Below are positions 1 through 64,000 of a stretch of DNA of 64,000 bases, in pieces. Within the stretch, counting starts at the first letter, position 1; each line of letters begins with the position of its first letter. The position numbers and the translations under genes were made by a program. This stretch comes from Nitrosomonas sp. sh817 (GTDB lineage Bacteria > Pseudomonadota > Gammaproteobacteria > Burkholderiales > Nitrosomonadaceae), in the NCBI RefSeq assembly GCF_030908545.1, contig NZ_CP133083.1, positions 1,178,001-1,242,000 on the forward strand, written 5' to 3'. Below the pieces are notes generated by a model, which saw nothing but the letters and a program-made list of their open reading frames with translations, did no database searches and was not told where the DNA came from.

Positions 1-2
1 TG

Positions 3-1043
3 CCGCTGATGCAAGACAATCTGCCGCAACTGGTCGAACACCTGACCAAACCGCAGCCGCAGAAATTGTTGCCGCGATTGCCGCAGACTTTGCCGCTGCT
101 GCTGCGGCAACTGGAACAATTCCTCGGTACCAACGGTTTACGGCTGCTGTGCGCCGTAGCAATCTATCCAAAACCGCATTGGTCATTGACGCAGGCGCTC
201 GATTATTTGCTGTTTGGTGGTTTGAATACGCCAACACTGACCGCCGATCCACCGCAACGGCGCGAGCAGCGGCTGGCGCGTTTGAGCCGATTGCCGTGGT
301 TGACGCATGCCTACTTGCCGGATTGGTTGCGCGAATTGCTGTTGCTCGGTATGGATCGCCATGAGCGTGTGCAAGTGACGGAAGTGTGGCAGCGCTTGTT
401 CCATCAGCACACCGGCCGGGACAGTCCGCAATCGCTCAGTCTCGAAGTGAGAAGCCCGTCCAAGCTGCAACTGCAAGTCAAGTTCGACGACTGGCGCGCC
501 ATTTCCAAGGATACTGCGATCAATGATCCGATTTTCGCCAATATCCTGCGCGGCGGCAAGCTGGGGTTGCTCGATTTCCGCATCCCGCAAGCCCTGGCCA
601 AGCTGCTGCCGCAAAACAATCAATCGCTGTTATTACGTCCGGGAGTGATCGCCTTGCTGTGGGCATTGCTCGCGAGCGGAACGCTCACTGCGGCATGGCA
701 TTACGCCGGTCAGCACGCATTCATCGACTATCAGCGCAACCAACAGATGCAGCACAATATGCAGTGGCCGGTAACGCTCAGCCATCACTCGGATACGCAA
801 GCGTTGATGACGGCATTGCAAACTAAACAACCACCGGCTTTAGCCGGTGGTTGTTTAGTGCTATTGCTGGCGATGGCCGTTTGTCCAACGATTTTTGCGC
901 AAAGCAAACCGGCGGAAGAACCTGCCACAACAGCAATCGAGATCAAATCGCGCGGCAAGCTGACCGCCGAGAAAAAAAACAGAGTCAGGCATTGGCGCAA
1001 ACCTGCCGTACCGAAGCTGGGCAAGCGCCAACGATGGTGGTGA
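3..1043 (+). CDS. N-terminal/middle part of a membrane-associated multidomain protein (5' end outside window)
   Basis: The frame is open from the left edge (the first full codon starts at base 3), so the gene begins upstream; the Met at base 9 is only the first internal ATG. The visible part is rich in Leu, Arg and Gln and resembles the helical region that follows the NTPase module in large multidomain proteins; I recognise no named domain. A hydrophobic stretch at about residues 209-230 (counted from base 9) looks like a membrane segment, and a second one follows the palindrome at 822-859 (residues near 285-297). The frame stops at 1041-1043, but the formylglycine-enzyme-like domain continues in the -1 frame. 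The join is at an A8 tract (972-979) that forms the heptamer A AAA AAC (974-980) in the zero frame. It could be a broken gene, a sequencing error or programmed -1 frameshifting. Confidence 0.6.
   Translation, partial: PLMQDNLPQLVEHLTKPQPQKLLPRLPQTLPLLLRQLEQFLGTNGLRLLCAVAIYPKPHWSLTQALDYLLFGGLNTPTLTADPPQRREQRLARLSRLPWLTHAYLPDWLRELLLLGMDRHERVQVTEVWQRLFHQHTGRDSPQSLSLEVRSPSKLQLQVKFDDWRAISKDTAINDPIFANILRGGKLGLLDFRIPQALAKLLPQNNQSLLLRPGVIALLWALLASGTLTAAWHYAGQHAFIDYQRNQQMQHNMQWPVTLSHHSDTQALMTALQTKQPPALAGGCLVLLLAMAVCPTIFAQSKPAEEPATTAIEIKSRGKLTAEKKNRVRHWRKPAVPKLGKRQRWW
822..859. repeat. 38-bp perfect palindrome related to the IS200-like element end hairpins
   Basis: Two 17-base arms (822-838 and 843-859) flank a TTTA loop. 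The core, including GCCGGTGGTTGTTTAG, is the same as the right-end hairpin of the IS200-like elements at 15168 and 19925. It lies inside a coding frame and adds about 13 codons in frame. This looks like a REP-type solo hairpin spread by the IS200-like transposase, or a relic of such an element. Confidence 0.75.
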
Positions 1044-1831
1044 TTAAGCCGGGCCAATTTCAGATGGGATCAGCAGACGGTGATGCCGATGAGCAGCCGG
1101 TGCATGCGGTGACAATCCCGAAACCATTTGCCATCAGCCGTTGCGAGATTACCGTCGGGCAATTCCGGCAGTTTGTTGAGGATGCACACTACCAAACCAC
1201 GGCTGAAAAAAGCGGCAAAGGCTGTAATATTTGGAATGTTGAGAGAAAAGAAGCAGAACAATTGCCGGATCGAAATTGGAAAAATCCTGGTTTCAAGCAA
1301 AGCGATGATCATCCGGTGGTGTGCGTGTCATGGGACGATGCGCAAGCGTATGTGAAATGGCTGTCGCATCGCACCGGCGCAGCGTATCGCTTGCCAACGG
1401 AGGCCGAATGGGAATACGCCACCGCAACAGCACGCTATTATCAAGATGACCTGCAGTGCGATTACGCCAATGGTTTAGGTCAGGAAGGAAAGTCTATTGC
1501 CGATTCTGTCTGGGTATTGGCGGAGTGTTCCGATGACCATGTTTACACCGCGCCGGTGGCAAGTTACGCCGAAAATCATTTCGGGTTATTCGACATGCTG
1601 GGTAACGTCTGGGAATGGAAGCAGGACTGTTGGCATGGCAATTACAACAACGGACCGGGTGACGGTTCGGCATGGCTGGAAAAAGACAGCGGCGATTGTG
1701 GCCGCCGGGTGGTTCGCGGCGGTTCGTGGATCATCTTCAGGCCTCAGCTCGTGCGGTCGGCTAACCGGGTCAGGAACGGCGCCGGTGAGGCCTACAGCTA
1801 CCAGGGTTTTCGGATCGCCAGGGATTTTTGA
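851..1831 (+). CDS. Formylglycine-generating-enzyme/sulfatase-modifying-factor family domain; putative DGR variable protein
   Basis: The domain starts near base 1018 and runs to the stop at 1829-1831. Family marks are MVVIKPGQFQMGS near its start, RLPTEAEWEYA in the middle, GNVWEW, then RVVRGGSW and GFRIAR at the end. This is the C-type-lectin-like fold (FGE-sulfatase, PF03781) that many DGR target proteins use as a variable ligand-binding module. The last 25 codons before the GFR motif contain 13 NNC codons (ATC, TTC, CTC, GTC, GGC, GCC, TAC, AGC, AAC), the pattern expected after adenine mutagenesis of AAC codons. The annotated start at 851 lies inside the palindrome and is probably not real. 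The domain is more likely the C-terminus of the preceding frame, joined by a -1 shift at the A8 tract. No enzymatic role should be assumed; members of this type usually lack FGE activity. Confidence 0.8.
   Translation: MFSAIAGDGRLSNDFCAKQTGGRTCHNSNRDQIARQADRREKKQSQALAQTCRTEAGQAPTMVVIKPGQFQMGSADGDADEQPVHAVTIPKPFAISRCEITVGQFRQFVEDAHYQTTAEKSGKGCNIWNVERKEAEQLPDRNWKNPGFKQSDDHPVVCVSWDDAQAYVKWLSHRTGAAYRLPTEAEWEYATATARYYQDDLQCDYANGLGQEGKSIADSVWVLAECSDDHVYTAPVASYAENHFGLFDMLGNVWEWKQDCWHGNYNNGPGDGSAWLEKDSGDCGRRVVRGGSWIIFRPQLVRSANRVRNGAGEAYSYQGFRIARDF
1727..1822 (+). other. Candidate DGR variable region (VR) in the C-terminal lectin-like domain
   Basis: From the Trp codon of GGSW (1727-1729) to the GFRIAR codons, every codon ending in C can be derived from AAC by substitution of A only: ATC ATC TTC, CTC, AAC, GTC, AAC, GGC, GCC, GCC, TAC, AGC, TAC. 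The interspersed codons (AGG, CCT, CAG, CGG, TCG, GCT, GGT) end in G or T and fit conserved positions. The GC-containing tail after 1804 would be the initiation of mutagenic homology. No template repeat and no reverse transcriptase are visible in the window. Confidence 0.6.
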
Positions 1832-1865
1832 TCTTTGTTCTTTGTGCTTTTGTTCTTTGCGGGGT

Positions 1866-1890
1866 GCAGGGGCGTAGCCCCTGCGGTTTT
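1866..1890. terminator. GC-rich hairpin plus T-tract after the lectin-domain gene
   Basis: Perfect 8-bp stem GCAGGGGC (1866-1873) / GCCCCTGC (1877-1884) with a GTA loop, followed by GGTTTTTT. It can act as a Rho-independent terminator for the gene ending at 1831. Stable short-loop hairpins just downstream of the variable region are also a known DGR feature that helps target recognition, so it may serve both roles. It lies about 44 bp past the putative VR end, further than in the best-studied DGR. Confidence 0.6.
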
Positions 1891-1904
1891 TTGGGGGTGT
1901 AGGG

Positions 1905-2303
1905 TTAACCCAGCAGGCGGGCTTTTTTTCGTTGCGCCTTGAGAACAGTGACTGCTTTTTTATCGAATGACACAAATTCCGTGCCTCCAAGGCTCGCGCC
2001 TGAAAAAGCGATGATGCCATCGGCAAAATCCCCGCCTTGTTCAAATACTGTCAGCCCCAGTTCAATGGCCGGCATATCGCACACTACATTTTTGCTCCGG
2101 ATCAACAAGCGGATAGCCTTTACGATATCGGCATCGGTGAATTGATAAGCACGTTGGAGTACCCAGACAAATTCACACAGTGTGGTCGATGAAACCGCAA
2201 TCCGGTGCGCTTTGCGTAGCACGTCAGCGGCAAGCTGCGCTTGTTGCGCGTCATCCTGGACGCAGGCACGCACCAGCACGTTGGTGTCCGCTGTGATATT
2301 CAC
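1905..2303 (-). CDS. VapC-like PIN-domain ribonuclease toxin
   Basis: This 132-residue protein matches the usual PIN toxin length. It begins MNITADTNVLVRA, whose first conserved Asp lies in TADTN; a conserved acidic position is in the CEFVW segment, and further Asp residues occur in DFADGIIA and in FVSFDKK near the end. These are the Mg-binding acidic residues of PIN nucleases, which cut RNA to stop growth. It overlaps the antitoxin gene by 4 bp (ATGA type), so the two are translated together, with the antitoxin first. The target RNA is not evident. The context is an accessory block between the DGR-like gene and a GST gene. Confidence 0.88.
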   Translation of the reverse strand: MNITADTNVLVRACVQDDAQQAQLAADVLRKAHRIAVSSTTLCEFVWVLQRAYQFTDADIVKAIRLLIRSKNVVCDMPAIELGLTVFEQGGDFADGIIAFSGASLGGTEFVSFDKKAVTVLKAQRKKARLLG

Positions 2304-2551
2304 CGGCGGGCAGCCCAGCTCTGCGCGATGATCTCGTTCATGTCATCGATGCTGACCACGGGCGTATCGGGTTTATGCAAACAGGCAATAAAATCGCTCA
2401 CATTGCCATCTTGGATATGGCTGCCGATGGTTAACGTGCCATCGGGCAATTTATGTACTTCCACTTGCTGACCGGGCGCCACCCCAAGGTGCTTGAGCAA
2501 ATCCTGCCGCAATGTGATTTGCCCTTTTGCGGTTACAGTTAATGTTGGCAT
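2300..2551 (-). CDS. AbrB/MazE-type antitoxin of the VapC-like toxin
   Basis: An 83-residue protein with an N-terminal swapped-hairpin DNA-binding domain of the SpoVT/AbrB type (TVTAKGQITLRQDLLKHLGV, about residues 5-24). The C-terminal part is expected to wrap around and block the PIN toxin encoded immediately downstream. Antitoxins of this kind normally repress their own promoter as a complex with the toxin, which would lie in the short region above 2551. The pairing of an AbrB-fold antitoxin with a PIN toxin is common in proteobacteria. Confidence 0.88.
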   Translation of the reverse strand: MPTLTVTAKGQITLRQDLLKHLGVAPGQQVEVHKLPDGTLTIGSHIQDGNVSDFIACLHKPDTPVVSIDDMNEIIAQSWAARR

Positions 2552-2638
2552 TAGACACTTCCCCTTCGTATAAAGTAAGGAAATTATGCCTTACCAATCC
2601 GGCAAATACAATGACGGATTTAATGGATCTTAGAAAAC

Positions 2639-2671
2639 CGGTGGATGGCGCTGCGCTTATCGACCCTACTC
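2639..2671. repeat. Dispersed GGTGGATGGCGCT repeat
   Basis: The segment reads CGGTGGATGGCGCTGCGCTT and then continues ATCGACCCTAC. Near copies lie at 42511-42541 (opposite strand) and 42561-42592. Its outer parts are complementary (GGTGG.. / ..CC(A)CC), so it can fold. The 157-bp gap 2552-2708 around it holds no gene. Confidence 0.55.
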
Positions 2672-2708
2672 AGTTCACAGTTGAACCGGGATGTGAATCT
2701 AATCTCAA

Positions 2709-3446
2709 TCAGTGCTCGCTACTGATTTCAGAGGTTTCTTGTTGCCGGTCACTGTCAAAATAGCGTTGTTTGATCCGCTCGACATATTGCACGAGATTTT
2801 GCTTGGCAAGGCCGTGTTCTTTCAGCGGTGATTCAATCGGGCAGCCGATGATGTTGATCAGCAATCCGAACGCCGAGGCATCGAGGGTGGTGGGTTTGCC
2901 GCCGAAGAAATAGGGCTGATCGCCCAGCGATACCGCCAATGCATCGATATCTTGTTTGCCGAGGGCAAAAATTTCTTGCGGCTGGTGGCGGCCGGTACCG
3001 TGTCCGTAAATTTGCCGCTGGATTTTTTTGCGCGTGCGGCTGGCGGCAATATCGCGAATGATCGGCGGTAACGATCCGAATATCGCTTGTTTGTTGATTT
3101 GCCAATTTTCTTCGGTGTACTGCCAGCGCGAATACAATGCCGCCCAAAACAAATGTTCTTCCAATAAGCGCTGCAATGCGGTCGATGATGCGAGCTCGAC
3201 AGCGGATAATTCCCGATCCAAATCGATGTAATGCGTTTTCAGATAATCGACGATAAAGCGCGAATCCCCGATTGCGGCGCCATTGTCCTCGATATACGGC
3301 AATTTGCCTTTGGGTGCGCCGAGCGGCAGCGACGGCTTGAGTTCGTAGGGGATTCCGGCCATGCGCAAGTAGGTTTCGACTTTGCAGCAAAACGGACTTA
3401 AATTCGGGATGTCCCAGGTGCGTCTGAATTGATAGAGTTTGAGCAT
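2709..3446 (-). CDS. Glutathione S-transferase family protein
   Basis: 245 residues. The N-terminal thioredoxin-like domain starts MLKLYQFRRTW, contains SPFCCKVETYLRMAG (about residues 17-31, where the glutathione-binding Cys/Ser is expected), and a cis-Pro region GKLPYIED. The second half is helical, as in the GST C-terminal domain, with the YFFGGKPTTLDASAFGLL stretch typical of the family. The substrate is unknown; detoxification of electrophiles is a family-level guess. The gene is divergent from the HxlR-type regulator starting at 3564, a common arrangement in which the regulator controls the redox or detoxification gene from the shared 117-bp region. Confidence 0.85.
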   Translation of the reverse strand: MLKLYQFRRTWDIPNLSPFCCKVETYLRMAGIPYELKPSLPLGAPKGKLPYIEDNGAAIGDSRFIVDYLKTHYIDLDRELSAVELASSTALQRLLEEHLFWAALYSRWQYTEENWQINKQAIFGSLPPIIRDIAASRTRKKIQRQIYGHGTGRHQPQEIFALGKQDIDALAVSLGDQPYFFGGKPTTLDASAFGLLINIIGCPIESPLKEHGLAKQNLVQYVERIKQRYFDSDRQQETSEISSEH

Positions 3447-3563
3447 GCTTACGATCCTTTTTGATTATTACTTGTTGAGTGCAAGCGACTTTACCTTTTT
3501 TGCTTGCGAATTGCAAGTGTATGGTTTACAGTGCATGTATCTCTTTTTACGATACGAAGACCG

Positions 3564-3941
3564 ATGACCGGCGAATTGGATAAATCAGATTTTGAACGAT
3601 CGTGTTGCCCGGTTGCTTGCGCGCTGGACCAGCTCGGCGATAAATGGACATTGTTGATTATCCGCGATTTATTGTTGGGAAAGAAACGTTACCAGGAATT
3701 TCTGGCATCACCCGAGCGGATCGCGACCAATATTCTGGCTGACCGATTGAAGAAACTGGAAGCGAAGGGATTTGTGGTGCAACGCGCTTATCAGCAAAAT
3801 CCGGTGCGCTATGAATATGCGCTATCCAAGAAGGGAGAGGATCTGGGGCCGGTTCTGCAGGCATTAGCGGCTTGGGGTAAAGCCTATTATCCGGGCAGCA
3901 AGGTTTTTGAAGCGGCCAAACCGGAACCGGCGAATGAATAA
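3564..3941 (+). CDS. HxlR-family winged-helix transcriptional regulator
   Basis: With the ATG at 3564 the protein has 125 residues, the usual HxlR length; an upstream in-frame start at 3504 would add residues that match nothing in the family. The core is CPVACALDQLGDKWTLLIIR followed by the helix-turn-helix and wing (RYQEFLASPERIATNILADRLKKLEAKGFV). The Cys pair near the N-terminus (residues about 12-16) is the position used by redox- or electrophile-sensing members. It probably controls the divergent GST gene. It converges with the Rh50 gene, from which it is separated by a hairpin. Confidence 0.88.
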   Translation: MTGELDKSDFERSCCPVACALDQLGDKWTLLIIRDLLLGKKRYQEFLASPERIATNILADRLKKLEAKGFVVQRAYQQNPVRYEYALSKKGEDLGPVLQALAAWGKAYYPGSKVFEAAKPEPANE

Positions 3942-3947
3942 GCAATC

Positions 3948-3971
3948 AGCATCCCGGTTTCCCGGGATGCT
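3948..3971. terminator. Inverted repeat between convergent hxlR-like and Rh50 genes
   Basis: AGCATCCCGG (3948-3957) pairs with CCGGGATGCT (3962-3971) around a TTTC loop. It lies between two convergent stop codons, so it could end transcription from both sides, although no clear T-tract follows on either strand. Confidence 0.6.
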
Positions 3972-3984
3972 GGCTTGCACGATA

Positions 3985-5364
3985 TTAAAGCGGTGATCCG
4001 GAAGTTCCGTCTTCAACGCGATGGCGCTGCGCCGAAGCTGCGTTATTCTCCAAAGTCATGATGCGGGATTCCAGCCGTGCAATCAATGCTTTTGTGTCCG
4101 GCGATTCAACCGGGGTTTGCGGTTTCGGTGGGGATGCACGTGTTTCCAGGTTTTCCACACGAGTTTGCAACTGCTGCGGCAGGTCTTCCGCTTCCGGGCC
4201 GGCAAGATGCGTGAATTCGACGCTGTCTTCATAAGGCTCGCGCGTGGTGCCCGTGGCTTTAACGATGAAACCAGCCAGCAGGCCGCCGGTAATGGCAATG
4301 AACAAGGTGATTACGATACCGTTGAATTGCGCGATAGCAATATCCGGCACAACCAAAAAAGCGCTCATGCCGCCCAACAGCCCCGGCATACCGTGCAAAT
4401 TATGCACGCCGCAGGTGTCGACGAGCTTGAACCGGGATTCCAGCATCGGCTGCAGGAAAACATAACCCAAAACGGAAACAACTCCCGCTAGTAAACCAAT
4501 GCCGAAGGCGCCGCCGGGAGAGACCACGTCGCAAACGGAGCCGATGGCGACACCGCCCGCCAACGCTGCATTTGCCATATCGACCATGGAGGTTTTGCCG
4601 CCATGCAGCTTGGAGCTCAAGAAGTAGGTGGCGATTGTTGCGCCGCAAAGTGCCAGTAACGTATTGGCAACGGTTTGCGGCATATTTTCCAGGGGCACCA
4701 AGGCGGTGGCAAAACTCGGCCAGAATAACCACAGCACCATGGAACCGAGCATCGCGAAGCGGTCGGAAGTATGATCCGATTCAATCGGCTTGCTGCGTTG
4801 GTACGCGGTGGTTAATACTATCGACATGCTAAGTCCGAAATACGCGCCAAACGCATGGATGACAATCGACCCGGCAGTATCCTGGAATCCCGTGGTGTAT
4901 CCGATGGCGTCATCGAGCACCAGCCATTCATTCAATAAATAGAGCGGCACCACCAGCAGCGCCAGCAGGGCATATTGAAAAACGCGTAAACGCCCGAGCA
5001 CCGCGCCCATCGCAATCAATGCGGTGGCAACGGATAGTTCCGCATAAAGCAAGGCGTCGAGGGTATGCGGGGACAATTGGTGCCCGAAAATGCCATTGGC
5101 GCGAAGTAAGATGTAAAGCGGCAGACCGGTAGCGACCACCAGGTAAGTACCGGTGACGGCGCCGAATCCGTAGCGGCGCACGAATACCATTAAAAAGCCA
5201 AAACCGATCAGCAGCATGGCGAGAATATGAATGATGAAATTATATTGCGCAACGACGCGAGCTTCGCTCAAAGCCGCGGGGGCTTCGGCGCTTACCCAAC
5301 TGCTAAAACCCAGGAGCAGCAGACTCACTGCGCATTGCAGTGTCAAGCAAAAACGTTTATTCAT
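3985..5364 (-). CDS. rh50: Rh-type (Rh50) ammonium channel
   Basis: A 459-residue inner-membrane channel for NH3/NH4+, the trimeric Rh branch of the Amt/MEP/Rh family. It begins with a cleavable-type signal sequence ending near SWVSAEA, followed by eleven expected membrane spans. Rh marks include DTAGSIVIHAFGAYFGLSMS with the first pore His and VHNLHGMPGLLGG with the second. Rh proteins are rare in bacteria and known from ammonia-oxidising Nitrosomonas, where the channel links to ammonia supply. Here the cytoplasmic C-terminus is long (about 75 residues after the last span) and ends in a predicted coiled-coil stretch (ALIARLESRIMTLEN). It stands alone, without the glnK partner seen with Amt genes. 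Confidence 0.93.
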   Translation of the reverse strand: MNKRFCLTLQCAVSLLLLGFSSWVSAEAPAALSEARVVAQYNFIIHILAMLLIGFGFLMVFVRRYGFGAVTGTYLVVATGLPLYILLRANGIFGHQLSPHTLDALLYAELSVATALIAMGAVLGRLRVFQYALLALLVVPLYLLNEWLVLDDAIGYTTGFQDTAGSIVIHAFGAYFGLSMSIVLTTAYQRSKPIESDHTSDRFAMLGSMVLWLFWPSFATALVPLENMPQTVANTLLALCGATIATYFLSSKLHGGKTSMVDMANAALAGGVAIGSVCDVVSPGGAFGIGLLAGVVSVLGYVFLQPMLESRFKLVDTCGVHNLHGMPGLLGGMSAFLVVPDIAIAQFNGIVITLFIAITGGLLAGFIVKATGTTREPYEDSVEFTHLAGPEAEDLPQQLQTRVENLETRASPPKPQTPVESPDTKALIARLESRIMTLENNAASAQRHRVEDGTSGSPL

Positions 5365-5643
5365 GTTTTTTTCCTTAAGTTATTAATGATTCGGGTTAAT
5401 TTATGACGAGTTTTGTTGACAGAGGCAATCCGGCAAGGCATTTACCCCTACCGGGAGTGTGAGCTTTAATCTCCCTGAGCGCAATAGGGAAATGTTAATT
5501 GGCAGTGATGGAGAGTTTTCCAGAAAACATGAATAACCGTATGCTTAAACGATTGGCTGCGTGCACGGGCGTGCGGTGAAATTTTCAACACGCTGCTGCG
5601 GCGTGATGTGGAATTTGGTGAATGAGTAACTGATGAAGCGCGC
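5365..5643. other. Intergenic region upstream of Rh50
   Basis: 279 bp with no gene I can support. It must hold the Rh50 promoter (minus strand). A perfect small dyad GTTTTC-CA-GAAAAC is near 5515-5528. No sigma-54 or NtrC-type element could be assigned by eye. Confidence 0.4.
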
Positions 5644-5793
5644 TAAGGAAATGCTGATTAATTGACTATACGAGCAAATTACTTCGTTGCACGGTACTCG
5701 CTCCCTCGCCTATCTTGTTGATATGTTTCGGTTGCTGCGTTCCGTTCGCCTCGTGCTTCATCTCGTTCGCCGAATTAATCAACATTTTCCTAA
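5644..5793. mobile_element. MITE-like element, intact copy A (150 bp)
   Basis: Non-coding, with terminal inverted repeats of about 20 bp: TAAGGAAATGCTGATTAATT at the left and the complement of TTAGGAAAATGTTGATTAAT at the right. The interior matches the segments at 10305-10442 and 49194-49331. It carries no transposase, so it must have been moved in trans. It lies between the Rh50 upstream region and the CNP1-like gene. Confidence 0.8.
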
Positions 5794-5825
5794 CGGGCGC
5801 CGGTTACAAAGACCGGGCCGGTTGG

Positions 5826-6341
5826 TCAGCGGTGAAGTTCGCGATGGATGCCGCGTTTGAGCGCCTGGATCGCTTCTTCGATGCTGCCGGGCGCTTGCCG
5901 GTACGGACAGAAGATGTTTCTGGAGAGTTCACGCTGCGCATAGAATTGCCGCACCAGATCAATTTGCTGCCATTCCGCGACCCGGGGCTGCGCCCAGGTT
6001 TTATCGTCCCTGCCCAGCGCATATAATTTCCGTTCGTTGGTGGCGCAGCGGATTCCTTCATAACTGACATTGTTGGCACCAGCCGATGATTTGATGACAA
6101 GCGCGAACCGCACCACGCCGTCTTCGCCGATTCCGATCGACGTGGTATCGACGAAATAGCGGTTGCTGCTGGCTTCTCCGGCGTTAAATTCCAGCAGATT
6201 TTCCGGCGCTGGGTAGGAGGGGAACTGCGCTGCTTGTTCAACCCACGGTTTGTCGCTTTCGAATTCGTCCTTGAAAGGCGGTTTGGCGCAAGCCGACAGC
6301 GCGAGAATGCCAACGATTGCGCTGAGAATGAGCGGTTTCAT
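5826..6341 (-). CDS. CNP1-like family lipoprotein
   Basis: 171 residues. The N-terminus is a lipoprotein signal with lipobox LALSAC (Cys18), so it is expected to be an outer-membrane or periplasmic lipoprotein. The rest matches the CNP1-like family found in Neisseria and other betaproteobacteria: it contains RYFVDTTSIGIGEDGVVRFALVIKSS and GIRCATNERKLYALG. Its biochemical function is unknown. Its start overlaps the stop of the upstream Fe-S protein gene by 4 bp, so it is the third gene of the rubrerythrin operon and may act in the same oxidative-stress or redox process. Confidence 0.8.
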   Translation of the reverse strand: MKPLILSAIVGILALSACAKPPFKDEFESDKPWVEQAAQFPSYPAPENLLEFNAGEASSNRYFVDTTSIGIGEDGVVRFALVIKSSAGANNVSYEGIRCATNERKLYALGRDDKTWAQPRVAEWQQIDLVRQFYAQRELSRNIFCPYRQAPGSIEEAIQALKRGIHRELHR

Positions 6342-8326
6342 ACAGCGGTTAAATCATTCAACAGCGATGCGCGAATATCCGCGGCGACGATGTCAACGGT
6401 TGCTTGATACGCCGGATGATCGACTCCCATGCTCAACATCGCGCCTTGCCGCAACGCTCGAATCATGTCAGCGGTCAATTCGAATCGCAGAAAATGAACG
6501 GACGAGGTTTTTTCACTGTTTTCCCGTTCCAGGTCTTCGTCGGCAATGGCACAAACCGGTGGATGATCCGCCACCTTGACCCAGACTTTGTCTTCGATGC
6601 CGATCATTGCCGCCAATTGCGTAGCGCGCTCGCCGGGATCCGCGTACTCGATCATCATCGTGGCTTTCCAATTCTGTCCGTCCGGAATCAGCGGCGTGTA
6701 GGTTTCCAATTCGTGTACGATTTCCTCTTCCTGAAAAATCCGCTCGACGCGCAGCATCTCCTGAATTTGATAGCGAATCGTCAGTTCATCTTCGAATACC
6801 AGCGTGACGTGATCGCCAAGATGGATTTTGCGTGTTTTTTTATGCGCCATGACTTTGGCGCGGAAATCGTTGCGTACTTTGGAATAAGCCTCGAGCGTCA
6901 TTAAGCTGTCGCGGGTAATGGCCGGCATTGTTCGATTCTCCGTAGTGGGTGAGTGAGCCGCCGCCGGATCGGCATCCGGTGCCGGCGTCAAACCGGAATC
7001 GGTGCCGTAAGCCATTCTCAGCAACGTCAGGGGATGCAGTTTCTGCGCTTTGCTTTCGCCGATTCCTTGTTCGATATGACGGGCGGCGATGGCGCAATCC
7101 GAGCTGATGTAATCCGGTTCGGCGGCCGCCATTTGTTTGAAGACCGGGCGGCCGATTTTCATCGAATCGGCATAATGTTCGCTTTTAACGCCCCAGGTGC
7201 CGTCATGGCCGGAACAGCGCTCCACGGCATTGACGGTGGTGTCCGGCACCAGTTCCAGGATGTCTTTGGTTTTTTTGCCGAAATTCTGCACGCGTTGATG
7301 GCATGGGATATGGTAGGAAATTTTACCGAGTGCTTGCTTGAAGTCGGTTTTGAGCAAATTGTCCTGATTCCGCAGCGCCAGATATTCAAACGGATCGAAC
7401 ATGGCGGCGGCGACGGCCTGGACTGTTTCGTCATGCGGGAATAACAACGGTAATTCCTGTTTGTACATCAGCGTGCAGGATGGCACCGCCGAGAGGATGG
7501 CGTAACCCTCCTGCGCCAGTTGGAATAAATACGGGATATTTTTATCCTTAAGTTTCTCAACGGTTTCCAGATCACCCAGTTCCAGCTTCGGCATGCCGCA
7601 GCAAGCTTCTTTCTCGACTAGACGAACCGGAATTTCATTGTGTTCCAGAATGTGCAACAAGTCGTGGCCGATGCCCGGTTCGTTGTAATTAACATAGCAG
7701 GTGGCGTAAATGGCGACTTTGCCGGGGGTGCGGGTACCGTTTTTGACCGGAAACGTATCGTTGGGCTTGGCGTTCGAGCGGAATTTTGTGGTCGCGTATT
7801 CGGGCAATTTCCGCTCGGCATGAATTCCCAGCGTGCTATCCAGCAATTTCCGCGCTACTGGCGCGTTAGTCAGCGTGTTGACGGTTTGCACGACCACCGG
7901 AATGGTGGCAATTTTACCCATTAAATCGGTATTAGAGAGCAGCTCATCGCGAAAGCGGGCGCCTTGGTTTTTATATTTGACCGCTTTGGCGCGCAACATT
8001 AAGTGCGGAAAATCAATGTTCCATTGGTGTGGCGGCACGTAAGGACATTTCGTCATGAAACACATATCGCATAAATAGCAGCGATCGATCACTTCCCAGA
8101 ATTGTTTTTTATCGACGCCATCCAGTTCGCCGGTAGTGCTTTCATCGATCAAATCGAATAAACGCGGAAAAGCCGTGCATAAATTGACACAGCGCCGGCA
8201 GCCGTGACAGACGTCGAACACGCGTTCCAGTTCTTGATTTAAACCGGTTTCATCATAAAAATCAGGATTCTTCCAATCGATGGGATGACGAGTAGGTGCT
8301 TCGAGACTACCTTCGCGAGTGGCCAT
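6338..8326 (-). CDS. GlpC/heterodisulfide-reductase-type Fe-S protein fused to DUF3501
   Basis: 662 residues. The first about 450 residues are an Fe-S oxidoreductase of the GlpC/HdrD type: two ferredoxin motifs, CHGCRRCVNLC and CYLCDMCFMTKC, each holding a [4Fe-4S] cluster, and two cysteine-rich CCG-type domains (ACCGMPKLELGD and the CHQRVQNF..CSGHDG part). A linker rich in Pro, Ala and Asp follows, then a complete DUF3501 domain beginning MPAITRDSLMTLEAYSKV. In many betaproteobacteria these are two adjacent genes; here they are one frame. An internal ATG at the DUF3501 start could still give the separate protein. It lies between rubrerythrin (95-bp gap) and the CNP1-like gene (4-bp overlap). 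The electron donor and acceptor are unknown. Confidence 0.85.
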   Translation of the reverse strand: MATREGSLEAPTRHPIDWKNPDFYDETGLNQELERVFDVCHGCRRCVNLCTAFPRLFDLIDESTTGELDGVDKKQFWEVIDRCYLCDMCFMTKCPYVPPHQWNIDFPHLMLRAKAVKYKNQGARFRDELLSNTDLMGKIATIPVVVQTVNTLTNAPVARKLLDSTLGIHAERKLPEYATTKFRSNAKPNDTFPVKNGTRTPGKVAIYATCYVNYNEPGIGHDLLHILEHNEIPVRLVEKEACCGMPKLELGDLETVEKLKDKNIPYLFQLAQEGYAILSAVPSCTLMYKQELPLLFPHDETVQAVAAAMFDPFEYLALRNQDNLLKTDFKQALGKISYHIPCHQRVQNFGKKTKDILELVPDTTVNAVERCSGHDGTWGVKSEHYADSMKIGRPVFKQMAAAEPDYISSDCAIAARHIEQGIGESKAQKLHPLTLLRMAYGTDSGLTPAPDADPAAAHSPTTENRTMPAITRDSLMTLEAYSKVRNDFRAKVMAHKKTRKIHLGDHVTLVFEDELTIRYQIQEMLRVERIFQEEEIVHELETYTPLIPDGQNWKATMMIEYADPGERATQLAAMIGIEDKVWVKVADHPPVCAIADEDLERENSEKTSSVHFLRFELTADMIRALRQGAMLSMGVDHPAYQATVDIVAADIRASLLNDLTAV

Positions 8327-8421
8327 AGATCAATGTGTTTTGTTGAGACGATGGGTGATTGTGATGGGGTTTATCCAGCGGTTGAATAAACCCCGGTATT
8401 TCAGGGTGCGATTGAACGCGA

Positions 8422-8841
8422 TTAATCGGCTAAGCCGTCCAATGCGCGCTGGAAGCGGTTGGCGTGCGAGCGTTCCGCTTTGGCAAGCGTCTCAAACCAA
8501 TCGGCGATTTCATCGAAACCTTCATCGCGCGCGGTTTTTGCCATGCCGGGATACATGTCGGTGTATTCGTGCGTTTCACCGGCGATCGCGGTTTTCAAAT
8601 TGTCGCGGGAGCCGCCAAAAGGCATGCCGGTTGCCGGATCGCCGCATTTTTCCAAATATTCCAGATGACCGTGGGCGTGACCGGTTTCGCCTTCCGCGGT
8701 AGAACGGAATACCGCTGCTACGTCATTTTGGCCTTCCACATCGGCTTTTGCAGCGAAATACAGATACCGGCGATTGGCTTGAGATTCTCCTGCAAACGCG
8801 GCTTTCAGATTTCCTTCGGTTTTTGATCCTTTAAGTTCCAT
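8422..8841 (-). CDS. Rubrerythrin (di-iron ferritin-like domain only)
   Basis: 139 residues with the di-iron four-helix bundle: [29 protein letters not shown] and AERSHANRF carry the Glu and His ligands of two ExxH-type pairs. There is no C-terminal rubredoxin Cys4 domain, so it needs an outside electron donor, for which the next gene (Fe-S protein) is a natural candidate. Rubrerythrins reduce H2O2 in the cytoplasm. It is the first gene of the operon. It has a good ribosome site (AAGGAGAG) upstream of the ATG at 8841 and a perfect FNR-type box about 42 bp above it, which suggests control by oxygen. Confidence 0.92.
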
Positions 8842-8876
8842 CGTGCTCTCCTTAATATATTGACGAGTTATTATCG

Positions 8877-8890
8877 TTGATTTAGATCAA
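8877..8890. promoter_or_regulatory. FNR/ANR-type box upstream of rubrerythrin
   Basis: TTGATTTAGATCAA is a perfect TTGAT-N4-ATCAA dyad, the consensus of the FNR/ANR/DNR branch of CRP-like regulators. Its centre lies about 42 bp above the start codon. On the coding strand AT-rich -10-like sequences (ATAATA, TATATT) follow it. The short distance leaves little room for a class II promoter, so it may overlap the promoter. Confidence 0.7.
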
Positions 8891-9042
8891 CGAGACTATC
8901 GAAGGGTTTAGGGATTGTCAACTATTAACGGCGGGGAGCGGGGTTCAGGAACGTGGAATGAATCTTTTCAGGTTGAACATTCATTCTGTCGCCGATGCAA
9001 CGGTAGGGTTGCATGATCATGGCATATCTCTAAGGAAGCGCT

Positions 9043-10302
9043 TACATGGACACCGCCCGTTTTGCAAGCACTGATGTATAGAAACACAAGGTTCGATTGC
9101 ACACTTACATTCGGCTTTTGATAAGAGCGTTTAGCTCAGAGCCCCTATGGTGTATTCGCCGGCGGGTCCCAATCTGAATAGCGAAGTCTGGTTGCTTCGA
9201 GAGCTTCCCCGGGTTTGGCCGCCGCGGTCCGACCTGTCTTCCCATCACATAAATGCAAGCAATCGTGAATGAATATCCTCCTGTTAACGATGCTTCTGTT
9301 TTTTATGAATCGCTCATATCATCATGCTTCAGCAGCGTATCTAGCACGATAGGTTTCATTTTTAGCCAGCAATGCCCAAGCTACCCGGGCATTGTGATTG
9401 GCCAGCGCCACTGTTGCGACATTGGGATGACACCGCGCCAGCAGTTGCGCAATCCAGGCATTGCCAGGCGGCTTACCGGCTTGTTGCCGCGCACGTAAAT
9501 GCCGGATTACAGCACGCGCACCGTGGATCATCAAAGTGCGCAGATAACGATCACCTCGTTTGCTGATTCCCAGCAGACGTTGCCGCCCGCCGCTCGATGC
9601 CTGGCGTGGCACCAGTCCTAGCTAAGCGGCAAATTGCCGTCCATTGGTAAATGCCCTTGCATCACCTATCGCTGCAGCAATCGCGGTAGCGCTTATGACG
9701 CCCACACCAGGAATCCCGGCCAAGCGTTGACTCGCTTCATTGCTGACGTGCCATTGCTGAATCCTGTGCTCCAGTAGCGCAATCCGCTCATCGAGTGCCG
9801 ATAATTGATCCCGCAACACAGCGGCCAAATCCCGGCACATCGGCGGCAACTCATCGCCGGTATCTTCCTGCGCGGACTTAACCGAAACAAAGCGCATTCC
9901 CGGGCGTTGCACTGCTTCACAAATGGCTTCCGCATCGAGCATATCCGATTTGTTCGACTTCAAATAGGGTTTGATGAATCTTGCCGCCATCGGCCGCACC
10001 GTATGCCCCAGCTCGCTCAGCTTGCGTGCCCAATAATGCATGCCGCCACAGGCTTCCAGCCCAATCCGGCAAGGTTCGATCTTTGCAAACCACGACAAGT
10101 ACCTCGCTTCGTCTCAATTGCTTGCGCTCCACCACCCGTCCTTGTGCATTAACAGCGTGTACCTGAAAAACATTCTTTGCTAAATCCAAACCAACTACGC
10201 TAATCTTATCCATGGATGCTGCCCTCCAATTTTGAGTTGATGATTGAAAGCCAACTGTGGCACATTGCGATGCCGTTGTCAGGAGGGCGGTGTCCATTCC
10301 AT
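9043..10302 (-). mobile_element. IS110-family, IS1111-type element, decayed copy 1 (1260 bp)
   Basis: Nearly identical to the 1259-bp copy at 47933-49191, with one extra base. It carries perfect 13-bp subterminal inverted repeats, ATGGACACCGCCC near the left end and GGGCGGTGTCCAT near the right end, the mark of the IS1111 group. The core dinucleotide CT flanks both sides (9041-9042, 10303-10304). It is inserted in the left terminal repeat of a MITE. The ~279-bp non-coding end 3' of the transposase (9043-9321) is where IS1111 elements encode their bridge RNA. Confidence 0.88.
9322..10213 (-). pseudogene. IS1111-type DEDD transposase, inactivated
   Basis: Compared with the intact copy at 48212-49102 this one has two lesions: an inserted A near 10097 shifts the frame after about 38 codons, and the Trp codon at 9622-9624 is TAG. 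Pieces of the DEDD RuvC-like domain (VVGLDLAKNVFQVHAV, RIGLEACGGMHYWARKL, SDMLDAEAICEA) and the C-terminal Transposase_20 domain with the catalytic Ser region (ASSGGRQRLLGISKRG) remain readable. The element could move only with enzyme supplied by the other copy. Confidence 0.9.
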
Positions 10303-10439
10303 CTGATTAATTGACTATACGAGCGAATCACTTCGTTGCACGGTACTCGCTTTCCCGCCTATCTTGTTGATATGTCTCGGTCGCTTTGTGCCGTGCGCCT
10401 CGTGCTTTATCTCGTTCGCCGGATTAATCAGCGTTTCCT

Positions 10440-10540
10440 TAATCGATAATCTCAATATCATGAGCGGCATGAATCGCTTCATGAACCCGGGTGATCAACG
10501 ATTCCAGCGAAGTGCCTTTTCTTTCGATGTAGCGATGCGG
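10440..10540 (-). pseudogene. C-terminal fragment of an unidentified gene
   Basis: About 33 codons are readable on the minus strand (PHRYIERKGTSLESLITRVH, then EAIHAAHDIEIID and a stop), cut at its 5' side by the IS200-like element at 10541 and ending at the MITE border. The composition is protein-like, but I cannot assign a family. The rest of the gene is not found on the other side of the IS200-like element, so a deletion probably accompanied the insertions. Confidence 0.45.
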
Positions 10541-10602
10541 TTTATTGTCCATCATAAGGTTAAAACCACCGGCTTCAGCCGGTCAGCTTTAGCTGCGAGA
10601 AT

Positions 10603-10625
10603 ATGCCACACAGGAGGTGTGGCAT
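10603..10625 (+). promoter_or_regulatory. RBS-sequestering hairpin at the tnpA start (copy 1)
   Basis: ATGCCACAC (10603-10611) pairs perfectly with GTGTGGCAT (10617-10625). The loop AGGAG is the ribosome-binding site, and the start codon ATG at 10624 lies at the base of the 3' arm. The hairpin should limit translation of the transposase, as known for IS200. The same structure is at 19395-19417. Confidence 0.75.
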
Positions 10626-11079
10626 GGATTATAGACATGGAAGTCATACGGTTTATCAGATTGAATATCATTTTGTATGGGTAACGAAGTATAGATATAA
10701 GATTCTGAAGGGAGAAGTAGCAGAACGAGTACGAGAGTTGGTTCGTCAGACGTGTGAAGCATTTGAAATGAGAATTGTACAGGGTGTAGTAAGTAAGGAT
10801 CATGTGCATATTCTGGTGAGTTGTCCGCCGGAGATGGCTCCGAGTGAGATCATGAGGCGGCTAAAAGGACGAACATCGAGCTATCTGTTTGAAGAATTTC
10901 CTCACTTGAAGAAGCGGTACTGGGGAAGGCATTTTTGGGCGCGAGGGTATTTTTGCGTGACAGTAGGTCAGATGACAGAAGAGATGATCAAACAATACTT
11001 GGAGCATCATTTTGAGCCAAATCCAAACGACAATTTTACGTTATTATGTAGCAACAACACAAAGCTGCTATTAGCTTGA
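10624..11079 (+). pseudogene. tnpA: IS200-type Y1 (HUH) transposase tnpA, 3' end replaced by transposon insertion
   Basis: With the start at the ATG behind AGGAGG (10624) it follows copy 2 almost residue for residue: the HUH pair lies in DHVHILVS and the catalytic Tyr in IKQYLEHHF. After PNDNF the frame runs into the transposon end and gains 11 foreign residues (TLLCSNNTKLLLA region) instead of KMEPE. The catalytic residues remain, so the product might still be active, but the right end of the element is now 4 kb away. It differs from copy 2 at a few residues (for example RHGS instead of RYGS). Confidence 0.85.
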
Positions 11080-11120
11080 GCTATTAATATAGCACCTGTA
11101 TTTTTACTTTCAGGTGCGGA

Positions 11121-11552
11121 ATGTCCGAATCAAATGTTGTTTCAAGTCTTGTCGCGAAACGCGCAGAAATGTCTGGCCTTATCCAACAATATCAGTCTGA
11201 AATAGATCGAATCCTAGGTGAAATAAGTCACTTGGATGCCACCATCAAGTTATTTGCGCCGGAATTGGATCTCCGCTCAATTCGCGCCAAGAAACGCAGA
11301 GTGCAAAACAAATATTTTAAGCCTGGGGAATGCCCTAGATTGGTTTTGGATATTCTCAGAAAAGCCGGATGCTCAATTACCAGCAGGAGAATAGCTGAAG
11401 CCATGCTGCAAGCAAAAGGTCTTGAGACTACCCCAGAAATGATCGATCAGATGCAGAGAAATGCCTTGGGTGTATTGAAGATTTTAGAAAAAAAGGAATT
11501 GGTTATTCAAGGATCTCAGGATGGAATAGCACGCACTTGGAAGGTAATTTAA
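11121..11552 (+). CDS. Small coiled-coil plus winged-helix-like protein (transposon cargo)
   Basis: 143 residues. Residues 1-45 are predicted coiled coil (SLVAKRAEMSGLIQQYQSEI and following heptads). A basic stretch (SIRAKKRRVQNKYFKPGE) leads to a C-terminal part that looks like a winged helix (CPRLVLDILRKAGCSITSRR, then KILEKKELVIQGSQDG). A DNA-binding role is plausible but not proven. The ATG at 11121 follows AGGTGCGGA. It lies just inside the left end of the transposon, the same way round as KilA-N. I do not recognise a named family. Confidence 0.65.
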   Translation: MSESNVVSSLVAKRAEMSGLIQQYQSEIDRILGEISHLDATIKLFAPELDLRSIRAKKRRVQNKYFKPGECPRLVLDILRKAGCSITSRRIAEAMLQAKGLETTPEMIDQMQRNALGVLKILEKKELVIQGSQDGIARTWKVI

Positions 11553-11690
11553 AATAAACTTCTTTTTATTGAATGGAATTTCTTTTATTGACGCGCTAAT
11601 CGAATCGCGGAATAGTAATAAAAACACGATTCTCAAGCCAACATACTTTTCTGGTGAAACTGATCTGGCATAGTTAAAATAAAAAAATAG

Positions 11691-11794
11691 TATAATCATG
11701 GCTCATGCGGCTAGGGTAGCTCCCGAAACATTACAAACCGCAAGCTGTAATCGCCGCAGATTAATTAGCTTGCATCTCTTGCGGAGATATCTGA
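11691..11794 (+). promoter_or_regulatory. Promoter and structured leader of the KilA-N gene
   Basis: A consensus TATAAT at 11691-11696 puts the transcript start near 11703. The leader then closes on itself: TGCGGC (11706-11711) pairs with GCCGCA (11753-11758), and inside it ATTACA (11730-11735) pairs with TGTAAT (11746-11751). The ribosome site GGAG is 8 bases before the ATG at 11795. The rest of the gap 11553-11690 is AT-rich and holds no gene. Confidence 0.5.
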
Positions 11795-12664
11795 ATGTCT
11801 ACTACAAAGATGTTGAAGATCCCATTCAATGGGAATGATTTTTTTGTCGACATTGCTGATGGAAATATGATCAGCTTGAATCTTGTTCACGAAATAGTAG
11901 GCTGTCCTGTTAATAAAAATCCTTCTCAATGGCTTCGGCTGCCCTCTACGATAAATGTTATAGAATCAATGAGTAATAATATGGGAAAATCCCATATTAT
12001 AAAATCCAAACGCGGCAAAGGTGGTGGGACAGTGGCGCATTGGCAACTGGCACTTTCTTACGCTCAATATTTATCACCAGAATTACACGCGGTTGTAAAT
12101 GACGTATTTAAAGAACGACTAGAAGAATCCATTAGCCCTGAACTTGGAATAACCCGTAGCCAAGAAAGAGCAAGAAAGGTATGGAAGTCACAAGGGAAAT
12201 CTGACAAATGGATAGCCGAGCGAGAGCAAGGAAAGCACATTCATGACGTTTATGTAAATACACTGGTTAAACATGACGTAAAACTTGGCAAAGAGATTGG
12301 GCAATGCACGAATCAGATTTATAAGGGATTATTTCAGAAAGATAAAATTAATATCGAAAAATCGTTAAGAGAAAAAAATCCTTATCTGCCAAAGAAAATC
12401 AATATTAGAGATTACGCAAAACTATCATCTCTTGCGGCTATTAGCCTCTCGGAGGCACTATCTAGTGAACGCATTGAATACACCAATGCCACTGGCGTAG
12501 TAGAGTGTTCTAAAGTATCACTTGAAAAGGCGACTTCTGTTCGTTTGGCTTTGAACGATTCAAGAAACAAAGACGAATTATCTGATAGAAAAGTAATCGC
12601 TGAACGTGATAGAGAGAAAATTAACCAAAATATACAAACTCTAAAAAACATCCTAAAAACATAA
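11795..12664 (+). CDS. KilA-N domain protein (transposon cargo)
   Basis: 289 residues. The N-terminal half has the KilA-N fold found in phage antirepressor and lysogeny-control proteins: GNMISLNLVHEIVG, a Trp-Leu recognition region NPSQWLRLPST, and the typical end VAHWQLALSYAQYLSPEL then VNDVFKERLEE. The C-terminal half is Lys/Glu-rich and helical with no known domain. Such proteins bind DNA or repressors; the role here may be control of the transposon or of resident prophages. It has its own promoter and a structured leader. KilA-N as IS1595 cargo is unusual in my knowledge. Confidence 0.85.
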   Translation: MSTTKMLKIPFNGNDFFVDIADGNMISLNLVHEIVGCPVNKNPSQWLRLPSTINVIESMSNNMGKSHIIKSKRGKGGGTVAHWQLALSYAQYLSPELHAVVNDVFKERLEESISPELGITRSQERARKVWKSQGKSDKWIAEREQGKHIHDVYVNTLVKHDVKLGKEIGQCTNQIYKGLFQKDKINIEKSLREKNPYLPKKINIRDYAKLSSLAAISLSEALSSERIEYTNATGVVECSKVSLEKATSVRLALNDSRNKDELSDRKVIAERDREKINQNIQTLKNILKT

Positions 12665-12701
12665 AATTTTCCAAAAGACCAATCAGTATAAAAAAGAAAA
12701 C

Positions 12702-13724
12702 CTAGAACCCCAATCTTTCTGACAATCTCTTGTTCCCCTGCCAGTATCCGCACCAATCATTATGTGTGCGAGTTCTGGCACATTTCTTTGTAATATCCAT
12801 GAAAATTTCACCGTTCGGCTGACGGCGCGTATCTTCACGATAAGCCGCTTCATTGGCGTAATTTGCCAGATATTGATTACCGAATTTATGTGTTTGACCA
12901 TACTGCATACGGCGAAAACGTGAGAAGTAAGACTCAGCCAGATTGTTTGTTATTCCTTTGTCGCTCCGATACTCTTTGGTATGGTTCACGCGCCGCGCAT
13001 CGAATCTAGCATGTAACATATCGTAAGCATGAGATTCATCGGCACAGATTATTGATCCTTTCTTCACGAATTGATTGGCTAGTTTACTTACGTCCGCTTG
13101 ATTTTCGGCTCTGATGACGAAAGTCAAAGTTTTGTTTGAACCTTTAATCAAATTTCCATCTATTTCTACTTTTTGCCGCATCACTAATACGCAACGCTTA
13201 TTGGGTTTTTGATTCTCAATGAGGCGGCGATCAATACGGTCTTTCTTCTTGTTTTTCTGGCGGATTGATCCATTCACATAAGCGCCATCCATATGTATTT
13301 CACCTGCAAGCTGAGAATCATCCCGGCATTTAATCAACGATTCACGTATTTTATGCGCCAAAACAAAGGCAGTTTTATATTGCACCCCTAGGTCACGGGA
13401 TAGTTGCAGCGCAGACAATCCTTTTACAGCGTTGGTATAGATAGCAATAGCGGCCAGATAAACGCGCAGCGGTAACTTGTGGAATGCAAATATTGTACCT
13501 GAAGTCACCGAGAACGTGTGGCCACAGTCCTTGCAGCGCCATTGCTGGCGTGTATTAATGAAGTAATGCTTTCCTACTGTTCCGCATACCGGACACGCCA
13601 CATTGTCGCCAGAACCCCAGCGCACTTCCTTAAATAATTGAAATGCTTGGTCATCAGTCAATTCCATTACTGTGCGCACCGATAAAGTGCGGGCTTTGGC
13701 TGATAGTAGAAAGTGTTGAGACAT
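12702..13724 (-). CDS. IS1595-family transposase
   Basis: 340 residues. An N-terminal zinc ribbon (CPVCGTVGKH...WRCKDCGHTF, about residues 44-68) is followed by the IS1595/ISXO2-type catalytic domain: MDGAYVNG holds the first Asp, CADESHAYD the second acidic site, and NNLAESYFSRFRR carries the family Asn/Glu segment. It is on the minus strand, convergent with the KilA-N gene (stops 37 bp apart) and divergent from the DUF6471 gene. The AT-rich region above 13724 holds several CATATAT-like repeats. It is intact, so the transposon may be active. Confidence 0.92.
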   Translation of the reverse strand: MSQHFLLSAKARTLSVRTVMELTDDQAFQLFKEVRWGSGDNVACPVCGTVGKHYFINTRQQWRCKDCGHTFSVTSGTIFAFHKLPLRVYLAAIAIYTNAVKGLSALQLSRDLGVQYKTAFVLAHKIRESLIKCRDDSQLAGEIHMDGAYVNGSIRQKNKKKDRIDRRLIENQKPNKRCVLVMRQKVEIDGNLIKGSNKTLTFVIRAENQADVSKLANQFVKKGSIICADESHAYDMLHARFDARRVNHTKEYRSDKGITNNLAESYFSRFRRMQYGQTHKFGNQYLANYANEAAYREDTRRQPNGEIFMDITKKCARTRTHNDWCGYWQGNKRLSERLGF

Positions 13725-13863
13725 AATTAATTACTCTGTATGTGTCATATATGACACCAATATATCATATACAGAATAATATGCAACACATATATTTCAA
13801 ATACGAAACATATGTTACTTCTGTGTTATTCTATAATCTTAAAATAAACACGAGGATTGAGAT

Positions 13864-14085
13864 ATGGAAACTCAAGATTGGAAAGCTAATGCAAAAAATA
13901 TACTGAAGTCCGAGTTGGCGCGCAAAGGCGTTGATTACGAGACCCTAGCCACAAAGCTTAAGGAGCTTGGTATCGAAGAGAACTACAACAGCATAAACAC
14001 CAAGATCAACCGAGGATCATTCACTTTTCAGTTTTTTTTGCAGTGCATGAAAGCTATTGGTGTGAATGAAATCAGGATTAATTAA
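13864..14085 (+). CDS. DUF6471-type small protein (transposon cargo)
   Basis: 73 residues beginning METQDWKANAKNILKSELAR, matching a short bacterial family (DUF6471) that looks like a compact helix-turn-helix: ARKGVDYETLATKLKELGI and YNSINTKINRGSFTFQF resemble the two helices and a following basic turn. A regulator of the divergent transposase gene is a reasonable guess. The ATG at 13864 is preceded by GAGGATTGAGAT, a good ribosome site. The next gene follows after 17 bp, so the three plus-strand genes may be one operon. Confidence 0.75.
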   Translation: METQDWKANAKNILKSELARKGVDYETLATKLKELGIEENYNSINTKINRGSFTFQFFLQCMKAIGVNEIRIN

Positions 14086-14102
14086 AAAGCATAGGTTAGT
14101 GA

Positions 14103-14465
14103 ATGGAAAAAATAAATTCTTCTGATGATGACATTAAAGGTTGGCTAAGTAGTCTGCCAACAAAAACATCCAGAGTGGCAGTGAAAATTGCATTGACAAG
14201 CGTAGTTGGCGTTCCAAGTCTTTTGGCCGTCCTAGCAAATATAACGTCATATCCAATATTTTCCAACAGCAAAGAGGTATTGTTAATAGGAGCATTATTG
14301 TTAATATTGTTAACATGTCTTGTGGCATTTTTAGTTGCCCTCATTTCCGTAGTTAAGCACTGCCGGGATCAGGATGAAAGAATAAAATCACTAGAAAAAG
14401 ATTTGGTGTTCGAGCGATCTATTTCAATGACGGATGAATGCACAAGAATAAATAGCTATCCATAA
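14103..14465 (+). CDS. Small two-span membrane protein (transposon cargo)
   Basis: 120 residues, not recognised. There are two hydrophobic segments, about residues 30-58 (ALTSVVGVPSLLAVLANITS) and 61-85 (LLIGALLLILLTCLVAFLVAL), followed by a charged, coiled-coil-like tail (DQDERIKSLEKDL). The arrangement resembles a hairpin in the inner membrane with a cytoplasmic tail. The gene lies 17 bp after the DUF6471 gene. Toxin-like or anchoring roles are possible, but nothing in the sequence decides between them. Confidence 0.6.
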   Translation: MEKINSSDDDIKGWLSSLPTKTSRVAVKIALTSVVGVPSLLAVLANITSYPIFSNSKEVLLIGALLLILLTCLVAFLVALISVVKHCRDQDERIKSLEKDLVFERSISMTDECTRINSYP

Positions 14466-14579
14466 TTAAAAACAACTAATGCTGGAAGCTTTATAGTAAT
14501 TGATTGGTAGCTATCGTTTTTGCTGCTTTTCCGCTTTGTTTGTACGCAATTTTTGTCGCACTTTATGCAGGTGTACTAT

Positions 14580-14906
14580 ATGAAATTTTTGCTACATACA
14601 AAAGAACAAACATTTTTAACAGAGCTAACGGAAGATTCTCCAGAAGGCGTGACTATAATTGACGGCGGGGAGAGAAGATTATATTTAGACGACATCAATG
14701 CTACTGTTGACATATCATTCAGTATCGAAGTAATAATAGATGTCGCAAAAATTGCACCTTATATTGTTATTGCTTGGGTGGCAAAAAAAGCGTCATCTCG
14801 CATTCGCAACTCTTACATCAACATTAAAATTGATGGTAAGGAGTTTTCCATTAATAACCCCAAAACCATAGAATTGGTAAAAGAAAAAATCAATAACAAA
14901 CAGTAA
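14580..14906 (+). CDS. Unknown small protein (transposon cargo)
   Basis: 108 residues from the ATG at 14580; an in-frame start at 14520 would add a hydrophobic stretch without a good ribosome site, so the later start is preferred. The N-terminal part is polar (MKFLLHTKEQTFLTEL, then an acidic TIIDGGERRLYLDDIN); a short hydrophobic segment (APYIVIAWVAKK) is followed by a lysine-rich end. No family is recognised. It is the last cargo gene before the right end of the transposon. 14907-15064 contains no gene. Confidence 0.5.
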   Translation: MKFLLHTKEQTFLTELTEDSPEGVTIIDGGERRLYLDDINATVDISFSIEVIIDVAKIAPYIVIAWVAKKASSRIRNSYINIKIDGKEFSINNPKTIELVKEKINNKQ

Positions 14907-15252
14907 GATAAATAAGAACATTATATTCTTCCAGGTAATTAGCTGTAGCATTTTCATATTCTTTATAAGACTCCATCTATTACTCCTAATAGACGTTATC
15001 TTAACTATAAATATATATTTCTAATGCGACATTTTCCGCTTTGTGCGGCTGCTACATAATGCCGCAATTTTAAAATGGAGCCGGAATAAGACGCGTCGTT
15101 TAGTCGACGCGTATCCGGACTTTCAGTCCGTAACTCAAACCCACCGGCTTTAGCCGGTGGTTGTTTAGTCGATAACCTTGTTATTGTTGATTGCAGTGAC
15201 GTCCCTGCTTGCAAAACGGCTTGCACAGCATCGTGAACGTACCGAGAAGCAT

Positions 15253-15333
15253 ATGCTTAAGACATCTCCGGTTATTACAGCTATCGTTATTTTTTGCTGT
15301 AGCACGGTGGTTGCGAGTGTATTCTATTTAACC
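15253..15333 (+). pseudogene. N-terminal piece of a membrane hydrolase gene, cut by IS30
   Basis: Begins MLKTSPVITAIVIFCC (ATG at 15253), an N-terminal membrane anchor, and runs in frame to VFYLT at the IS30 border. Deleting the IS30 element and one copy of the AACC duplication joins it in frame to NSTEKTNEIDLL in the 16439-17854 segment, restoring a protein of about 498 residues. The frame is also open upstream to about 15175, next to the IS200-like end, so the true start could be earlier. Confidence 0.7.
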
Positions 15334-16434
15334 GCGGATTCAACTTCGAAGTGCAACACCTAGCGGTGGCTTGGTATAGCGCACCGTCTTTCCGAAGAAC
15401 ACCTCAAACGGGGTTCTGAATCCAAGCACCTTGCGCGGTCGATGGTTGAGTCTATCCACCGCCCATTGTACTTGTTCCTGGGTCACCTTAATCAATTCCA
15501 TTCCCTTGGGGAAATACTGCCGCAGCAGACCATTGCTGTTCTCGTTCAAGCCGCGCTCCCATGAATGATAAGGATGAGCGAAGTAGATATCCACATTGAG
15601 TTTCGCAGCAATGGTTTCATGCTCCGCAAATTCTTTCCCGTTGTCGAATGTCATGGTGTGGCACTTGCGTTTATGGGGGCGCAGCAATCGCGTTACCGCC
15701 GCCGTTACGCCCGATGCATGTTTGCCGGGCACTTGGGCTGCCAGAATGTAGCGCGACTTCCTCTCGGCCAGCGTAACCAATGCGCCTTGATGGTTCTTGC
15801 CGATTACGGTGTCGCCCTCCCAGTCGCCTATGCGGTTCTTCTGATCCACGATCCCCGGACGCTCATCAATGCCGATCCGGTTCTTGATCGTGCCCCGGCG
15901 CTCTTGACCGCTCGCATAACGCTTCCTGCGGGGCTTCTGGCAACGCAAATGCCGCCACAGGTCGCCACCTCGACGCTTGTCTGCATATATGTGCAAGTAG
16001 ATCGTCTCGTGACTGATCTGCAACACACTTTCCAAAGCAAGTCGACGGGCCGCTTGCTCCGGACTCATGTCCAGCCGAACCAATCGCTCAACTTCCGTCC
16101 AGTCCGACATTGATAAACGCTGGGCGTTGGCGCATTGTTTTCGGCGCTCGTTCCGTAATTCCTGCGCCTGCTTGGGATACCAGTCACGCCGACCCTTGTT
16201 CCGCCTGAATTCCCGCGAAATCGTCGACTTGCTCACGCCCACTGCATCCGCTATTCGCGATTGGTTCAAACCCGCCTTCTTCAAGCCGGAAATCTGGTAT
16301 CGTTGCTCGCTGGTGAGCTGCTTGTAGTGCTTCATCTGTGCTCCTTCTACTTGGTCGTTTAAGAAGCTCCGATACTACCGCAGCTTGCTTCCTAAACTTC
16401 CTTACAAAAGTTGCACTTCAATTTTGAATCCACC
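15334..16434 (-). mobile_element. IS30-family element copy 1 (1101 bp, AACC target duplication)
   Basis: Identical in layout to the copy at 46204-47304, in the opposite orientation. The ends are related inverted repeats (GCGGATTCAACTTCGAAGTG at the left, complement of GGTGGATTCAAAATTGAAGT at the right). AACC lies on both sides (15330-15333, 16435-16438). Comparing the two copies fixes the borders, because the flanks differ immediately outside them. Confidence 0.9.
15340..16335 (-). CDS. IS30-family DDE transposase (copy 1)
   Basis: 331 residues, full length for the family. The N-terminal helix-turn-helix (ISGLKKAGLNQSRIADAVGV, then KSTISREFRRN) binds the element ends. The DDE catalytic domain has Asp in IGDWEGDTVIGK, Asp in MTFDNGKEFAEHE and Glu in NENSNGLLRQYFP. 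The stop lies inside the terminal repeat. It differs from the other copy by one residue in the catalytic domain (NHQGALVTL here, NHQGTLVTL there), so both copies are recent and probably active. Confidence 0.95.
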   Translation of the reverse strand: MKHYKQLTSEQRYQISGLKKAGLNQSRIADAVGVSKSTISREFRRNKGRRDWYPKQAQELRNERRKQCANAQRLSMSDWTEVERLVRLDMSPEQAARRLALESVLQISHETIYLHIYADKRRGGDLWRHLRCQKPRRKRYASGQERRGTIKNRIGIDERPGIVDQKNRIGDWEGDTVIGKNHQGALVTLAERKSRYILAAQVPGKHASGVTAAVTRLLRPHKRKCHTMTFDNGKEFAEHETIAAKLNVDIYFAHPYHSWERGLNENSNGLLRQYFPKGMELIKVTQEQVQWAVDRLNHRPRKVLGFRTPFEVFFGKTVRYTKPPLGVALRS

Positions 16435-17854
16435 AACCAATTCAACCGAAAAAACGAACGAAATTGATTTATTGATCCCCACGATCATCGGGTTATCGGA
16501 AAGATATGTTTTTCTATTTGGCTTGATTTGGTTGTTACTTACTTGTGTGGCGTTATGCTCGACAATTTATATTCTTTGCAAATTCAATCGGGATGATACG
16601 ATGCTCCGGGCCGTACATACTGCTTTGATCGGTTACATTGTGTCGGCAAGCTTATTTTTCATTGTAACTATCATAGTTTGGAAAATGATCACTGGGATGC
16701 TGCTTGCTTCACCAATACTTTATTATATTGAATATCGTTCTCAGTTTCTTGTCGATTGGTTTAGGGTTGATAGCGATGTCGCGGATTTTGCACGTGAAAA
16801 AATTATAGCGCTTTCGGCTGCCAATAGCGGCATTATGTTCAACATTTTCTTTATTGTTCTTGTGGTTGCTATCAGCTTGATAGTTATAAGTTTATTGTCA
16901 AGCATTCTGTATGAGCTTTTTCCAAAGCGTAATAAAAGTGAACAACAAAAGAGTACTCGGCTAGGGTTATGGCTGGATGGAGGATTTTCTGCATCAAAAC
17001 TTGCTATGTGGCTGATGCTGATCAGTTTGTTTCTCCTTCCGATTGGAATACTGTTGCCCACAGAATACGTGAATCTACTAAAAAACTATCTTCCAGGTTT
17101 TTTACTTGGCGACGGTCTTGCGGATTCGATTGGAGCTATTCTCGTCGGTTCTATCACCATTTTTACATTATTCCGGAAGAATATTTTCATTGGCGTGCAG
17201 AAAGCGCTTGATATCGCACTCGATATTGATAACTGGCTGAAAGAACGTCCTCTAAAAAGCAATCCACGTGGATTGATCCTGTTGCGTTATTTGGCTTTAC
17301 TGCGAGAATTGCAGCAGCAAAATTATCTGCGTATTGTTTTTGTTGCACACAGCCAAGGGACTGTAATTACCGCCGATTTGCTCCGCTATCTGGATGCGCC
17401 ATGTAAGAAGCGATGGGAGGAACAAGGGCTTGAAGAATTACAACAAGTTCCCCGCTATCTGCTAACAGTTGGCTCGCCATTGCGGCAGCTTTATAGTCTG
17501 CGCTTTCCGGATCTATACGATTGGGTGCAGAACGTGTCTGCGCATGACATTGGAGTCAGCGCGTGGATTAACGGTTACTGTAGCGGTGATTATGTCGGGC
17601 GCTACCTGTGGAAATCCGAAAGCGATCCTCAACGGTATGCGCCAAATCTGGGAGATTTTGTTGAGAAACTCCGTGTGGAAGGTGTGCGGCAGCAATCCGA
17701 ATTTTGTGCCGGTGCAGGCGCGCATACACATTATTTCGATCAGACTTTTTTGCCGATCGGAAAAGTCATTGATACGTTGGTAACCTCGGATTCGGTTCTT
17801 TGTTCAGACCGGGAGCTTATCAACACTGGAACGGCTTCCAGTTCGTGCTTGTAA
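16385..17854 (+). CDS. Membrane-bound alpha/beta-hydrolase-like protein, 5' end lost to IS30
   Basis: The frame starts inside the IS30 end; native coding sequence begins at about 16435. Four or more membrane spans fill the first 260 residues (for example YVFLFGLIWLLLTCVALCS and LMLISLFLLPIGILLPTEY). The C-terminal half is soluble and has a lipase-type nucleophile elbow, VFVAHSQGTVITADLLRYL, with Ser in HSQG, followed by LLTVGSPLRQLY. A late His (AHTHYFD) could complete the triad. The substrate is unknown; a membrane lipase or esterase is likely. The natural N-terminus is at 15253-15333. Unless transcription starts within IS30, this part is probably silent. Confidence 0.7.
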   Translation: MLPKLPYKSCTSILNPPTNSTEKTNEIDLLIPTIIGLSERYVFLFGLIWLLLTCVALCSTIYILCKFNRDDTMLRAVHTALIGYIVSASLFFIVTIIVWKMITGMLLASPILYYIEYRSQFLVDWFRVDSDVADFAREKIIALSAANSGIMFNIFFIVLVVAISLIVISLLSSILYELFPKRNKSEQQKSTRLGLWLDGGFSASKLAMWLMLISLFLLPIGILLPTEYVNLLKNYLPGFLLGDGLADSIGAILVGSITIFTLFRKNIFIGVQKALDIALDIDNWLKERPLKSNPRGLILLRYLALLRELQQQNYLRIVFVAHSQGTVITADLLRYLDAPCKKRWEEQGLEELQQVPRYLLTVGSPLRQLYSLRFPDLYDWVQNVSAHDIGVSAWINGYCSGDYVGRYLWKSESDPQRYAPNLGDFVEKLRVEGVRQQSEFCAGAGAHTHYFDQTFLPIGKVIDTLVTSDSVLCSDRELINTGTASSSCL

Positions 17855-17886
17855 AATCAGCTGTCGAAAGCTCGCATTCCAAGAAA

Positions 17887-18891
17887 TTACCGGTTATGCA
17901 GCACAATGCGGTATTTTGCTTTGCCGCTTGCCAGCCTGGCGAGTGCCTCGTTGACCTGATCCATACGGAAACTTTCAACGATGGGGGCTATTTTGTGTTG
18001 TTCTGCGAATTGCAGCATGGTGGCGATGGTGGCAGGGCTGCCGACGGGGGAGCCGGAAACGTCGCATTGGTTAGCGATCATCGGGAAAACATTGATATCG
18101 AGCGGTTCCAGCGGCACACCGAGAAAATGCAAGCGGCCTTTGGGGCGCAATGTGGCGAGATAAGCGTTCCAGTCGAGTTTTACATTCACGGTTGCCAGGA
18201 TCAAGTCAAAACGATTGGCAGCAGCAGCCAGTTCTTCCGGATTTTTCGTATTTAGCACCGCATGCGCGCCGAGCGATAAGGCTTCTTGCTGTTTATCTTC
18301 GCTGGAAGTGAAAGCGGTGACATGGCAACCCCATGCCTTGGCGAACTGCAAAGCGAGGTGGCCCAAACCACCGATGCCGATGACGGCTACTTTTGCGGTC
18401 GGTGGAATGTTATATTGCACCAGCGGATTAAATACCGTGATACCGCCGCAAAACAAGGGTCCCGCCGATTGTGCGTCAAGATTGTCCGGTAGCGCCACCA
18501 CGCTGGCTGCTTTAGCGCGAACGGCTTCGGAGAATCCGCCATGACGTCCGACGATGGTGGATTCCGATTGCGCGCACAAATTGTGATCGCCGGATAGGCA
18601 ACTATGGCAGGTCATGCAATAACCGGCATGCCAACCCAAACCCACGCGCTGACCGATTGACAGGTTATGCACATGAGCGCCTTTGGCCGCAATGGTGCCG
18701 ATGATTTCGTGTCCTGGCACAAAGGGGTATTGCGTGATTCCCCAATCGTTATGCAGCATGCTGAGATCGCTGTGGCAGATACCGCAATGCTCCACGGCGA
18801 TTTCGACTTCGTGATCATCGAGCGATCCTGGATCGTATTCGAACGGCTGTAGTTTTCCACCTGGTTCAAACGCTGCATACGCTTTAATCAT
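17887..18891 (-). CDS. Zinc-dependent NAD(P)H alcohol dehydrogenase (cinnamyl-alcohol-dehydrogenase-like)
   Basis: 334 residues of the medium-chain dehydrogenase family. Catalytic zinc ligands: Cys in CGICHSDLS and His in PGHEIIG; the structural zinc site is [15 protein letters not shown]. The Rossmann motif is [18 protein letters not shown]. It is closest in look to the YahK/CAD group, which reduces a broad range of aldehydes with NADPH in the cytoplasm. The likely role is aldehyde detoxification. It is convergent with the hydrolase gene (33 bp apart) and stands alone, divergent from the GDT1-like gene. Confidence 0.9.
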
Positions 18892-19055
18892 GATTACTCC
18901 TGTCGTGCTTACTGATTAGCCTTGAAGAACACCTTACTTGCTCATTATCACTGTTTTTGTGATCGGGTGCATGATATCTTCAAGACGACCACAAGGCATG
19001 ACATGATTTTATGTAGACTCACTTCAATCAATGCAATCAATCTTTAGGTATTTTC

Positions 19056-19328
19056 ATGGAATACAAAATTTTATTAACGGTTTTCGTCACGGTCTTCATC
19101 GCGGAACTTGGCGATAAAACACAGTTGGCTACACTGTTGTTTGCCGCCGATAAGGAAGTCAGTAAGCTGACGGTATTTGCCGGCGCATCACTGGCGCTCA
19201 TCGCCACGTCGGCGATCGGTGTGCTGGCGGGCGGTTTCATTTCCGAGCATATCAGTACGAAATACCTGCATTATCTCGCCGGTGCCGGGTTTATCGTTAT
19301 CGGCATCTGGACGTTGCTGAAAGCTTGA
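19056..19328 (+). CDS. TMEM165/GDT1 (UPF0016) family small membrane protein
   Basis: 90 residues with three predicted spans and a single ExGDKT motif: VFIAELGDKTQLATLLFAA near the start. This is the half-size bacterial form of the GDT1 family, which exports Mn2+ or Ca2+; half-size forms usually work as pairs, and a partner gene is not visible here. It ends naturally at GIWTLLKA, 4 bp before the IS200-like element, so the insertion probably removed the downstream region, perhaps including a second half-gene. Confidence 0.85.
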   Translation: MEYKILLTVFVTVFIAELGDKTQLATLLFAADKEVSKLTVFAGASLALIATSAIGVLAGGFISEHISTKYLHYLAGAGFIVIGIWTLLKA

Positions 19329-19394
19329 TGGATTTATTGTCCATCATAAGGTTAAAACCACCGGCTTCAGCCGGTTAGCTTTAGCTGCGAGAAT

Positions 19395-19417
19395 ATGCCA
19401 CACAGGAGGTGTGGCAT
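19395..19417 (+). promoter_or_regulatory. RBS-sequestering hairpin at the tnpA start (copy 2)
   Basis: Identical to the one at 10603: 9-bp arms around an AGGAG loop, with the ATG at 19416 at the base of the stem. Confidence 0.75.
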
Positions 19418-19847
19418 GGATTATAGATATGGAAGTCATACGGTTTATCAGATTGAATATCATTTTGTATGGGTAACGAAGTATAGATATAAGATTCTGA
19501 AGGGAGAAGTAGCAGAACGAGTACGAGAGTTGGTTCGTCAGACGTGTGAAGCATTTGAAATCGGGATTGTACAGGGTGTAGTAAGTAAGGATCATGTGCA
19601 TATTCTGGTGAGTTGTCCGCCGGAGATGGCTCCGAGTGAGATCATGAGGCGGCTAAAAGGACGAACATCGAGCTATCTGTTTGAAGAATTTCCTCACTTG
19701 AAGAAGCGGTACTGGGGAAGGCATTTTTGGGCGCGAGGGTATTTCTGCGTGACAGTAGGTCAGATGACAGAAGAGATGATCAAACAATACTTGGAGCATC
19801 ATTTTGAGCCAAATCCAAACGACAATTTTAAAATGGAGCCGGAATAA
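19416..19847 (+). CDS. tnpA: IS200-type Y1 (HUH) transposase
   Basis: 143 residues from the ATG behind AGGAGG; the frame is open upstream to 19395, but that part is the regulatory hairpin. HUH residues lie in KDHVHILVSCPPE, the catalytic Tyr in MIKQYLEHHFEPN. The length and motifs are those of TnpA of IS200/IS605, which moves single-stranded DNA through end hairpins. It is intact, ending KMEPE inside the right end of the element. Confidence 0.95.
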   Translation: MDYRYGSHTVYQIEYHFVWVTKYRYKILKGEVAERVRELVRQTCEAFEIGIVQGVVSKDHVHILVSCPPEMAPSEIMRRLKGRTSSYLFEEFPHLKKRYWGRHFWARGYFCVTVGQMTEEMIKQYLEHHFEPNPNDNFKMEPE

Positions 19848-19955
19848 GACGCGTCGTTTAGTCGACGCGTATCCGGACTTTCAGTCCGTACTCAAACCCA
19901 CCGGCTTTAGCCGGTGGTTGTTTAGTTTTTGAGGAGCGCTACCGGTCACCACCCG

Positions 19956-21299
19956 TTATTTGGCTTTTTTCAGGCGCAGTGTGATGCAGGCTCCGCCAGC
20001 CGGATGATTTTCAATGGCTAGTTCCCCGCCGTAGACCTGGACAATGTCGCGCACGATGGCGAGACCGATGCCATGCCCGGGGGTGGATTGATCGGCGCGC
20101 ACGCCGCGCTCCAGTATTCTGGCGATTTGATCCGGCTGGATACCGGGGCCGTCGTCGATTACCTGAATGACGACTTGATGATCGTGATAGGCGGCGGAAA
20201 GCTGAATGCGTTGCCGGCACCATTTGAATGCATTGTCGACCAGATTGCCGAGTAATTCCATCAAATCGCCTTCGTCAATGCGCAGTCCGATGCTGTCGTC
20301 AATCTGAACCGATATTTCAGGTTGTTTATTGCGATAGGCTTTGGCTACGGTATTGACGATTCTGTCGGCCAGCGGACGAAGCGCGATCGTGCCCATGCCG
20401 GGAGAGCTGCCGGCCGTGGCGGCGCGGCGGAGTTGATACTGGATAATGTTGTCGATGCGATCGATCTGTTCCTGGATCGCCTTGCGTCGGCTGGTTTCGT
20501 CATCATCGCTGTGAATCGCACCCTGGAGTACGGCTAATGGTGTTTTGAGGCTATGTGCCAAATCGGCCAGGCCGTTGCGGTAACGCTTTTGCTGTTTGTG
20601 TTCGTGAGCAATTAACGAGTTGATGCTGTCGGTTAACAGCTGTAATTCGCTCGGGTAGGCGCCTTTGACGCTTTCCTGTTGCCCGGATTCGATCGCGGAG
20701 AGTTCGGTGGAAACTTTGCGGAGCGGTTGCAGCCCCCAGCGTAACACTAACATTTGCGTGGCGAGCAACAATACCGCCATGACGCCGAGCAGACCCCACA
20801 AATCCTCGCGATACTGCTCAATCTGGGCTTCGAATAACGCCGCATCGGTGATCACATAAAAAGTTAGCGGATAGTCGCCGCTGGGTGTCTCCCAGGCAAC
20901 GCCGTACCGGTAAACGAAATAAGGCGCATCGTTGATCAGGATCTGCGTGAATTCTTTTTTGCCTTTTTCCGCTAACGGCAGGTCCGGAGCCGGTTTGTTC
21001 AATGAAGAAGTGGAGCGCCAGATGATATGGTTGCCGGGGCCGATGATAAAGGCATAAGTATCCGAATTGACGTGACCGAGCTCGGCATCGAGCAAGTTGG
21101 TAGGAACATCCAATTCTCCCGATTCTTCCACTTCGGCATCGCCCATCAACATCAGCACTTTCGCAAACAACCGGTCTTTGACGCCTAAGCGCGCGCTGTC
21201 ATAGAAAGCCCGATCCAGCATCCATGCAATCCCCACAATAAAAATCAGTAACACCAATGTGGCGCTGAATAGAATCCGCTGATTGAGCGACATCATCAC
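19956..21299 (-). CDS. PhoQ-like sensor histidine kinase
   Basis: 447 residues. Order: span 1 (about 8-28), a periplasmic PhoQ-type sensor domain (about 29-165), span 2 (about 170-192), HAMP-like linker, dimerisation helix with the phosphorylated His in DLAHSLKTPLAVLQG, and the ATPase domain with N box (LVDNAFKWC) and G box (DDGPGIQPDQ, GHGIGLAIV). The HSLKTPL form is typical of PhoQ-type kinases. The gene overlaps the response regulator by 4 bp. The family senses divalent cations, acid pH or cationic peptides; the signal here is not known. Confidence 0.9.
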   Translation of the reverse strand: MMMSLNQRILFSATLVLLIFIVGIAWMLDRAFYDSARLGVKDRLFAKVLMLMGDAEVEESGELDVPTNLLDAELGHVNSDTYAFIIGPGNHIIWRSTSSLNKPAPDLPLAEKGKKEFTQILINDAPYFVYRYGVAWETPSGDYPLTFYVITDAALFEAQIEQYREDLWGLLGVMAVLLLATQMLVLRWGLQPLRKVSTELSAIESGQQESVKGAYPSELQLLTDSINSLIAHEHKQQKRYRNGLADLAHSLKTPLAVLQGAIHSDDDETSRRKAIQEQIDRIDNIIQYQLRRAATAGSSPGMGTIALRPLADRIVNTVAKAYRNKQPEISVQIDDSIGLRIDEGDLMELLGNLVDNAFKWCRQRIQLSAAYHDHQVVIQVIDDGPGIQPDQIARILERGVRADQSTPGHGIGLAIVRDIVQVYGGELAIENHPAGGACITLRLKKAK

Positions 21300-21979
21300 G
21301 ATTTATTGCATTCCAGATTAAACCGGTAACCCCGGCCTCGCATGGTTTCAATCGGATTCAAGGTGCCGGCCGGATCCAATTTGCGGCGCAACCGCCCGAC
21401 CATGACTTCGAGTACGTTACTGTCGCGATCTTCGTCGTGCGGGTAGAGGTAATCGGATAAAGTATGCTTGGAAAGCACTTCGCCATGATGGCGCGCTAAT
21501 TCTTCCAGCAAGCGGTATTCGAACGATGTCAATTCGATGACATTACCGTTAACTGTCACGATTTGCGAAGTGACGTCGACCGTGATAGGGCCGCATTTCA
21601 GCTGTGTTTGCGGAATGCCGGTGGCACGTCTGAGCAAGGCTTTAACCCGGGCTTGCAGTTCTTCCATTTGAAACGGTTTGGTGAGGTAGTCGTCCGCGCC
21701 CATTTCCAGACCTTGCACTTTGTCCTGCCAACTGCTGCGCGCCGTCAGGATCAGGATCGGCAGCAAACTGCCGCGTTCCCGCAATGCCTTGATAATTTCC
21801 AGACCGGATTTGCCGGGCAGGCCGATATCCACGATGGCGGCATCGATCGGATATTCAGTGGCGAGAAACAGGCCTTCATCGCCATCGCTGCAAGTATCGA
21901 CCATGTAACCCGCTGTTTCCAGTTGCTGGCGGATCTGATTCTGTAAACGTAATTCATCCTCAATGACCAGGATGCGCAT
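21296..21979 (-). CDS. PhoP/OmpR-type response regulator
   Basis: 227 residues. Receiver domain with the acidic pocket (IEDE) and phosphorylated Asp in AAIVDIGLPGKSG (Asp51), Thr in LILTARSS and Lys in LTKPFQ. C-terminal OmpR winged helix from about residue 128 (LTSFEYRLLEELARHHGEVL and VGRLRRKLDP). It is the first gene of the pair and overlaps the kinase gene by 4 bp. It lies downstream of the PepSY gene on the same strand; PepSY proteins next to PhoPQ-type pairs are common and may be targets or modulators. Confidence 0.93.
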   Translation of the reverse strand: MRILVIEDELRLQNQIRQQLETAGYMVDTCSDGDEGLFLATEYPIDAAIVDIGLPGKSGLEIIKALRERGSLLPILILTARSSWQDKVQGLEMGADDYLTKPFQMEELQARVKALLRRATGIPQTQLKCGPITVDVTSQIVTVNGNVIELTSFEYRLLEELARHHGEVLSKHTLSDYLYPHDEDRDSNVLEVMVGRLRRKLDPAGTLNPIETMRGRGYRFNLECNKS

Positions 21980-22050
21980 GTTTGTCTCCTGTGATATGCC
22001 TTATGCAAACGGTTTACTTTGCTTGGATGGCATGAGATTAGATTTGAACG

Positions 22051-22341
22051 TTAATGCGAAGATATTACCGTACCGTGTTGCACATCAATTAGCACCACGT
22101 GAATCCTACCTTGGCTGCTGAGAATTTTAACGCGGTAAGCATGATCGGTTTGATTAATTGCCAATACGCGGCCCTCGAAGTGCCGTTGTGCGATGGTGAT
22201 TGCGTTTTGCTCGGTAATACCGGCGGTCGAGTCCCTGTATGCCGGGTGTCCGCTCGCAGTATCGTGTGCACCCGCCGTTGCTTGCACGGCCGCGCTTGCG
22301 ATGATGATCATGAAGACTGCTATTTTCCACCGCATGTTCAT
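22051..22341 (-). CDS. Exported PepSY-domain protein
   Basis: 96 residues from the ATG at 22341, which follows GGAG; the longer frame from 22398 has no convincing ribosome site. Signal peptide MNMRWKIAVFMIIIASAAVQ, cleaved near ATAGA. The rest is one PepSY repeat: ITIAQRHFEGRVLAI, then YRVKILSSQGRIHVVLIDVQ. PepSY domains are periplasmic and often accompany two-component systems or inhibit proteases. It lies 71 bp upstream of the response regulator gene, probably in the same transcript. Confidence 0.8.
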   Translation of the reverse strand: MNMRWKIAVFMIIIASAAVQATAGAHDTASGHPAYRDSTAGITEQNAITIAQRHFEGRVLAINQTDHAYRVKILSSQGRIHVVLIDVQHGTVISSH

Positions 22342-22417
22342 AACCAGCCACTCCAAGGTTAATGGTAGAAATGAAGCCGGCAACTGGCAGAGCATCACTT
22401 GTTGCCGGCCTGCGATG

Positions 22418-22735
22418 TCAGAAGCGTATCATAAAATCCATATGTCCGGAGCCGATGCCCATCATCATTTGCGGAGGAGGGGCGTAAGCCGGCGCCGGGT
22501 AGTAATTATATTGGTACTGGGGCTGCGGATAGTACGGCTGGTAATAACGCGGCTGGCTGTAAACATAGCCGTAGCCATCGTGGTGATGGTGGTGATGGCC
22601 ATGATGATGGTGCCGGTGATGATGCCCATGCCCATGGCGGCCTTTGCCGGCTTCTGCCAGCGATGGTGTTGTTAATGCGAATGCCAATAATACGACGGCT
22701 GCCAGTGTGGTCAGTTTGTTTGTCCGGGTGTCCAT
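22418..22735 (-). CDS. Exported histidine-rich protein
   Basis: 105 residues from the ATG at 22735, which follows AAAGGAGAAACATC. Signal peptide (TTLAAVVLLAFALTTPSLAEA), then a run of Gly and His (GKGRHGHGHHHRHHHHGHH, followed by six His) and a Tyr/Pro/Gln-rich part (YSQPRYYQPYYPQPQYQ). The end contains MMMGIGSGHMDF. This looks like a periplasmic metal-binding protein (Ni, Zn, Cu or Co); no family is recognised. It lies upstream of the PepSY and PhoPQ-like genes on the same strand, so metal binding may connect to that sensor. Confidence 0.7.
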   Translation of the reverse strand: MDTRTNKLTTLAAVVLLAFALTTPSLAEAGKGRHGHGHHHRHHHHGHHHHHHDGYGYVYSQPRYYQPYYPQPQYQYNYYPAPAYAPPPQMMMGIGSGHMDFMIRF

Positions 22736-23067
22736 GATGTTTCTCCTTTTAGTTATTCGTTGCAGAGGAATCTCTGATGGGATCAATTTAAGCTGGCCTG
22801 AATGAACGAAAACTGAATGGAATCGGGATCGTACGTGCTATTACGGCACGTATTTTGTCCTCGGGTGAATAGGTATTGATTGATGATGGATTATCGAATC
22901 ATATCTGCTAATCTTGGAATGCTGCTGGAGCCTCATCAGAGGCGATCCGGTGAAATAAATGGGTATGTCATGTTGTGGCTCCGTCAGGGTATAGATAATA
23001 AGATAACGCTTTATTCATTGAATTATTTGAGAGATACGTATCGGTTAACAAAGCCAAGGAAAATTGT
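22736..23067. other. Intergenic region between the His-rich gene and mcrB
   Basis: 332 bp. It must hold the divergent promoters. A 63-codon frame (22880-23071) ends with an ATGA overlap on the mcrB start, but it has no good ribosome site and no recognisable similarity, so it is not called as a gene. Confidence 0.4.
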
Positions 23068-25290
23068 ATGAGTACAAAAATCGAGCGGTTAAATACGAGC
23101 ATTACTTGGTTTGTCGGTGCCAGCTTCGATGGAACTGAAGATCAGACGCCGCGCTTCCTTGCCGAGGGAGTTTGGGAAAATGGCTATGAAGATAAATACC
23201 TCGATATTGTGAAGTCTATGCGTGTTGGCGATCGCATTGCCATCAAATCATCTTACTTAAGAAAACATGGTCTGCCATTCGATAATCGTGGACAGATAGT
23301 TTCGGTTATGGCGATTAAAGCGATTGGAACGATTACGGAAAATTATGATGATGGCCGGCATGTTCGGGTTGAATGGACAAAGTTGGAGCCGATCCGGGAA
23401 TGGTACTTCTACACTAATAGAAAAACCGTTTGGCGTGTACTGCCGGGTGATTGGATGGCGGATGGGTTGATCGATTTTGCCTTTAACGGCAAAGCGCAAG
23501 ATATCGAACGATTCCGGAATGATCCATTTTGGCGGGAAAGATTTGGTTCTTCCATTTCCGGTAAACATCGTTTCGGCTGGATAAAGTTTTATGAAGCGGT
23601 TGCCGGCAAGCTGTTAATTTACCGCAGCAACAGGTCAGCGCTTGTCGCAGGTCTTGAAGAAATTTCCGGGCGTGTTGAAGGAATTGGTTATTTATTGGAC
23701 CAATATGCAGATGGAACGACAGGTTTCCTAAAGGATATCTGTCCATTTACCACAATAGGATTATTTAATCGCGGTTTGACGGAAACTAAGCGCATCGCCA
23801 TTGCAAGGGAGCTGGGCCGGTTTCTCGGTGTTGAAGAGCCTGCGCCGGATACCTTTGATGGTATTCCATTGTTGAATCCTCAGAACTCATGGTTCTTTCC
23901 TTTCGAGAAGGATCGTAAACCGGATCAAATCGATGCGCTATGGAATGTTTTTGCGGCAGCAATTAAGTTGGCGGATTCCGATACTGACGAAGCACGGGAT
24001 GAATTCGTGAAAGCATTCGATCATGCCAATGGCCGGCCGAATGTTGCATGGAATTTGACTTTCGGTTTGTACTGGATAAGACCCTGGACATTCCTGGGTC
24101 TTGACAGTGATTCGAGAGCATACGTTACCAAGAAACTCGGTGTGTCACTCGGTCTGCGCGGACCTAAAAAGCGCTGCAATGCTTCAGATTATCTTGCTGC
24201 TATGGATGTGCTGGTATCAAGATTTCAAGAAGCTTCTTACCCGGTTCATTCCTACCCCGAGCTTTCGCTGGAAGCATGGCATTACCAAGAACCAGCGAGT
24301 GAAGCTACGGCAAGCGATACTCATGATAATGACGAGGCAGCGGATGACGGCTCCGAGGATGTGACTCAAGAGGCTCCCCAATCCGCAATACCCATCGCAC
24401 CGTACACTATCGAAGATATTTTGCGGGATGGCTGTTTTCTGGAGCGGGAAGAGATCGTTCATTTGCTTGATAGACTGCGCATGAAGAAGAATTTGATCCT
24501 CCAAGGACCGCCCGGCACTGGCAAGACGTGGTTAGCAAAACGGCTGGCGTTTGCTTTGATGGGGCAAAAGGACGATAGCAAAGTCCGTGCAGTCCAGTTC
24601 CATCCGAATCTATCCTACGAAGATTTTGTGCGAGGCTGGCGGCCAAGTGGCGATGGAAAATTATCACTGGCGGATGGTATTTTTATGGAAGCAATCAAGG
24701 CTGTTGCTAAAAACCCATTATCAGAGTGGGTCGTTGTCATTGAAGAAATCAACCGCGGGAATCCAGCGCAGATCTTTGGCGAGCTATTGACGTTGCTGGA
24801 AGCAGGTAAGCGTACGCCCAATGAAGCATTAGAATTATGCTATCCCGATGCGGACGGTAAGCGCCGCCCGATCCATATTCCGGAAAATTTGTATGTAATT
24901 GGCACCATGAACATCGCGGATCGATCGCTGGCTTTGGTTGATCTGGCGCTGCGGCGCCGTTTTGCTTTTGTGAATCTGGAGCCTCGCTTAGGCAGTGTGT
25001 GGCGTGACTGGGTGATCAAAGAATGCGCGATTGATCCTGCGCTGGCGTTAGACATCGAACGCAGGATGACCGAATTGAACAATCGGATCGAAACTGATCC
25101 GCAGTTAGGTAAGCAATTCAAGATTGGTCACAGCTATGTGACACCGGTTCAGCGGCTCAAGGCGGAGGGCACTAGAAATTGGTTTGTGCAGATTGTCGAA
25201 ACCGAAATCGGTCCGCTGCTTGAGGAATATTGGTTTGATGCGCCAGAAAAAGCGCGGGAAGCGCGTATTCGTCTGGTGCAGAATTGGTGA
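23068..25290 (+). CDS. mcrB: McrB-like GTPase of a type IV restriction system, with EVE-like N-terminus
   Basis: 740 residues. The N-terminal about 150 residues resemble EVE/PUA-type modified-base-binding domains (SITWFVGASFDG, SMRVGDRIAIKSSYL, GTITENYDDGRHVRVEW). A central helical region and an acidic linker (about 400-440) follow, then the AAA+ motor: Walker A GPPGTGKTWLAKRL, Walker B VVVIEEINRG, sensor region GTMNIADRSLALVDLALRRRF with the McrB-type NxAD signature. The protein recognises modified cytosine (or another modified base) and drives the McrC nuclease by GTP hydrolysis. The two genes abut. The neighbours are not related, which fits a defence cassette. Confidence 0.9.
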   Translation: MSTKIERLNTSITWFVGASFDGTEDQTPRFLAEGVWENGYEDKYLDIVKSMRVGDRIAIKSSYLRKHGLPFDNRGQIVSVMAIKAIGTITENYDDGRHVRVEWTKLEPIREWYFYTNRKTVWRVLPGDWMADGLIDFAFNGKAQDIERFRNDPFWRERFGSSISGKHRFGWIKFYEAVAGKLLIYRSNRSALVAGLEEISGRVEGIGYLLDQYADGTTGFLKDICPFTTIGLFNRGLTETKRIAIARELGRFLGVEEPAPDTFDGIPLLNPQNSWFFPFEKDRKPDQIDALWNVFAAAIKLADSDTDEARDEFVKAFDHANGRPNVAWNLTFGLYWIRPWTFLGLDSDSRAYVTKKLGVSLGLRGPKKRCNASDYLAAMDVLVSRFQEASYPVHSYPELSLEAWHYQEPASEATASDTHDNDEAADDGSEDVTQEAPQSAIPIAPYTIEDILRDGCFLEREEIVHLLDRLRMKKNLILQGPPGTGKTWLAKRLAFALMGQKDDSKVRAVQFHPNLSYEDFVRGWRPSGDGKLSLADGIFMEAIKAVAKNPLSEWVVVIEEINRGNPAQIFGELLTLLEAGKRTPNEALELCYPDADGKRRPIHIPENLYVIGTMNIADRSLALVDLALRRRFAFVNLEPRLGSVWRDWVIKECAIDPALALDIERRMTELNNRIETDPQLGKQFKIGHSYVTPVQRLKAEGTRNWFVQIVETEIGPLLEEYWFDAPEKAREARIRLVQNW

Positions 25291-25292
25291 CG

Positions 25293-26435
25293 ATGCAACC
25301 GGTAATGCTTAAGGGAAATCCGGTTGCAGGAGATAATTCAGCCGCTGAGGGCCGCATCGGGCGTATTCCAGTCCGTAATCTCTGGCTATTGATGCTCTAT
25401 GCCTCGGATCTGTTTCGTACTTCCGCGATTGGGAAAGTGGGATTGGAGGATAATCCCGATGAATTACCCGATCTTATTGCGGAAATTCTCGCACATGCGG
25501 TGGAAAAACGATTGCGCGGCCATCTTAGCAGCGGCTATCGCCCTCGTTATGCCGTGCTTAACCGGGTACGCGGGCGAATTGATTCGCTGACAACCGAGCG
25601 GAACCAATTATTGGCGAGAGGCTTGGTGGCATGCCGTTTTGATGAACTGTCAATCAATACGCCCCGTAATCGCTTCGTCAGAGCAGCTTTGGAGTCGGTA
25701 TCAAAGATTGTGCAAAAGGATCTCGCGCACCGCTGCCGGGTATTGGCGGATAGGATGAAGAATATGGGGGTGTGCAGCTTCGTGCCAACGCGTGCGGAAA
25801 TGAGTGCTGACCGGTTTGGCAGGCACGATGGCGATGATCGATTCATGGTAGCCGCGGCAAAGCTTGCTTTCGATATGGCGCTACCGCTAGAAACGGCAGG
25901 GGCAAGTATGCTGCTATTGCCTTCGCGCGAAGAGAGATGGGTACGTCAACTCTTTGAGAGCGCTATTGGCGGTTTTTACACCATAGCGCTCAGTCAGCAG
26001 GGATGGCGCGTGCAGTGCGGAAGGAAACTGGAATGGGGCATCGAACGGAAGACCGCAGGAATCGATAAGATTCTGCCTGACATGCGAACGGACGTGATAC
26101 TTGAACATGCCCCCACAGGGCGAAGAATTGTCATTGATACGAAATTTACAACCATTGTAACGAGTGGCTGGTATCGTGAAGAGACGATACGGAGCGGTTA
26201 TCTCTACCAGATTTACGCTTATCTTCAGTCTCAGGCGCAACGAGGGGATCCGCTTGCGGACTCGGCCAGCGGGTTGCTATTGCATCCATCGGTTGGCGTT
26301 ACGGTTGATGAAACCGCCGTCATTCAGGGTCATAGTATTCGATTTGCGACGGTCGATCTTGCAGCAACATCGGTAGAGATCCGTTCACAGCTGTTACATC
26401 GATGTCTGGGTCCTTGGTTTAATGAATTATCCTAG
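25293..26435 (+). CDS. mcrC: McrC-family nuclease subunit
   Basis: 380 residues from the ATG at 25293; GTG at 25287 or TTG at 25284 in the same frame are alternatives that overlap the mcrB stop. The N-terminal part contains IPVRNLWLLMLYASDLF, typical of McrC. The C-terminal PD-(D/E)xK nuclease core has Asp in MRTDVILEH and the IDTKF motif (VIDTKFTTI). It cuts DNA when McrB translocates. No modification enzyme lies nearby, as expected for a methylation-dependent (type IV) system. Confidence 0.9.
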   Translation: MQPVMLKGNPVAGDNSAAEGRIGRIPVRNLWLLMLYASDLFRTSAIGKVGLEDNPDELPDLIAEILAHAVEKRLRGHLSSGYRPRYAVLNRVRGRIDSLTTERNQLLARGLVACRFDELSINTPRNRFVRAALESVSKIVQKDLAHRCRVLADRMKNMGVCSFVPTRAEMSADRFGRHDGDDRFMVAAAKLAFDMALPLETAGASMLLLPSREERWVRQLFESAIGGFYTIALSQQGWRVQCGRKLEWGIERKTAGIDKILPDMRTDVILEHAPTGRRIVIDTKFTTIVTSGWYREETIRSGYLYQIYAYLQSQAQRGDPLADSASGLLLHPSVGVTVDETAVIQGHSIRFATVDLAATSVEIRSQLLHRCLGPWFNELS

Positions 26436-26452
26436 GAATTTCGTGACTGAGT

Positions 26453-27562
26453 TTACAAAAAGCGCAAAAGGCTTTGCGGATACCGCCATTTCAGCGTGCG
26501 GTACGCGCGGCAGACGGGGTAGAGGATGACGAGCGTGAGCAACGTGATTACGTAGGTTTGCTCCAAGCTGCCGCGTTCAAAGAAAATTTCCATTATTCTC
26601 AATATCACAAAATGTGCGAGGTAGAAAAATAATGCGGTCTGGCCAAATATCAGCACCGGATTGTTGCGGTTGATGGTTTTATTGAACGACTCCAGCCGCA
26701 TCAGCAGCGACAGCACGATCGCCATCAAGCCCAATTCGAGCAGCGTGTAAGCCAGACTGGGCGGGTATTTGCTGACGTGCAGCCAGTGCACCAGAGTGTT
26801 GCCTTCCAGGTGCATGAACAGGTTGCCATAACCATCGAGACCGCGGACGATGACGAACAGCGTCAGCGCCAGCCAACCGCACGTTAACAATAACCGGTGA
26901 GGGGCTGTAGCGCCGGAAGGTCTGGTTAAAAGCCATTGGCCGAAGACCCAGCCGAGCATCATCATACCGAGCCACGGTAAGGCGGGATAGAGTACGGTGT
27001 AGGTTGCGCCGAAATCCGGCGCGAATGTGAGCGCGAGCCAAAGCGGCACGTCGCCGCCCGGTTGCCACAGCAGCATCAGCAGGGATTCGCCGCCTGCGAT
27101 AATCAGGATTGCCAGCCAGAAAACGGCCTCGGTGCCGAGGCGTTGCAGATAGACCATCAACATCATGCTGATGCCGATGGCGTACAGCACTTGCAGCACC
27201 GGTTTGCCGCCGACCAGCGAGAACAGCACGATGTCGAGCAATGCGATAAACGCGCCGCGCATCAATAACTCACGGTCGATGACGGCACCGCTCATGCCTT
27301 GCCGGCGGCGCTGGAAATTGCTAACGGCGATCGATGCGCCGGCAAGAAAAATAAACGTGGGTGCGCAGATATGGGTGATCCAACGCGTGAAAAATTGATC
27401 CGCGGCGAAGTGAACGCCCGGTTCATACAGCAACACGGAATCGGCGAAAATGCGTTGTTCGTTGAAAAACCACGAAGCGTGGTCAAGCGCCATCAGCATC
27501 ATCACGATGCCGCGCAACCAATCGATGGCGGTGATGCGGTGTGTGTTGTTATCGAATGACAT
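26453..27562 (-). CDS. DUF1624 / heparan-alpha-glucosaminide N-acetyltransferase-like membrane protein
   Basis: 369 residues with about ten predicted spans. The first part RITAIDWLRGIVMMLMALDH with the Arg and His of the family matches the catalytic domain of HGSNAT-like acyltransferases (DUF1624), membrane proteins that transfer acetyl groups from acetyl-CoA across the membrane. The acceptor in bacteria is unknown; a cell-envelope sugar is likely. It ends 18 bp from the mcrC stop (convergent) and starts 21 bp from the proB stop on the same strand, so it may be co-transcribed with proB. Confidence 0.85.
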   Translation of the reverse strand: MSFDNNTHRITAIDWLRGIVMMLMALDHASWFFNEQRIFADSVLLYEPGVHFAADQFFTRWITHICAPTFIFLAGASIAVSNFQRRRQGMSGAVIDRELLMRGAFIALLDIVLFSLVGGKPVLQVLYAIGISMMLMVYLQRLGTEAVFWLAILIIAGGESLLMLLWQPGGDVPLWLALTFAPDFGATYTVLYPALPWLGMMMLGWVFGQWLLTRPSGATAPHRLLLTCGWLALTLFVIVRGLDGYGNLFMHLEGNTLVHWLHVSKYPPSLAYTLLELGLMAIVLSLLMRLESFNKTINRNNPVLIFGQTALFFYLAHFVILRIMEIFFERGSLEQTYVITLLTLVILYPVCRAYRTLKWRYPQSLLRFL

Positions 27563-27583
27563 GGCGATCCGATGCGATAAGCG

Positions 27584-29775
<2,192 letters not shown>

Positions 29776-29814
29776 TCAATACAACAACTTTGGCTATTTG
29801 GGCACAGCGTAAAC

Positions 29815-29849
29815 AAAAAAGCCCCATCGTTGGTGGAAGGGGCTTTTTT
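29815..29849. terminator. Rho-independent terminator between rpmA and obgE
   Basis: AAAAAAGCCCC (29815-29825) and GGGGCTTTTTT (29839-29849) form a perfect stem with A- and T-tracts, so it works on both strands. In the rplU-rpmA-obgE direction it would stop or attenuate transcription after rpmA. Confidence 0.88.
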
Positions 29850-29871
29850 CAGGAAAAGGGTAATTAGGTTG

Positions 29872-30129
29872 TTACACTGGAATAACACTGACAATTTTAC
29901 GATTAAACGGACCTTTAATACTAAAATTGACTTTCCCTGTTATCTTGGCGAATAGCGTATGGTCTTTTCCCATGCCGACATTCTCTCCGGGGTGAACTGT
30001 TGTGCCCCGTTGGCGAATAATAATCGAGCCTGCCGGGATCAGTTCGCCGCCATAGCTTTTAACTCCAAGACGTTTTGAGTGTGAATCACGACCGTTCCTG
30101 GAACTTCCACCTGCTTTCTTATGTGCCAT
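29872..30129 (-). CDS. rpmA: 50S ribosomal protein L27
   Basis: 85 residues, full length. It starts [20 protein letters not shown], the conserved N-terminus that reaches into the peptidyl-transferase centre, and continues with [21 protein letters not shown]. There is no N-terminal extension of the type removed by a protease in Firmicutes. It is in an operon with rplU, 11 bp upstream. Confidence 0.97.
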
Positions 30130-30140
30130 CTATCAACTCC

Positions 30141-30452
30141 TTAAGCCGAAATACCGGTTATTTGTATTTCAGTGTAATTCTGCCGGTGACCTTGATGCCT
30201 TTGATAGTGTTTCCGGCGGCGCATCTTGAAAATGCGGATTTTGTCATGACGCCCTTGGCCAAGTACCGTTGCGCTAACTTTCGCGCCGCTGACGAGAGGC
30301 GTTCCTACAGTTACCTTGTCGCCATCCGCAACCATCAATACCTGATCAATCATCAGTTCACTGCCGTTTTCTACATCCAGTTGCTCTACTTTCAGTTTCT
30401 CACCTACTTGTATTCGATATTGCTTACCGCCGGTTTTTATGACCGCATACAT
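30141..30452 (-). CDS. rplU: 50S ribosomal protein L21
   Basis: 103 residues. [20 protein letters not shown] is the conserved start; the rRNA-binding end is [20 protein letters not shown]. First gene of the rplU-rpmA unit. The minus-strand promoter just above it has TATAAT at 30492-30487. Confidence 0.97.
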
Positions 30453-30486
30453 ATTTTGACTCCATGCTTCCTTTCGAGAACGGCGA

Positions 30487-30515
30487 ATTATACATAAATA
30501 GCCTTTGATTGTGGA
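30487..30515 (-). promoter_or_regulatory. Likely sigma-70 promoter of rplU-rpmA
   Basis: On the minus strand a perfect TATAAT lies at 30492-30487. With a 17-bp spacer the -35 would be TCCACA at 30515-30510, a weak match. The predicted start leaves about 25-30 bases before the rplU ATG. Confidence 0.55.
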
Positions 30516-30543
30516 GGAAAATTTTGTATAACGTTGTTTGTGC

Positions 30544-30573
30544 TTGACACGCGGGTATCGTCATTCCTAACAT
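30544..30573 (+). promoter_or_regulatory. Likely sigma-70 promoter of ispB
   Basis: TTGACA at 30544-30549 and TAACAT at 30568-30573 with an 18-bp spacer, placing the transcript start about 18 bases before the GTG at 30597. Confidence 0.5.
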
Positions 30574-30596
30574 AGCGTTTTCTTGAAGGTAAAATT

Positions 30597-31565
30597 GTGT
30601 CAATCGAAAATATAAGAAGTTATATCGCCCGGGATATGGAGATCGTCGATGATGTCATCCGGGAAAAGTTGCATTCTCATGTTGCATTGATTCGCCAAGT
30701 CAGTGAATATATTATCAATAGCGGGGGTAAACGGTTACGTCCGGCATTGGTAATTCTAGCAGCCGGCGCTTTCGGCTATCCTGGTAAATTTCATTATAAT
30801 CTCGCAGCCATCGTGGAGTTCATTCATACCGCGACGTTACTGCACGACGATGTAGTCGATGAATCCGAGTTGCGTCGAAATAGAGAAACCGCGAATGCGT
30901 TGTTCGGCAACGCCACCAGCGTGCTGGTCGGTGATTTTCTTTACTCCCGGGCGTTTCAGATGATGGTGGAAGTCGACAATATGCGCGTGATGCAAGTGCT
31001 GGCCGATGCGACGAATACCATAGCCGAAGGCGAAGTATTGCAACTGTTGAATTGCCGGGACCCGCAAGTGACAGAAGATAATTACCTGCAAGTCATTCGT
31101 TATAAAACCGCCAAACTGTTTGAGGCAGCCAGCCGGTTAGGCGCGATTCTGGGTAAGGCATCGCCGGAGGATGAAAATGCAATGTCGATTTATGGCATGC
31201 ACTTGGGTACCGCATTCCAGTTGATCGATGACATGCTCGACTATACGGGAAATAATCACGACATCGGTAAAAATTTGGGTGATGATCTGGCCGAAGGAAA
31301 GCCGACGCTGCCGCTTATTTATGCGATGCGTGTCGGAACTCCCGAACAGGCCGCCGTCATCCGCAAGGCGATTGAGGACGGCGGTAAGGACGGGTTTCAA
31401 CCGGTTTTGAATGTCATTCGTGAAACGGCGGCTCTGGATTACGCCAAACAATGCGCGCAAGCCGAAGTTGCGACGGCAACCGCAGCGATTGCCGCTTTAC
31501 CGGAATCGAAAAATAAAGAATGTTTGCTGCAATTGGCGCATTTTGCCGTCACGCGTCATTATTGA
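30597..31565 (+). CDS. ispB: Octaprenyl (polyprenyl) diphosphate synthase
   Basis: 322 residues from a GTG start, preceded by TTGAAGG. It elongates farnesyl diphosphate with isopentenyl units to make the ubiquinone side chain. First Asp-rich motif LLHDDVVDESELRR, second QLIDDMLDYTGN, and SGGKRLRPAL near the N-terminus. Divergent from rplU, which is the standard arrangement in proteobacteria. Confidence 0.95.
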   Translation: MSIENIRSYIARDMEIVDDVIREKLHSHVALIRQVSEYIINSGGKRLRPALVILAAGAFGYPGKFHYNLAAIVEFIHTATLLHDDVVDESELRRNRETANALFGNATSVLVGDFLYSRAFQMMVEVDNMRVMQVLADATNTIAEGEVLQLLNCRDPQVTEDNYLQVIRYKTAKLFEAASRLGAILGKASPEDENAMSIYGMHLGTAFQLIDDMLDYTGNNHDIGKNLGDDLAEGKPTLPLIYAMRVGTPEQAAVIRKAIEDGGKDGFQPVLNVIRETAALDYAKQCAQAEVATATAAIAALPESKNKECLLQLAHFAVTRHY

Positions 31566-31928
31566 AGTCAACGATGGTTCGCAACCGGTAGTTGTACCAG
31601 AATGTTAAAGATTCCAGCATGAGGAATTTTTAAAAATATGATTTTTATCTTATAGTTATAATACTATCATTATCTATTGTCTGATTTTTTTCAGATATCT
31701 TCCTGAAGTTACGTAATTTTAGCTCGCTTATTATTTTGAACTTTAATGATAAGCGAAAAAAATACGGCTAATCCAGCGTTTGCCGGTGCAAAAAATTGCT
31801 AAGCTAAGTTTTTATAGCAACGGCAATGGCAAAACCATCTCGTCAAAAGTTTCAATTAAAGCTTGAAAATTCGGGCAATAAGCGAAACCATAGTATCGGT
31901 GTCATTCATATAAGTTGCAAAAATACCA
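31566..31928. other. AT-rich intergenic region after ispB
   Basis: 363 bp without a supported gene. Short dyads occur, such as TCTGA-T6-TCAGA near 31678-31695 and TTGCTA..TAGCAA near 31794-31821. It must hold the promoter for the PP0621-like / PilSR-like unit that starts at 31929. Confidence 0.4.
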
Positions 31929-32156
31929 ATGGGAAAAATAATTTTTTACATACTCATCGCATTACTAATTTATTGGTTCATTAATTATCAACGGCCTAAA
32001 CAAAAGCATAGCGAATCGCCCGCGGATATCGCAGAAGATACAGTGACTTGCGCTTATTGCGGCGTTTATTTGCCGAAAAAAGAGGCAATTAACGATCTGA
32101 ATCAGTCATTTTGCTGTCAGGAACATCGTGATTCGTACATAAATTCATCATCTTAA
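31929..32156 (+). CDS. PP0621-family small protein with Cys motif
   Basis: 75 residues. One N-terminal span (IIFYILIALLIYWFINY), then a soluble part with VTCAYCGVYLPKKEA and QSFCCQEH, a likely zinc-binding (treble-clef-like) site formed by Cys-x2-Cys and Cys-Cys-x2-His. Members of this family are found directly upstream of PilS-type kinases in betaproteobacteria; here the gap is 10 bp, so they form one operon. The function is unknown. Confidence 0.75.
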   Translation: MGKIIFYILIALLIYWFINYQRPKQKHSESPADIAEDTVTCAYCGVYLPKKEAINDLNQSFCCQEHRDSYINSSS

Positions 32157-32166
32157 TTTCATCATT

Positions 32167-33822
32167 GTGTCAACTCTCGCCAATTCATCCCCGATTAAGC
32201 AACCGTTATCGAGTCATCCGGCACCAGCCAGGAATGATGCCGGAATTGCGAGTCATTATTGGCGTTCGCTGACCTATTTCAATATTTACCGTTTGTTAAT
32301 CGGGGTTAGTCTGCTCATAGTTACATTGAAAGCAGGTTTCATCGACTTCGGGACACATCAGTACACGCTGTTCTTATATGCTTGTTATGGTCATTTCATT
32401 AGCAGCGGTATCTCCATGGTGTTGATCAAGTGGCGAATACCCGCTTTTGATTGGCAATTAATCATTCAAGTATTCAGCGATATTGCCTTTTTTTCTTTGA
32501 TGCTCTATGCCAGCGGTGGTTTGCAAAGCGGCTTGGGGGTCGTGCTCCTGGTGACGCTGGCAGGAGCGGGATTAATCAGCCGGGGCCGTTTGGCGCTATT
32601 TTTTGCCGCTGTCGCAACCATCAGCTTGCTTTTGCTCGAAACTTATTCCTGGCTGACGATTCAGTCGCATCAGGCGCAATTCTCTCAAGCCGGACTCATG
32701 AGCATGGCTTATTTCGCTGTCGCCTGGCTGGCCTTCCGGTTGTCGAAACGCACGATCGCTAGCGAACAATTGGCGCAAGAACGCGGTATCGATCTGGCCA
32801 ATATGGCGCAAGTCAATCAGTTGGTGATCCAAGATTTGCAAGAAGGGGTTCTGGTCGTCGATAGGCATGGGTTTATCCGGCAGCGTAATGGTTATGCTGA
32901 AAAATTGCTCGATCTGAAACCGGTGTCTGGCAGCGCGGAACGGCTTAAATTATCGGATTCCGTTCCGGAAATCGCCGATCGGCTGGCGAGCTGGCAGAAC
33001 AACAGCAATATTCAGTTCGATTTATTGCGGTTAGCCCATCGCAACGCGCTGGTGCGTACGCGCTTTCATTCGATCCAGGCGGATTTTCGCAACGGTGTTG
33101 TGATTTTTCTCGAGGATATGGGGCGTGTGCAGGTGCAGTTGCAGCAACTCAAGCTGGCTGCGTTAGGCCGTCTGACGGTCAATATTGCTCATGAGATCCG
33201 CAATCCGCTATCGGCAATCAATCATGCGGCTGAGTTATTGGGAGAAGAGCAGCTTGAAGCGAATCTGGATTCCCGGCTGGTGCGCATTATTTGTGAAAAT
33301 ACCCAACGATTGAACAAGATCGTGAATGATGTGCTGCAATTGAGCCGGAGTAATGTGGCGAAACCGGACATATTTGACGTGCAAGATTATATCCGGAAAT
33401 TTCTCGAGGAATTTTGCGAAGCTGAAAAGATCGATCTTGGCGTATTTATTTTGAGTAACTCAGATGAACCGCTTATTTGTTTTGATCGCGATCACTTCAA
33501 CCGGGTATTGTGGAATTTATGCCGGAACGCTTGGAGGCACTGCCGCCAGCAAGCTGGCAGTGTCCGTATTCGTTTGGAGAAGACGATCGATGGCGGCGAT
33601 CTTTGTATCGATATCATTGATGACGGACCTGGTGTTGATCCGCAACAATCCAAACAACTTTTCGAACCTTTTTTCACCACGGCTTCCGACGGTACTGGCC
33701 TGGGCTTATTCATTGCGCGCGAATTGTGTGAAAACAACCAAGCATCGCTGGATCATGTCGAAGAATCAACCTCGGGGCATTTTAGAATCATTTGTAGAAT
33801 TAAAAATTATGTCAATAGCTAG
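32167..33822 (+). CDS. pilS: PilS-like sensor histidine kinase
   Basis: 551 residues from a GTG start. Six predicted spans in the first about 200 residues (YRLLIGVSLLIVTL, IIQVFSDIAFFSLMLYASGG and others), as in PilS, then a PAS-like domain (QEGVLVVDRHGFIRQRNGYA), the phosphorylated His in NIAHEIRNPLSAINHA, and the ATPase domain (DDGPGVDPQQ, GTGLGLFIARELCENN). PilS senses pilin levels in the membrane and controls the pilin promoter through PilR. No pilin gene lies in the window, so the pilus role is inferred. The end overlaps pilR by 14 bp. Confidence 0.88.
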   Translation: MSTLANSSPIKQPLSSHPAPARNDAGIASHYWRSLTYFNIYRLLIGVSLLIVTLKAGFIDFGTHQYTLFLYACYGHFISSGISMVLIKWRIPAFDWQLIIQVFSDIAFFSLMLYASGGLQSGLGVVLLVTLAGAGLISRGRLALFFAAVATISLLLLETYSWLTIQSHQAQFSQAGLMSMAYFAVAWLAFRLSKRTIASEQLAQERGIDLANMAQVNQLVIQDLQEGVLVVDRHGFIRQRNGYAEKLLDLKPVSGSAERLKLSDSVPEIADRLASWQNNSNIQFDLLRLAHRNALVRTRFHSIQADFRNGVVIFLEDMGRVQVQLQQLKLAALGRLTVNIAHEIRNPLSAINHAAELLGEEQLEANLDSRLVRIICENTQRLNKIVNDVLQLSRSNVAKPDIFDVQDYIRKFLEEFCEAEKIDLGVFILSNSDEPLICFDRDHFNRVLWNLCRNAWRHCRQQAGSVRIRLEKTIDGGDLCIDIIDDGPGVDPQQSKQLFEPFFTTASDGTGLGLFIARELCENNQASLDHVEESTSGHFRIICRIKNYVNS

Positions 33823-35239
33823 TGGACGTGATGCGGCTGCATCGCGGAAAAACGCTCCTCCCAATATTCTGATCGTCGATGATGAACCCGATATTATTGA
33901 ATTGCTGGAATTGACGCTGGCGCGCATGGGGATGGATGTGGTGAGCGCAAGATCGCTGTCTGAAGCCAGGCAGTTGTTGCAATCCCGGCGATTTCAATTG
34001 TGCCTGACCGACATGCGGCTAAGCGATGGGGAAGGACTGGATCTGGTTAAATACATCGCGCAATTCTGCGCCGACCTGCCGGTTGCTGTCATTACCGCTC
34101 ACGGCACGGCAGAAAACGCCGTTGCGGCGCTCAAAGCGGGGGCCTTTGATTATTTGGTGAAGCCGGTTTCGTTGAAGCAATTGCGCGATCTGGTTAAATC
34201 CGCGCTCAATTTGCCGCCGATGGCGGCTCAGTCCGCGCCGCCAGTTTCAGCGCAATCGAACCGGCGTGTGTTACTGGGTGAATCGCAACCGATGCGCCAG
34301 CTTCGCGCCACCATCGATAAGCTTTCCCGCAGCCAAGCCGCGGTCTATATCAGCGGCGAATCCGGCAGCGGCAAGGAATTGGCGGCGCGCATGATCCATG
34401 AGAGAAGCGCGCGTCATCAACAACCGTTTGTTGCGGTGAATTGTGGCGCAATTCCTGAGAATCTGATGGAAAGCGAATTTTTCGGTTATAAAAAAGGCGC
34501 TTTCACCGGTGCTGAAAAAGATCACGACGGCTTTTTTCTGGCGGCTCATGGCGGAACTTTGTTTCTTGACGAGGTGGCGGATTTGCCATTGGCGATGCAA
34601 GTCAAATTGCTCAGAGTGATTCAGGAAAAACAAGTCAGACGAATCGGCGAATCGCAAGAAAAGAATGTGGATGTGCGCATCATCAGCGCAACCCATAAGA
34701 AGCTCAATCAGTGCGTCGAGAACGGGCAATTCCGGCAAGATCTGTATTATCGTTTGAACGTCATTGAGTTGAATATGCCGGCTTTGCGTGAAATGCGCGA
34801 GGATATTCCATTGATAGCCACGGCGATACTGGAAAAATTATGCCGCGATGCCGCGCGGCCAATCAGCAGTTTTACCAAAGGTGCATTGGCGATGCTGACG
34901 GATTATGACTATCCCGGGAATGTCCGTGAGCTTGAAAATATCCTGGAGCGCACACTTGCGCTGTGCGCGGAAGTGGAAATCGGCGAAACGGAACTGCAGC
35001 TCCCCAATTCCACAAGAGAAACGAAATCTTTATCTCCGGGTGCGATGAATTTTCCGTTGCCGGATTCCGATTCAAGATTGCCGTTGCAGGATTATCTCGA
35101 TCAGCTTGAAAAAGACTCCATTGTCAAGGCATTGAATCTTAGCCGCTATAATCGCACAAAAGCAGCCAAAACCCTGGGGATTACGGTCAGGTCGCTACGC
35201 TACCGGATGGAGCGGCTGGGGCTTAACGAAACTGCATAA
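33809..35239 (+). CDS. pilR: PilR-like sigma-54-dependent response regulator
   Basis: 476 residues from the ATG at 33809; the frame is open to 33464 inside pilS, but only the start here gives a proper receiver. Receiver with Asp in CLTDMRLSDGEG; AAA+ domain with Walker A GESGSGKELAAR and the sigma-54 contact loop GAFTGA; C-terminal Fis-type helix (NRTKAAKTLGITVRSLRYRM). It activates sigma-54 promoters, in the known case pilA. Translationally coupled to the kinase by a 14-bp overlap. Confidence 0.9.
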   Translation: MSIASGRDAAASRKNAPPNILIVDDEPDIIELLELTLARMGMDVVSARSLSEARQLLQSRRFQLCLTDMRLSDGEGLDLVKYIAQFCADLPVAVITAHGTAENAVAALKAGAFDYLVKPVSLKQLRDLVKSALNLPPMAAQSAPPVSAQSNRRVLLGESQPMRQLRATIDKLSRSQAAVYISGESGSGKELAARMIHERSARHQQPFVAVNCGAIPENLMESEFFGYKKGAFTGAEKDHDGFFLAAHGGTLFLDEVADLPLAMQVKLLRVIQEKQVRRIGESQEKNVDVRIISATHKKLNQCVENGQFRQDLYYRLNVIELNMPALREMREDIPLIATAILEKLCRDAARPISSFTKGALAMLTDYDYPGNVRELENILERTLALCAEVEIGETELQLPNSTRETKSLSPGAMNFPLPDSDSRLPLQDYLDQLEKDSIVKALNLSRYNRTKAAKTLGITVRSLRYRMERLGLNETA

Positions 35240-35302
35240 CCCAAGCACCAACACGGACCCGGAATATCGATCGGATGATTTCCGGACCCCGGCCAAGATG
35301 TG

Positions 35303-35357
35303 CTAAGGAAACCCAGTAAATCGCTGGTGCAGGCAATTAATCAGCGTTTCCTTAATG
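35303..35357. repeat. Degenerate or solo MITE end
   Basis: CTAAGGAAAC at the left and AATTAATCAGCGTTTCCTTA at the right form the same terminal repeats as the 150-bp MITE, but only about 25 bases of unrelated sequence lie between them. It looks like a deletion derivative, placed between pilR and the heme A synthase gene. Confidence 0.6.
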
Positions 35358-36371
35358 CGATCGCAAGCGATGGCTGACCCATAACGATGTCGCGAATAGC
35401 AATACCGCGCCGCCCTGATGCGAAGCAGCCAGCGGAATGGGCACGACATGCAGTAAAGTGGCGATTCCCAGACTAATCTGTATGATCAGCATCAGTAGAA
35501 ACAGATTACAGGCAAGCCGGGTTGTGCCCGGTAACTCCACTTTGCGTGACTTAAACCAAAACAGCGGGACTAAAAATGCCAATGTCCACGCAATCAAGCG
35601 ATGATCGAATTGCACCGTGGTAATGTTATCGAAAAAATTCCGGTACCATGGTTCGAGAATGAACAGATCGGGCGGGATCAGGTGTCCATTCATCAGCGGA
35701 AAAGTATTGTAAGCCAAGCCGGCGCGAATGCCGGCGACGAAACCGCCGGATAAGATCATGATAAAAATCAGTAAGCTGAGGCCGAAAGAAAATTTTCTTA
35801 ATCCCTGAATATTTTCATTGTTTTGTTGTGAGGTAGGGTGGGGCGACAATAATCCCAAGGCCACCCAGAACATCGCGGCAAAAATGATGAATGCCAATCC
35901 CAAATGGGCGGTAAGCCGGTATTGACTGACATGCGGATCGTTGACCAGGCCGCTCATGACCATGTACCAGCCCATGAATCCTTGTAACCCACCTAATACG
36001 AATATTCCCGCCAGTTTGATGCCTAATGGCCGGTCGATTTGTTTTTTTACCAGGAAATAGACGAATGGGATGAAAAATACCAGTCCGATCAATCGTCCGA
36101 GTACGCGATGAAAATATTCCCACCAGAAAATACTCTTGAATTCGTCGACGCTCATACCTTTATTGACTTGCTGATATTGAGGTGTTGCGCGGTATTTTTC
36201 CAATAAAACGTCCCAATCTTGTTGGGTGATGGGCGGCATGGTGCCGACGATCGGTTGCCATTCGACGATTGAAAGCCCGGAATCGGTTAAGCGGGTAACA
36301 CCCCCGACCACGATCATGGCGAATACCAGGGCGCAACAAATTAATAGCCAGATTGCAATAGGTTTTTGCAT
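35352..36371 (-). CDS. ctaA: Heme A synthase (COX15/CtaA family)
   Basis: 339 residues, eight predicted spans. It oxidises the C8 methyl of heme O to a formyl group to make heme A for cytochrome c oxidase. The heme-ligand His residues are in [33 protein letters not shown] and [10 protein letters not shown]. The [17 protein letters not shown] start is typical of the proteobacterial (type 2) form. The last codons extend into the MITE-derived end at 35352-35357. It stands apart from the cytochrome oxidase genes. Confidence 0.94.
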
Positions 36372-36423
36372 AGTTGTTTGAAAATTTTAATAATAATTAA
36401 ATACCAAGGATTATTTTATCGCA

Positions 36424-36867
36424 CTATTTCGCGCGCATCAGCCGTTGCTTGGTGCGTTCCCATTCCTTTTGTTTCTCGGATTCGCGTTTGTCATATTGTT
36501 TTTTTCCTTTTGCCAAGCCTATTTCGACTTTAATTCTGCCGGACTTGTAATGCATGTCGATCGGAACCAGCGTATAACCGGCGCGCTCCACTTTGCCGAT
36601 CAGCCGCTCGATTTCCTCGGCGTGCAATAACAATTTGCGCGTTCTCGCGGGATCGGGATTGATGTGCGTCGAGGCGGTTTTGAGCGGACTGATATGACAA
36701 CCGATGAGGAATATTTCGCCGTTGCGGATAATAACATAGGCTTCTTTTAACTGAATGCGCCCATCGCGAATAGCTTTGACTTCCCAACCTTCCAGCACAA
36801 TGCCCGTTTCATACTTCTCTTCGATAAAATAATCGTGAAAGGCTTTTTTATTTTGTACTATACTCAT
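36424..36867 (-). CDS. smpB: SsrA-binding protein SmpB
   Basis: 147 residues. Binds tmRNA and brings it to stalled ribosomes. Typical parts: [37 protein letters not shown], and the basic tail [18 protein letters not shown]. The tmRNA gene is not in the window. Divergent from ratA with an 86-bp shared upstream region, a conserved arrangement in proteobacteria. Confidence 0.97.
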
Positions 36868-36953
36868 GTAGGAATAGAATAGGTGGGAATCACTAATTTT
36901 CGTGTATTTTATCAGTTTTTCAGCATTACTCCATTGTGGGGTGAATTACCTTT

Positions 36954-37391
36954 ATGGCAGAAATAGAAAAATCGGTTTTGGTCGAGTATTCGGCGAGTCA
37001 GATGTTTGCATTGGTCGATAACGTTGAGGAATACCCAAATTTTCTTCCTTGGTGTGGAGGCACTGCGGTTGATCCGCAAGATGAAGTCACCACGCATGCG
37101 ACGGTTAAAATCAACTATCATCATATTCAGCACAGCTTCACAACCATCAATAAGCGTTTTCCGCCGGATTTAATCGAAATGAGTCTGCTGGATGGGCCGT
37201 TTGAGCACTTGGATGGTTATTGGCAGTTTATTTCCCTGTCGGAGCATGCTTGTAAAATTAAATTCCGGCTGCACTACACGTTCTCGCACAAAATCCTTGA
37301 AAAGCTGGTGGGGCCGGTGTTTCATATGATCGCAAACAGTTTCGTCGAGTCTTTTATCGAAAGGGCCGAAACGATCTATGGCAAACGCTGA
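36954..37391 (+). CDS. ratA: RatA/COQ10-type START-domain protein
   Basis: 145 residues. Contains VEYSASQMFALVDNVEEYPNF, the start of the SRPBCC (START) fold, and FVESFIERAETIYG at the end. Family members bind ubiquinone (COQ10) or, in E. coli, block 70S ribosome formation (RatA). Which role applies cannot be told from sequence. Operon with rnfH (14-bp overlap), next to smpB as in E. coli. Confidence 0.9.
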   Translation: MAEIEKSVLVEYSASQMFALVDNVEEYPNFLPWCGGTAVDPQDEVTTHATVKINYHHIQHSFTTINKRFPPDLIEMSLLDGPFEHLDGYWQFISLSEHACKIKFRLHYTFSHKILEKLVGPVFHMIANSFVESFIERAETIYGKR

Positions 37392-37695
37392 GCATACTTT
37401 CCCAGTGGAAGTTGTTTATGCGTTGCCTCGAATTCAGGTGTTAAAACAATTAACCGTAACGGATGGATGCACGGTCGAACAGGCGCTATTAAGTTCGGAA
37501 TTGCTGGATGACCACCCGGAAATAGATTTGACGAAAAACCGGATCGGGATTTTCGGTAAATTTGTGCAATTGGACATGCTGTTGCAACCTTATGATCGGA
37601 TTGAGATTTACCGGCCGCTCGTGATTGATCCCAAAGAAGCCAGAAGGCGGCGTGTTGGATCAAGAAACAATCAACGATCGTCAATGGTTGGATAG
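37378..37695 (+). CDS. rnfH: RnfH-family ubiquitin-like protein
   Basis: 105 residues with the beta-grasp fold: VEVVYALPRIQVLKQLTV, GIFGKFVQLDMLLQPYDRIEIYRPL, then DPKEARRRR. Formerly RatB, the partner gene of ratA; function not established. Its start overlaps ratA by 14 bp and its end overlaps the convergent SemiSWEET gene by 25 bp. Confidence 0.92.
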   Translation: MANAEHTFPVEVVYALPRIQVLKQLTVTDGCTVEQALLSSELLDDHPEIDLTKNRIGIFGKFVQLDMLLQPYDRIEIYRPLVIDPKEARRRRVGSRNNQRSSMVG

Positions 37696-37970
37696 TTTTT
37701 CAGCAACTTTTCCATGCGGGCAAAATAGCAAAACGCGGTTACCGTCAGGAAATTGATTGCCACGGCGATGATGTTCCAAACGATCACCGGCATCGAATCA
37801 ATCAAAATACCGTAATACACCCAGACGATTTGAAATGTACCCATCATCCCAGCCATGGTCGGGTTCATGCCTGCGGCGCTTTTGCGTTTCAACATCGCAT
37901 ATAAATCCGGTGCGGCGGCAAAAGTGGTGCCGAAACCTGCTATAAACCCAATGATTTCATGGCTTTCCAT
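37671..37970 (-). CDS. SemiSWEET-family small sugar transporter
   Basis: 99 residues, three predicted spans with the MtN3/PQ-loop pattern: IIGFIAGFGTTFAAAPDLYAM, SAAGMNPTMAGMMGTFQIVWVYYG and VIVWNIIAVAINFLTVTAFCYF. SemiSWEETs form dimers and move mono- or disaccharides down gradients. The substrate is unknown. Its 3' end overlaps rnfH by 25 bp on the opposite strand. Confidence 0.88.
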   Translation of the reverse strand: MESHEIIGFIAGFGTTFAAAPDLYAMLKRKSAAGMNPTMAGMMGTFQIVWVYYGILIDSMPVIVWNIIAVAINFLTVTAFCYFARMEKLLKNYPTIDDR

Positions 37971-38109
37971 TGATATCTTTCCTCGTGTTGATGGCTCTTA
38001 TCGTGTGCAATTAATCGTGGCCGCTGTAAAGTATAAAATAACCGGCTGAGGATACCGCCCAAGAAACATGTGTCGACCGGCTGAAAATTGTGATCATTAT
38101 GATGTTGTG

Positions 38110-38123
38110 TTGATTTGAATCAA
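38110..38123. promoter_or_regulatory. FNR/ANR-type box upstream of the haloperoxidase-like gene
   Basis: TTGATTTGAATCAA is a perfect TTGAT-N4-ATCAA dyad. A TGCTAT -10-like hexamer lies at 38148-38153, which places the box centre near -42, the class II position for activation. A competing TTGACA at 38142-38147 could serve a separate sigma-70 promoter. Confidence 0.6.
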
Positions 38124-38222
38124 TGGCCAATCAAACGTATGTTGACATGCTATCCGCGAAAAGGATATGGCTGTGACGATCCGTTTTTATGAGTTATAAA
38201 TCGTTGTGAGAGGAAATGTATC

Positions 38223-39461
38223 GTGATGAGAAATATACTAGCAATCAGTAAGTTATTGTTACCGTTGTTTGTTTTTCTGGCGGCTCATGCCGCGCCGGTC
38301 AAAGCCGATGCCGTTACGGATTGGAACAAGCGGGCGGGAGATATCATCGTGGCTTCAGGTATCGGCCCGCTGCCCGCCGAGCGAGCGCTTGCGATCGTGC
38401 ATGCCGCAGTGTACGAAGCGGTTAATGCGATTACGCAACGGTATCCGGTGAGTGATCTAAAACTGCAACCGGTGCCGGATGCATCGGTTGAAGCAGCGGT
38501 CGCGGCGGCTAACCGGGTTGCCTTGACGCAACTGGTTTCCAGCCAAACGGCCGCTATCGGCAAAGCCTATCACGCGGCTATTGCTGCCGTCAGCGATGAA
38601 GCTGCCAAGAAAGCCGGTATTGCGGTTGGCGAGCAAGCCGCGCAAGGGATTTTGGCGATGCGCGCCGATGACGGCGCATCCGGCCAGGAAACCTACCGCC
38701 CGGTTACCGGTGCGGGCGTGTATATCCCCACGGTCATTCCGGAAGCGCCGCAATGGGTTGCGCGCAAGCCGTGGTTGATGTCTCACGCGGCGCAATTCAG
38801 ACCCGGGCCGCCGCCGGAACTCAGCAGCGAGCGCTGGGCCCGAGACTTTAACGAAGTCAAGGCACTGGGCCGGTTCGATAGCCGGGTACGGACTGCAGAG
38901 CAAACCGAAATCGCCCGGTTCTGGGAAGAGGTGATGCCGCCGGTTTATCACGGTATCGTGCGCTCGGTGGCCACGCAGCCTGACCGGGAGATAACGCAAA
39001 ACGCGCGGCTGCTCGCCGCGGTCACGCAAGCGTCCGATGATGCGTTGATTGCCGTTTTCGACGCGAAATATCATTATGGTTTCTGGCGTCCGTTGACCGC
39101 GATCCGCAACGGCGATATCGACGGCAACGAGGCTACCGGGCGCGATCCGTCGTGGAAGCCGTTCATCGATACGCCGATGCATCCGGAATATCCGTGCGCG
39201 CATTGCATTGTGTCGGCAGCCGTCGGTACGGTATTGCAAGCGGAAATCGGCAACGATCCAACCCCGGTGCTGACGACCGTGAGCAAAGCGGCGGGCGATG
39301 TATCCCGGAGCTGGACCAGCATCGATGCGTTTATGCAAGAAGTCATCAATGCGCGTATTTACGACGGTGTGCATTACCGCAATTCCGGTGAAACCGGTGC
39401 GCGCATGGGCAAGCAGGTCGCCAAGCTTGCCGTCGAGAAATACCGGCTGGGTAGAGAATAA
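38223..39461 (+). CDS. Exported vanadium-haloperoxidase/PAP2-type protein
   Basis: 412 residues from GTG at 38223 (ATG at 38226 also possible), after GAGAGGAAATG. A signal peptide of about 29 residues ends near HAAPVKADA. The all-helical core has the vanadate/phosphate-binding pieces YGFWRPLTAIRNGD, HPEYPCAHCIVSAAVG (in the place of the classical PSGH) and GVHYRNSGETGARMG with the late His. This is the vanadium-dependent haloperoxidase-like branch of acid phosphatases; activity cannot be told. A perfect FNR-type box upstream suggests control by oxygen. Confidence 0.82.
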   Translation: MMRNILAISKLLLPLFVFLAAHAAPVKADAVTDWNKRAGDIIVASGIGPLPAERALAIVHAAVYEAVNAITQRYPVSDLKLQPVPDASVEAAVAAANRVALTQLVSSQTAAIGKAYHAAIAAVSDEAAKKAGIAVGEQAAQGILAMRADDGASGQETYRPVTGAGVYIPTVIPEAPQWVARKPWLMSHAAQFRPGPPPELSSERWARDFNEVKALGRFDSRVRTAEQTEIARFWEEVMPPVYHGIVRSVATQPDREITQNARLLAAVTQASDDALIAVFDAKYHYGFWRPLTAIRNGDIDGNEATGRDPSWKPFIDTPMHPEYPCAHCIVSAAVGTVLQAEIGNDPTPVLTTVSKAAGDVSRSWTSIDAFMQEVINARIYDGVHYRNSGETGARMGKQVAKLAVEKYRLGRE

Positions 39462-39644
39462 TTCCGCTGAGAAGTTCGCAAGCCGGAAGCCGCGATCAAT
39501 TTTCAGGATAATCAAAATCGTTTTCTTGTGATTTTTCTCACTGACGCGTTTTACGCAGTGGTTTACTCTGATAAACAGCATTGATTCCAAATGAAATTTC
39601 ATGGAATCTTGTTGATTATTAACATCGTTAAGAGGAGTCATATC

Positions 39645-40421
39645 ATGAAAACGGTACTGCAATTCTTTTTGATGCTGATTTTAGGATCGACCGGCGGAGT
39701 CAGCGTTTTATCTTTTGCCGCTACGACTTCGACGCAAATCAGCGGATCCACTTCAACCACCGGCTACTCCGGCAAGGAAGCCGCTGCAAAAAGGACACTC
39801 GCGCCATCCGCAACGTCCAATGAAGCTTTAACCGGTGTGGAAATCGCGGAGCGTTCCGATGATCCGTGCTTTTTGCGGGCGAGGTTCCGTAATATTGCGA
39901 CCGGCAATGAGGGAGCCAATGCGCGTTTTGCGGAGTGTGATGACAATAACAATAATGAAGGCACCGGCGATAGCCGCCGCACTTTGATGATGCCATCGGG
40001 CGGATTTGTCACCGGTGTTCGGATTTGCATGAACAGCCAGCAAGACAAAATGAAAGGTATTCAGCTCATTGGGCGCTATGGCGCTTGTCTGCTCGGTGAA
40101 GAAAATGTTTACGTGTCTCCTGCGCCCTGCTCAAGAGTATTCAAAACATCGGGAATTGAATACCGGTTGTGCGATACCGATCAACCGAATTATCAAACAC
40201 TATCTTGCAACAATAGTTCCTCGGCTTTGTCGGTTCACTATGAGCGTACAAATTGCCAAGGTAACAGCAACGGTCCAGACAATGACTGGGAAGAAGCCGT
40301 TAACTGTCCCGATCGGATGGTTGCAACCGGCATGCGACTGAATCACCGCGAAGGGAATGGCGGTCGCAGAATCATCACGGGTGTTGCGTTGGATTGCCGC
40401 AAAGTAGAGTTGCCGGATTAG
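39645..40421 (+). CDS. Exported protein of unknown function
   Basis: 258 residues from the ATG at 39645, behind AAGAGGAG; an ATG at 39591 is in frame but has no ribosome site. Signal peptide MKTVLQFFLMLILGSTGGVS, cleaved near SFAAT. The mature part has regularly spaced Cys (DDPCFLRARF, ARFAECDDNN, GVRICMNSQQD, APCSRVFK, YRLCDTDQ, ALDCRKVELP), so disulfide bonds are likely. Two segments, FVTGVRICMNS and MVATGMRLNHREGNGGRRII, look like repeats of a beta-prism-type module (VTGV/ATGMRL ... ITGVALDC). No family name assigned. Confidence 0.65.
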   Translation: MKTVLQFFLMLILGSTGGVSVLSFAATTSTQISGSTSTTGYSGKEAAAKRTLAPSATSNEALTGVEIAERSDDPCFLRARFRNIATGNEGANARFAECDDNNNNEGTGDSRRTLMMPSGGFVTGVRICMNSQQDKMKGIQLIGRYGACLLGEENVYVSPAPCSRVFKTSGIEYRLCDTDQPNYQTLSCNNSSSALSVHYERTNCQGNSNGPDNDWEEAVNCPDRMVATGMRLNHREGNGGRRIITGVALDCRKVELPD

Positions 40422-40592
40422 GAGTTATTGATGCGATAACGCCCATTTCCGGATGATAAGCTGCGCTCGTGGTCCGGCAGGCTTGCCACGAATGCAGCAG
40501 CGGTTGTCGCTGACTGCGGTGCGGAATGCAATAAAGCCGCTCCGGAAACCATCCGTAGAATCCGGATCAATAATTTCATACGGAGTCCGGCG

Positions 40593-40991
40593 ATGGATAG
40601 CGCAACCAGGCAACATCTGATGATCGCATTCTTTTTGAGTTTTTTCGCCGTCGGCATTCCTTACTGGCGAATCCCCCATAATACCGTCAATTTGCCGGAA
40701 GCCTTGCCGGTCTTCGGCTTGATAGTAGCGGGCGGTGCCGCGATGATGTTGCGATTGCAGACAACAGCAACCTTCTGGCAAATCATCAAAGTGATGACAG
40801 CATCGGTGCCGGCAGCCGTGTTTGCGCGCGTGGTCTGGGATGGTTTCAAGGACCCCAGCTCGCACAATCTGTGGCCTTTTGAAATTGCGGTCGTGTTACC
40901 GGTCGGGTTTGCCTGTGCCGTTACCGGCGTGCTTGCGGGCAGCCTGATTGCGGCAATGACCGGGAAACCGCAGCGGCGCAAGAAACGATGA
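40593..40991 (+). CDS. Four-span inner-membrane protein of unknown function
   Basis: 132 residues. Hydrophobic segments are about 8-26 (LMIAFFLSFFAVGIPYWRI), 38-54 (ALPVFGLIVAGGAAMML), 64-80 (IIKVMTASVPAAVFARVV) and 97-123 (IAVVLPVGFACAVTGVLAGS), and the C-terminus is basic (KPQRRKKR), so it lies inside by the positive-inside rule. No family recognised. A weak ribosome site (CGGAG) precedes the ATG. Confidence 0.6.
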   Translation: MDSATRQHLMIAFFLSFFAVGIPYWRIPHNTVNLPEALPVFGLIVAGGAAMMLRLQTTATFWQIIKVMTASVPAAVFARVVWDGFKDPSSHNLWPFEIAVVLPVGFACAVTGVLAGSLIAAMTGKPQRRKKR

Positions 40992-41317
40992 GTTGTCTTG
41001 AGCAAGCGTTGCAACACCGCTGAGCCGGCGGGCGGTAACCCGATCGATCGGCGCCGGTTTTCCGGCTGCTCGATCAGCGTCTGCCTAGACGCCGCCTTTG
41101 ATGATATCGTTTAGAATCCAAATGAATAATTTGAAAAAGATATTCAAAACAACGATGAAGATGATTAATTCCAGAACGATTTTCATTGATTAATAAAGAA
41201 TAAAAGTAAATGAATCAACAGTTTCAACTTGGAGCACTCAAATTATTAGGGTATGCAACCCTGCAGAAGGTTCCGGTTTGAATGAATGATTCGATTGTGT
41301 AGATACCGTCTTTCAAG
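40992..41317. other. Intergenic region left of the IS110 element
   Basis: 326 bp without a gene. It contains the 3'-side end of the IS110 element, whose border I cannot place because there is only one copy in the window. Confidence 0.4.
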
Positions 41318-42304
41318 TCAAGCAATTTTTGGATAGTTTGGGTGATAAGGGAGTTGTGTTTTTATAACGCCGAAGCACAAGTGCACCAGCTTACGCATAG
41401 CAGCTCTGATAGCGGATATTTTGGATTTGCCTCTGGCGAGTAACCGTTCATAAAGCGCCTTGACATGGGGATTGTATTGTGTGGCGACCACTGCTGCCAT
41501 GTATAGCACGGCTCGCACTCGCGCCGGACCCGCCTTCGACAATCGGGCCCGGCCCAGCACCGTGCTTCCAGACTGCCGTTTTACGGGCACTAAACCCAAA
41601 TAAGCTGCCACTTGTTCGGCAGATTCGAAACGATTGCCGTGCATGATCGCCAGGAGGTTATTTCCCACTCGCTCACCTACTGCCGGAATACTGGTCAGCA
41701 GAACCATATCCCGCTTCAGACCGGGATGCCTGTCGATGTGATCGTCTATCGCTTGTTGCAGCCGTTTCAATTCTGCTTCAAGAAAGGCGATAGATTGAGC
41801 GATAGACTGGACAATCAGTTCAGGCGTCTCGATAGCTTCGCTCTTTTCTTGCCGGTTCAATTCTCGGCGCAAATCATCCGCCACCGCATTACGCCGGGCT
41901 AGTAGTGCTTGTAATGCACGGACTTCCACCGATGGCGGCTGCCATGCCGCAGGCTTGAGCAGCGCTCCATATTTCGCCAGTACAACACTATCCACACCAT
42001 CCGTCTTAGTGCGTATCCCCAAGCCTCGACCAAAATCTTTAACTTGTGCCGGATTGATGATCGAAACCATTACCCCAGCATCTACTAAAGCCAAAGCAGC
42101 TTGCTCGTGATATACGCCAGTGGCATCCATTACCACGTGCAGTTGCGCAGCCGACACACCTTGTTTGGCCGTCCACTCCAACAATGCGCTCACGCCTGCT
42201 TTAGTATTGGGAATGACCTTGGATTTACGTTTATCACCTGCTTCGTTAAGTAAAAGGCAACAATCCAATTTTGCCTTGGCAATATCCATACCGAGATAAA
42301 ACAT
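41318..42304 (-). CDS. IS110-family DEDD transposase
   Basis: 328 residues, intact. N-terminal RuvC-like DEDD domain: FYLGMDIAKAKLDCCLL (first Asp), VVMDATGVYHEQ, and KTDGVDSVVLAKYG (last two Asp). C-terminal Transposase_20 domain with the catalytic Ser region VKRQSGSTVLGRARLSKAGP. It is not closely related to the IS1111-type copies in this window. In the IS110 group the bridge RNA is encoded 5' of the gene, here in 42305 to about 42510, a gene-free GC-rich stretch. The right side ends near a dispersed repeat. Confidence 0.93.
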   Translation of the reverse strand: MFYLGMDIAKAKLDCCLLLNEAGDKRKSKVIPNTKAGVSALLEWTAKQGVSAAQLHVVMDATGVYHEQAALALVDAGVMVSIINPAQVKDFGRGLGIRTKTDGVDSVVLAKYGALLKPAAWQPPSVEVRALQALLARRNAVADDLRRELNRQEKSEAIETPELIVQSIAQSIAFLEAELKRLQQAIDDHIDRHPGLKRDMVLLTSIPAVGERVGNNLLAIMHGNRFESAEQVAAYLGLVPVKRQSGSTVLGRARLSKAGPARVRAVLYMAAVVATQYNPHVKALYERLLARGKSKISAIRAAMRKLVHLCFGVIKTQLPYHPNYPKIA

Positions 42305-42510
42305 GATGTTCTCCTGTTACAATATTTACCAACCTCGCCCACTTGCCTTGTGCATGCAGGGTTTATCCCTTGGCTACCGTTCAGTGTCTGTGCTGGCGTG
42401 GAAGATGAGAAGGAAGGCTTGATCTACAGAACAAGGTCTTGCCTTAAGGGTGGACACAAGCTGCTTCCAACTCGGGTAGTGGTAGCTAACCACTACGGAA
42501 AGAAAGATAC

Positions 42511-42592
42511 AAGGGTGGATAAGAAGAGCGCCATCCACCGTATTCTCCAGTTTTGATGGATTTAGTGGATGACGTTGCACTTATCCACCCTC
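42511..42592. repeat. Pair of GGTGGAT-type repeats next to the IS110 element
   Basis: GGGTGGATAAGAAGAGCGCC (from 42512) and TGGATGACGTTGCACTTATC (from 42564) are opposite-strand relatives of the repeat at 2639-2671. Together they form a large inverted arrangement of about 80 bp between the IS110 upstream region and the ROK kinase gene end. Confidence 0.5.
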
Positions 42593-42596
42593 CATT

Positions 42597-43490
42597 CTAA
42601 ATCTCATCACACCGCCACAACTGCGCCGCGCCGCGCACGCCGGAGCTGTCGCCGTGGATGTTTTTTAAAATGGGGGTGGTGAGTTGATCGTTAAACACGT
42701 AACGCGCTATGTTGTCGCGGCCTTCGTTGTAGAGCCGGCCGATATTCGATAATCCGCCACCGAGCACGATGGCGTCGGGGTCTAGGATGTTGATGACGGT
42801 CGCCAGGGCGCGGCCGAAGCGGTCGAGGAAGCGCTGCATCGCGGCTTCGGCCAGGACATCGCCTTGCGCTGCCAGTGCCACGATGTCGTTGGCCTGGAAT
42901 GCGCGGTTGCCGCCGTGGCGGTGATAATCGGCGGCCAAGCCGGGGCCGGAGATCAGCGTTTCGACGCAGCCTTTTTGGCCGCAGTAGCAATCCGGCCCGT
43001 TCGATTCCAGAATGTTGTGACCCCACTCGCCGCCGATGTGCTGGCGGCCTGGGTGTAATTGTCCGTTGAACACGATGCCGCCGCCGACGCCAGTGCCCAT
43101 GATGACGCCGAATACCATGCCATAGCCTTTTCCCGCGCCATCGAGCGCTTCGCTCAATGCAAAGCAATTGGCGTTGTTGGCGATGCGCAGCGGCGGGTTC
43201 AGCAGCCCTTGCAAGTCTTCGAACAACGGTTGTCCATTCAGACACATGGTATTGGAATTCTTCATCCTGCCGGTGACTGCCGAAATCGCGCCCGGCGTAC
43301 CGATGCCGGCCGGGCATCGCGTCCCGGCTGCGGCTTCGAGCGACTCCACCAGCCGGGCGACGGTGTTCAGAATCGCTCGATAGCCTTCGGATTGTGGCGT
43401 ATCGACGCGCTTTTGCAGCAATTCGATACCGTCAGAATCCATCACGATGCCTTCAATTTTTGTGCCGCCTAAATCAATACCGATACGCAT
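42597..43490 (-). CDS. ROK-family sugar kinase (fructokinase-like)
   Basis: 297 residues. ATP-binding start MRIGIDLGGTKIEGIVMD, sugar-binding NANCFALSEALDGAG and EWGHN, catalytic Asp region NNANC, second phosphate loop VIMGTGVGGGIV, and the ROK zinc site PDCYCGQKGCVETLISG. Among ROK kinases the Mak-type fructokinase is the closest in look; N-acetylglucosamine or mannose kinase cannot be excluded. Nitrosomonas species store sucrose, for which a fructokinase would fit. No sugar operon surrounds it. Confidence 0.87.
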   Translation of the reverse strand: MRIGIDLGGTKIEGIVMDSDGIELLQKRVDTPQSEGYRAILNTVARLVESLEAAAGTRCPAGIGTPGAISAVTGRMKNSNTMCLNGQPLFEDLQGLLNPPLRIANNANCFALSEALDGAGKGYGMVFGVIMGTGVGGGIVFNGQLHPGRQHIGGEWGHNILESNGPDCYCGQKGCVETLISGPGLAADYHRHGGNRAFQANDIVALAAQGDVLAEAAMQRFLDRFGRALATVINILDPDAIVLGGGLSNIGRLYNEGRDNIARYVFNDQLTTPILKNIHGDSSGVRGAAQLWRCDEI

Positions 43491-43568
43491 TGCAAAACTT
43501 TAATCAGAGTGAAGAAGGAATATTTTGCGGGAACGCGAATGCTTTTGCAAAGCGGCCGGGTATTGGGA

Positions 43569-44963
43569 TCAGAATCGCCAGTCCAATTGTAAACCGATGA
43601 TATCGGCTTGCTCGGTATAGGTGCCGTTAAGTGTTTCCTTGGTGATTCCGCGGCGGTTAATCGAAGGGTCGACGAAAAACAAATGAGCATAGGCCGCATG
43701 GATATGAATATTTTTCCGGAATGCGTATGTCGCGCCGGCAGTCAGCCAGTAGCGGTCGCTATCCGGCAGGCGCGCCGAGCGGTTTTGCGGATTCGGGATC
43801 GGTGTTTCGTCGTAGGCGAAACCGGTGCGGAAAATCCATTTGCCGTTCTCAGTCGCATAATTTAACCCACCGGCGTAACGCCAGGTATCCCGCCAATGCA
43901 TCGGTTGCACATCGGGGTCTTGACCCGATTCAAAATTGGTTCTGAGCTCACGGATCAAGCTCCAGTTGGTCCACAAGGCATCCGCCGAAAACGTCCAGCG
44001 AGGATTCAGATGATATGAAAAACCGAACAACACGTTATCGGGCAAGGTAACCGGCGACCGGGCATCGCTATCAATGAACGAGCCCGACCGGGTAAGAATG
44101 CTGGCATTACCGGGGACGGTGTAATTTGCATGGCCGTCCAGGTCATGCGCGACTCTGGAACGGTAGCTCGCGCCAAGCTGAATCTTGGGATTCAAGGTGT
44201 AAAAAGCACCAACATTATAACCGAAACCGACGCTGTCGCTTTTGAGTGAAACATGACCATCCGCTTGTTGCGGCAGCAGGCCTAGCGAGGGGCAGGCCGG
44301 AGGGCCTAGTTCTTTCGCACCCATGCAAACCGTGCCGAAATCGATGGCATTGGTGAATTTGGATCTGAGATATTGAATGTTGAATCCAGCACCCAATGAA
44401 AGTTTTTCGGTAGCCTTGAAAGAAACCGACGGATTGAAGTTGAATGCGGTGACCTCGGAATCGATGGCTTGGTAACGGCCTTTCCAGTCGGAATGAAAAC
44501 TATTGAGCGCCGCGAATGGGACATTAATGCCCATGCCAAAGACAATCCGATTTGTGAGCGGATGCACATAATAAAAATTCGGGATAAACGAGGGAGTTAC
44601 GAAATTACCGCCGTCACCGCCCCGCAACGGCGCTCCGGATACGGTTGCGGATGATTGATTGTGAAACTCTGCAAACGGGACGAAGATATAACCGGACGAA
44701 GTGGCCAATCTGCTTTGCACATGGCTCATCGCCGCTGGATTGAAAAACACCATGCTGCCGTCACTGATGTTGGTGGGCGCGCCGGAAAATGCTTGTCCTA
44801 ATTCCTTAACGCTTTGTTCCATGATCGCAATGCCGGCACCGGTGGCTGCCGTTGCATATTGCAGCAGGCCATAGCCTAGTAGAAGAACGGCCTGGCGATA
44901 GCATGCGATAGCAATTCCTTCGGTGCGGGAACGCTCAAGTTTTTTTTTGCAGTTAAAAATCAA
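43569..44963 (-). CDS. OmpP1/FadL-family outer-membrane transporter
   Basis: 464 residues as the frame stands; the signal peptide (VLLLGYGLLQYATA) follows about 25 unusual residues, so the real start may be an internal codon. Mature start ATGAGIAIMEQSVKELGQAF, the FadL hatch with NPAAMSHVQ, and a C-terminal barrel ending GLQLDWRF with the terminal Phe required for insertion. These porins let hydrophobic molecules (long-chain fatty acids, aromatics) through the outer membrane. The substrate is not known here. Single gene, divergent from the response regulator. Confidence 0.88.
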   Translation of the reverse strand: MIFNCKKKLERSRTEGIAIACYRQAVLLLGYGLLQYATAATGAGIAIMEQSVKELGQAFSGAPTNISDGSMVFFNPAAMSHVQSRLATSSGYIFVPFAEFHNQSSATVSGAPLRGGDGGNFVTPSFIPNFYYVHPLTNRIVFGMGINVPFAALNSFHSDWKGRYQAIDSEVTAFNFNPSVSFKATEKLSLGAGFNIQYLRSKFTNAIDFGTVCMGAKELGPPACPSLGLLPQQADGHVSLKSDSVGFGYNVGAFYTLNPKIQLGASYRSRVAHDLDGHANYTVPGNASILTRSGSFIDSDARSPVTLPDNVLFGFSYHLNPRWTFSADALWTNWSLIRELRTNFESGQDPDVQPMHWRDTWRYAGGLNYATENGKWIFRTGFAYDETPIPNPQNRSARLPDSDRYWLTAGATYAFRKNIHIHAAYAHLFFVDPSINRRGITKETLNGTYTEQADIIGLQLDWRF

Positions 44964-45343
44964 AAATATGGAAAATATTTTTGTTCTCCCTGAGTAAGCA
45001 TGCGCATTACAAAAATGGTTTTAATATCGGGTATCTGGCATGATTTTATATATGTTGTTAATTTTAATATAATTTGGTACCACTTGAGGCGCTGTGTGGC
45101 ATAGTAAGCCGGAATGTTGTTTTTTCCAACTACTACAGTTGTAGTACTACGTATGTTGCCTATCCATGAGAGGATGCTCTGTTTATGATTGCCTGGCAAC
45201 TCTTTAATAAGTTAATAAAACATTGGCACACGGTTTTTTTATAAATGTCTACTCTGGAAATCGCGATTGATCGGCTGGAAAAAGGTTACGACAGTCATCA
45301 CTCATTTTCGGGAAACAGGATGTTATTTCCTGAAGGAGAAATA
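44964..45343. other. Intergenic region between fadL-like and response-regulator genes
   Basis: 380 bp, AT-rich, divergent promoters expected. It includes the dyad at 45131-45146. No gene could be supported; the open frame from 45245 is only the upstream extension of the regulator frame. Confidence 0.4.
45131..45146. promoter_or_regulatory. Perfect dyad, candidate operator
   Basis: TACTACA-GT-TGTAGTA, a 16-bp perfect inverted repeat, about 170 bp from the fadL-like start and 200 bp from the regulator start. Shape fits a dimeric regulator site; no known consensus matches. Confidence 0.4.
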
Positions 45344-46084
45344 ATGCGAATATTACTTATCGATGACCACAGCATGATTCGCGCCGGTATTAAGCATCTG
45401 ATCATGAAGATGCAAAAGAAAACGGAAATTTTCGAAGCGGAGAATGCGAAACAAGGTCTGCAAATTGCCCTGCAGCAGGGTCTGGATTTGATTTTTCTGG
45501 ATTTGAAGTTACCACTAGAAACAGGTTCGGCCAGCAATGGCGAAGTCGGATTGAATTTGCTTAAATCCCTGTGTGATATGGAAAAATCAGCACCGGTTAT
45601 TGTCATGACCGGCGAATTCTTGAGCAGGGGAGCGGTGGAACGGATCATGCGCGCAGGTGCTGTTTCGTTCGTTCCTAAAACCTCTTCTTCGGAAATGATG
45701 CTGGAAGCCATTCAGCGGGCGCTCAACGGCGGCGTATGGCTGCCGCCCGAAGGACCGGTTGAGGCAATCGACATAACCTCGGCGAATATCGATTCGTTAT
45801 TACAGGAATCGCCGCAGCCGATTACTGCATCCGATCTGGGAATTACCGAACGGGAATTCGATGTATTAAGGTTGGCGATGCAAGGGAATGCACCTTGGAA
45901 AGTGGCACGGATTCTCGATATCAATCCCGCCAATACCCGGCGCTATTTATCCAAGTTATACAGCCGTTTCGGCGTGATCGATTTGTACGGCTTGCAGTGT
46001 CATTTCGCGAAAACCGGTCAGTTACTGGGAATTATCTCTTCATTACCTCGTGAACAGAATGATAATGCTCCCGGCGAGTGCTAA
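45344..46084 (+). CDS. LuxR/NarL-type response regulator
   Basis: 246 residues from the ATG at 45344, which follows AAGGAG; the upstream part of the frame from 45245 lacks similarity to receivers. Receiver: IDDHSMIRAGIKHLI, phosphorylated Asp in LIFLDLKLPLE, PVIVMTGEF, FVPKTSS with Lys. The C-terminal helix-turn-helix (LGITEREFDVLRLAMQGNAP, then ARILDINPANTRRYLSKLYS) is a LuxR-type domain with atypical residues in the recognition helix. No kinase gene is adjacent, so this is an orphan regulator. Confidence 0.87.
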   Translation: MRILLIDDHSMIRAGIKHLIMKMQKKTEIFEAENAKQGLQIALQQGLDLIFLDLKLPLETGSASNGEVGLNLLKSLCDMEKSAPVIVMTGEFLSRGAVERIMRAGAVSFVPKTSSSEMMLEAIQRALNGGVWLPPEGPVEAIDITSANIDSLLQESPQPITASDLGITEREFDVLRLAMQGNAPWKVARILDINPANTRRYLSKLYSRFGVIDLYGLQCHFAKTGQLLGIISSLPREQNDNAPGEC

Positions 46085-46203
46085 ATTCTAAATTGATGCA
46101 ATTTGCGAGTTAACCGTAGATGCTAATAGCCGACGTCTATTAGTGTATCAACCGGAAACAAAAGGATCCAGTCATGTTTTATCAAATAAAACGTTATTTA
46201 TTG

Positions 46204-47304
46204 GGTGGATTCAAAATTGAAGTGCAACTTTTGTAAGGAAGTTTAGGAAGCAAGCTGCGGTAGTATCGGAGCTTCTTAAACGACCAAGTAGAAGGAGCAC
46301 AGATGAAGCACTACAAGCAGCTCACCAGCGAGCAACGATACCAGATTTCCGGCTTGAAGAAGGCGGGTTTGAACCAATCGCGAATAGCGGATGCAGTGGG
46401 CGTGAGCAAGTCGACGATTTCGCGGGAATTCAGGCGGAACAAGGGTCGGCGTGACTGGTATCCCAAGCAGGCGCAGGAATTACGGAACGAGCGCCGAAAA
46501 CAATGCGCCAACGCCCAGCGTTTATCAATGTCGGACTGGACGGAAGTTGAGCGATTGGTTCGGCTGGACATGAGTCCGGAGCAAGCGGCCCGTCGACTTG
46601 CTTTGGAAAGTGTGTTGCAGATCAGTCACGAGACGATCTACTTGCACATATATGCAGACAAGCGTCGAGGTGGCGACCTGTGGCGGCATTTGCGTTGCCA
46701 GAAGCCCCGCAGGAAGCGTTATGCGAGCGGTCAAGAGCGCCGGGGCACGATCAAGAACCGGATCGGCATTGATGAGCGTCCGGGGATCGTGGATCAGAAG
46801 AACCGCATAGGCGACTGGGAGGGCGACACCGTAATCGGCAAGAACCATCAAGGCACATTGGTTACGCTGGCCGAGAGGAAGTCGCGCTACATTCTGGCAG
46901 CCCAAGTGCCCGGCAAACATGCATCGGGCGTAACGGCGGCGGTAACGCGATTGCTGCGCCCCCATAAACGCAAGTGCCACACCATGACATTCGACAACGG
47001 GAAAGAATTTGCGGAGCATGAAACCATTGCTGCGAAACTCAATGTGGATATCTACTTCGCTCATCCTTATCATTCATGGGAGCGCGGCTTGAACGAGAAC
47101 AGCAATGGTCTGCTGCGGCAGTATTTCCCCAAGGGAATGGAATTGATTAAGGTGACCCAGGAACAAGTACAATGGGCGGTGGATAGACTCAACCATCGAC
47201 CGCGCAAGGTGCTTGGATTCAGAACCCCGTTTGAGGTGTTCTTCGGAAAGACGGTGCGCTATACCAAGCCACCGCTAGGTGTTGCACTTCGAAGTTGAAT
47301 CCGC
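46204..47304 (+). mobile_element. IS30-family element copy 2 (1101 bp, ATTG target duplication)
   Basis: Same length and ends as the copy at 15334-16434, inverted relative to it. ATTG lies at 46200-46203 and 47305-47308. Confidence 0.9.
46303..47298 (+). CDS. IS30-family DDE transposase (copy 2)
   Basis: 331 residues, identical to copy 1 apart from Thr for Ala in NHQGTLVTL. Helix-turn-helix at the N-terminus, DDE residues as in copy 1 (IGDWEGDTVIGK, MTFDNGKEF, NENSNGLLRQY). The start ATG follows AGAAGGAGCACAG. The stop lies in the right terminal repeat. Confidence 0.95.
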   Translation: MKHYKQLTSEQRYQISGLKKAGLNQSRIADAVGVSKSTISREFRRNKGRRDWYPKQAQELRNERRKQCANAQRLSMSDWTEVERLVRLDMSPEQAARRLALESVLQISHETIYLHIYADKRRGGDLWRHLRCQKPRRKRYASGQERRGTIKNRIGIDERPGIVDQKNRIGDWEGDTVIGKNHQGTLVTLAERKSRYILAAQVPGKHASGVTAAVTRLLRPHKRKCHTMTFDNGKEFAEHETIAAKLNVDIYFAHPYHSWERGLNENSNGLLRQYFPKGMELIKVTQEQVQWAVDRLNHRPRKVLGFRTPFEVFFGKTVRYTKPPLGVALRS

Positions 47305-47932
47305 ATTGACAAAGTTCGGCGACATAAAGATTTTCAAATGGCCGATGTACGTGCTCTATCATCCCACTTCCTTTCGAATAAAAGGACTACATACCCGTGA
47401 GATATTAAATATCGTGCAACCGGGTGACTTAGTCATGCGGTCTTATATCAATTACCTAGATGGTTACTTTATTCCCAAAGGGGATAGTGATTGCAGTCAT
47501 GGTGGGCTTTATGTGGGTGATGGTAAAATCGTGCACGCAATTGCGGAAGGAACATTGATGGACGACATCATTGATTTTTGCCGCTGTGACCGGATTCTGA
47601 TACTTCGCCCTTGTTACGGTCAACAGTGGGCGGTCGAGCATGCTAGAAAGTGCGCCGATCAGAATATTGAGTACGATTTCGATTTCGAGCCCGGTAATGG
47701 CAAATATTATTGTCATGAACTAATGGCGTCTTGTTTCCCTTATTTGGATATCCGTCCGTTAAGCCGGCCGGTTCCCGTTTTTCAATGTATCGGTTTGAAT
47801 ATCCCGTCGCCGGTGGCTTTTTTGTCGGATTCTTTTTATGTCAACCGGCATTTTACAAGCGTTTATGAATCCAACGGCGGCGCGCTAAGATAGACCGCTG
47901 AGTGCGTATGCCCAGCTGCTTAGGGAAGCGCT

Positions 47933-49191
47933 TACATGGACACCGCCCGTTTTGCAAGCACTGATGTATAGAAACACAAGGTTCGATTGCACACTTACAT
48001 TCGGCTTTTGATAAGAGCGTTTAGCTCAGAGCCCCTATGGTGTATTCGCCGGCGGGTCCCAATCTGAATAGCGAAGTCTGGTTGCTTCGAGAGCTTCCCC
48101 GGGTTTGGCCGCCGCGGTCCGACCTGTCTTCCCATCACATAAATGCAAGCAATCGTGAATGAATATCCTCCTGTTAACGATGCTTCTGTTTTTTATGAAT
48201 CGCTCATATCATCATGCTTCAGCAGCGTATCTAGCACGATAGGTTTCATTTTTAGCCAGCAATGCCCAAGCTGCCCGGGCATTGTGATTGGCCAGCGCCA
48301 CTGTTGCGACATTGGGATGACACCGCGCCAGCAGTTGCGCAATCCAGGCATTGCCAGGCGGCTTACCGGCTTGTTGCCGCGCACGTAAATGCCGGATTAC
48401 AGCACGCGCACCGTGGATCATCAAAGTGCGCAGATAACGATCACCTCGTTTACTGATTCCCAGCAGACGTTGCCGCCCGCCGCTCGATGCCTGGCGTGGC
48501 ACCAGTCCTAGCCAAGCGGCAAATTGCCGTCCATTGGTAAATGCCCTTGCATCACCTATCGCTGCAGCAATCGCGGTAGCGCTTATGACGCCCACACCAG
48601 GAATCCCGGCCAAGCGTTGACTCGCTTCATTGCTGACGTGCCATTGCTGAATCCTGTGCTCCAGTAGCGCAATCCGCTCATCGAGTGCCGATAATTGATC
48701 CCGCAACACAGCGGCCAAATCCCGGCACATCGGCGGCAACTCATCGCCGGTATCTTCCTGCGCGGACTTAACCGAAACAAAGCGCATTCCCGGGCGTTGC
48801 ACTGCTTCACAAATGGCTTCCGCATCGAGCATATCCGACTTGTTCGACTTCAAATAGGGTTTGATGAACCTTGCCGCCATCGGCCGCACCGTATGTCCCA
48901 ACTCGCTCAGCTTGCGTGCCCAGTAATGCATGCCGCCACAGGCTTCCAGCCCAATCCGGCAAGGTTCGATCTTTGCAAACCACGACAGTACCTCGCTTCG
49001 TCTCAATTGCTTGCGCTCCACCACCCGTCCTTGTGCATTAACAGCATGTACCTGAAAAACATTCTTTGCCAAATCCAAACCAACTACGCTAATCTTATCC
49101 ATGGATGCTGCCCTCCAATTTTGAGTTGATGATTGAAAGCCAACTGTGGCACATTGCGATGCCGTTGTCAGGAGGGCGGTGTCCATTCCAT
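47933..49191 (-). mobile_element. IS110-family, IS1111-type element, intact copy 2 (1259 bp)
   Basis: Subterminal inverted repeats ATGGACACCGCCC (47936-47948) and GGGCGGTGTCCAT (49174-49186). CT at both junctions (47931-47932, 49192-49193). The 279-bp non-coding end 3' of the transposase (47933-48211) is the expected place of the bridge RNA in this group. Confidence 0.9.
48212..49102 (-). CDS. IS1111-type DEDD transposase (intact)
   Basis: 296 residues from the ATG at 49102, which follows GGAGGG; the frame is open to 49186, but the extra part is the subterminal repeat. DEDD residues: VVGLDLAKNVFQVHAV, RIGLEACGGMHYWARKL, KSDMLDAEAICEA. Transposase_20 domain: LAGIPGVGVISATAIAAAIG and FAAWLGLVPRQASSGGRQRL with the catalytic Ser. 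This copy could also mobilise the decayed one at 9043-10302. Confidence 0.94.
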   Translation of the reverse strand: MDKISVVGLDLAKNVFQVHAVNAQGRVVERKQLRRSEVLSWFAKIEPCRIGLEACGGMHYWARKLSELGHTVRPMAARFIKPYLKSNKSDMLDAEAICEAVQRPGMRFVSVKSAQEDTGDELPPMCRDLAAVLRDQLSALDERIALLEHRIQQWHVSNEASQRLAGIPGVGVISATAIAAAIGDARAFTNGRQFAAWLGLVPRQASSGGRQRLLGISKRGDRYLRTLMIHGARAVIRHLRARQQAGKPPGNAWIAQLLARCHPNVATVALANHNARAAWALLAKNETYRARYAAEA

Positions 49192-49327
49192 CTGATTAAT
49201 TGACTATACGAGCGAATCAAATCGTTGCGTGGTACTCGCTTCCTCGCCTATCTTTTCGATATGTCTCGGTTGCTGCGTTCCGTGCGCCTCGTGCTTTATC
49301 TCGCTCGCCGGATTAATCAGCGTTACC

Positions 49328-50938
49328 CTAGTAATTCGGTTCATACATCAGCAATTTTACATGATTGCTTAAATCCTGAGGCAGGCAGCTACCGGTTAAA
49401 CCTTCATCGATTGCTACGCGGCATACGGCGACGGCAATGGCATGAGATACTTCCCGGACGCGCGTGAGAGCCGGGTATACTGCGCCATCGCGGAGTTCCT
49501 GATCGGTCACAATACGCGCCAATTCCCGGGCAGCGGCTAGAAACATGCTTTGCGTCACCAGTTTTGCGGAGCTGGCATAGACACCTAATCCGACACCGGG
49601 GAAAATATAAGCATTATTGCCTTGGGCCGGTTTATAGCGTTGATTGCCGTACTGTACGGCGTCGAAAGGGCTGCCGCTGGCAAAAATTGCGCGCCCATCG
49701 CTCCACTGATAAGCCTGCTCAGCGGTGCACTCGGTATGCGATGTCGGGTTTGACAATGCAATAATCACCGGCCGTTCATTGACCATTGCCATCCGCCGTA
49801 CGATGGTCTCAGTAAATGTCCCGGCTACTCCGGTGGCGCCAATCAAAACATCGGGTTTGATTGCGCTGATGGCATCGGCAAAACTTAGTGCATCGTATTG
49901 ATGGGCGTAAGGTTGAATACGCGGCTTAATATTTCCATTGGTTGCGGTGACGAGACCTGCTCTGTCAATGAACCATAGCCGCTGTTGGGCTTGGGATCGG
50001 CTCAATCCGTCGGCGCAAAACGCATCAACGACTAATTCGGCAGTTCCGCCGGCAGCAGAGCCGGTCCCCAAAAACATGATGTTGAGATCGGTAAATTTTT
50101 TTCCGGTAATGCGGCATGACGAATAAATTCCCGCCAAAGTTACAGCCGCAGTCCCTTGGATATCATCATTGAAACAACGGACTCGATGGTGATAGCGTTC
50201 CAGGAATTCAAATGCATGCGGTGTCAGGAAGTCCTCAAATTGTATCAGTGCGTTCGGATAACGTACTTGAACTGCATTGATAAATTCTTCAACCAAGGAA
50301 CGGTAGCGATCACCGCTGATGCGGGGAAAAGGAAAACCAAGATATAGCGGATCTTCGCGCAAAGCGATGTTGTTGGTGCCGACATCGAGCATGACCGGCA
50401 TGCACTGAGCCGGATGTATTCCGGCGCAAGCCACATATAATGCAACTTTGCCGATCGGGATTCCCATGCCATTAGCACCCAAATCCCCCAAACCCAAAAT
50501 TCGTTCTCCATCCGTTACTACGATCACTCGGATATCTTCTTCAGGCCAGTTTTTTAAAATGGTTGCAATGGCTCCGCGATCATCCGGGGTAATATAGAAT
50601 CCTTGAGGTTTTCTGAAAATATGCGCAAATTCCTTACATGCCTCGCCCACGGTCGGGGTGTAAACCAGGGGCAAAATTTCTTCGATGTGATCAATCAGCG
50701 TCCGGTAAAAAAGTCTTTGATTGCTTTCAAGTAATCCATTCAAAAAAATATATTTTTCAATGGCACTGGTTTTGCTGCGCAGGCTGTCTAATACCCGATC
50801 GATTTGTTTTTCAATGCTGGCAACTTCATAAGGTAACAAACCTCTTAAACCATAGTGTTCACGCTCTTCGCGTGAGAATGCAGTTGATTTTGTCAATGCC
50901 GGATCGGAAAGTAGTGATTTGCCATATAAATTTTTCAT
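49328..50938 (-). CDS. maeA: NAD-dependent malic enzyme
   Basis: 536 residues. Converts malate to pyruvate and CO2 with NAD(P)+. Malic enzyme parts: YTPTVGEACKEFAHI, VVTDGERILGLGDLGANGMG with the metal and substrate region, FNDDIQGTAAVTLAGI, Rossmann motif FLGTGSAAGGTAELV. The stop codon (49330-49328) lies in the MITE end; the last residues LLMYEPNY match the usual family end, so at most a few residues were lost. No neighbouring genes suggest a special route. Confidence 0.93.
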   Translation of the reverse strand: MKNLYGKSLLSDPALTKSTAFSREEREHYGLRGLLPYEVASIEKQIDRVLDSLRSKTSAIEKYIFLNGLLESNQRLFYRTLIDHIEEILPLVYTPTVGEACKEFAHIFRKPQGFYITPDDRGAIATILKNWPEEDIRVIVVTDGERILGLGDLGANGMGIPIGKVALYVACAGIHPAQCMPVMLDVGTNNIALREDPLYLGFPFPRISGDRYRSLVEEFINAVQVRYPNALIQFEDFLTPHAFEFLERYHHRVRCFNDDIQGTAAVTLAGIYSSCRITGKKFTDLNIMFLGTGSAAGGTAELVVDAFCADGLSRSQAQQRLWFIDRAGLVTATNGNIKPRIQPYAHQYDALSFADAISAIKPDVLIGATGVAGTFTETIVRRMAMVNERPVIIALSNPTSHTECTAEQAYQWSDGRAIFASGSPFDAVQYGNQRYKPAQGNNAYIFPGVGLGVYASSAKLVTQSMFLAAARELARIVTDQELRDGAVYPALTRVREVSHAIAVAVCRVAIDEGLTGSCLPQDLSNHVKLLMYEPNY

Positions 50939-51170
50939 ATTGACCTTTTACTTCTGCTGGAAAAAAGAGCATATACTCAACACATAAAACTGTGTTGCGC
51001 GAACTGTTTAAACGGTTGGACAATCTCAGCAACCGGCGATAAACTTAATCATTCAATATATAGTTTCAATATTGAATATGTAGCCTAAGTGCATGTGCGT
51101 AGGCTTTTAAGCTATATTAATAAACTCTTCGATAACCTGTATTGTTTTTTTGAGAAAAATCTAGAAAATT
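50939..51170. other. Intergenic region between maeA and the haemoglobin gene
   Basis: 232 bp with divergent promoters. A weak hairpin, AGCCTA (51082-51087) with TAGGCT (51100-51105) followed by TTTT, could act as an attenuator of the haemoglobin transcript. Confidence 0.35.
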
Positions 51171-51599
51171 ATGAATCAATCATCACCCTTTCCCATACCC
51201 GATCCGGACCTCTACAGTGAGGAAGAAATTGCCGAGTTGGTACATACGTTTTACGCGAAAGCCAGGAAAGATCCTGGTCTAGGGCCTATTTTTGAGGCGC
51301 ATGTAATTGACTGGGACGCACATTTTGTGCAAATGATTAATTTCTGGTCAGCGCAGCTTCGTGGCACCAGCCGGTTTCGTGGCGCACCCATGCCCAAGCA
51401 TATCGCCTTACCGGAGCTTTCTGCTGAGCTATTTGAACGATGGGTGCAATTATTTCATCAGACAACTAGGGAGCTTGGAAATCCGCGACTGGAACAACAT
51501 GCAAATGCGGTCGCAAACTTTATTGCGGGCCGGTTGTGGCAAGGCTATCAAATGAGTAATTATCCGGATCGGCGCCCGGTTGCGCTTCGAATTGTCTAG
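51171..51599 (+). CDS. Group III truncated haemoglobin
   Basis: 142 residues with the 2-on-2 globin fold of group III: YSEEEIAELVHTFYAKARKDP, PIFEAHVIDWDAHFVQMINFW and the proximal His in PMPKHIALPELSAELF. These proteins bind O2 and NO; in an ammonia oxidiser that makes NO as an intermediate, NO handling is plausible but inferred. The next gene, a sensory diguanylate cyclase, starts 29 bp later, so they probably share a transcript. Confidence 0.9.
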   Translation: MNQSSPFPIPDPDLYSEEEIAELVHTFYAKARKDPGLGPIFEAHVIDWDAHFVQMINFWSAQLRGTSRFRGAPMPKHIALPELSAELFERWVQLFHQTTRELGNPRLEQHANAVANFIAGRLWQGYQMSNYPDRRPVALRIV

Positions 51600-51628
51600 C
51601 TATATCCGTGTTTTAGCCGGAAAACATT

Positions 51629-53296
51629 TTGAAAAGCATTAAAAGCAAAATCATTGTTTTTTCTATTCTGGCGACTCTGATTCCGTCATTGGGATTGGGC
51701 ATCTCTTCATTTCAGCGGAATGAAGAGATGATCACAGAAAATTTGGCGCGCGAGCTGCGCACGATGGCCAATTATGCCGGGCGCGAGCTGGATTTGTGGA
51801 TTAAAGAACAGATGCTCGCGGTTAGAGACCTGGCAGCATCCATTTCGACCTCAAAGATTCTCATCGAAGGTCTATCGTTGGACAATCAGATTTCCAAGAG
51901 TAAATCTGTCAATCAACCGAAGGCAACGGAACTGTATCTGAAATCGGTGCATAAGCGATTGGAAACGGTGGTGGAATTGACGATTGTGGATGTCCAAGGT
52001 GAAGTTATCGCCAGTAACGTAGACGAACCATTGCCGGTATTGTTCGCACAGAACTGGCCCGAGAATGCATCTATTCAAGGCGATGTAGTCATTTCACCGC
52101 AATGGAATGAACATTATGGAACAGCGATCGTCAGTATTGCAGTGCCGATATTGTCTATTGACGATTATATTTTGGGTGCGCTGATCGTGACGTTTGATAT
52201 GCAAAGTTTGCAACCTAATTTAAAAGCTAAGATCAGGCCTCCTCAAGGTGACATACTATTGCTGGATCAAGCCGGGCACATAATGCTTGCGAGTGATACT
52301 TTGCTTTTAGATAAGCCGCTTTCGTCCGAATTAAACGTGTTGTCGCGCTTGCGCGGCAATCCTGGCGAATATGATATCTTTCTTGGGCCGAAACAAGAAA
52401 AGGTTGCCGGTTTAGCCTATTTGTCGGAAAAAACGCCCATTACCATTATTGCAACCAGAGACTATCAATTGATTTATTCCGCGTGGGAGCAGCAACGGAA
52501 TATTTTCGCTGGCTTGGTTGGTATCATCATACTGATTGTAACTGCGATCGCTTTCCGTTTAAGCCATGCCATTGTGAAGCCGCTGCAAAGGTTAATCGAT
52601 GCAACTGAGAAGATCGTCAAAGGTGATTTGGATGTTAAATTAGCCAATGGTCAACGGGATGAAATTGGTCAATTGACGCATCGATTTAACCAAATGACCG
52701 ACAAATTGCGTCAAAATCAAGCTGAAATCAATGCCGCAGCGATCGCAATGCAACAAAAGAATCAGCTCCTTGAGACGCTTTCTGTAACAGACAATCTTAC
52801 CGGGCTGTACAACCGCAACAAACTCAACGCCATTATCAGTGATCAACTGGCCCGCTTCGAAAGAAACAAACGTCCCTTTGCTGTGCTGATGATCGATGTC
52901 GATTATTTTAAAACTTTGAACGATAGTCTCGGCCACGTAGTGGGCGATGAAATTTTGGCGGCGGTCGCGAAAAGAATCTCGCAATCGATCCGGAATGTGG
53001 ATTTTGCCGCACGGTTCGGCGGGGACGAGTTTATTATTATTCTGGCTGAAACGACTGTCGGTGAAGCAGAGAAAACTGCAGAGCGAATTAGAACGCAAGT
53101 GGCGGATATTCATTGTGATTCGATAAATCAGGATTTGCATGTCACGTTAAGTATCGGCGTTATTCAAAGTGAGCCGGATGATTCTTCGCTAACGATATTG
53201 CTATCTCGGGTTGACAGCGCGTTGTATGAAGCAAAACGCGCGGGCAGGGACCAAGTTTATTGTCTATCTCCAAGCACACCGGAAATTGCACCTTAA
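51629..53296 (+). CDS. Membrane diguanylate cyclase (dCache sensor, HAMP, GGDEF)
   Basis: 555 residues from a TTG start. Span 1 (IIVFSILATLIPSLGLGI), a periplasmic double-Cache-like sensor of about 250 residues, span 2 (IFAGLVGIIILIVTAIAF), HAMP (IVKPLQRLIDATEKIVKGDL), then GGDEF with an intact active site RFGGDEFIIIL. An RxxD inhibitory site is not evident. Makes c-di-GMP in response to an outside signal. The co-transcribed haemoglobin gene suggests a link to O2 or NO. Confidence 0.92.
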   Translation: MKSIKSKIIVFSILATLIPSLGLGISSFQRNEEMITENLARELRTMANYAGRELDLWIKEQMLAVRDLAASISTSKILIEGLSLDNQISKSKSVNQPKATELYLKSVHKRLETVVELTIVDVQGEVIASNVDEPLPVLFAQNWPENASIQGDVVISPQWNEHYGTAIVSIAVPILSIDDYILGALIVTFDMQSLQPNLKAKIRPPQGDILLLDQAGHIMLASDTLLLDKPLSSELNVLSRLRGNPGEYDIFLGPKQEKVAGLAYLSEKTPITIIATRDYQLIYSAWEQQRNIFAGLVGIIILIVTAIAFRLSHAIVKPLQRLIDATEKIVKGDLDVKLANGQRDEIGQLTHRFNQMTDKLRQNQAEINAAAIAMQQKNQLLETLSVTDNLTGLYNRNKLNAIISDQLARFERNKRPFAVLMIDVDYFKTLNDSLGHVVGDEILAAVAKRISQSIRNVDFAARFGGDEFIIILAETTVGEAEKTAERIRTQVADIHCDSINQDLHVTLSIGVIQSEPDDSSLTILLSRVDSALYEAKRAGRDQVYCLSPSTPEIAP

Positions 53297-53308
53297 AAGG
53301 CATTGCCA

Positions 53309-54097
53309 CTAATTTTTTTCCGTTTCAAGTCCTGTATTAAGAATCCACCCTTGGTTTTGATTAGTTTGCACACGTAACCATGCGCCCTGGCTTGCATTGG
53401 CAGTGACCTCGGTGGCTTTTTTGAGCGTGCTGATGATTCGTGATTGCGTATTGGGCGCATTGCGCAAATTGACATTGGCTTTAGTGTGCAATTTTATGGG
53501 GGTATGAAACTCCAGTAACATGCTGTGACCATTTGATTCTTTTTTGCGATTCGGATTCGTAATCAATTCGATCAAATGTTTTGCTTGTGCAACATAGTTC
53601 ATTGCCGATGCATATTGATCATTTGAGAAAAGCGTTGAAGCTGTTTCAGTCAATTGCTGCGCCTGGATCAACAAAATTTGATCCGCGGCGGGGATTTTAA
53701 TTTGTTTCAAATGTGCCAGCGCCACTTCGGTTTCGGCAATTGCGGAAGCCGTGCTCGGCTTTGTGGCTAACCGGTGTAACTTGACTTGCGCACGCGTAGC
53801 TTCCTTATTCACCTCCTGAAGCGCTTTTGCCTGATCCTGTTGGCGGATTTTTTGATTCTTAATCAACTCATCTTTTTCAGCTAACAGTTTTTTGAGATGT
53901 GCGATTTCCTGACGCAGTTTTTCGTCTTGAGAGGTGATGACGGGTACCGGTTCAACGATAGGTGCGGGAATAGATTCTGGAGTTTCACAACTGCTCAGTA
54001 TGAATATTATGAGGATTGCGATTAGCAGCATTCGGATTCGTGCCGGATTGGTGCTTGATGGGCCGGGTGATTCTGCTTGTAACAAAATTCTCGTCAT
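53309..54097 (-). CDS. Lipoprotein with coiled coil and C-terminal SH3 domain
   Basis: 262 residues. The lipobox is in LIIFILSSCETPES, about 37 residues in, so the true start is probably the Met at residue 23 (54031). A predicted coiled coil follows (EKLRQEIAHLKKLLAEKDEL), then a DUF4398-like helical region (QLTETASTLFSNDQYASAMN) and a bacterial SH3 domain at the end (KANVNLRNAPNTQSRIISTL, then WLRVQTNQNQGWI). It could bind peptidoglycan in the periplasm. Convergent with the cyclase gene (stops 12 bp apart). Confidence 0.75.
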   Translation of the reverse strand: MTRILLQAESPGPSSTNPARIRMLLIAILIIFILSSCETPESIPAPIVEPVPVITSQDEKLRQEIAHLKKLLAEKDELIKNQKIRQQDQAKALQEVNKEATRAQVKLHRLATKPSTASAIAETEVALAHLKQIKIPAADQILLIQAQQLTETASTLFSNDQYASAMNYVAQAKHLIELITNPNRKKESNGHSMLLEFHTPIKLHTKANVNLRNAPNTQSRIISTLKKATEVTANASQGAWLRVQTNQNQGWILNTGLETEKN

Positions 54098-54453
54098 AGT
54101 ATTCCTTTATATTTTCAAAAAAAACTGCGTCATGAATTTTGAAACTTGTCAGCGACTTATGATAATTTGAATAAAAATCAAACAAATCTCTGTTTAGTAT
54201 GAATCGGGCGAACTGAAAAATTACAATGAATCGTCATTTAATCTTTTATACTGTGATAAATCAAGTGATACACAGGCTGGTGAATTGATAATTTCTTCAT
54301 ATTTTTTCGCTTGATCATGCCAATGATTAAAACCGGTGATGAATTGGGGTCAACAAACAGATTTATTTTTATATTCTACTATTATGAAATCATAGGGTGA
54401 TTTTATAGCAGCCGCAGAGTTATTGTTGAAGACATTTATTATGAGAGGGCACA
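54098..54453. other. AT-rich intergenic region before the universal stress gene
   Basis: 356 bp without a gene. It has divergent promoter space; no terminator or known operator was recognised. Confidence 0.4.
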
Positions 54454-54897
54454 ATGTATCAGCGAATTCTAGTACCGATAGACGGTAGTGCGACTTCCGA
54501 ATACGCATTGAATGAGGCGATAAAATTTGCGCAACAGCAAAAAGCTCATATCGAAGCCTTGCATGTTATTGAAGATGTATTGTTTTCAGAAAACGATGAT
54601 TACATTAATTATGCAGAGCTCGTGCGCTCGCTTCGTGCTAACGGAGAAAAAATCCTGGCGCAAGCACAAAATAAAATGAATCAATCCGGAATTGAATGTG
54701 AAACCAAATTGCTGGTAGCGCAGGGCGAAAGAATTGTCGATGTCATTATCAATGAAGCGAAGAGTTATGCGGCAGATTTAATTATTATCGGAACGCATGG
54801 CCGATCAGGTTTTAGCCGTATCTTGCTGGGTAGTGTAGCGGAAGGCGTGGCGCGGACATCGCATATTCCAATTCTTTTGATCCGTGGTGATAAGTGA
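54454..54897 (+). CDS. Universal stress protein (UspA family)
   Basis: 147 residues. Starts MYQRILVPIDGSATSEYAL and ends with the ATP-binding motif IIGTHGRSGFSRILLGSVAE, so it belongs to the ATP-binding Usp group. Cytoplasmic, induced in stress in known cases; the exact role is unknown. Preceded by GAGAGGGCACA. The DUF4126 gene follows after 53 bp. Confidence 0.95.
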   Translation: MYQRILVPIDGSATSEYALNEAIKFAQQQKAHIEALHVIEDVLFSENDDYINYAELVRSLRANGEKILAQAQNKMNQSGIECETKLLVAQGERIVDVIINEAKSYAADLIIIGTHGRSGFSRILLGSVAEGVARTSHIPILLIRGDK

Positions 54898-54950
54898 AAC
54901 GGAATCGGTTTCTATAATAATTTGAATTTGTTGTTCAGGTGGATTGAAGC

Positions 54951-55745
54951 ATGGAAAATTATGAAGCGCTTCTGGCAACAATTGCTCTGATGATGGGTGC
55001 CGCGTGGGCCAGCGGCATCAATTTGTATGCCGTTTTGTTAGTGTTGGGATTAGGGGGATCGTCCGGTCATATTGATTTACCCGCTGAATTATCGGTTTTG
55101 GAAGATCCATTAGTAATTTTTGCAGCCGGGATTATGTATTTCATTGAATTTTTCATGGACAAGATCCCTGGCGTGGATTCTGTTTGGGATTCCATCCAAA
55201 CGTTTATTCGAATTCCAGCCGGTGCGATGTTGGCGGCGAGCGCGGTCGGCGATGTCACGCCCGCGCTTGAAATTGCAGCGGGTATTCTTGGAGGCAGCCT
55301 GGCAGCGACCACCCATGTAACCAAGACTGGAACTCGATTGCTGATTAATACTTCACCCGAACCTGTCACTAATTGGTCGGCTTCCATTACCGGGGACCTG
55401 CTGGTGCTCTCAGGATTATGGACCGCTTTAAATTACCCGCTCTTATTTCTTGGGCTAATGGTCGTTTTTCTTGCTTCAGCAATCTGGTTGTTACCGAAAC
55501 TGTGGTACCTGATCAAACAATTGTTTACCAAGGCACTTAATTTTTTCGGATTGAAGAAGAATCTTGGGCAAAATGCTGTTGGAACTGATAAAGCCAATTC
55601 TCTGGAAGGACTTCAAACACAAGATTCTCTGACTGCCTTGGAGCGGCTGCATCGATTAAAAGAGAAAGGTGTGCTTACGGAACAAGAGTTTGAGCGTCAG
55701 AAAAATATCATTTTAGAAAGAAAATTTCATCGGAATGTTCTGTGA
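54951..55745 (+). CDS. DUF4126 membrane protein with C-terminal SHOCT domain
   Basis: 264 residues. Six or so hydrophobic segments in the first 190 residues (TIALMMGAAWASGINLYAVLL, MLAASAVGDVTPALEIAAGI, LLFLGLMVVFLASAIWLLP) match DUF4126. The last about 30 residues (LTALERLHRLKEKGVLTEQE, then FERQKNIILERKF) are a SHOCT module, a short oligomerisation helix pair. Function unknown. Likely co-transcribed with the universal stress gene. Confidence 0.82.
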   Translation: MENYEALLATIALMMGAAWASGINLYAVLLVLGLGGSSGHIDLPAELSVLEDPLVIFAAGIMYFIEFFMDKIPGVDSVWDSIQTFIRIPAGAMLAASAVGDVTPALEIAAGILGGSLAATTHVTKTGTRLLINTSPEPVTNWSASITGDLLVLSGLWTALNYPLLFLGLMVVFLASAIWLLPKLWYLIKQLFTKALNFFGLKKNLGQNAVGTDKANSLEGLQTQDSLTALERLHRLKEKGVLTEQEFERQKNIILERKFHRNVL

Positions 55746-55827
55746 CTCCGGACGTCATAACGTGGCGAAGAGTTAAAAAATAGCTTCAGATTTAAGGATT
55801 AACGTCCTCCCATTCTAATGAGAATGT

Positions 55828-56964
55828 ATGCGACATCGCTGGGATATTTTTTGCAAAGTTATCGATAACTTTGGCGATGCCGGAGTATGTTGGCGGCTTG
55901 CCAGGCAATTAGCGACGGATTTTCATCAAGAAGTACGGCTGTGGATTGATGATCTGGCGACTTTAAGCTGCTTCACACCGGAATTGAATTGCAAAGATCT
56001 GGTTCAAACTGTTCAAGATGTGAAAATATGCAGTTGGCAACAATTGCAAATGGAATTTACTTGCGCTGATATCGTGATCGAAGCGTTTGCCTGTGATTTG
56101 CCGGATATATATATAGCGGCGATGCTTGAGAGTGATAAACATCCTCTGTGGATCAATCTGGAATATCTGAGCGCTGAACCATGGGTTGCAGACTATCATT
56201 TATTGCCTTCACCTCATCCGCGGTTGCCTCTCACCAAGTTCTTTTTTTTCCCGGGTTTTACAAAAGGCACGGGGGGATTGTTGCGTGAAAACGCATTGAT
56301 GGAACAAAAGAACGAATTTGATGAAGTCGTGCGGCAAACATTCATGAAGCAACTTGGTTTGTATGAAAAAGAGCCAGGCAGTTTATGGATTTCACTTTTT
56401 TGTTATGCGGATGCGCCTGTAGCGCAATTGTTGCAAGTCTTGTTTGAATCCGCTCAACCAATTTTGTTAATCGTGCCGGCAGGAAAAGTGGCTGACCGTA
56501 TTTTGGAAATTCTTAAAGATGCGCCAATCTTTGGTACTCGATTGATAGCGTCTAAGCACTTGTCCGTCCAGATTATTCCATTTCTGGAACAAACCGAGTA
56601 CGACCGTTTATTGTGGTGTTGTGATATCAATTTTGTTAGAGGTGAAGATTCCTTTGTGCGCGCACAATGGGCGGCGAAGTTGTTTATCTGGAATATTTAC
56701 CCGCAACAGGAGCAAGCACATTTCAGGAAACTGGATGCGTTTCTTGAGTTATATACGGATCGTATGACAATTCCCATGGCTGCTGCAATAAGAGAAATGT
56801 GGAATTGCTGGAATAGCCGTTGTGCATTTAATGCAGGAACATGGATGAACTTCTTAGCGTTTCGGGAGTCACTGATGCTGCACAATGAAAGCTGGGTTAA
56901 TCAACTGATGAAACAAGAGGATCTGGCAACTAACCTGGTGCAATTTGTTGAAAATCGGCTATAA
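55828..56964 (+). CDS. earP: EF-P arginine rhamnosyltransferase EarP
   Basis: 378 residues, GT-B fold inverting transferase that attaches rhamnose from dTDP-rhamnose to Arg32 of EF-P. Family marks: WDIFCKVIDNFGDAGVCWRLARQL at the start with the catalytic Asp of NFGDAG, and RGEDSFVRAQWAAKLFIWNIYPQ with the substrate-binding Glu/Asp. The next gene, efp, starts 82 bp downstream and has Arg32 in place, so the pair is self-consistent. The dTDP-rhamnose genes are outside the window. Confidence 0.95.
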   Translation: MRHRWDIFCKVIDNFGDAGVCWRLARQLATDFHQEVRLWIDDLATLSCFTPELNCKDLVQTVQDVKICSWQQLQMEFTCADIVIEAFACDLPDIYIAAMLESDKHPLWINLEYLSAEPWVADYHLLPSPHPRLPLTKFFFFPGFTKGTGGLLRENALMEQKNEFDEVVRQTFMKQLGLYEKEPGSLWISLFCYADAPVAQLLQVLFESAQPILLIVPAGKVADRILEILKDAPIFGTRLIASKHLSVQIIPFLEQTEYDRLLWCCDINFVRGEDSFVRAQWAAKLFIWNIYPQQEQAHFRKLDAFLELYTDRMTIPMAAAIREMWNCWNSRCAFNAGTWMNFLAFRESLMLHNESWVNQLMKQEDLATNLVQFVENRL

Positions 56965-57046
56965 TCCGCAACCTTTGTTACTTAAATTGATTGTGTATCG
57001 CATCATTTTTGTTTGTTTATAAATCTATTAATTTGGAACTGGAAAT

Positions 57047-57610
57047 ATGAAGACCGCAATGGAACTACGCTCAGGTAATGTCATTTTGATTGGTAATGAT
57101 CCCATGGTCGTACAGCGGGCGGAATTTACCAAATCTGGCCGTAACGCATCTGTGGTTAAGATGAAACTAAAAAATTTGTTTTCCGCTACAACTACTGAAA
57201 CAGTTTATAAAGCGGATGAGAAATTTGATCTGGTGGTATTGGATAGGAAAGACTGCACGTACAGCTATTTTGCCGATCCGCTCTATGTTTTTATGGACGC
57301 GGATTATAACCAGATCGAGGTGGAAGCGGAAAATATGTCCGATGTATTACACTATCTGATCGACGGTATGGAAGATGTTTGTCAGGTGACTTTCTATGAC
57401 GGTAAAGCCATTTCGGTCGAATTACCATCCACAATTGTGCGCGAAGTCGAATATACCGAACCCGCAATTCGTGGTGATACCACAGGGAAAATTATGAAAC
57501 CGGCACGATTGGCGGGAACCGGGTTTGAAATTCAAGTGGCGGCTTTTGTTGAAATTGGCGACAAGATTGAGATCGATCCGCACAATCATGAATTTAAGAA
57601 GCGCGCTTGA
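57047..57610 (+). CDS. efp: Elongation factor P
   Basis: 187 residues with three beta-barrel domains. Relieves ribosome stalling at polyproline. The loop of domain I reads [10 protein letters not shown], with Arg at position 32, the residue rhamnosylated by EarP, rather than the Lys34 used by the EpmA route. Final part ending [14 protein letters not shown]. Followed by a strong hairpin terminator. Confidence 0.96.
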
Positions 57611-57636
57611 TAACATTTCTCGCTGAACCCAAAAAA

Positions 57637-57664
57637 AATAGGTGGCTTAGCCACCTATTTTTTT
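57637..57664. terminator. Bidirectional Rho-independent terminator between efp and the nfu-like gene
   Basis: AAATAGGTGGC-TTA-GCCACCTATTT, an 11-bp perfect stem with A-run on the left (57631-57640) and T-run on the right (57658-57664). It serves both efp (plus) and the SUF operon (minus). Confidence 0.9.
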
Positions 57665-57669
57665 GTTTG

Positions 57670-58230
57670 TCAACTCGCGATCACTTGAATGTCGGGTTCG
57701 ATGGTTTTCAGCATATTCTCAATCCCTCTAAGCGTGCCGGAAATCGAGCTGGGACATGTACCGCAAGCACCTTGATAATGGATGCGAAGAATATTTCCCT
57801 CGAGACCCAGTATGTGTAAGTCTCCGCCATCATGTTGCAAATAAGGTCTGACTTCCTCATCCAGCAACACATTGATTTTTTCCAATCGCAGTTGGTCTTC
57901 CGGTGACAAATTGGCAAATGCCTGATTGGCGTTAGCAACGGCTTCAGCGGATTGCGCCGAGGCGGCGGGTGCTGCACGGATAGGATCAGCAATTTCCCTA
58001 GCCAAATCCTGCCAGTTGGCATCACCATCCTGAGTCACAGTGATCCAATGATCAATATAAAAAACATTGGTGACGTGATCAATATCAAACAATGCCGACG
58101 CCAGTGGATCATCTTTTGCAGACTCGGCATTATCGTAGGAACGGGCAATTCCCCAGGTGAGCGGTTCTTTAAGAATAAATTTTAATGCATTCTTGTTAGG
58201 GGTTCCTTCAATATCAGCTATTTTGGGCAT
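57670..58230 (-). CDS. Nfu/NifU-type Fe-S scaffold or carrier protein
   Basis: 186 residues from the ATG at 58230; the longer frame to 58362 overlaps sufU and is not family-like. N-terminal Nfu_N domain (EGTPNKNALKFILKEPLTWG), a linker rich in Ala (PAASAQSAEAVANANQA), and the C-terminal NifU domain with the cluster-binding CGTCPSS. It receives clusters from the SUF scaffold and passes them to targets. Last gene of the SUF operon, 76 bp after sufU. Confidence 0.9.
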   Translation of the reverse strand: MPKIADIEGTPNKNALKFILKEPLTWGIARSYDNAESAKDDPLASALFDIDHVTNVFYIDHWITVTQDGDANWQDLAREIADPIRAAPAASAQSAEAVANANQAFANLSPEDQLRLEKINVLLDEEVRPYLQHDGGDLHILGLEGNILRIHYQGACGTCPSSISGTLRGIENMLKTIEPDIQVIAS

Positions 58231-58306
58231 TTTATTATCAGGAAAAATGAATATTAAATCGGAGTTTTTGCATTTCAAACTCAAACATTTATAAAAATTT
58301 TTATGA

Positions 58307-58789
58307 TTAGGATTGGCTTGATACCGCCTGAAGATCGTTTGAAGTATCTTCAGTTGACACATTACTGACTGAATTGAGTGCTGCTTGCAGGGTATGCCAC
58401 GGCAGAATTGCGCATTTAACGCGTGTGGGTAAATCCCGGATTCCCGAGAAAACCGTTAATCGCCCCAAGTGATGGGGTTGATTGATATCTAATTTTCCGG
58501 TAGCCAATTCGCGGAATTCAGCAATCAACATTTCCGCATCTGAACGTGTTTTTCCTTTGATTGCCGTTGTCATCATCGAAGCGGAGGCTTTGCAGATAGC
58601 GCAGGACTCTCCCTCAAATGCAACGGCACTGATCCGCTCATCTTCAACTTGCAAAGTGATATCGAGACGATCACCGCATAATGGGTTATGACCGATGGCG
58701 TGGTGACTGGCTGGATTTAACTTGCCGTAATTTCGCGGCTTCCGGTTGTGATCCAGAATGACTTCTTGATATAGGGAATTGGAATGCAT
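58307..58789 (-). CDS. sufU: SufU-type IscU-like protein
   Basis: 160 residues. LYQEVILDHNRKPRNYG start; Cys in PLCGDRLD, ESCAICKASASMM and RVKCAILPWHT. The insertion of about 19 residues between the second and third Cys (GKTRSDAEMLIAEFRELATG) marks SufU, the Zn-bound sulfur acceptor of SufS, instead of IscU. This replaces SufE in the operon. The ATG overlaps the sufS stop by one base. Confidence 0.92.
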   Translation of the reverse strand: MHSNSLYQEVILDHNRKPRNYGKLNPASHHAIGHNPLCGDRLDITLQVEDERISAVAFEGESCAICKASASMMTTAIKGKTRSDAEMLIAEFRELATGKLDINQPHHLGRLTVFSGIRDLPTRVKCAILPWHTLQAALNSVSNVSTEDTSNDLQAVSSQS

Positions 58790-60054
58790 TATAAAAAAAC
58801 CTTTTGAACAGTTCTGATGCCAGCAGCTAAAGCATCAATTTCAGATTTTTTATTGTAAAAAGCAAAAGAAGCGCGTGAAGTGGCTGGAATATTAAATCGC
58901 TGCATAACCGGTTGAGCGCAATGATGACCAGTTCGCACGGCAATACCATCTTGGTTCAGAATGGTACCGATATCGTGTGGATGGATGCCATCAATGGTGA
59001 ATGAAATGACCGCGGCTTTTTGGGGGGCCGTGCCAATAATTCTGACACCTGGGATTTCGGCAAGGCTTTCGGTTGCATAATCCAGTAATGTGGATTCATA
59101 CGCCGCGATATTTTCAATGCCGATCGCGGTTAAATAATCAATCGCAGCGCCAAATCCAATGGCAGCAGCGATGGGTGGCGTGCCGGCTTCAAATTTGTGC
59201 GGAATCGTATTGTAGAGTGTTTCTTCAAAGGTGACCGAGGCAATCATGTCACCGCCGCCTTTAAAAGGTTGCATGGATTCAAGCAATGCTGCCTTTCCAT
59301 AAAGAATTCCGATGCCGGTTGGTCCACACAATTTGTGCGCTGAAAAAGCATAGAAATCGCAATCGAGCGCTTGTACATCGATCGCAAGATGCGGTGCCGC
59401 CTGCGCGCCATCTATCAGGACTGGAACGTCATGCCGATGAGCAAAGTCGATCATTCTTTTAATTGGATTAATGGTGCCAAGCGCGTTGGAAACATGAATC
59501 AAGCCGACGAATTTAGTTCGTTCGTTAAATAATTTCTCAAATTCGTCAATTTCCAGTTCACCGGTATCAGTGATGGGTACGACCCGGATTTTTGCACCTT
59601 TTTCATTAGCCAGCATTTGCCATGGAACGATATTCGAGTGGTGCTCCATGGTGGTTAGAATAATTTCGTCTCCAGCTTTGATAAACTTACGTCCATAGCC
59701 GTGCATGACCAGGTTAATCGAATCGGTAGTGCCGCTGGTAAAGATAACTTCGCGGTCTTCGCGAGCATTGATAAACCGCTGCAGCCTACACCTTGCATCA
59801 TGAAACTCCATTGTCGCGACTTCTGATAGATAATGGACGGCGCGGTTTATATTAGCGTGTTGCGTAGTTTGATAGCGTACTAAGCGATCGATGACCGATT
59901 GCGGCATTTGACTGGATGCTGCATTATCCAGATAAACCAATTGTTTGCCATCGACTTTCAGCTTAAGTATTGGAAAATCTGTACGGATTTTGTCCCAATC
60001 CGGTTTGCTGAGTATGTCGGATTTCAGTGATGCTTGAGCGGCATTCATTTTCAT
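58789..60054 (-). CDS. sufS: Cysteine desulfurase SufS
   Basis: 421 residues, PLP enzyme. PLP-binding Lys in AFSAHKLCGPTGIG, catalytic Cys in GIAVRTGHHCAQPVM, phosphate-binding TSGTTDSINLVMH and MEHHSNIVPWQML. It removes sulfur from cysteine and gives it to SufU. The start overlaps the sufD stop by 4 bp. Confidence 0.96.
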   Translation of the reverse strand: MKMNAAQASLKSDILSKPDWDKIRTDFPILKLKVDGKQLVYLDNAASSQMPQSVIDRLVRYQTTQHANINRAVHYLSEVATMEFHDARCRLQRFINAREDREVIFTSGTTDSINLVMHGYGRKFIKAGDEIILTTMEHHSNIVPWQMLANEKGAKIRVVPITDTGELEIDEFEKLFNERTKFVGLIHVSNALGTINPIKRMIDFAHRHDVPVLIDGAQAAPHLAIDVQALDCDFYAFSAHKLCGPTGIGILYGKAALLESMQPFKGGGDMIASVTFEETLYNTIPHKFEAGTPPIAAAIGFGAAIDYLTAIGIENIAAYESTLLDYATESLAEIPGVRIIGTAPQKAAVISFTIDGIHPHDIGTILNQDGIAVRTGHHCAQPVMQRFNIPATSRASFAFYNKKSEIDALAAGIRTVQKVFL

Positions 60055-61343
60055 GACTTTGATTCTTGAGTGAGGATGGCGTGCTCCAGTCGCTGCCGGA
60101 GTGACGTTACCGGAATGCGATTGATAATCTCTGCACCAAAAGCATATGTCAATAAACTACGTGCCGTGGCGGGCGATAAGCCGCGGCTTTCCAAGTAAAA
60201 CAATTCTTCTTCATCCAATTGACCGACCGTTGCGCCATGGGCGCATTTCACATCGTTTGCGAAAATTTCCAGCTGCGGTTTGGTATTGACTTGCGCGGTC
60301 TTACTAAGCAAGAGATTGCGGCTGGATTGCGAAGAGTTGGTTTGCTGAGCATGAGGGCGGACAACGATTCTTCCATTAAAGACGGCGTGCGCTTTTTCAT
60401 TAACAATGCATTTATGTTGTTGATAGCTCGTTCCATGAGGCTTGATGTGATCGATGCATGAATGTGTATCGGCGAGTTGCTGATTAGAAATCATGGTGAG
60501 TCCATCAATTGTACATTCCGCTGCCTCATCATTTAAAAAAACATTCTGGTTATAGCGGGAAATCCGGGCGCCTGTTGAAATACTGATTGATTGATACTGA
60601 CTTGCGCGATCCAGTGAAACCGCGCAGTTAGCTAAATGGAAAGCTTCCAGATTCTCGCGCTGAATCCTGATATGCTTCACATTTGCATGCGGTGCAAGAA
60701 AAAATTCACTCACAGAATTGGTAATATATTTCGCGTTGTTATGAGCAATGTATTCTTCTACGAGAGTAATATTGCTACCTTCTTCGCAAACCAGGAGGCA
60801 GCGCGGGTAACTTGTCACTTCATTTTGAGTGGCGATAAACAATAAATGAATAGGGTCTCGAACGGTGGCATTTTTTGGAATTGAAACGACTGCTGCGTCA
60901 CTGAGAAAAGCTGTGTTTAACGCTGTAAATACATTATCTTCATATTTGGCAAGCCTGCCGAGATGAGATTCCAAATATGCAGAGTTTGAAGATAAAAACA
61001 TCGGTAAATTGCCAACCGTCAATGAAGTCGGATCAAAAATTGACAGACTGGAAGAAAAATACCCGTCAATAAATACCAAACGGATTTTTGCTTCCTTTAG
61101 GAACAAATGCTCAACATCCCCTATATGGATAATATTCTCAGGTTGCGAAGGCCGGAAAGGGAGATGAGTTAACGCGGAGATATCAGTGAATCGCCACTCT
61201 TCGTCGCGTTTGGTGGGTAATCTCAGCATACTGGCTTGATCGATTGCATTGGCACGCAATTGATTAAGCCACGACGATGGTTTTGTATTTGTGAAGGGCC
61301 ATGATTCCAGAGAGCGTTCAAGATAGTCAGTATTAATAACCAT
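60051..61343 (-). CDS. sufD: SufD, SUF scaffold subunit
   Basis: 430 residues. N-terminal helical part (LYERS-like DYLERSLESWPFTNTKPSSW), then the right-handed beta-helix SUF domain and the end RGLSPATARSLLTYAFGAEI. Conserved His in CAHGATVGQLDEEELFYLESRG. It works with SufB and SufC. The gap to sufC is 2 bp. Confidence 0.95.
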   Translation of the reverse strand: MVINTDYLERSLESWPFTNTKPSSWLNQLRANAIDQASMLRLPTKRDEEWRFTDISALTHLPFRPSQPENIIHIGDVEHLFLKEAKIRLVFIDGYFSSSLSIFDPTSLTVGNLPMFLSSNSAYLESHLGRLAKYEDNVFTALNTAFLSDAAVVSIPKNATVRDPIHLLFIATQNEVTSYPRCLLVCEEGSNITLVEEYIAHNNAKYITNSVSEFFLAPHANVKHIRIQRENLEAFHLANCAVSLDRASQYQSISISTGARISRYNQNVFLNDEAAECTIDGLTMISNQQLADTHSCIDHIKPHGTSYQQHKCIVNEKAHAVFNGRIVVRPHAQQTNSSQSSRNLLLSKTAQVNTKPQLEIFANDVKCAHGATVGQLDEEELFYLESRGLSPATARSLLTYAFGAEIINRIPVTSLRQRLEHAILTQESKS

Positions 61344-61345
61344 GA

Positions 61346-62140
61346 TCAGGCAGTTACCTTGTTTGTGGATTCGCTATGATTGATTACCCAATCGTAACCT
61401 CGTGTTTCTAATTCCAGCGCCAGCTCTTTTCCTCCCGTCAAAACGATACGGCCAGCATGCATTACATGGACAAAGTCCGGCACAATATAATCTAATAGGC
61501 GTTGATAATGCGTGACTAAAATGGTGGCATTATCTTTATTCATAATTTGATTTACGCCGTTAGCCACCGTTTTGAGCGCATCAATATCTAGTCCGGAATC
61601 CATTTCATCCAGAATGCTTAGCCGAGGCTCTAGCAAAGCCATTTGCAAGATTTCATTCCGTTTTTTTTCACCACCTGAGAAACCTTCATTTACACTGCGA
61701 TCCAGAAAATCCGGCTTCATATTTAATAATTTCATTTTTTCTCGAACGAAATCATCAAACTCGAGCGGATCGAGTTCTTCTTTTCCACGTTGGGATTGAA
61801 TGGTGTTATACGCAAGGCGCAGAAATTGTATATTCGCAACGCCAGGGATTTCAACGGGATACTGGAATGCTAAAAACAATCCGGCATGCGCTCGCTCCTC
61901 GGGAGGTAAATCAAGTAAGTTTTTGTTTTCAAATTGGATGGAGCCCGCTGTTATCTCATAAGCTGAATGACCGGCCAGTACTTTCGCGAAGGTGCTTTTG
62001 CCAGAGCCATTTAATCCCATAATGGCATGGATTTCACCGCGTTTAACTGTCAGATCAATTCCTTTCAGAATTTCCTTGCCATTGATGCTGGCGTGCAACC
62101 CCTGTACAGCAAGAATGGTTTTACTATTACTAACAATCAT
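61346..62140 (-). CDS. sufC: SufC, ABC-type ATPase of the SUF scaffold
   Basis: 264 residues. Walker [18 protein letters not shown], signature [13 protein letters not shown], Walker [13 protein letters not shown]. It drives cluster assembly on SufBD. The start overlaps the sufB stop by 4 bp. Confidence 0.97.
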
Positions 62141-63573
62141 CCTACACTTCCTTCCAGTTTAAAGCTGAGAAGTTTCGTCGCTTCAACAGCAAATTCCATT
62201 GGCAATTGTTGAAACACGTCTTTGCAGAAGCCATTAATAATCATCGAGACGGCTTCTTCCGCGTCAATACCACGTTGGGAAAAGTAAAAAAGCTGATCTT
62301 CACCTATTTTTGATGTTGAGGCTTCATGTTCTACTTTGGCAGTATTGTTGTGTACTTGAATATACGGAAATGTATGAGCGCCGCATTGGTCGCCTATCAG
62401 CATAGAATCGCACTGCGAGTAGTTCCGCGCACCTTCCGCAGTCGGAGAGATTCTTACCAGGCCGCGATAGCTGCTATTTGAGTGACCGGCTGAAATACCT
62501 TTGCTAACTATCGTGCTACGAGTATTTTTACCGAGATGTATCATTTTTGTCCCCGTATCAGCCTGCTGATAATTGTTTGTAACAGCTACTGAATAGAATT
62601 CGCCTACAGAGTTGTCTCCACGCAGGATGCAGGAAGGATATTTCCATGTGATCGCGGAACCTGTTTCAACTTGAGTCCAAGATATCCGGGAATTCCTGCC
62701 TTTAGCCAGCCCACGTTTAGTGACGAAATTGTATATGCCACCAACTCCGTTTTCGTCGCCTGCATACCAGTTTTGCACCGTTGAATATTTGATATCTGCA
62801 TCATCCAAAGCAATGAGTTCAACCACTGCGGCATGCAATTGGTTGGTATCGAATCTGGGTGCGGTGCAACCTTCAAGATATGAAACGGATGCACCTTCTT
62901 CTGCAATGATTAAGGTGCGTTCAAATTGCCCGGATCCTTCGGTATTTATACGGAAATAGGTTGATAGATCCATCGGGCATTTCACACCTTTCGGGATAAA
63001 ACAAAATGAGCCATCCGTAAATACCGCAGAATTTAATGCGGCAAAGTAGTTATCTCCGACGGGAACAACCGATCCAAGGTATTTCTGGATTAATTCGGGA
63101 TGATTATGTACGGCTTCCGATATGGAACAAAAAATAATGCCAACATCAGCAAGCTTCTGTTTGTAGGTGGTTGCGACCGATACGCTGTCGAAGATTACAT
63201 CGACTGCGACGCCCGCCAATGCGGCACGTTCATGCATCGGTACGCCGAGTTTCTCGAACGTTCTCAGTAACTCAGGATCCACTTCATCCATGCTGGATAG
63301 CTTTTTTTTAGGCTTGGGAGCCGAATAATAGCTGATATCCTGAAAATCGATCGATGGATAATGGACATTCTGCCATTTAGGCTCGGTCATTGTCAGCCAT
63401 GTTTTATAAGCTTCCAGTCGGAATGTTAGAAGCCATTCCGGTTCATTTTTTTTGGCCGAAATTAACCGGATAATATCTTCGTTTAACCCTTTGGGGGCAA
63501 CATCGGATTCAATTTCGGTAACGAAGCCATGCTTATATGGTTGATTAACCAGACTTTGCAGTACTGCACTCAT
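62137..63573 (-). CDS. sufB: SufB, main SUF scaffold
   Basis: 478 residues. Conserved parts: [40 protein letters not shown], and the end [20 protein letters not shown]. It holds the nascent [4Fe-4S] cluster. Preceded by AGGAAGAAACC. The 102-bp gap to the A-type gene may hold an extra promoter. Confidence 0.97.
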
Positions 63574-63675
63574 TTGGTTTCTTCCTTTATTTTCTAATTC
63601 ATACTTTCAAAAGAAAGTGTGAATTGCCAGATAGTTTTTGTGATTTTCCAATAAAAAGAAAAATCTTATTTTTAA

Positions 63676-64000
63676 TTATAAGGTAATTGCGTTTGATTCT
63701 TTAATGCTGAAACTATCTCCACACCCGCAGGTATTATCAATGTTTGGATTGATAAACTTAAAAACACTGTTGAGACCGTCTTTCGTAAAGTCAATATGAG
63801 AGCCATCAATGTATGGAAGACTTATACGATCGACAACAACCCTGATGTTGTTGGATTCGAACAATTGATCATCCGGGTTAATTTGATCAGCATAATCGAA
63901 AGTGTAAGAAAAACCGGAACACCCTGATTTTTTTACTCCGATGCGAAAAGCCAACCCCTTACCACGCTTCGCAAGTTGTTGCTGAATATGCTTTGCGGCA
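63676..64000 (-). CDS. sufA: A-type Fe-S carrier (SufA/IscA family), 5' end beyond the window
   Basis: The frame is open through 63999 (AAKHIQQQLAKRGKG precedes the first internal TTG), so the gene starts to the right of the window. The three cluster Cys are in KKSGCSGFSY and the final TCGCGDSF. Carries [2Fe-2S] or [4Fe-4S] clusters to apo-proteins. First visible gene of the SUF operon; a regulator (IscR or SufR) may lie upstream. Confidence 0.9.
   Translation of the reverse strand, partial: AAKHIQQQLAKRGKGLAFRIGVKKSGCSGFSYTFDYADQINPDDQLFESNNIRVVVDRISLPYIDGSHIDFTKDGLNSVFKFINPNIDNTCGCGDSFSIKESNAITL

Follow-up and report, generated by a model that had tools for sequence, protein, structure and literature searches.

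A probable orphan DGR variable region in a broken target fusion of Nitrosomonas sp. sh817, and core-less DGR targets in related genomes

Nitrosomonas is among the genera named as having multiple diversity-generating retroelements (DGRs), and trans diversification and disrupted loci have been reported for DGRs of MoxR-type conflict systems (PMC10907252, as far as the accessible part of that paper goes). As described there, these systems of multicellular bacteria share with the locus studied here an FGE/C-type-lectin (CLec) target with a large N-terminal part, a MoxR-like AAA+ gene directly upstream and effector genes such as TIR nearby; unlike them, the genome studied here has no detectable core or template repeat (TR), and its two targets look joined where the core would have been. 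In Nanoarchaeota, DGR fragments consisting of adenine-mutagenised variable regions (VRs) without a reverse transcriptase (RT) gene have been read as fossils or as remotely diversified (PMC4372165). Adenine mutagenesis at a site lacking an RT gene is what they have in common with our VR, whereas, compared with the available portion of that account, here a remote core was searched for and not found in a genome scored as complete, and sister species show the core cassette. A strongly mutated RT near distal targets is also in print (PMC3521204, excerpt), and one survey says that remote targets would escape it (PMC8144416, excerpt). DGR fossils have already been published, and the VR described here adds one with an unusually clear loss series; literature searches, mostly at the level of listings, returned no description of such a series in Nitrosomonas.

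The window analysed is a stretch of 64,000 nt of Nitrosomonas sp. sh817 (G000:C1:1178001-1242000, coordinates within it being used below), a genome of two contigs with a completeness score of 100%. Its genes may fit the FGS-bearing iSTAND MoxR systems, as outlined in the accessible part of PMC7159879, with vWA unrecognised. With the iSTAND MoxR-vWA ternary system carrying an FGS domain, the locus shares an upstream TIR-iSTAND gene (TIR_2 and iSTAND by Pfam in G000), an AAA+ gene (AAA_5 in the homologue of the sister genome G045) and an FGE domain joined to an extensive N-terminal portion. It differs from that description in that target 1 of G045 has no Pfam match to vWA and in that the AAA+ gene and the target of the window genome are frame-broken. 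The G045 gene at the position of the TIR-iSTAND gene matches no Pfam family.

The VR (1703–1821, plus strand), delimited by homology to the TR of sister species, is 3'-terminal in a ligand-binding target of CLec/FGE type. The open frame concerned (851–1831, plus strand) holds the FGE-sulfatase domain, of C-type-lectin fold, of what we call target 2 (Pfam match 1025–1822, E 2.1e-63); it terminates in GGSWIIFRPQLVRSANRVRNGAGEAYSYQGFRIARDF, and the TTG at 851 is a mechanical start only. The adenine-derived codons of the VR are confined to 1730–1801, and a recount over 1730–1804 reproduced the pattern given in the preliminary description, with 13 of 25 codons being NNC and the other 12 ending in G or T. 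Taken alone, the NNC count is modest (p=0.0067 against a background of 27% third-position C in 851–1720), and to that extent an ordinary FGE-sulfatase sequence, with an NNC run due to chance or codon bias, could be considered. Alignment to a TR makes this explanation barely credible. The lineage's own TR is missing, so A-specificity was scored against TRs of relatives; the window VR, one codon longer than these TRs, was aligned to that of a related genome's locus (L042) with one gap codon placed by hand. All 12 codons facing AAC, AAT or ACC end in C (p=1.4e-7); they account for 12 of the 13 NNC codons, the remaining one, GCC, being GCC in the TR as well. The VR differs from the TR mainly at TR adenines (17 of 29 changed, against 5 of 61 non-A sites), and the same positions vary in homologues, some of them beside real TRs and RTs. 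The window VR is a genuine DGR product. Its extra codon and the five non-A changes imply either that the lost TR was somewhat different or that the VR has drifted.

The view that this is a DGR VR in an FGE/C-type-lectin target is supported by the TRs, RTs and Avd genes of sister species. The VR or its 3' element was matched in 27 of the 85 genus genomes searched, and a core cassette in the order AAA+, target 1, Avd, RT, TR and target 2 was found in G045, G061, G056, G066 and G022. The RTs of these five are 68–100% identical to the G045 query; RT matches at E<=1e-5 occur in 28 of the 85 genomes, reaching up to about 52% identity beyond the five. Avd matches (E<=0.001) were obtained in 8 of the 85, at 76–100% identity in the five core genomes. 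Pfam and PHROGs assign the G045 proteins to bAvd or Avd, RVT_1 and AAA_5, and all five TRs encode GSWNNNPQNLRSANRNRNNTD(E/N)(A/S)NNN. Across a set of 33 VRs, 55–56% of A sites and 1.8–3.8% of non-A sites are changed: 140/252 and 9/513, respectively, in nine VRs of core-bearing genomes, and 369/672 and 52/1368 in 24 VRs of core-less genomes. The set comprises 90-nt VRs that fit the search expression in part of the loci; seven VRs of other length, including that of the window, were omitted, matches from core-less genomes that were read later lie outside it, and five positions at which just some of the TRs have A were excluded. Given the similar rate of change at A sites in core-less VRs, the A rule holds without a detected core too, with slightly more non-A change. 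Two VRs of core-bearing genomes are frame-shifted, at 89 nt in G061 (L042:5123-5211) and 91 nt in G045 (L045:5498-5588), through homing errors or assembly errors. G045 also contains the TR of a second-clade DGR (GSWNNNGRNCRSANRNHNDPSNRNNN) beside a broken RT (L176; G045:C2:22400-23500).

In the window, the FGE domain is preceded by the N-terminal part of another target. This part (1–821, plus strand), recognised by homology to the 1046-aa target 1 of G045, belongs to an ORF starting about 1.2 kb before the window (G000:C1:1176788). The match to target 1 covers 600–822 and that to target 2 runs from about 945 to 1893, and the joint between them is occupied by a perfect palindrome with 18-bp arms and a TT loop (822–859). 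Judged by eye, 856–971 (plus strand) is probably what remains of the signal peptide and linker of target 2; its frame differs from that of the FGE body, the two parting near an A8 run at 972–979. The AAA+ gene upstream of the fusion shows several frame changes. Since the signal-peptide and FGE frames differ and the AAA+ gene changes frame, the locus looks decayed, as far as can be read from its sequence, and some of the frame breaks could be artefacts of assembly, given the involvement of the A8 run. Hairpins of the family to which the palindrome belongs occupy 29 distinct sites in G000 (31 rows, including two palindromic duplicates). Most of these (25 of 29) stand 95–151 bp behind a Y1-transposase match, the joint hairpin being among the other four; Y1-transposase matches number 31 in G000, some of them inside the window. 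IS200-type hairpins and Y1 transposase genes are located in the window at 822–859, 10648–11007, 15137–15164 and 19395–19921. Directly behind the target, two small minus-strand genes (1905–2551) look by eye like a pair of PIN-domain toxin and AbrB-type antitoxin.

The preliminary description had expected the template either before the first base of the window or at another genomic location, which whole-genome searches did not bear out. No TR was detected in G000 by DNA searches with the window VR, a guessed template and a sister TR, and queries with the DGR RT protein (E<=1e-5) and Avd (E<=0.001) gave no match, so that none of the three components of a complete DGR was found in this genome. A live template within G000 was rejected on the outcome of the TR searches. 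Two observations had been named in advance as speaking against a DGR: absence of the template and DGR RT from the genome, which is what we found, and homologues keeping the same residues, which is not, as the homologues vary mainly at TR-adenine positions. The single RVT_1 match in G000 (C1:164262) is typed by PADLOC as a retron II-A RT; for this reason, and in view of the failure to find a TR, we rejected it as the mutator. This type II-A retron (G000:C1:163000-165074; L009:5001-7075) consists of an NDT-like gene followed by a 502-aa RT, according to PADLOC. When the same core was sought on mobile elements, the 5000 best plasmid records and phages held only RTs of less than 60% identity, and nothing was found in viral contigs.

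A second VR is present in G000 (C1:455343-455432), 0.72 Mb from that of the window. Its target is an open frame for a 405-aa TIR-FGE fusion (G000:C1:454233-455450; L010:3234-4451) with the VR reading GSWSNAPQNLRSAHRFWSYLDVSNIFQGFR, and this gene is a second orphan DGR target in G000. The counterparts of this locus in the same-species genome G035 and in an N. ureae MAG (L084) have different VRs. The two VR places of G000 are 94% identical over 90 nt, corresponding to window 1801–1890 (31 coding and 59 non-coding bases). The second VR obeys the A rule more weakly, with changes at 15/28 A vs 13/57 non-A sites, the worst of the 33 VRs. The presence of two VRs with the same 3' element, together with the trans diversification known from Thiohalocapsa PB-PSB1 (PMC10907252, in the part accessible), would suit a window VR that is still active and diversified in trans, by an RT and TR located at another genomic site or on a plasmid that escaped sampling. 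We regard this as very improbable, as neither a TR nor a DGR RT was found in two contigs scored as 100% complete and the target gene is frame-broken. Most likely, the window VR has been orphaned within a broken fusion gene and is not a live VR with a hidden template.

Downstream of the window VR there is an inverted repeat, as expected of a DGR target hairpin: a GC-rich hairpin with an 8-bp stem and a GTA loop (1866–1884; GCAGGGGC-GTA-GCCCCTGC). With up to two mismatches allowed, G000 contains two copies of it, one behind each VR, and we rejected a generic dispersed terminator on these grounds. By position, it is a DGR-type target hairpin, which may also act as a terminator. The BPP-1 target hairpin/cruciform, as presented in the available part of PMC3240598, is likewise an inverted repeat just downstream of the VR; in our set, unlike that case, the stem begins 37–61 nt past the GFR codons and is not universal. 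In the 110 nt that follow the VR, 19 of 41 VRs have a perfect stem of 7 bp or more, compared with 19 of 2050 shuffled stretches; the other 22, among them all VRs of G017 and G045, lack one. Two of the five TRs have a different inverted repeat at the corresponding place. A CTTTGYR motif stands behind 39 of the 41 VRs and behind none of the five TRs.

Taken together, we favour, with a probability of roughly 0.83, a VR written by a DGR whose core and TR were subsequently lost by deletion, with fusion of target 1 to target 2. The ancestral locus would have consisted of the AAA+ gene and two targets flanking Avd-RT-TR; an error-prone RT would have copied the TR, randomising adenines, and the mutated cDNA would have replaced the 3' end of the FGE/CLec-fold target gene. 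One deletion, beginning within target 1 and reaching as far as the start of target 2, would then have removed VR1, Avd, RT and TR, leaving the fusion with an IS200-type hairpin at its joint, an element that may have had a part in the deletion. The AAA+ gene and the fusion would also have gained frame-breaking changes. Given the loss of core and TR and the frame breaks, the VR is probably frozen, in a probable pseudogene whose protein has presumably ceased to function. A single deletion is the simplest reading of the joint, although recombination with a foreign locus could also have produced the fusion and would look similar. Comparison with G035 bears on the latter: its downstream flank is 95.6% identical to that of the window genome over 6.2 kb, whereas the AAA+ genes have a p-distance of 0.34 and target 1 is likewise far more diverged than the flank, so the locus has been exchanged or is hypervariable. 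The syntenic target 1 of G035 (L050:3503-6751) is a continuous 1082-aa frame in which the FGE core and VR appear scrambled by eye. This divergence, and the core-less target pairs known elsewhere in the genus, would agree with acquisition of the fusion from another species, through horizontal transfer or recombination, when it had already been diversified and lacked a core. We consider such an acquisition unlikely, as none of the 14 other loci compared shows this joint and the family of the joint hairpin is abundant in G000.

Absence of the close core is common in the genus, applying to 22 of the 27 VR-matching genomes, five of which have one or two contigs (G000, G017, G026, G027 and G067). 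A Pfam RVT_1 search detected RTs in 12 of the 22 and none in the other 10, to which the single-contig G017 and G026 belong; among the RTs detected, retron typing covers that of G000 alone. Weak matches to the DGR RT (25–40% identity) occur in G018, G046, G038 and G027. Other retroelements, perhaps of other DGR clades, are thus present in some core-less genomes. A TR query was run against 24 genomes, the 22 core-less ones and, as positive controls, G045 and G061; only the two controls matched past the VR-homologous part. In the core-less set, 18 of 22 genomes matched, at 37 places and in the VR-homologous part only, and four had no match. Overlooked TRs among these 37 places were ruled out, as none is, as protein, AAC-rich like a TR; the ten matches scored have 0–5 Asn codons, vs 11 in the G045 TR and 11 in the second-clade G045 TR. 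Targets 1 and 2 adjoin without Avd-RT-TR in G084, G017, G074, G057 and G059, with joints that differ among these five save one common to G084 and G017. Core loss by recombination between VR1 and the TR was unsupported, the sequences behind core-less VR1s being, by eye, of VR type and not of TR type.

In place of the 1,659 nt containing the core in G045, G084 and G017 have a common 147-nt filler (86.5% identical), whose match in the other 10 loci tested is limited to an internal repeat of about 31 nt. This shared scar indicates that the core was lost before the two lineages diverged, barring an exchange of the locus. The two target-1 VRs differ at 19/29 TR-A and 5/61 other sites and the two target-2 VRs at 14/29 and 1/61, with a difference of about 15% over 900 nt upstream. 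Because the 528 pairs among the 33 VRs share a mean of 10.4 of 29 A sites, the target-1 VRs of G084 and G017 are as dissimilar as any two of the set. The target-1 VR of G057 is identical to the G045 TR at 61/61 non-A sites, including 27/27 third positions, in a gene where 42.5% of third positions differ across the 200 codons upstream of the VR. The target-2 VR of G017 is also identical at 61/61 non-A sites, and six further VRs tested against the G045 TR have 1–3 non-A differences each; third-position values for target 1 of G084, a frame-shifted gene, are invalid and were left out. This suggests that a remote or transient core rewrote these VRs until recently, and in G084 and G017 diversification seems to have continued after local core loss. 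It is also possible that no recent rewriting took place and that the patterns in G084, G017 and G057 have other causes: the MAGs have gaps (completeness 89% and contamination 7% for G057, about 150 contigs for G084), the TRs are strongly conserved across species, and VRs may have recombined between lineages. We therefore propose only tentatively, and with more doubt than confidence, that across the genus targets repeatedly outlive their mutator, cores being deleted independently at the same locus while receptors persist and a core that is transient or remote can go on rewriting their VRs for some time. If true, DGRs would be intermittent, separable mutators that 'diversify, then freeze'.

Within a single genus, a series can be seen in which a DGR that retains its core is followed by targets without one and finally by a gene that is fused and broken. 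The pace at which cores are lost, the persistence of receptors once frozen and diversification in trans become testable by comparison of strains. An A-specific VR in a genome does not imply that the mutator is present, and many related species likewise keep the diversified genes only.
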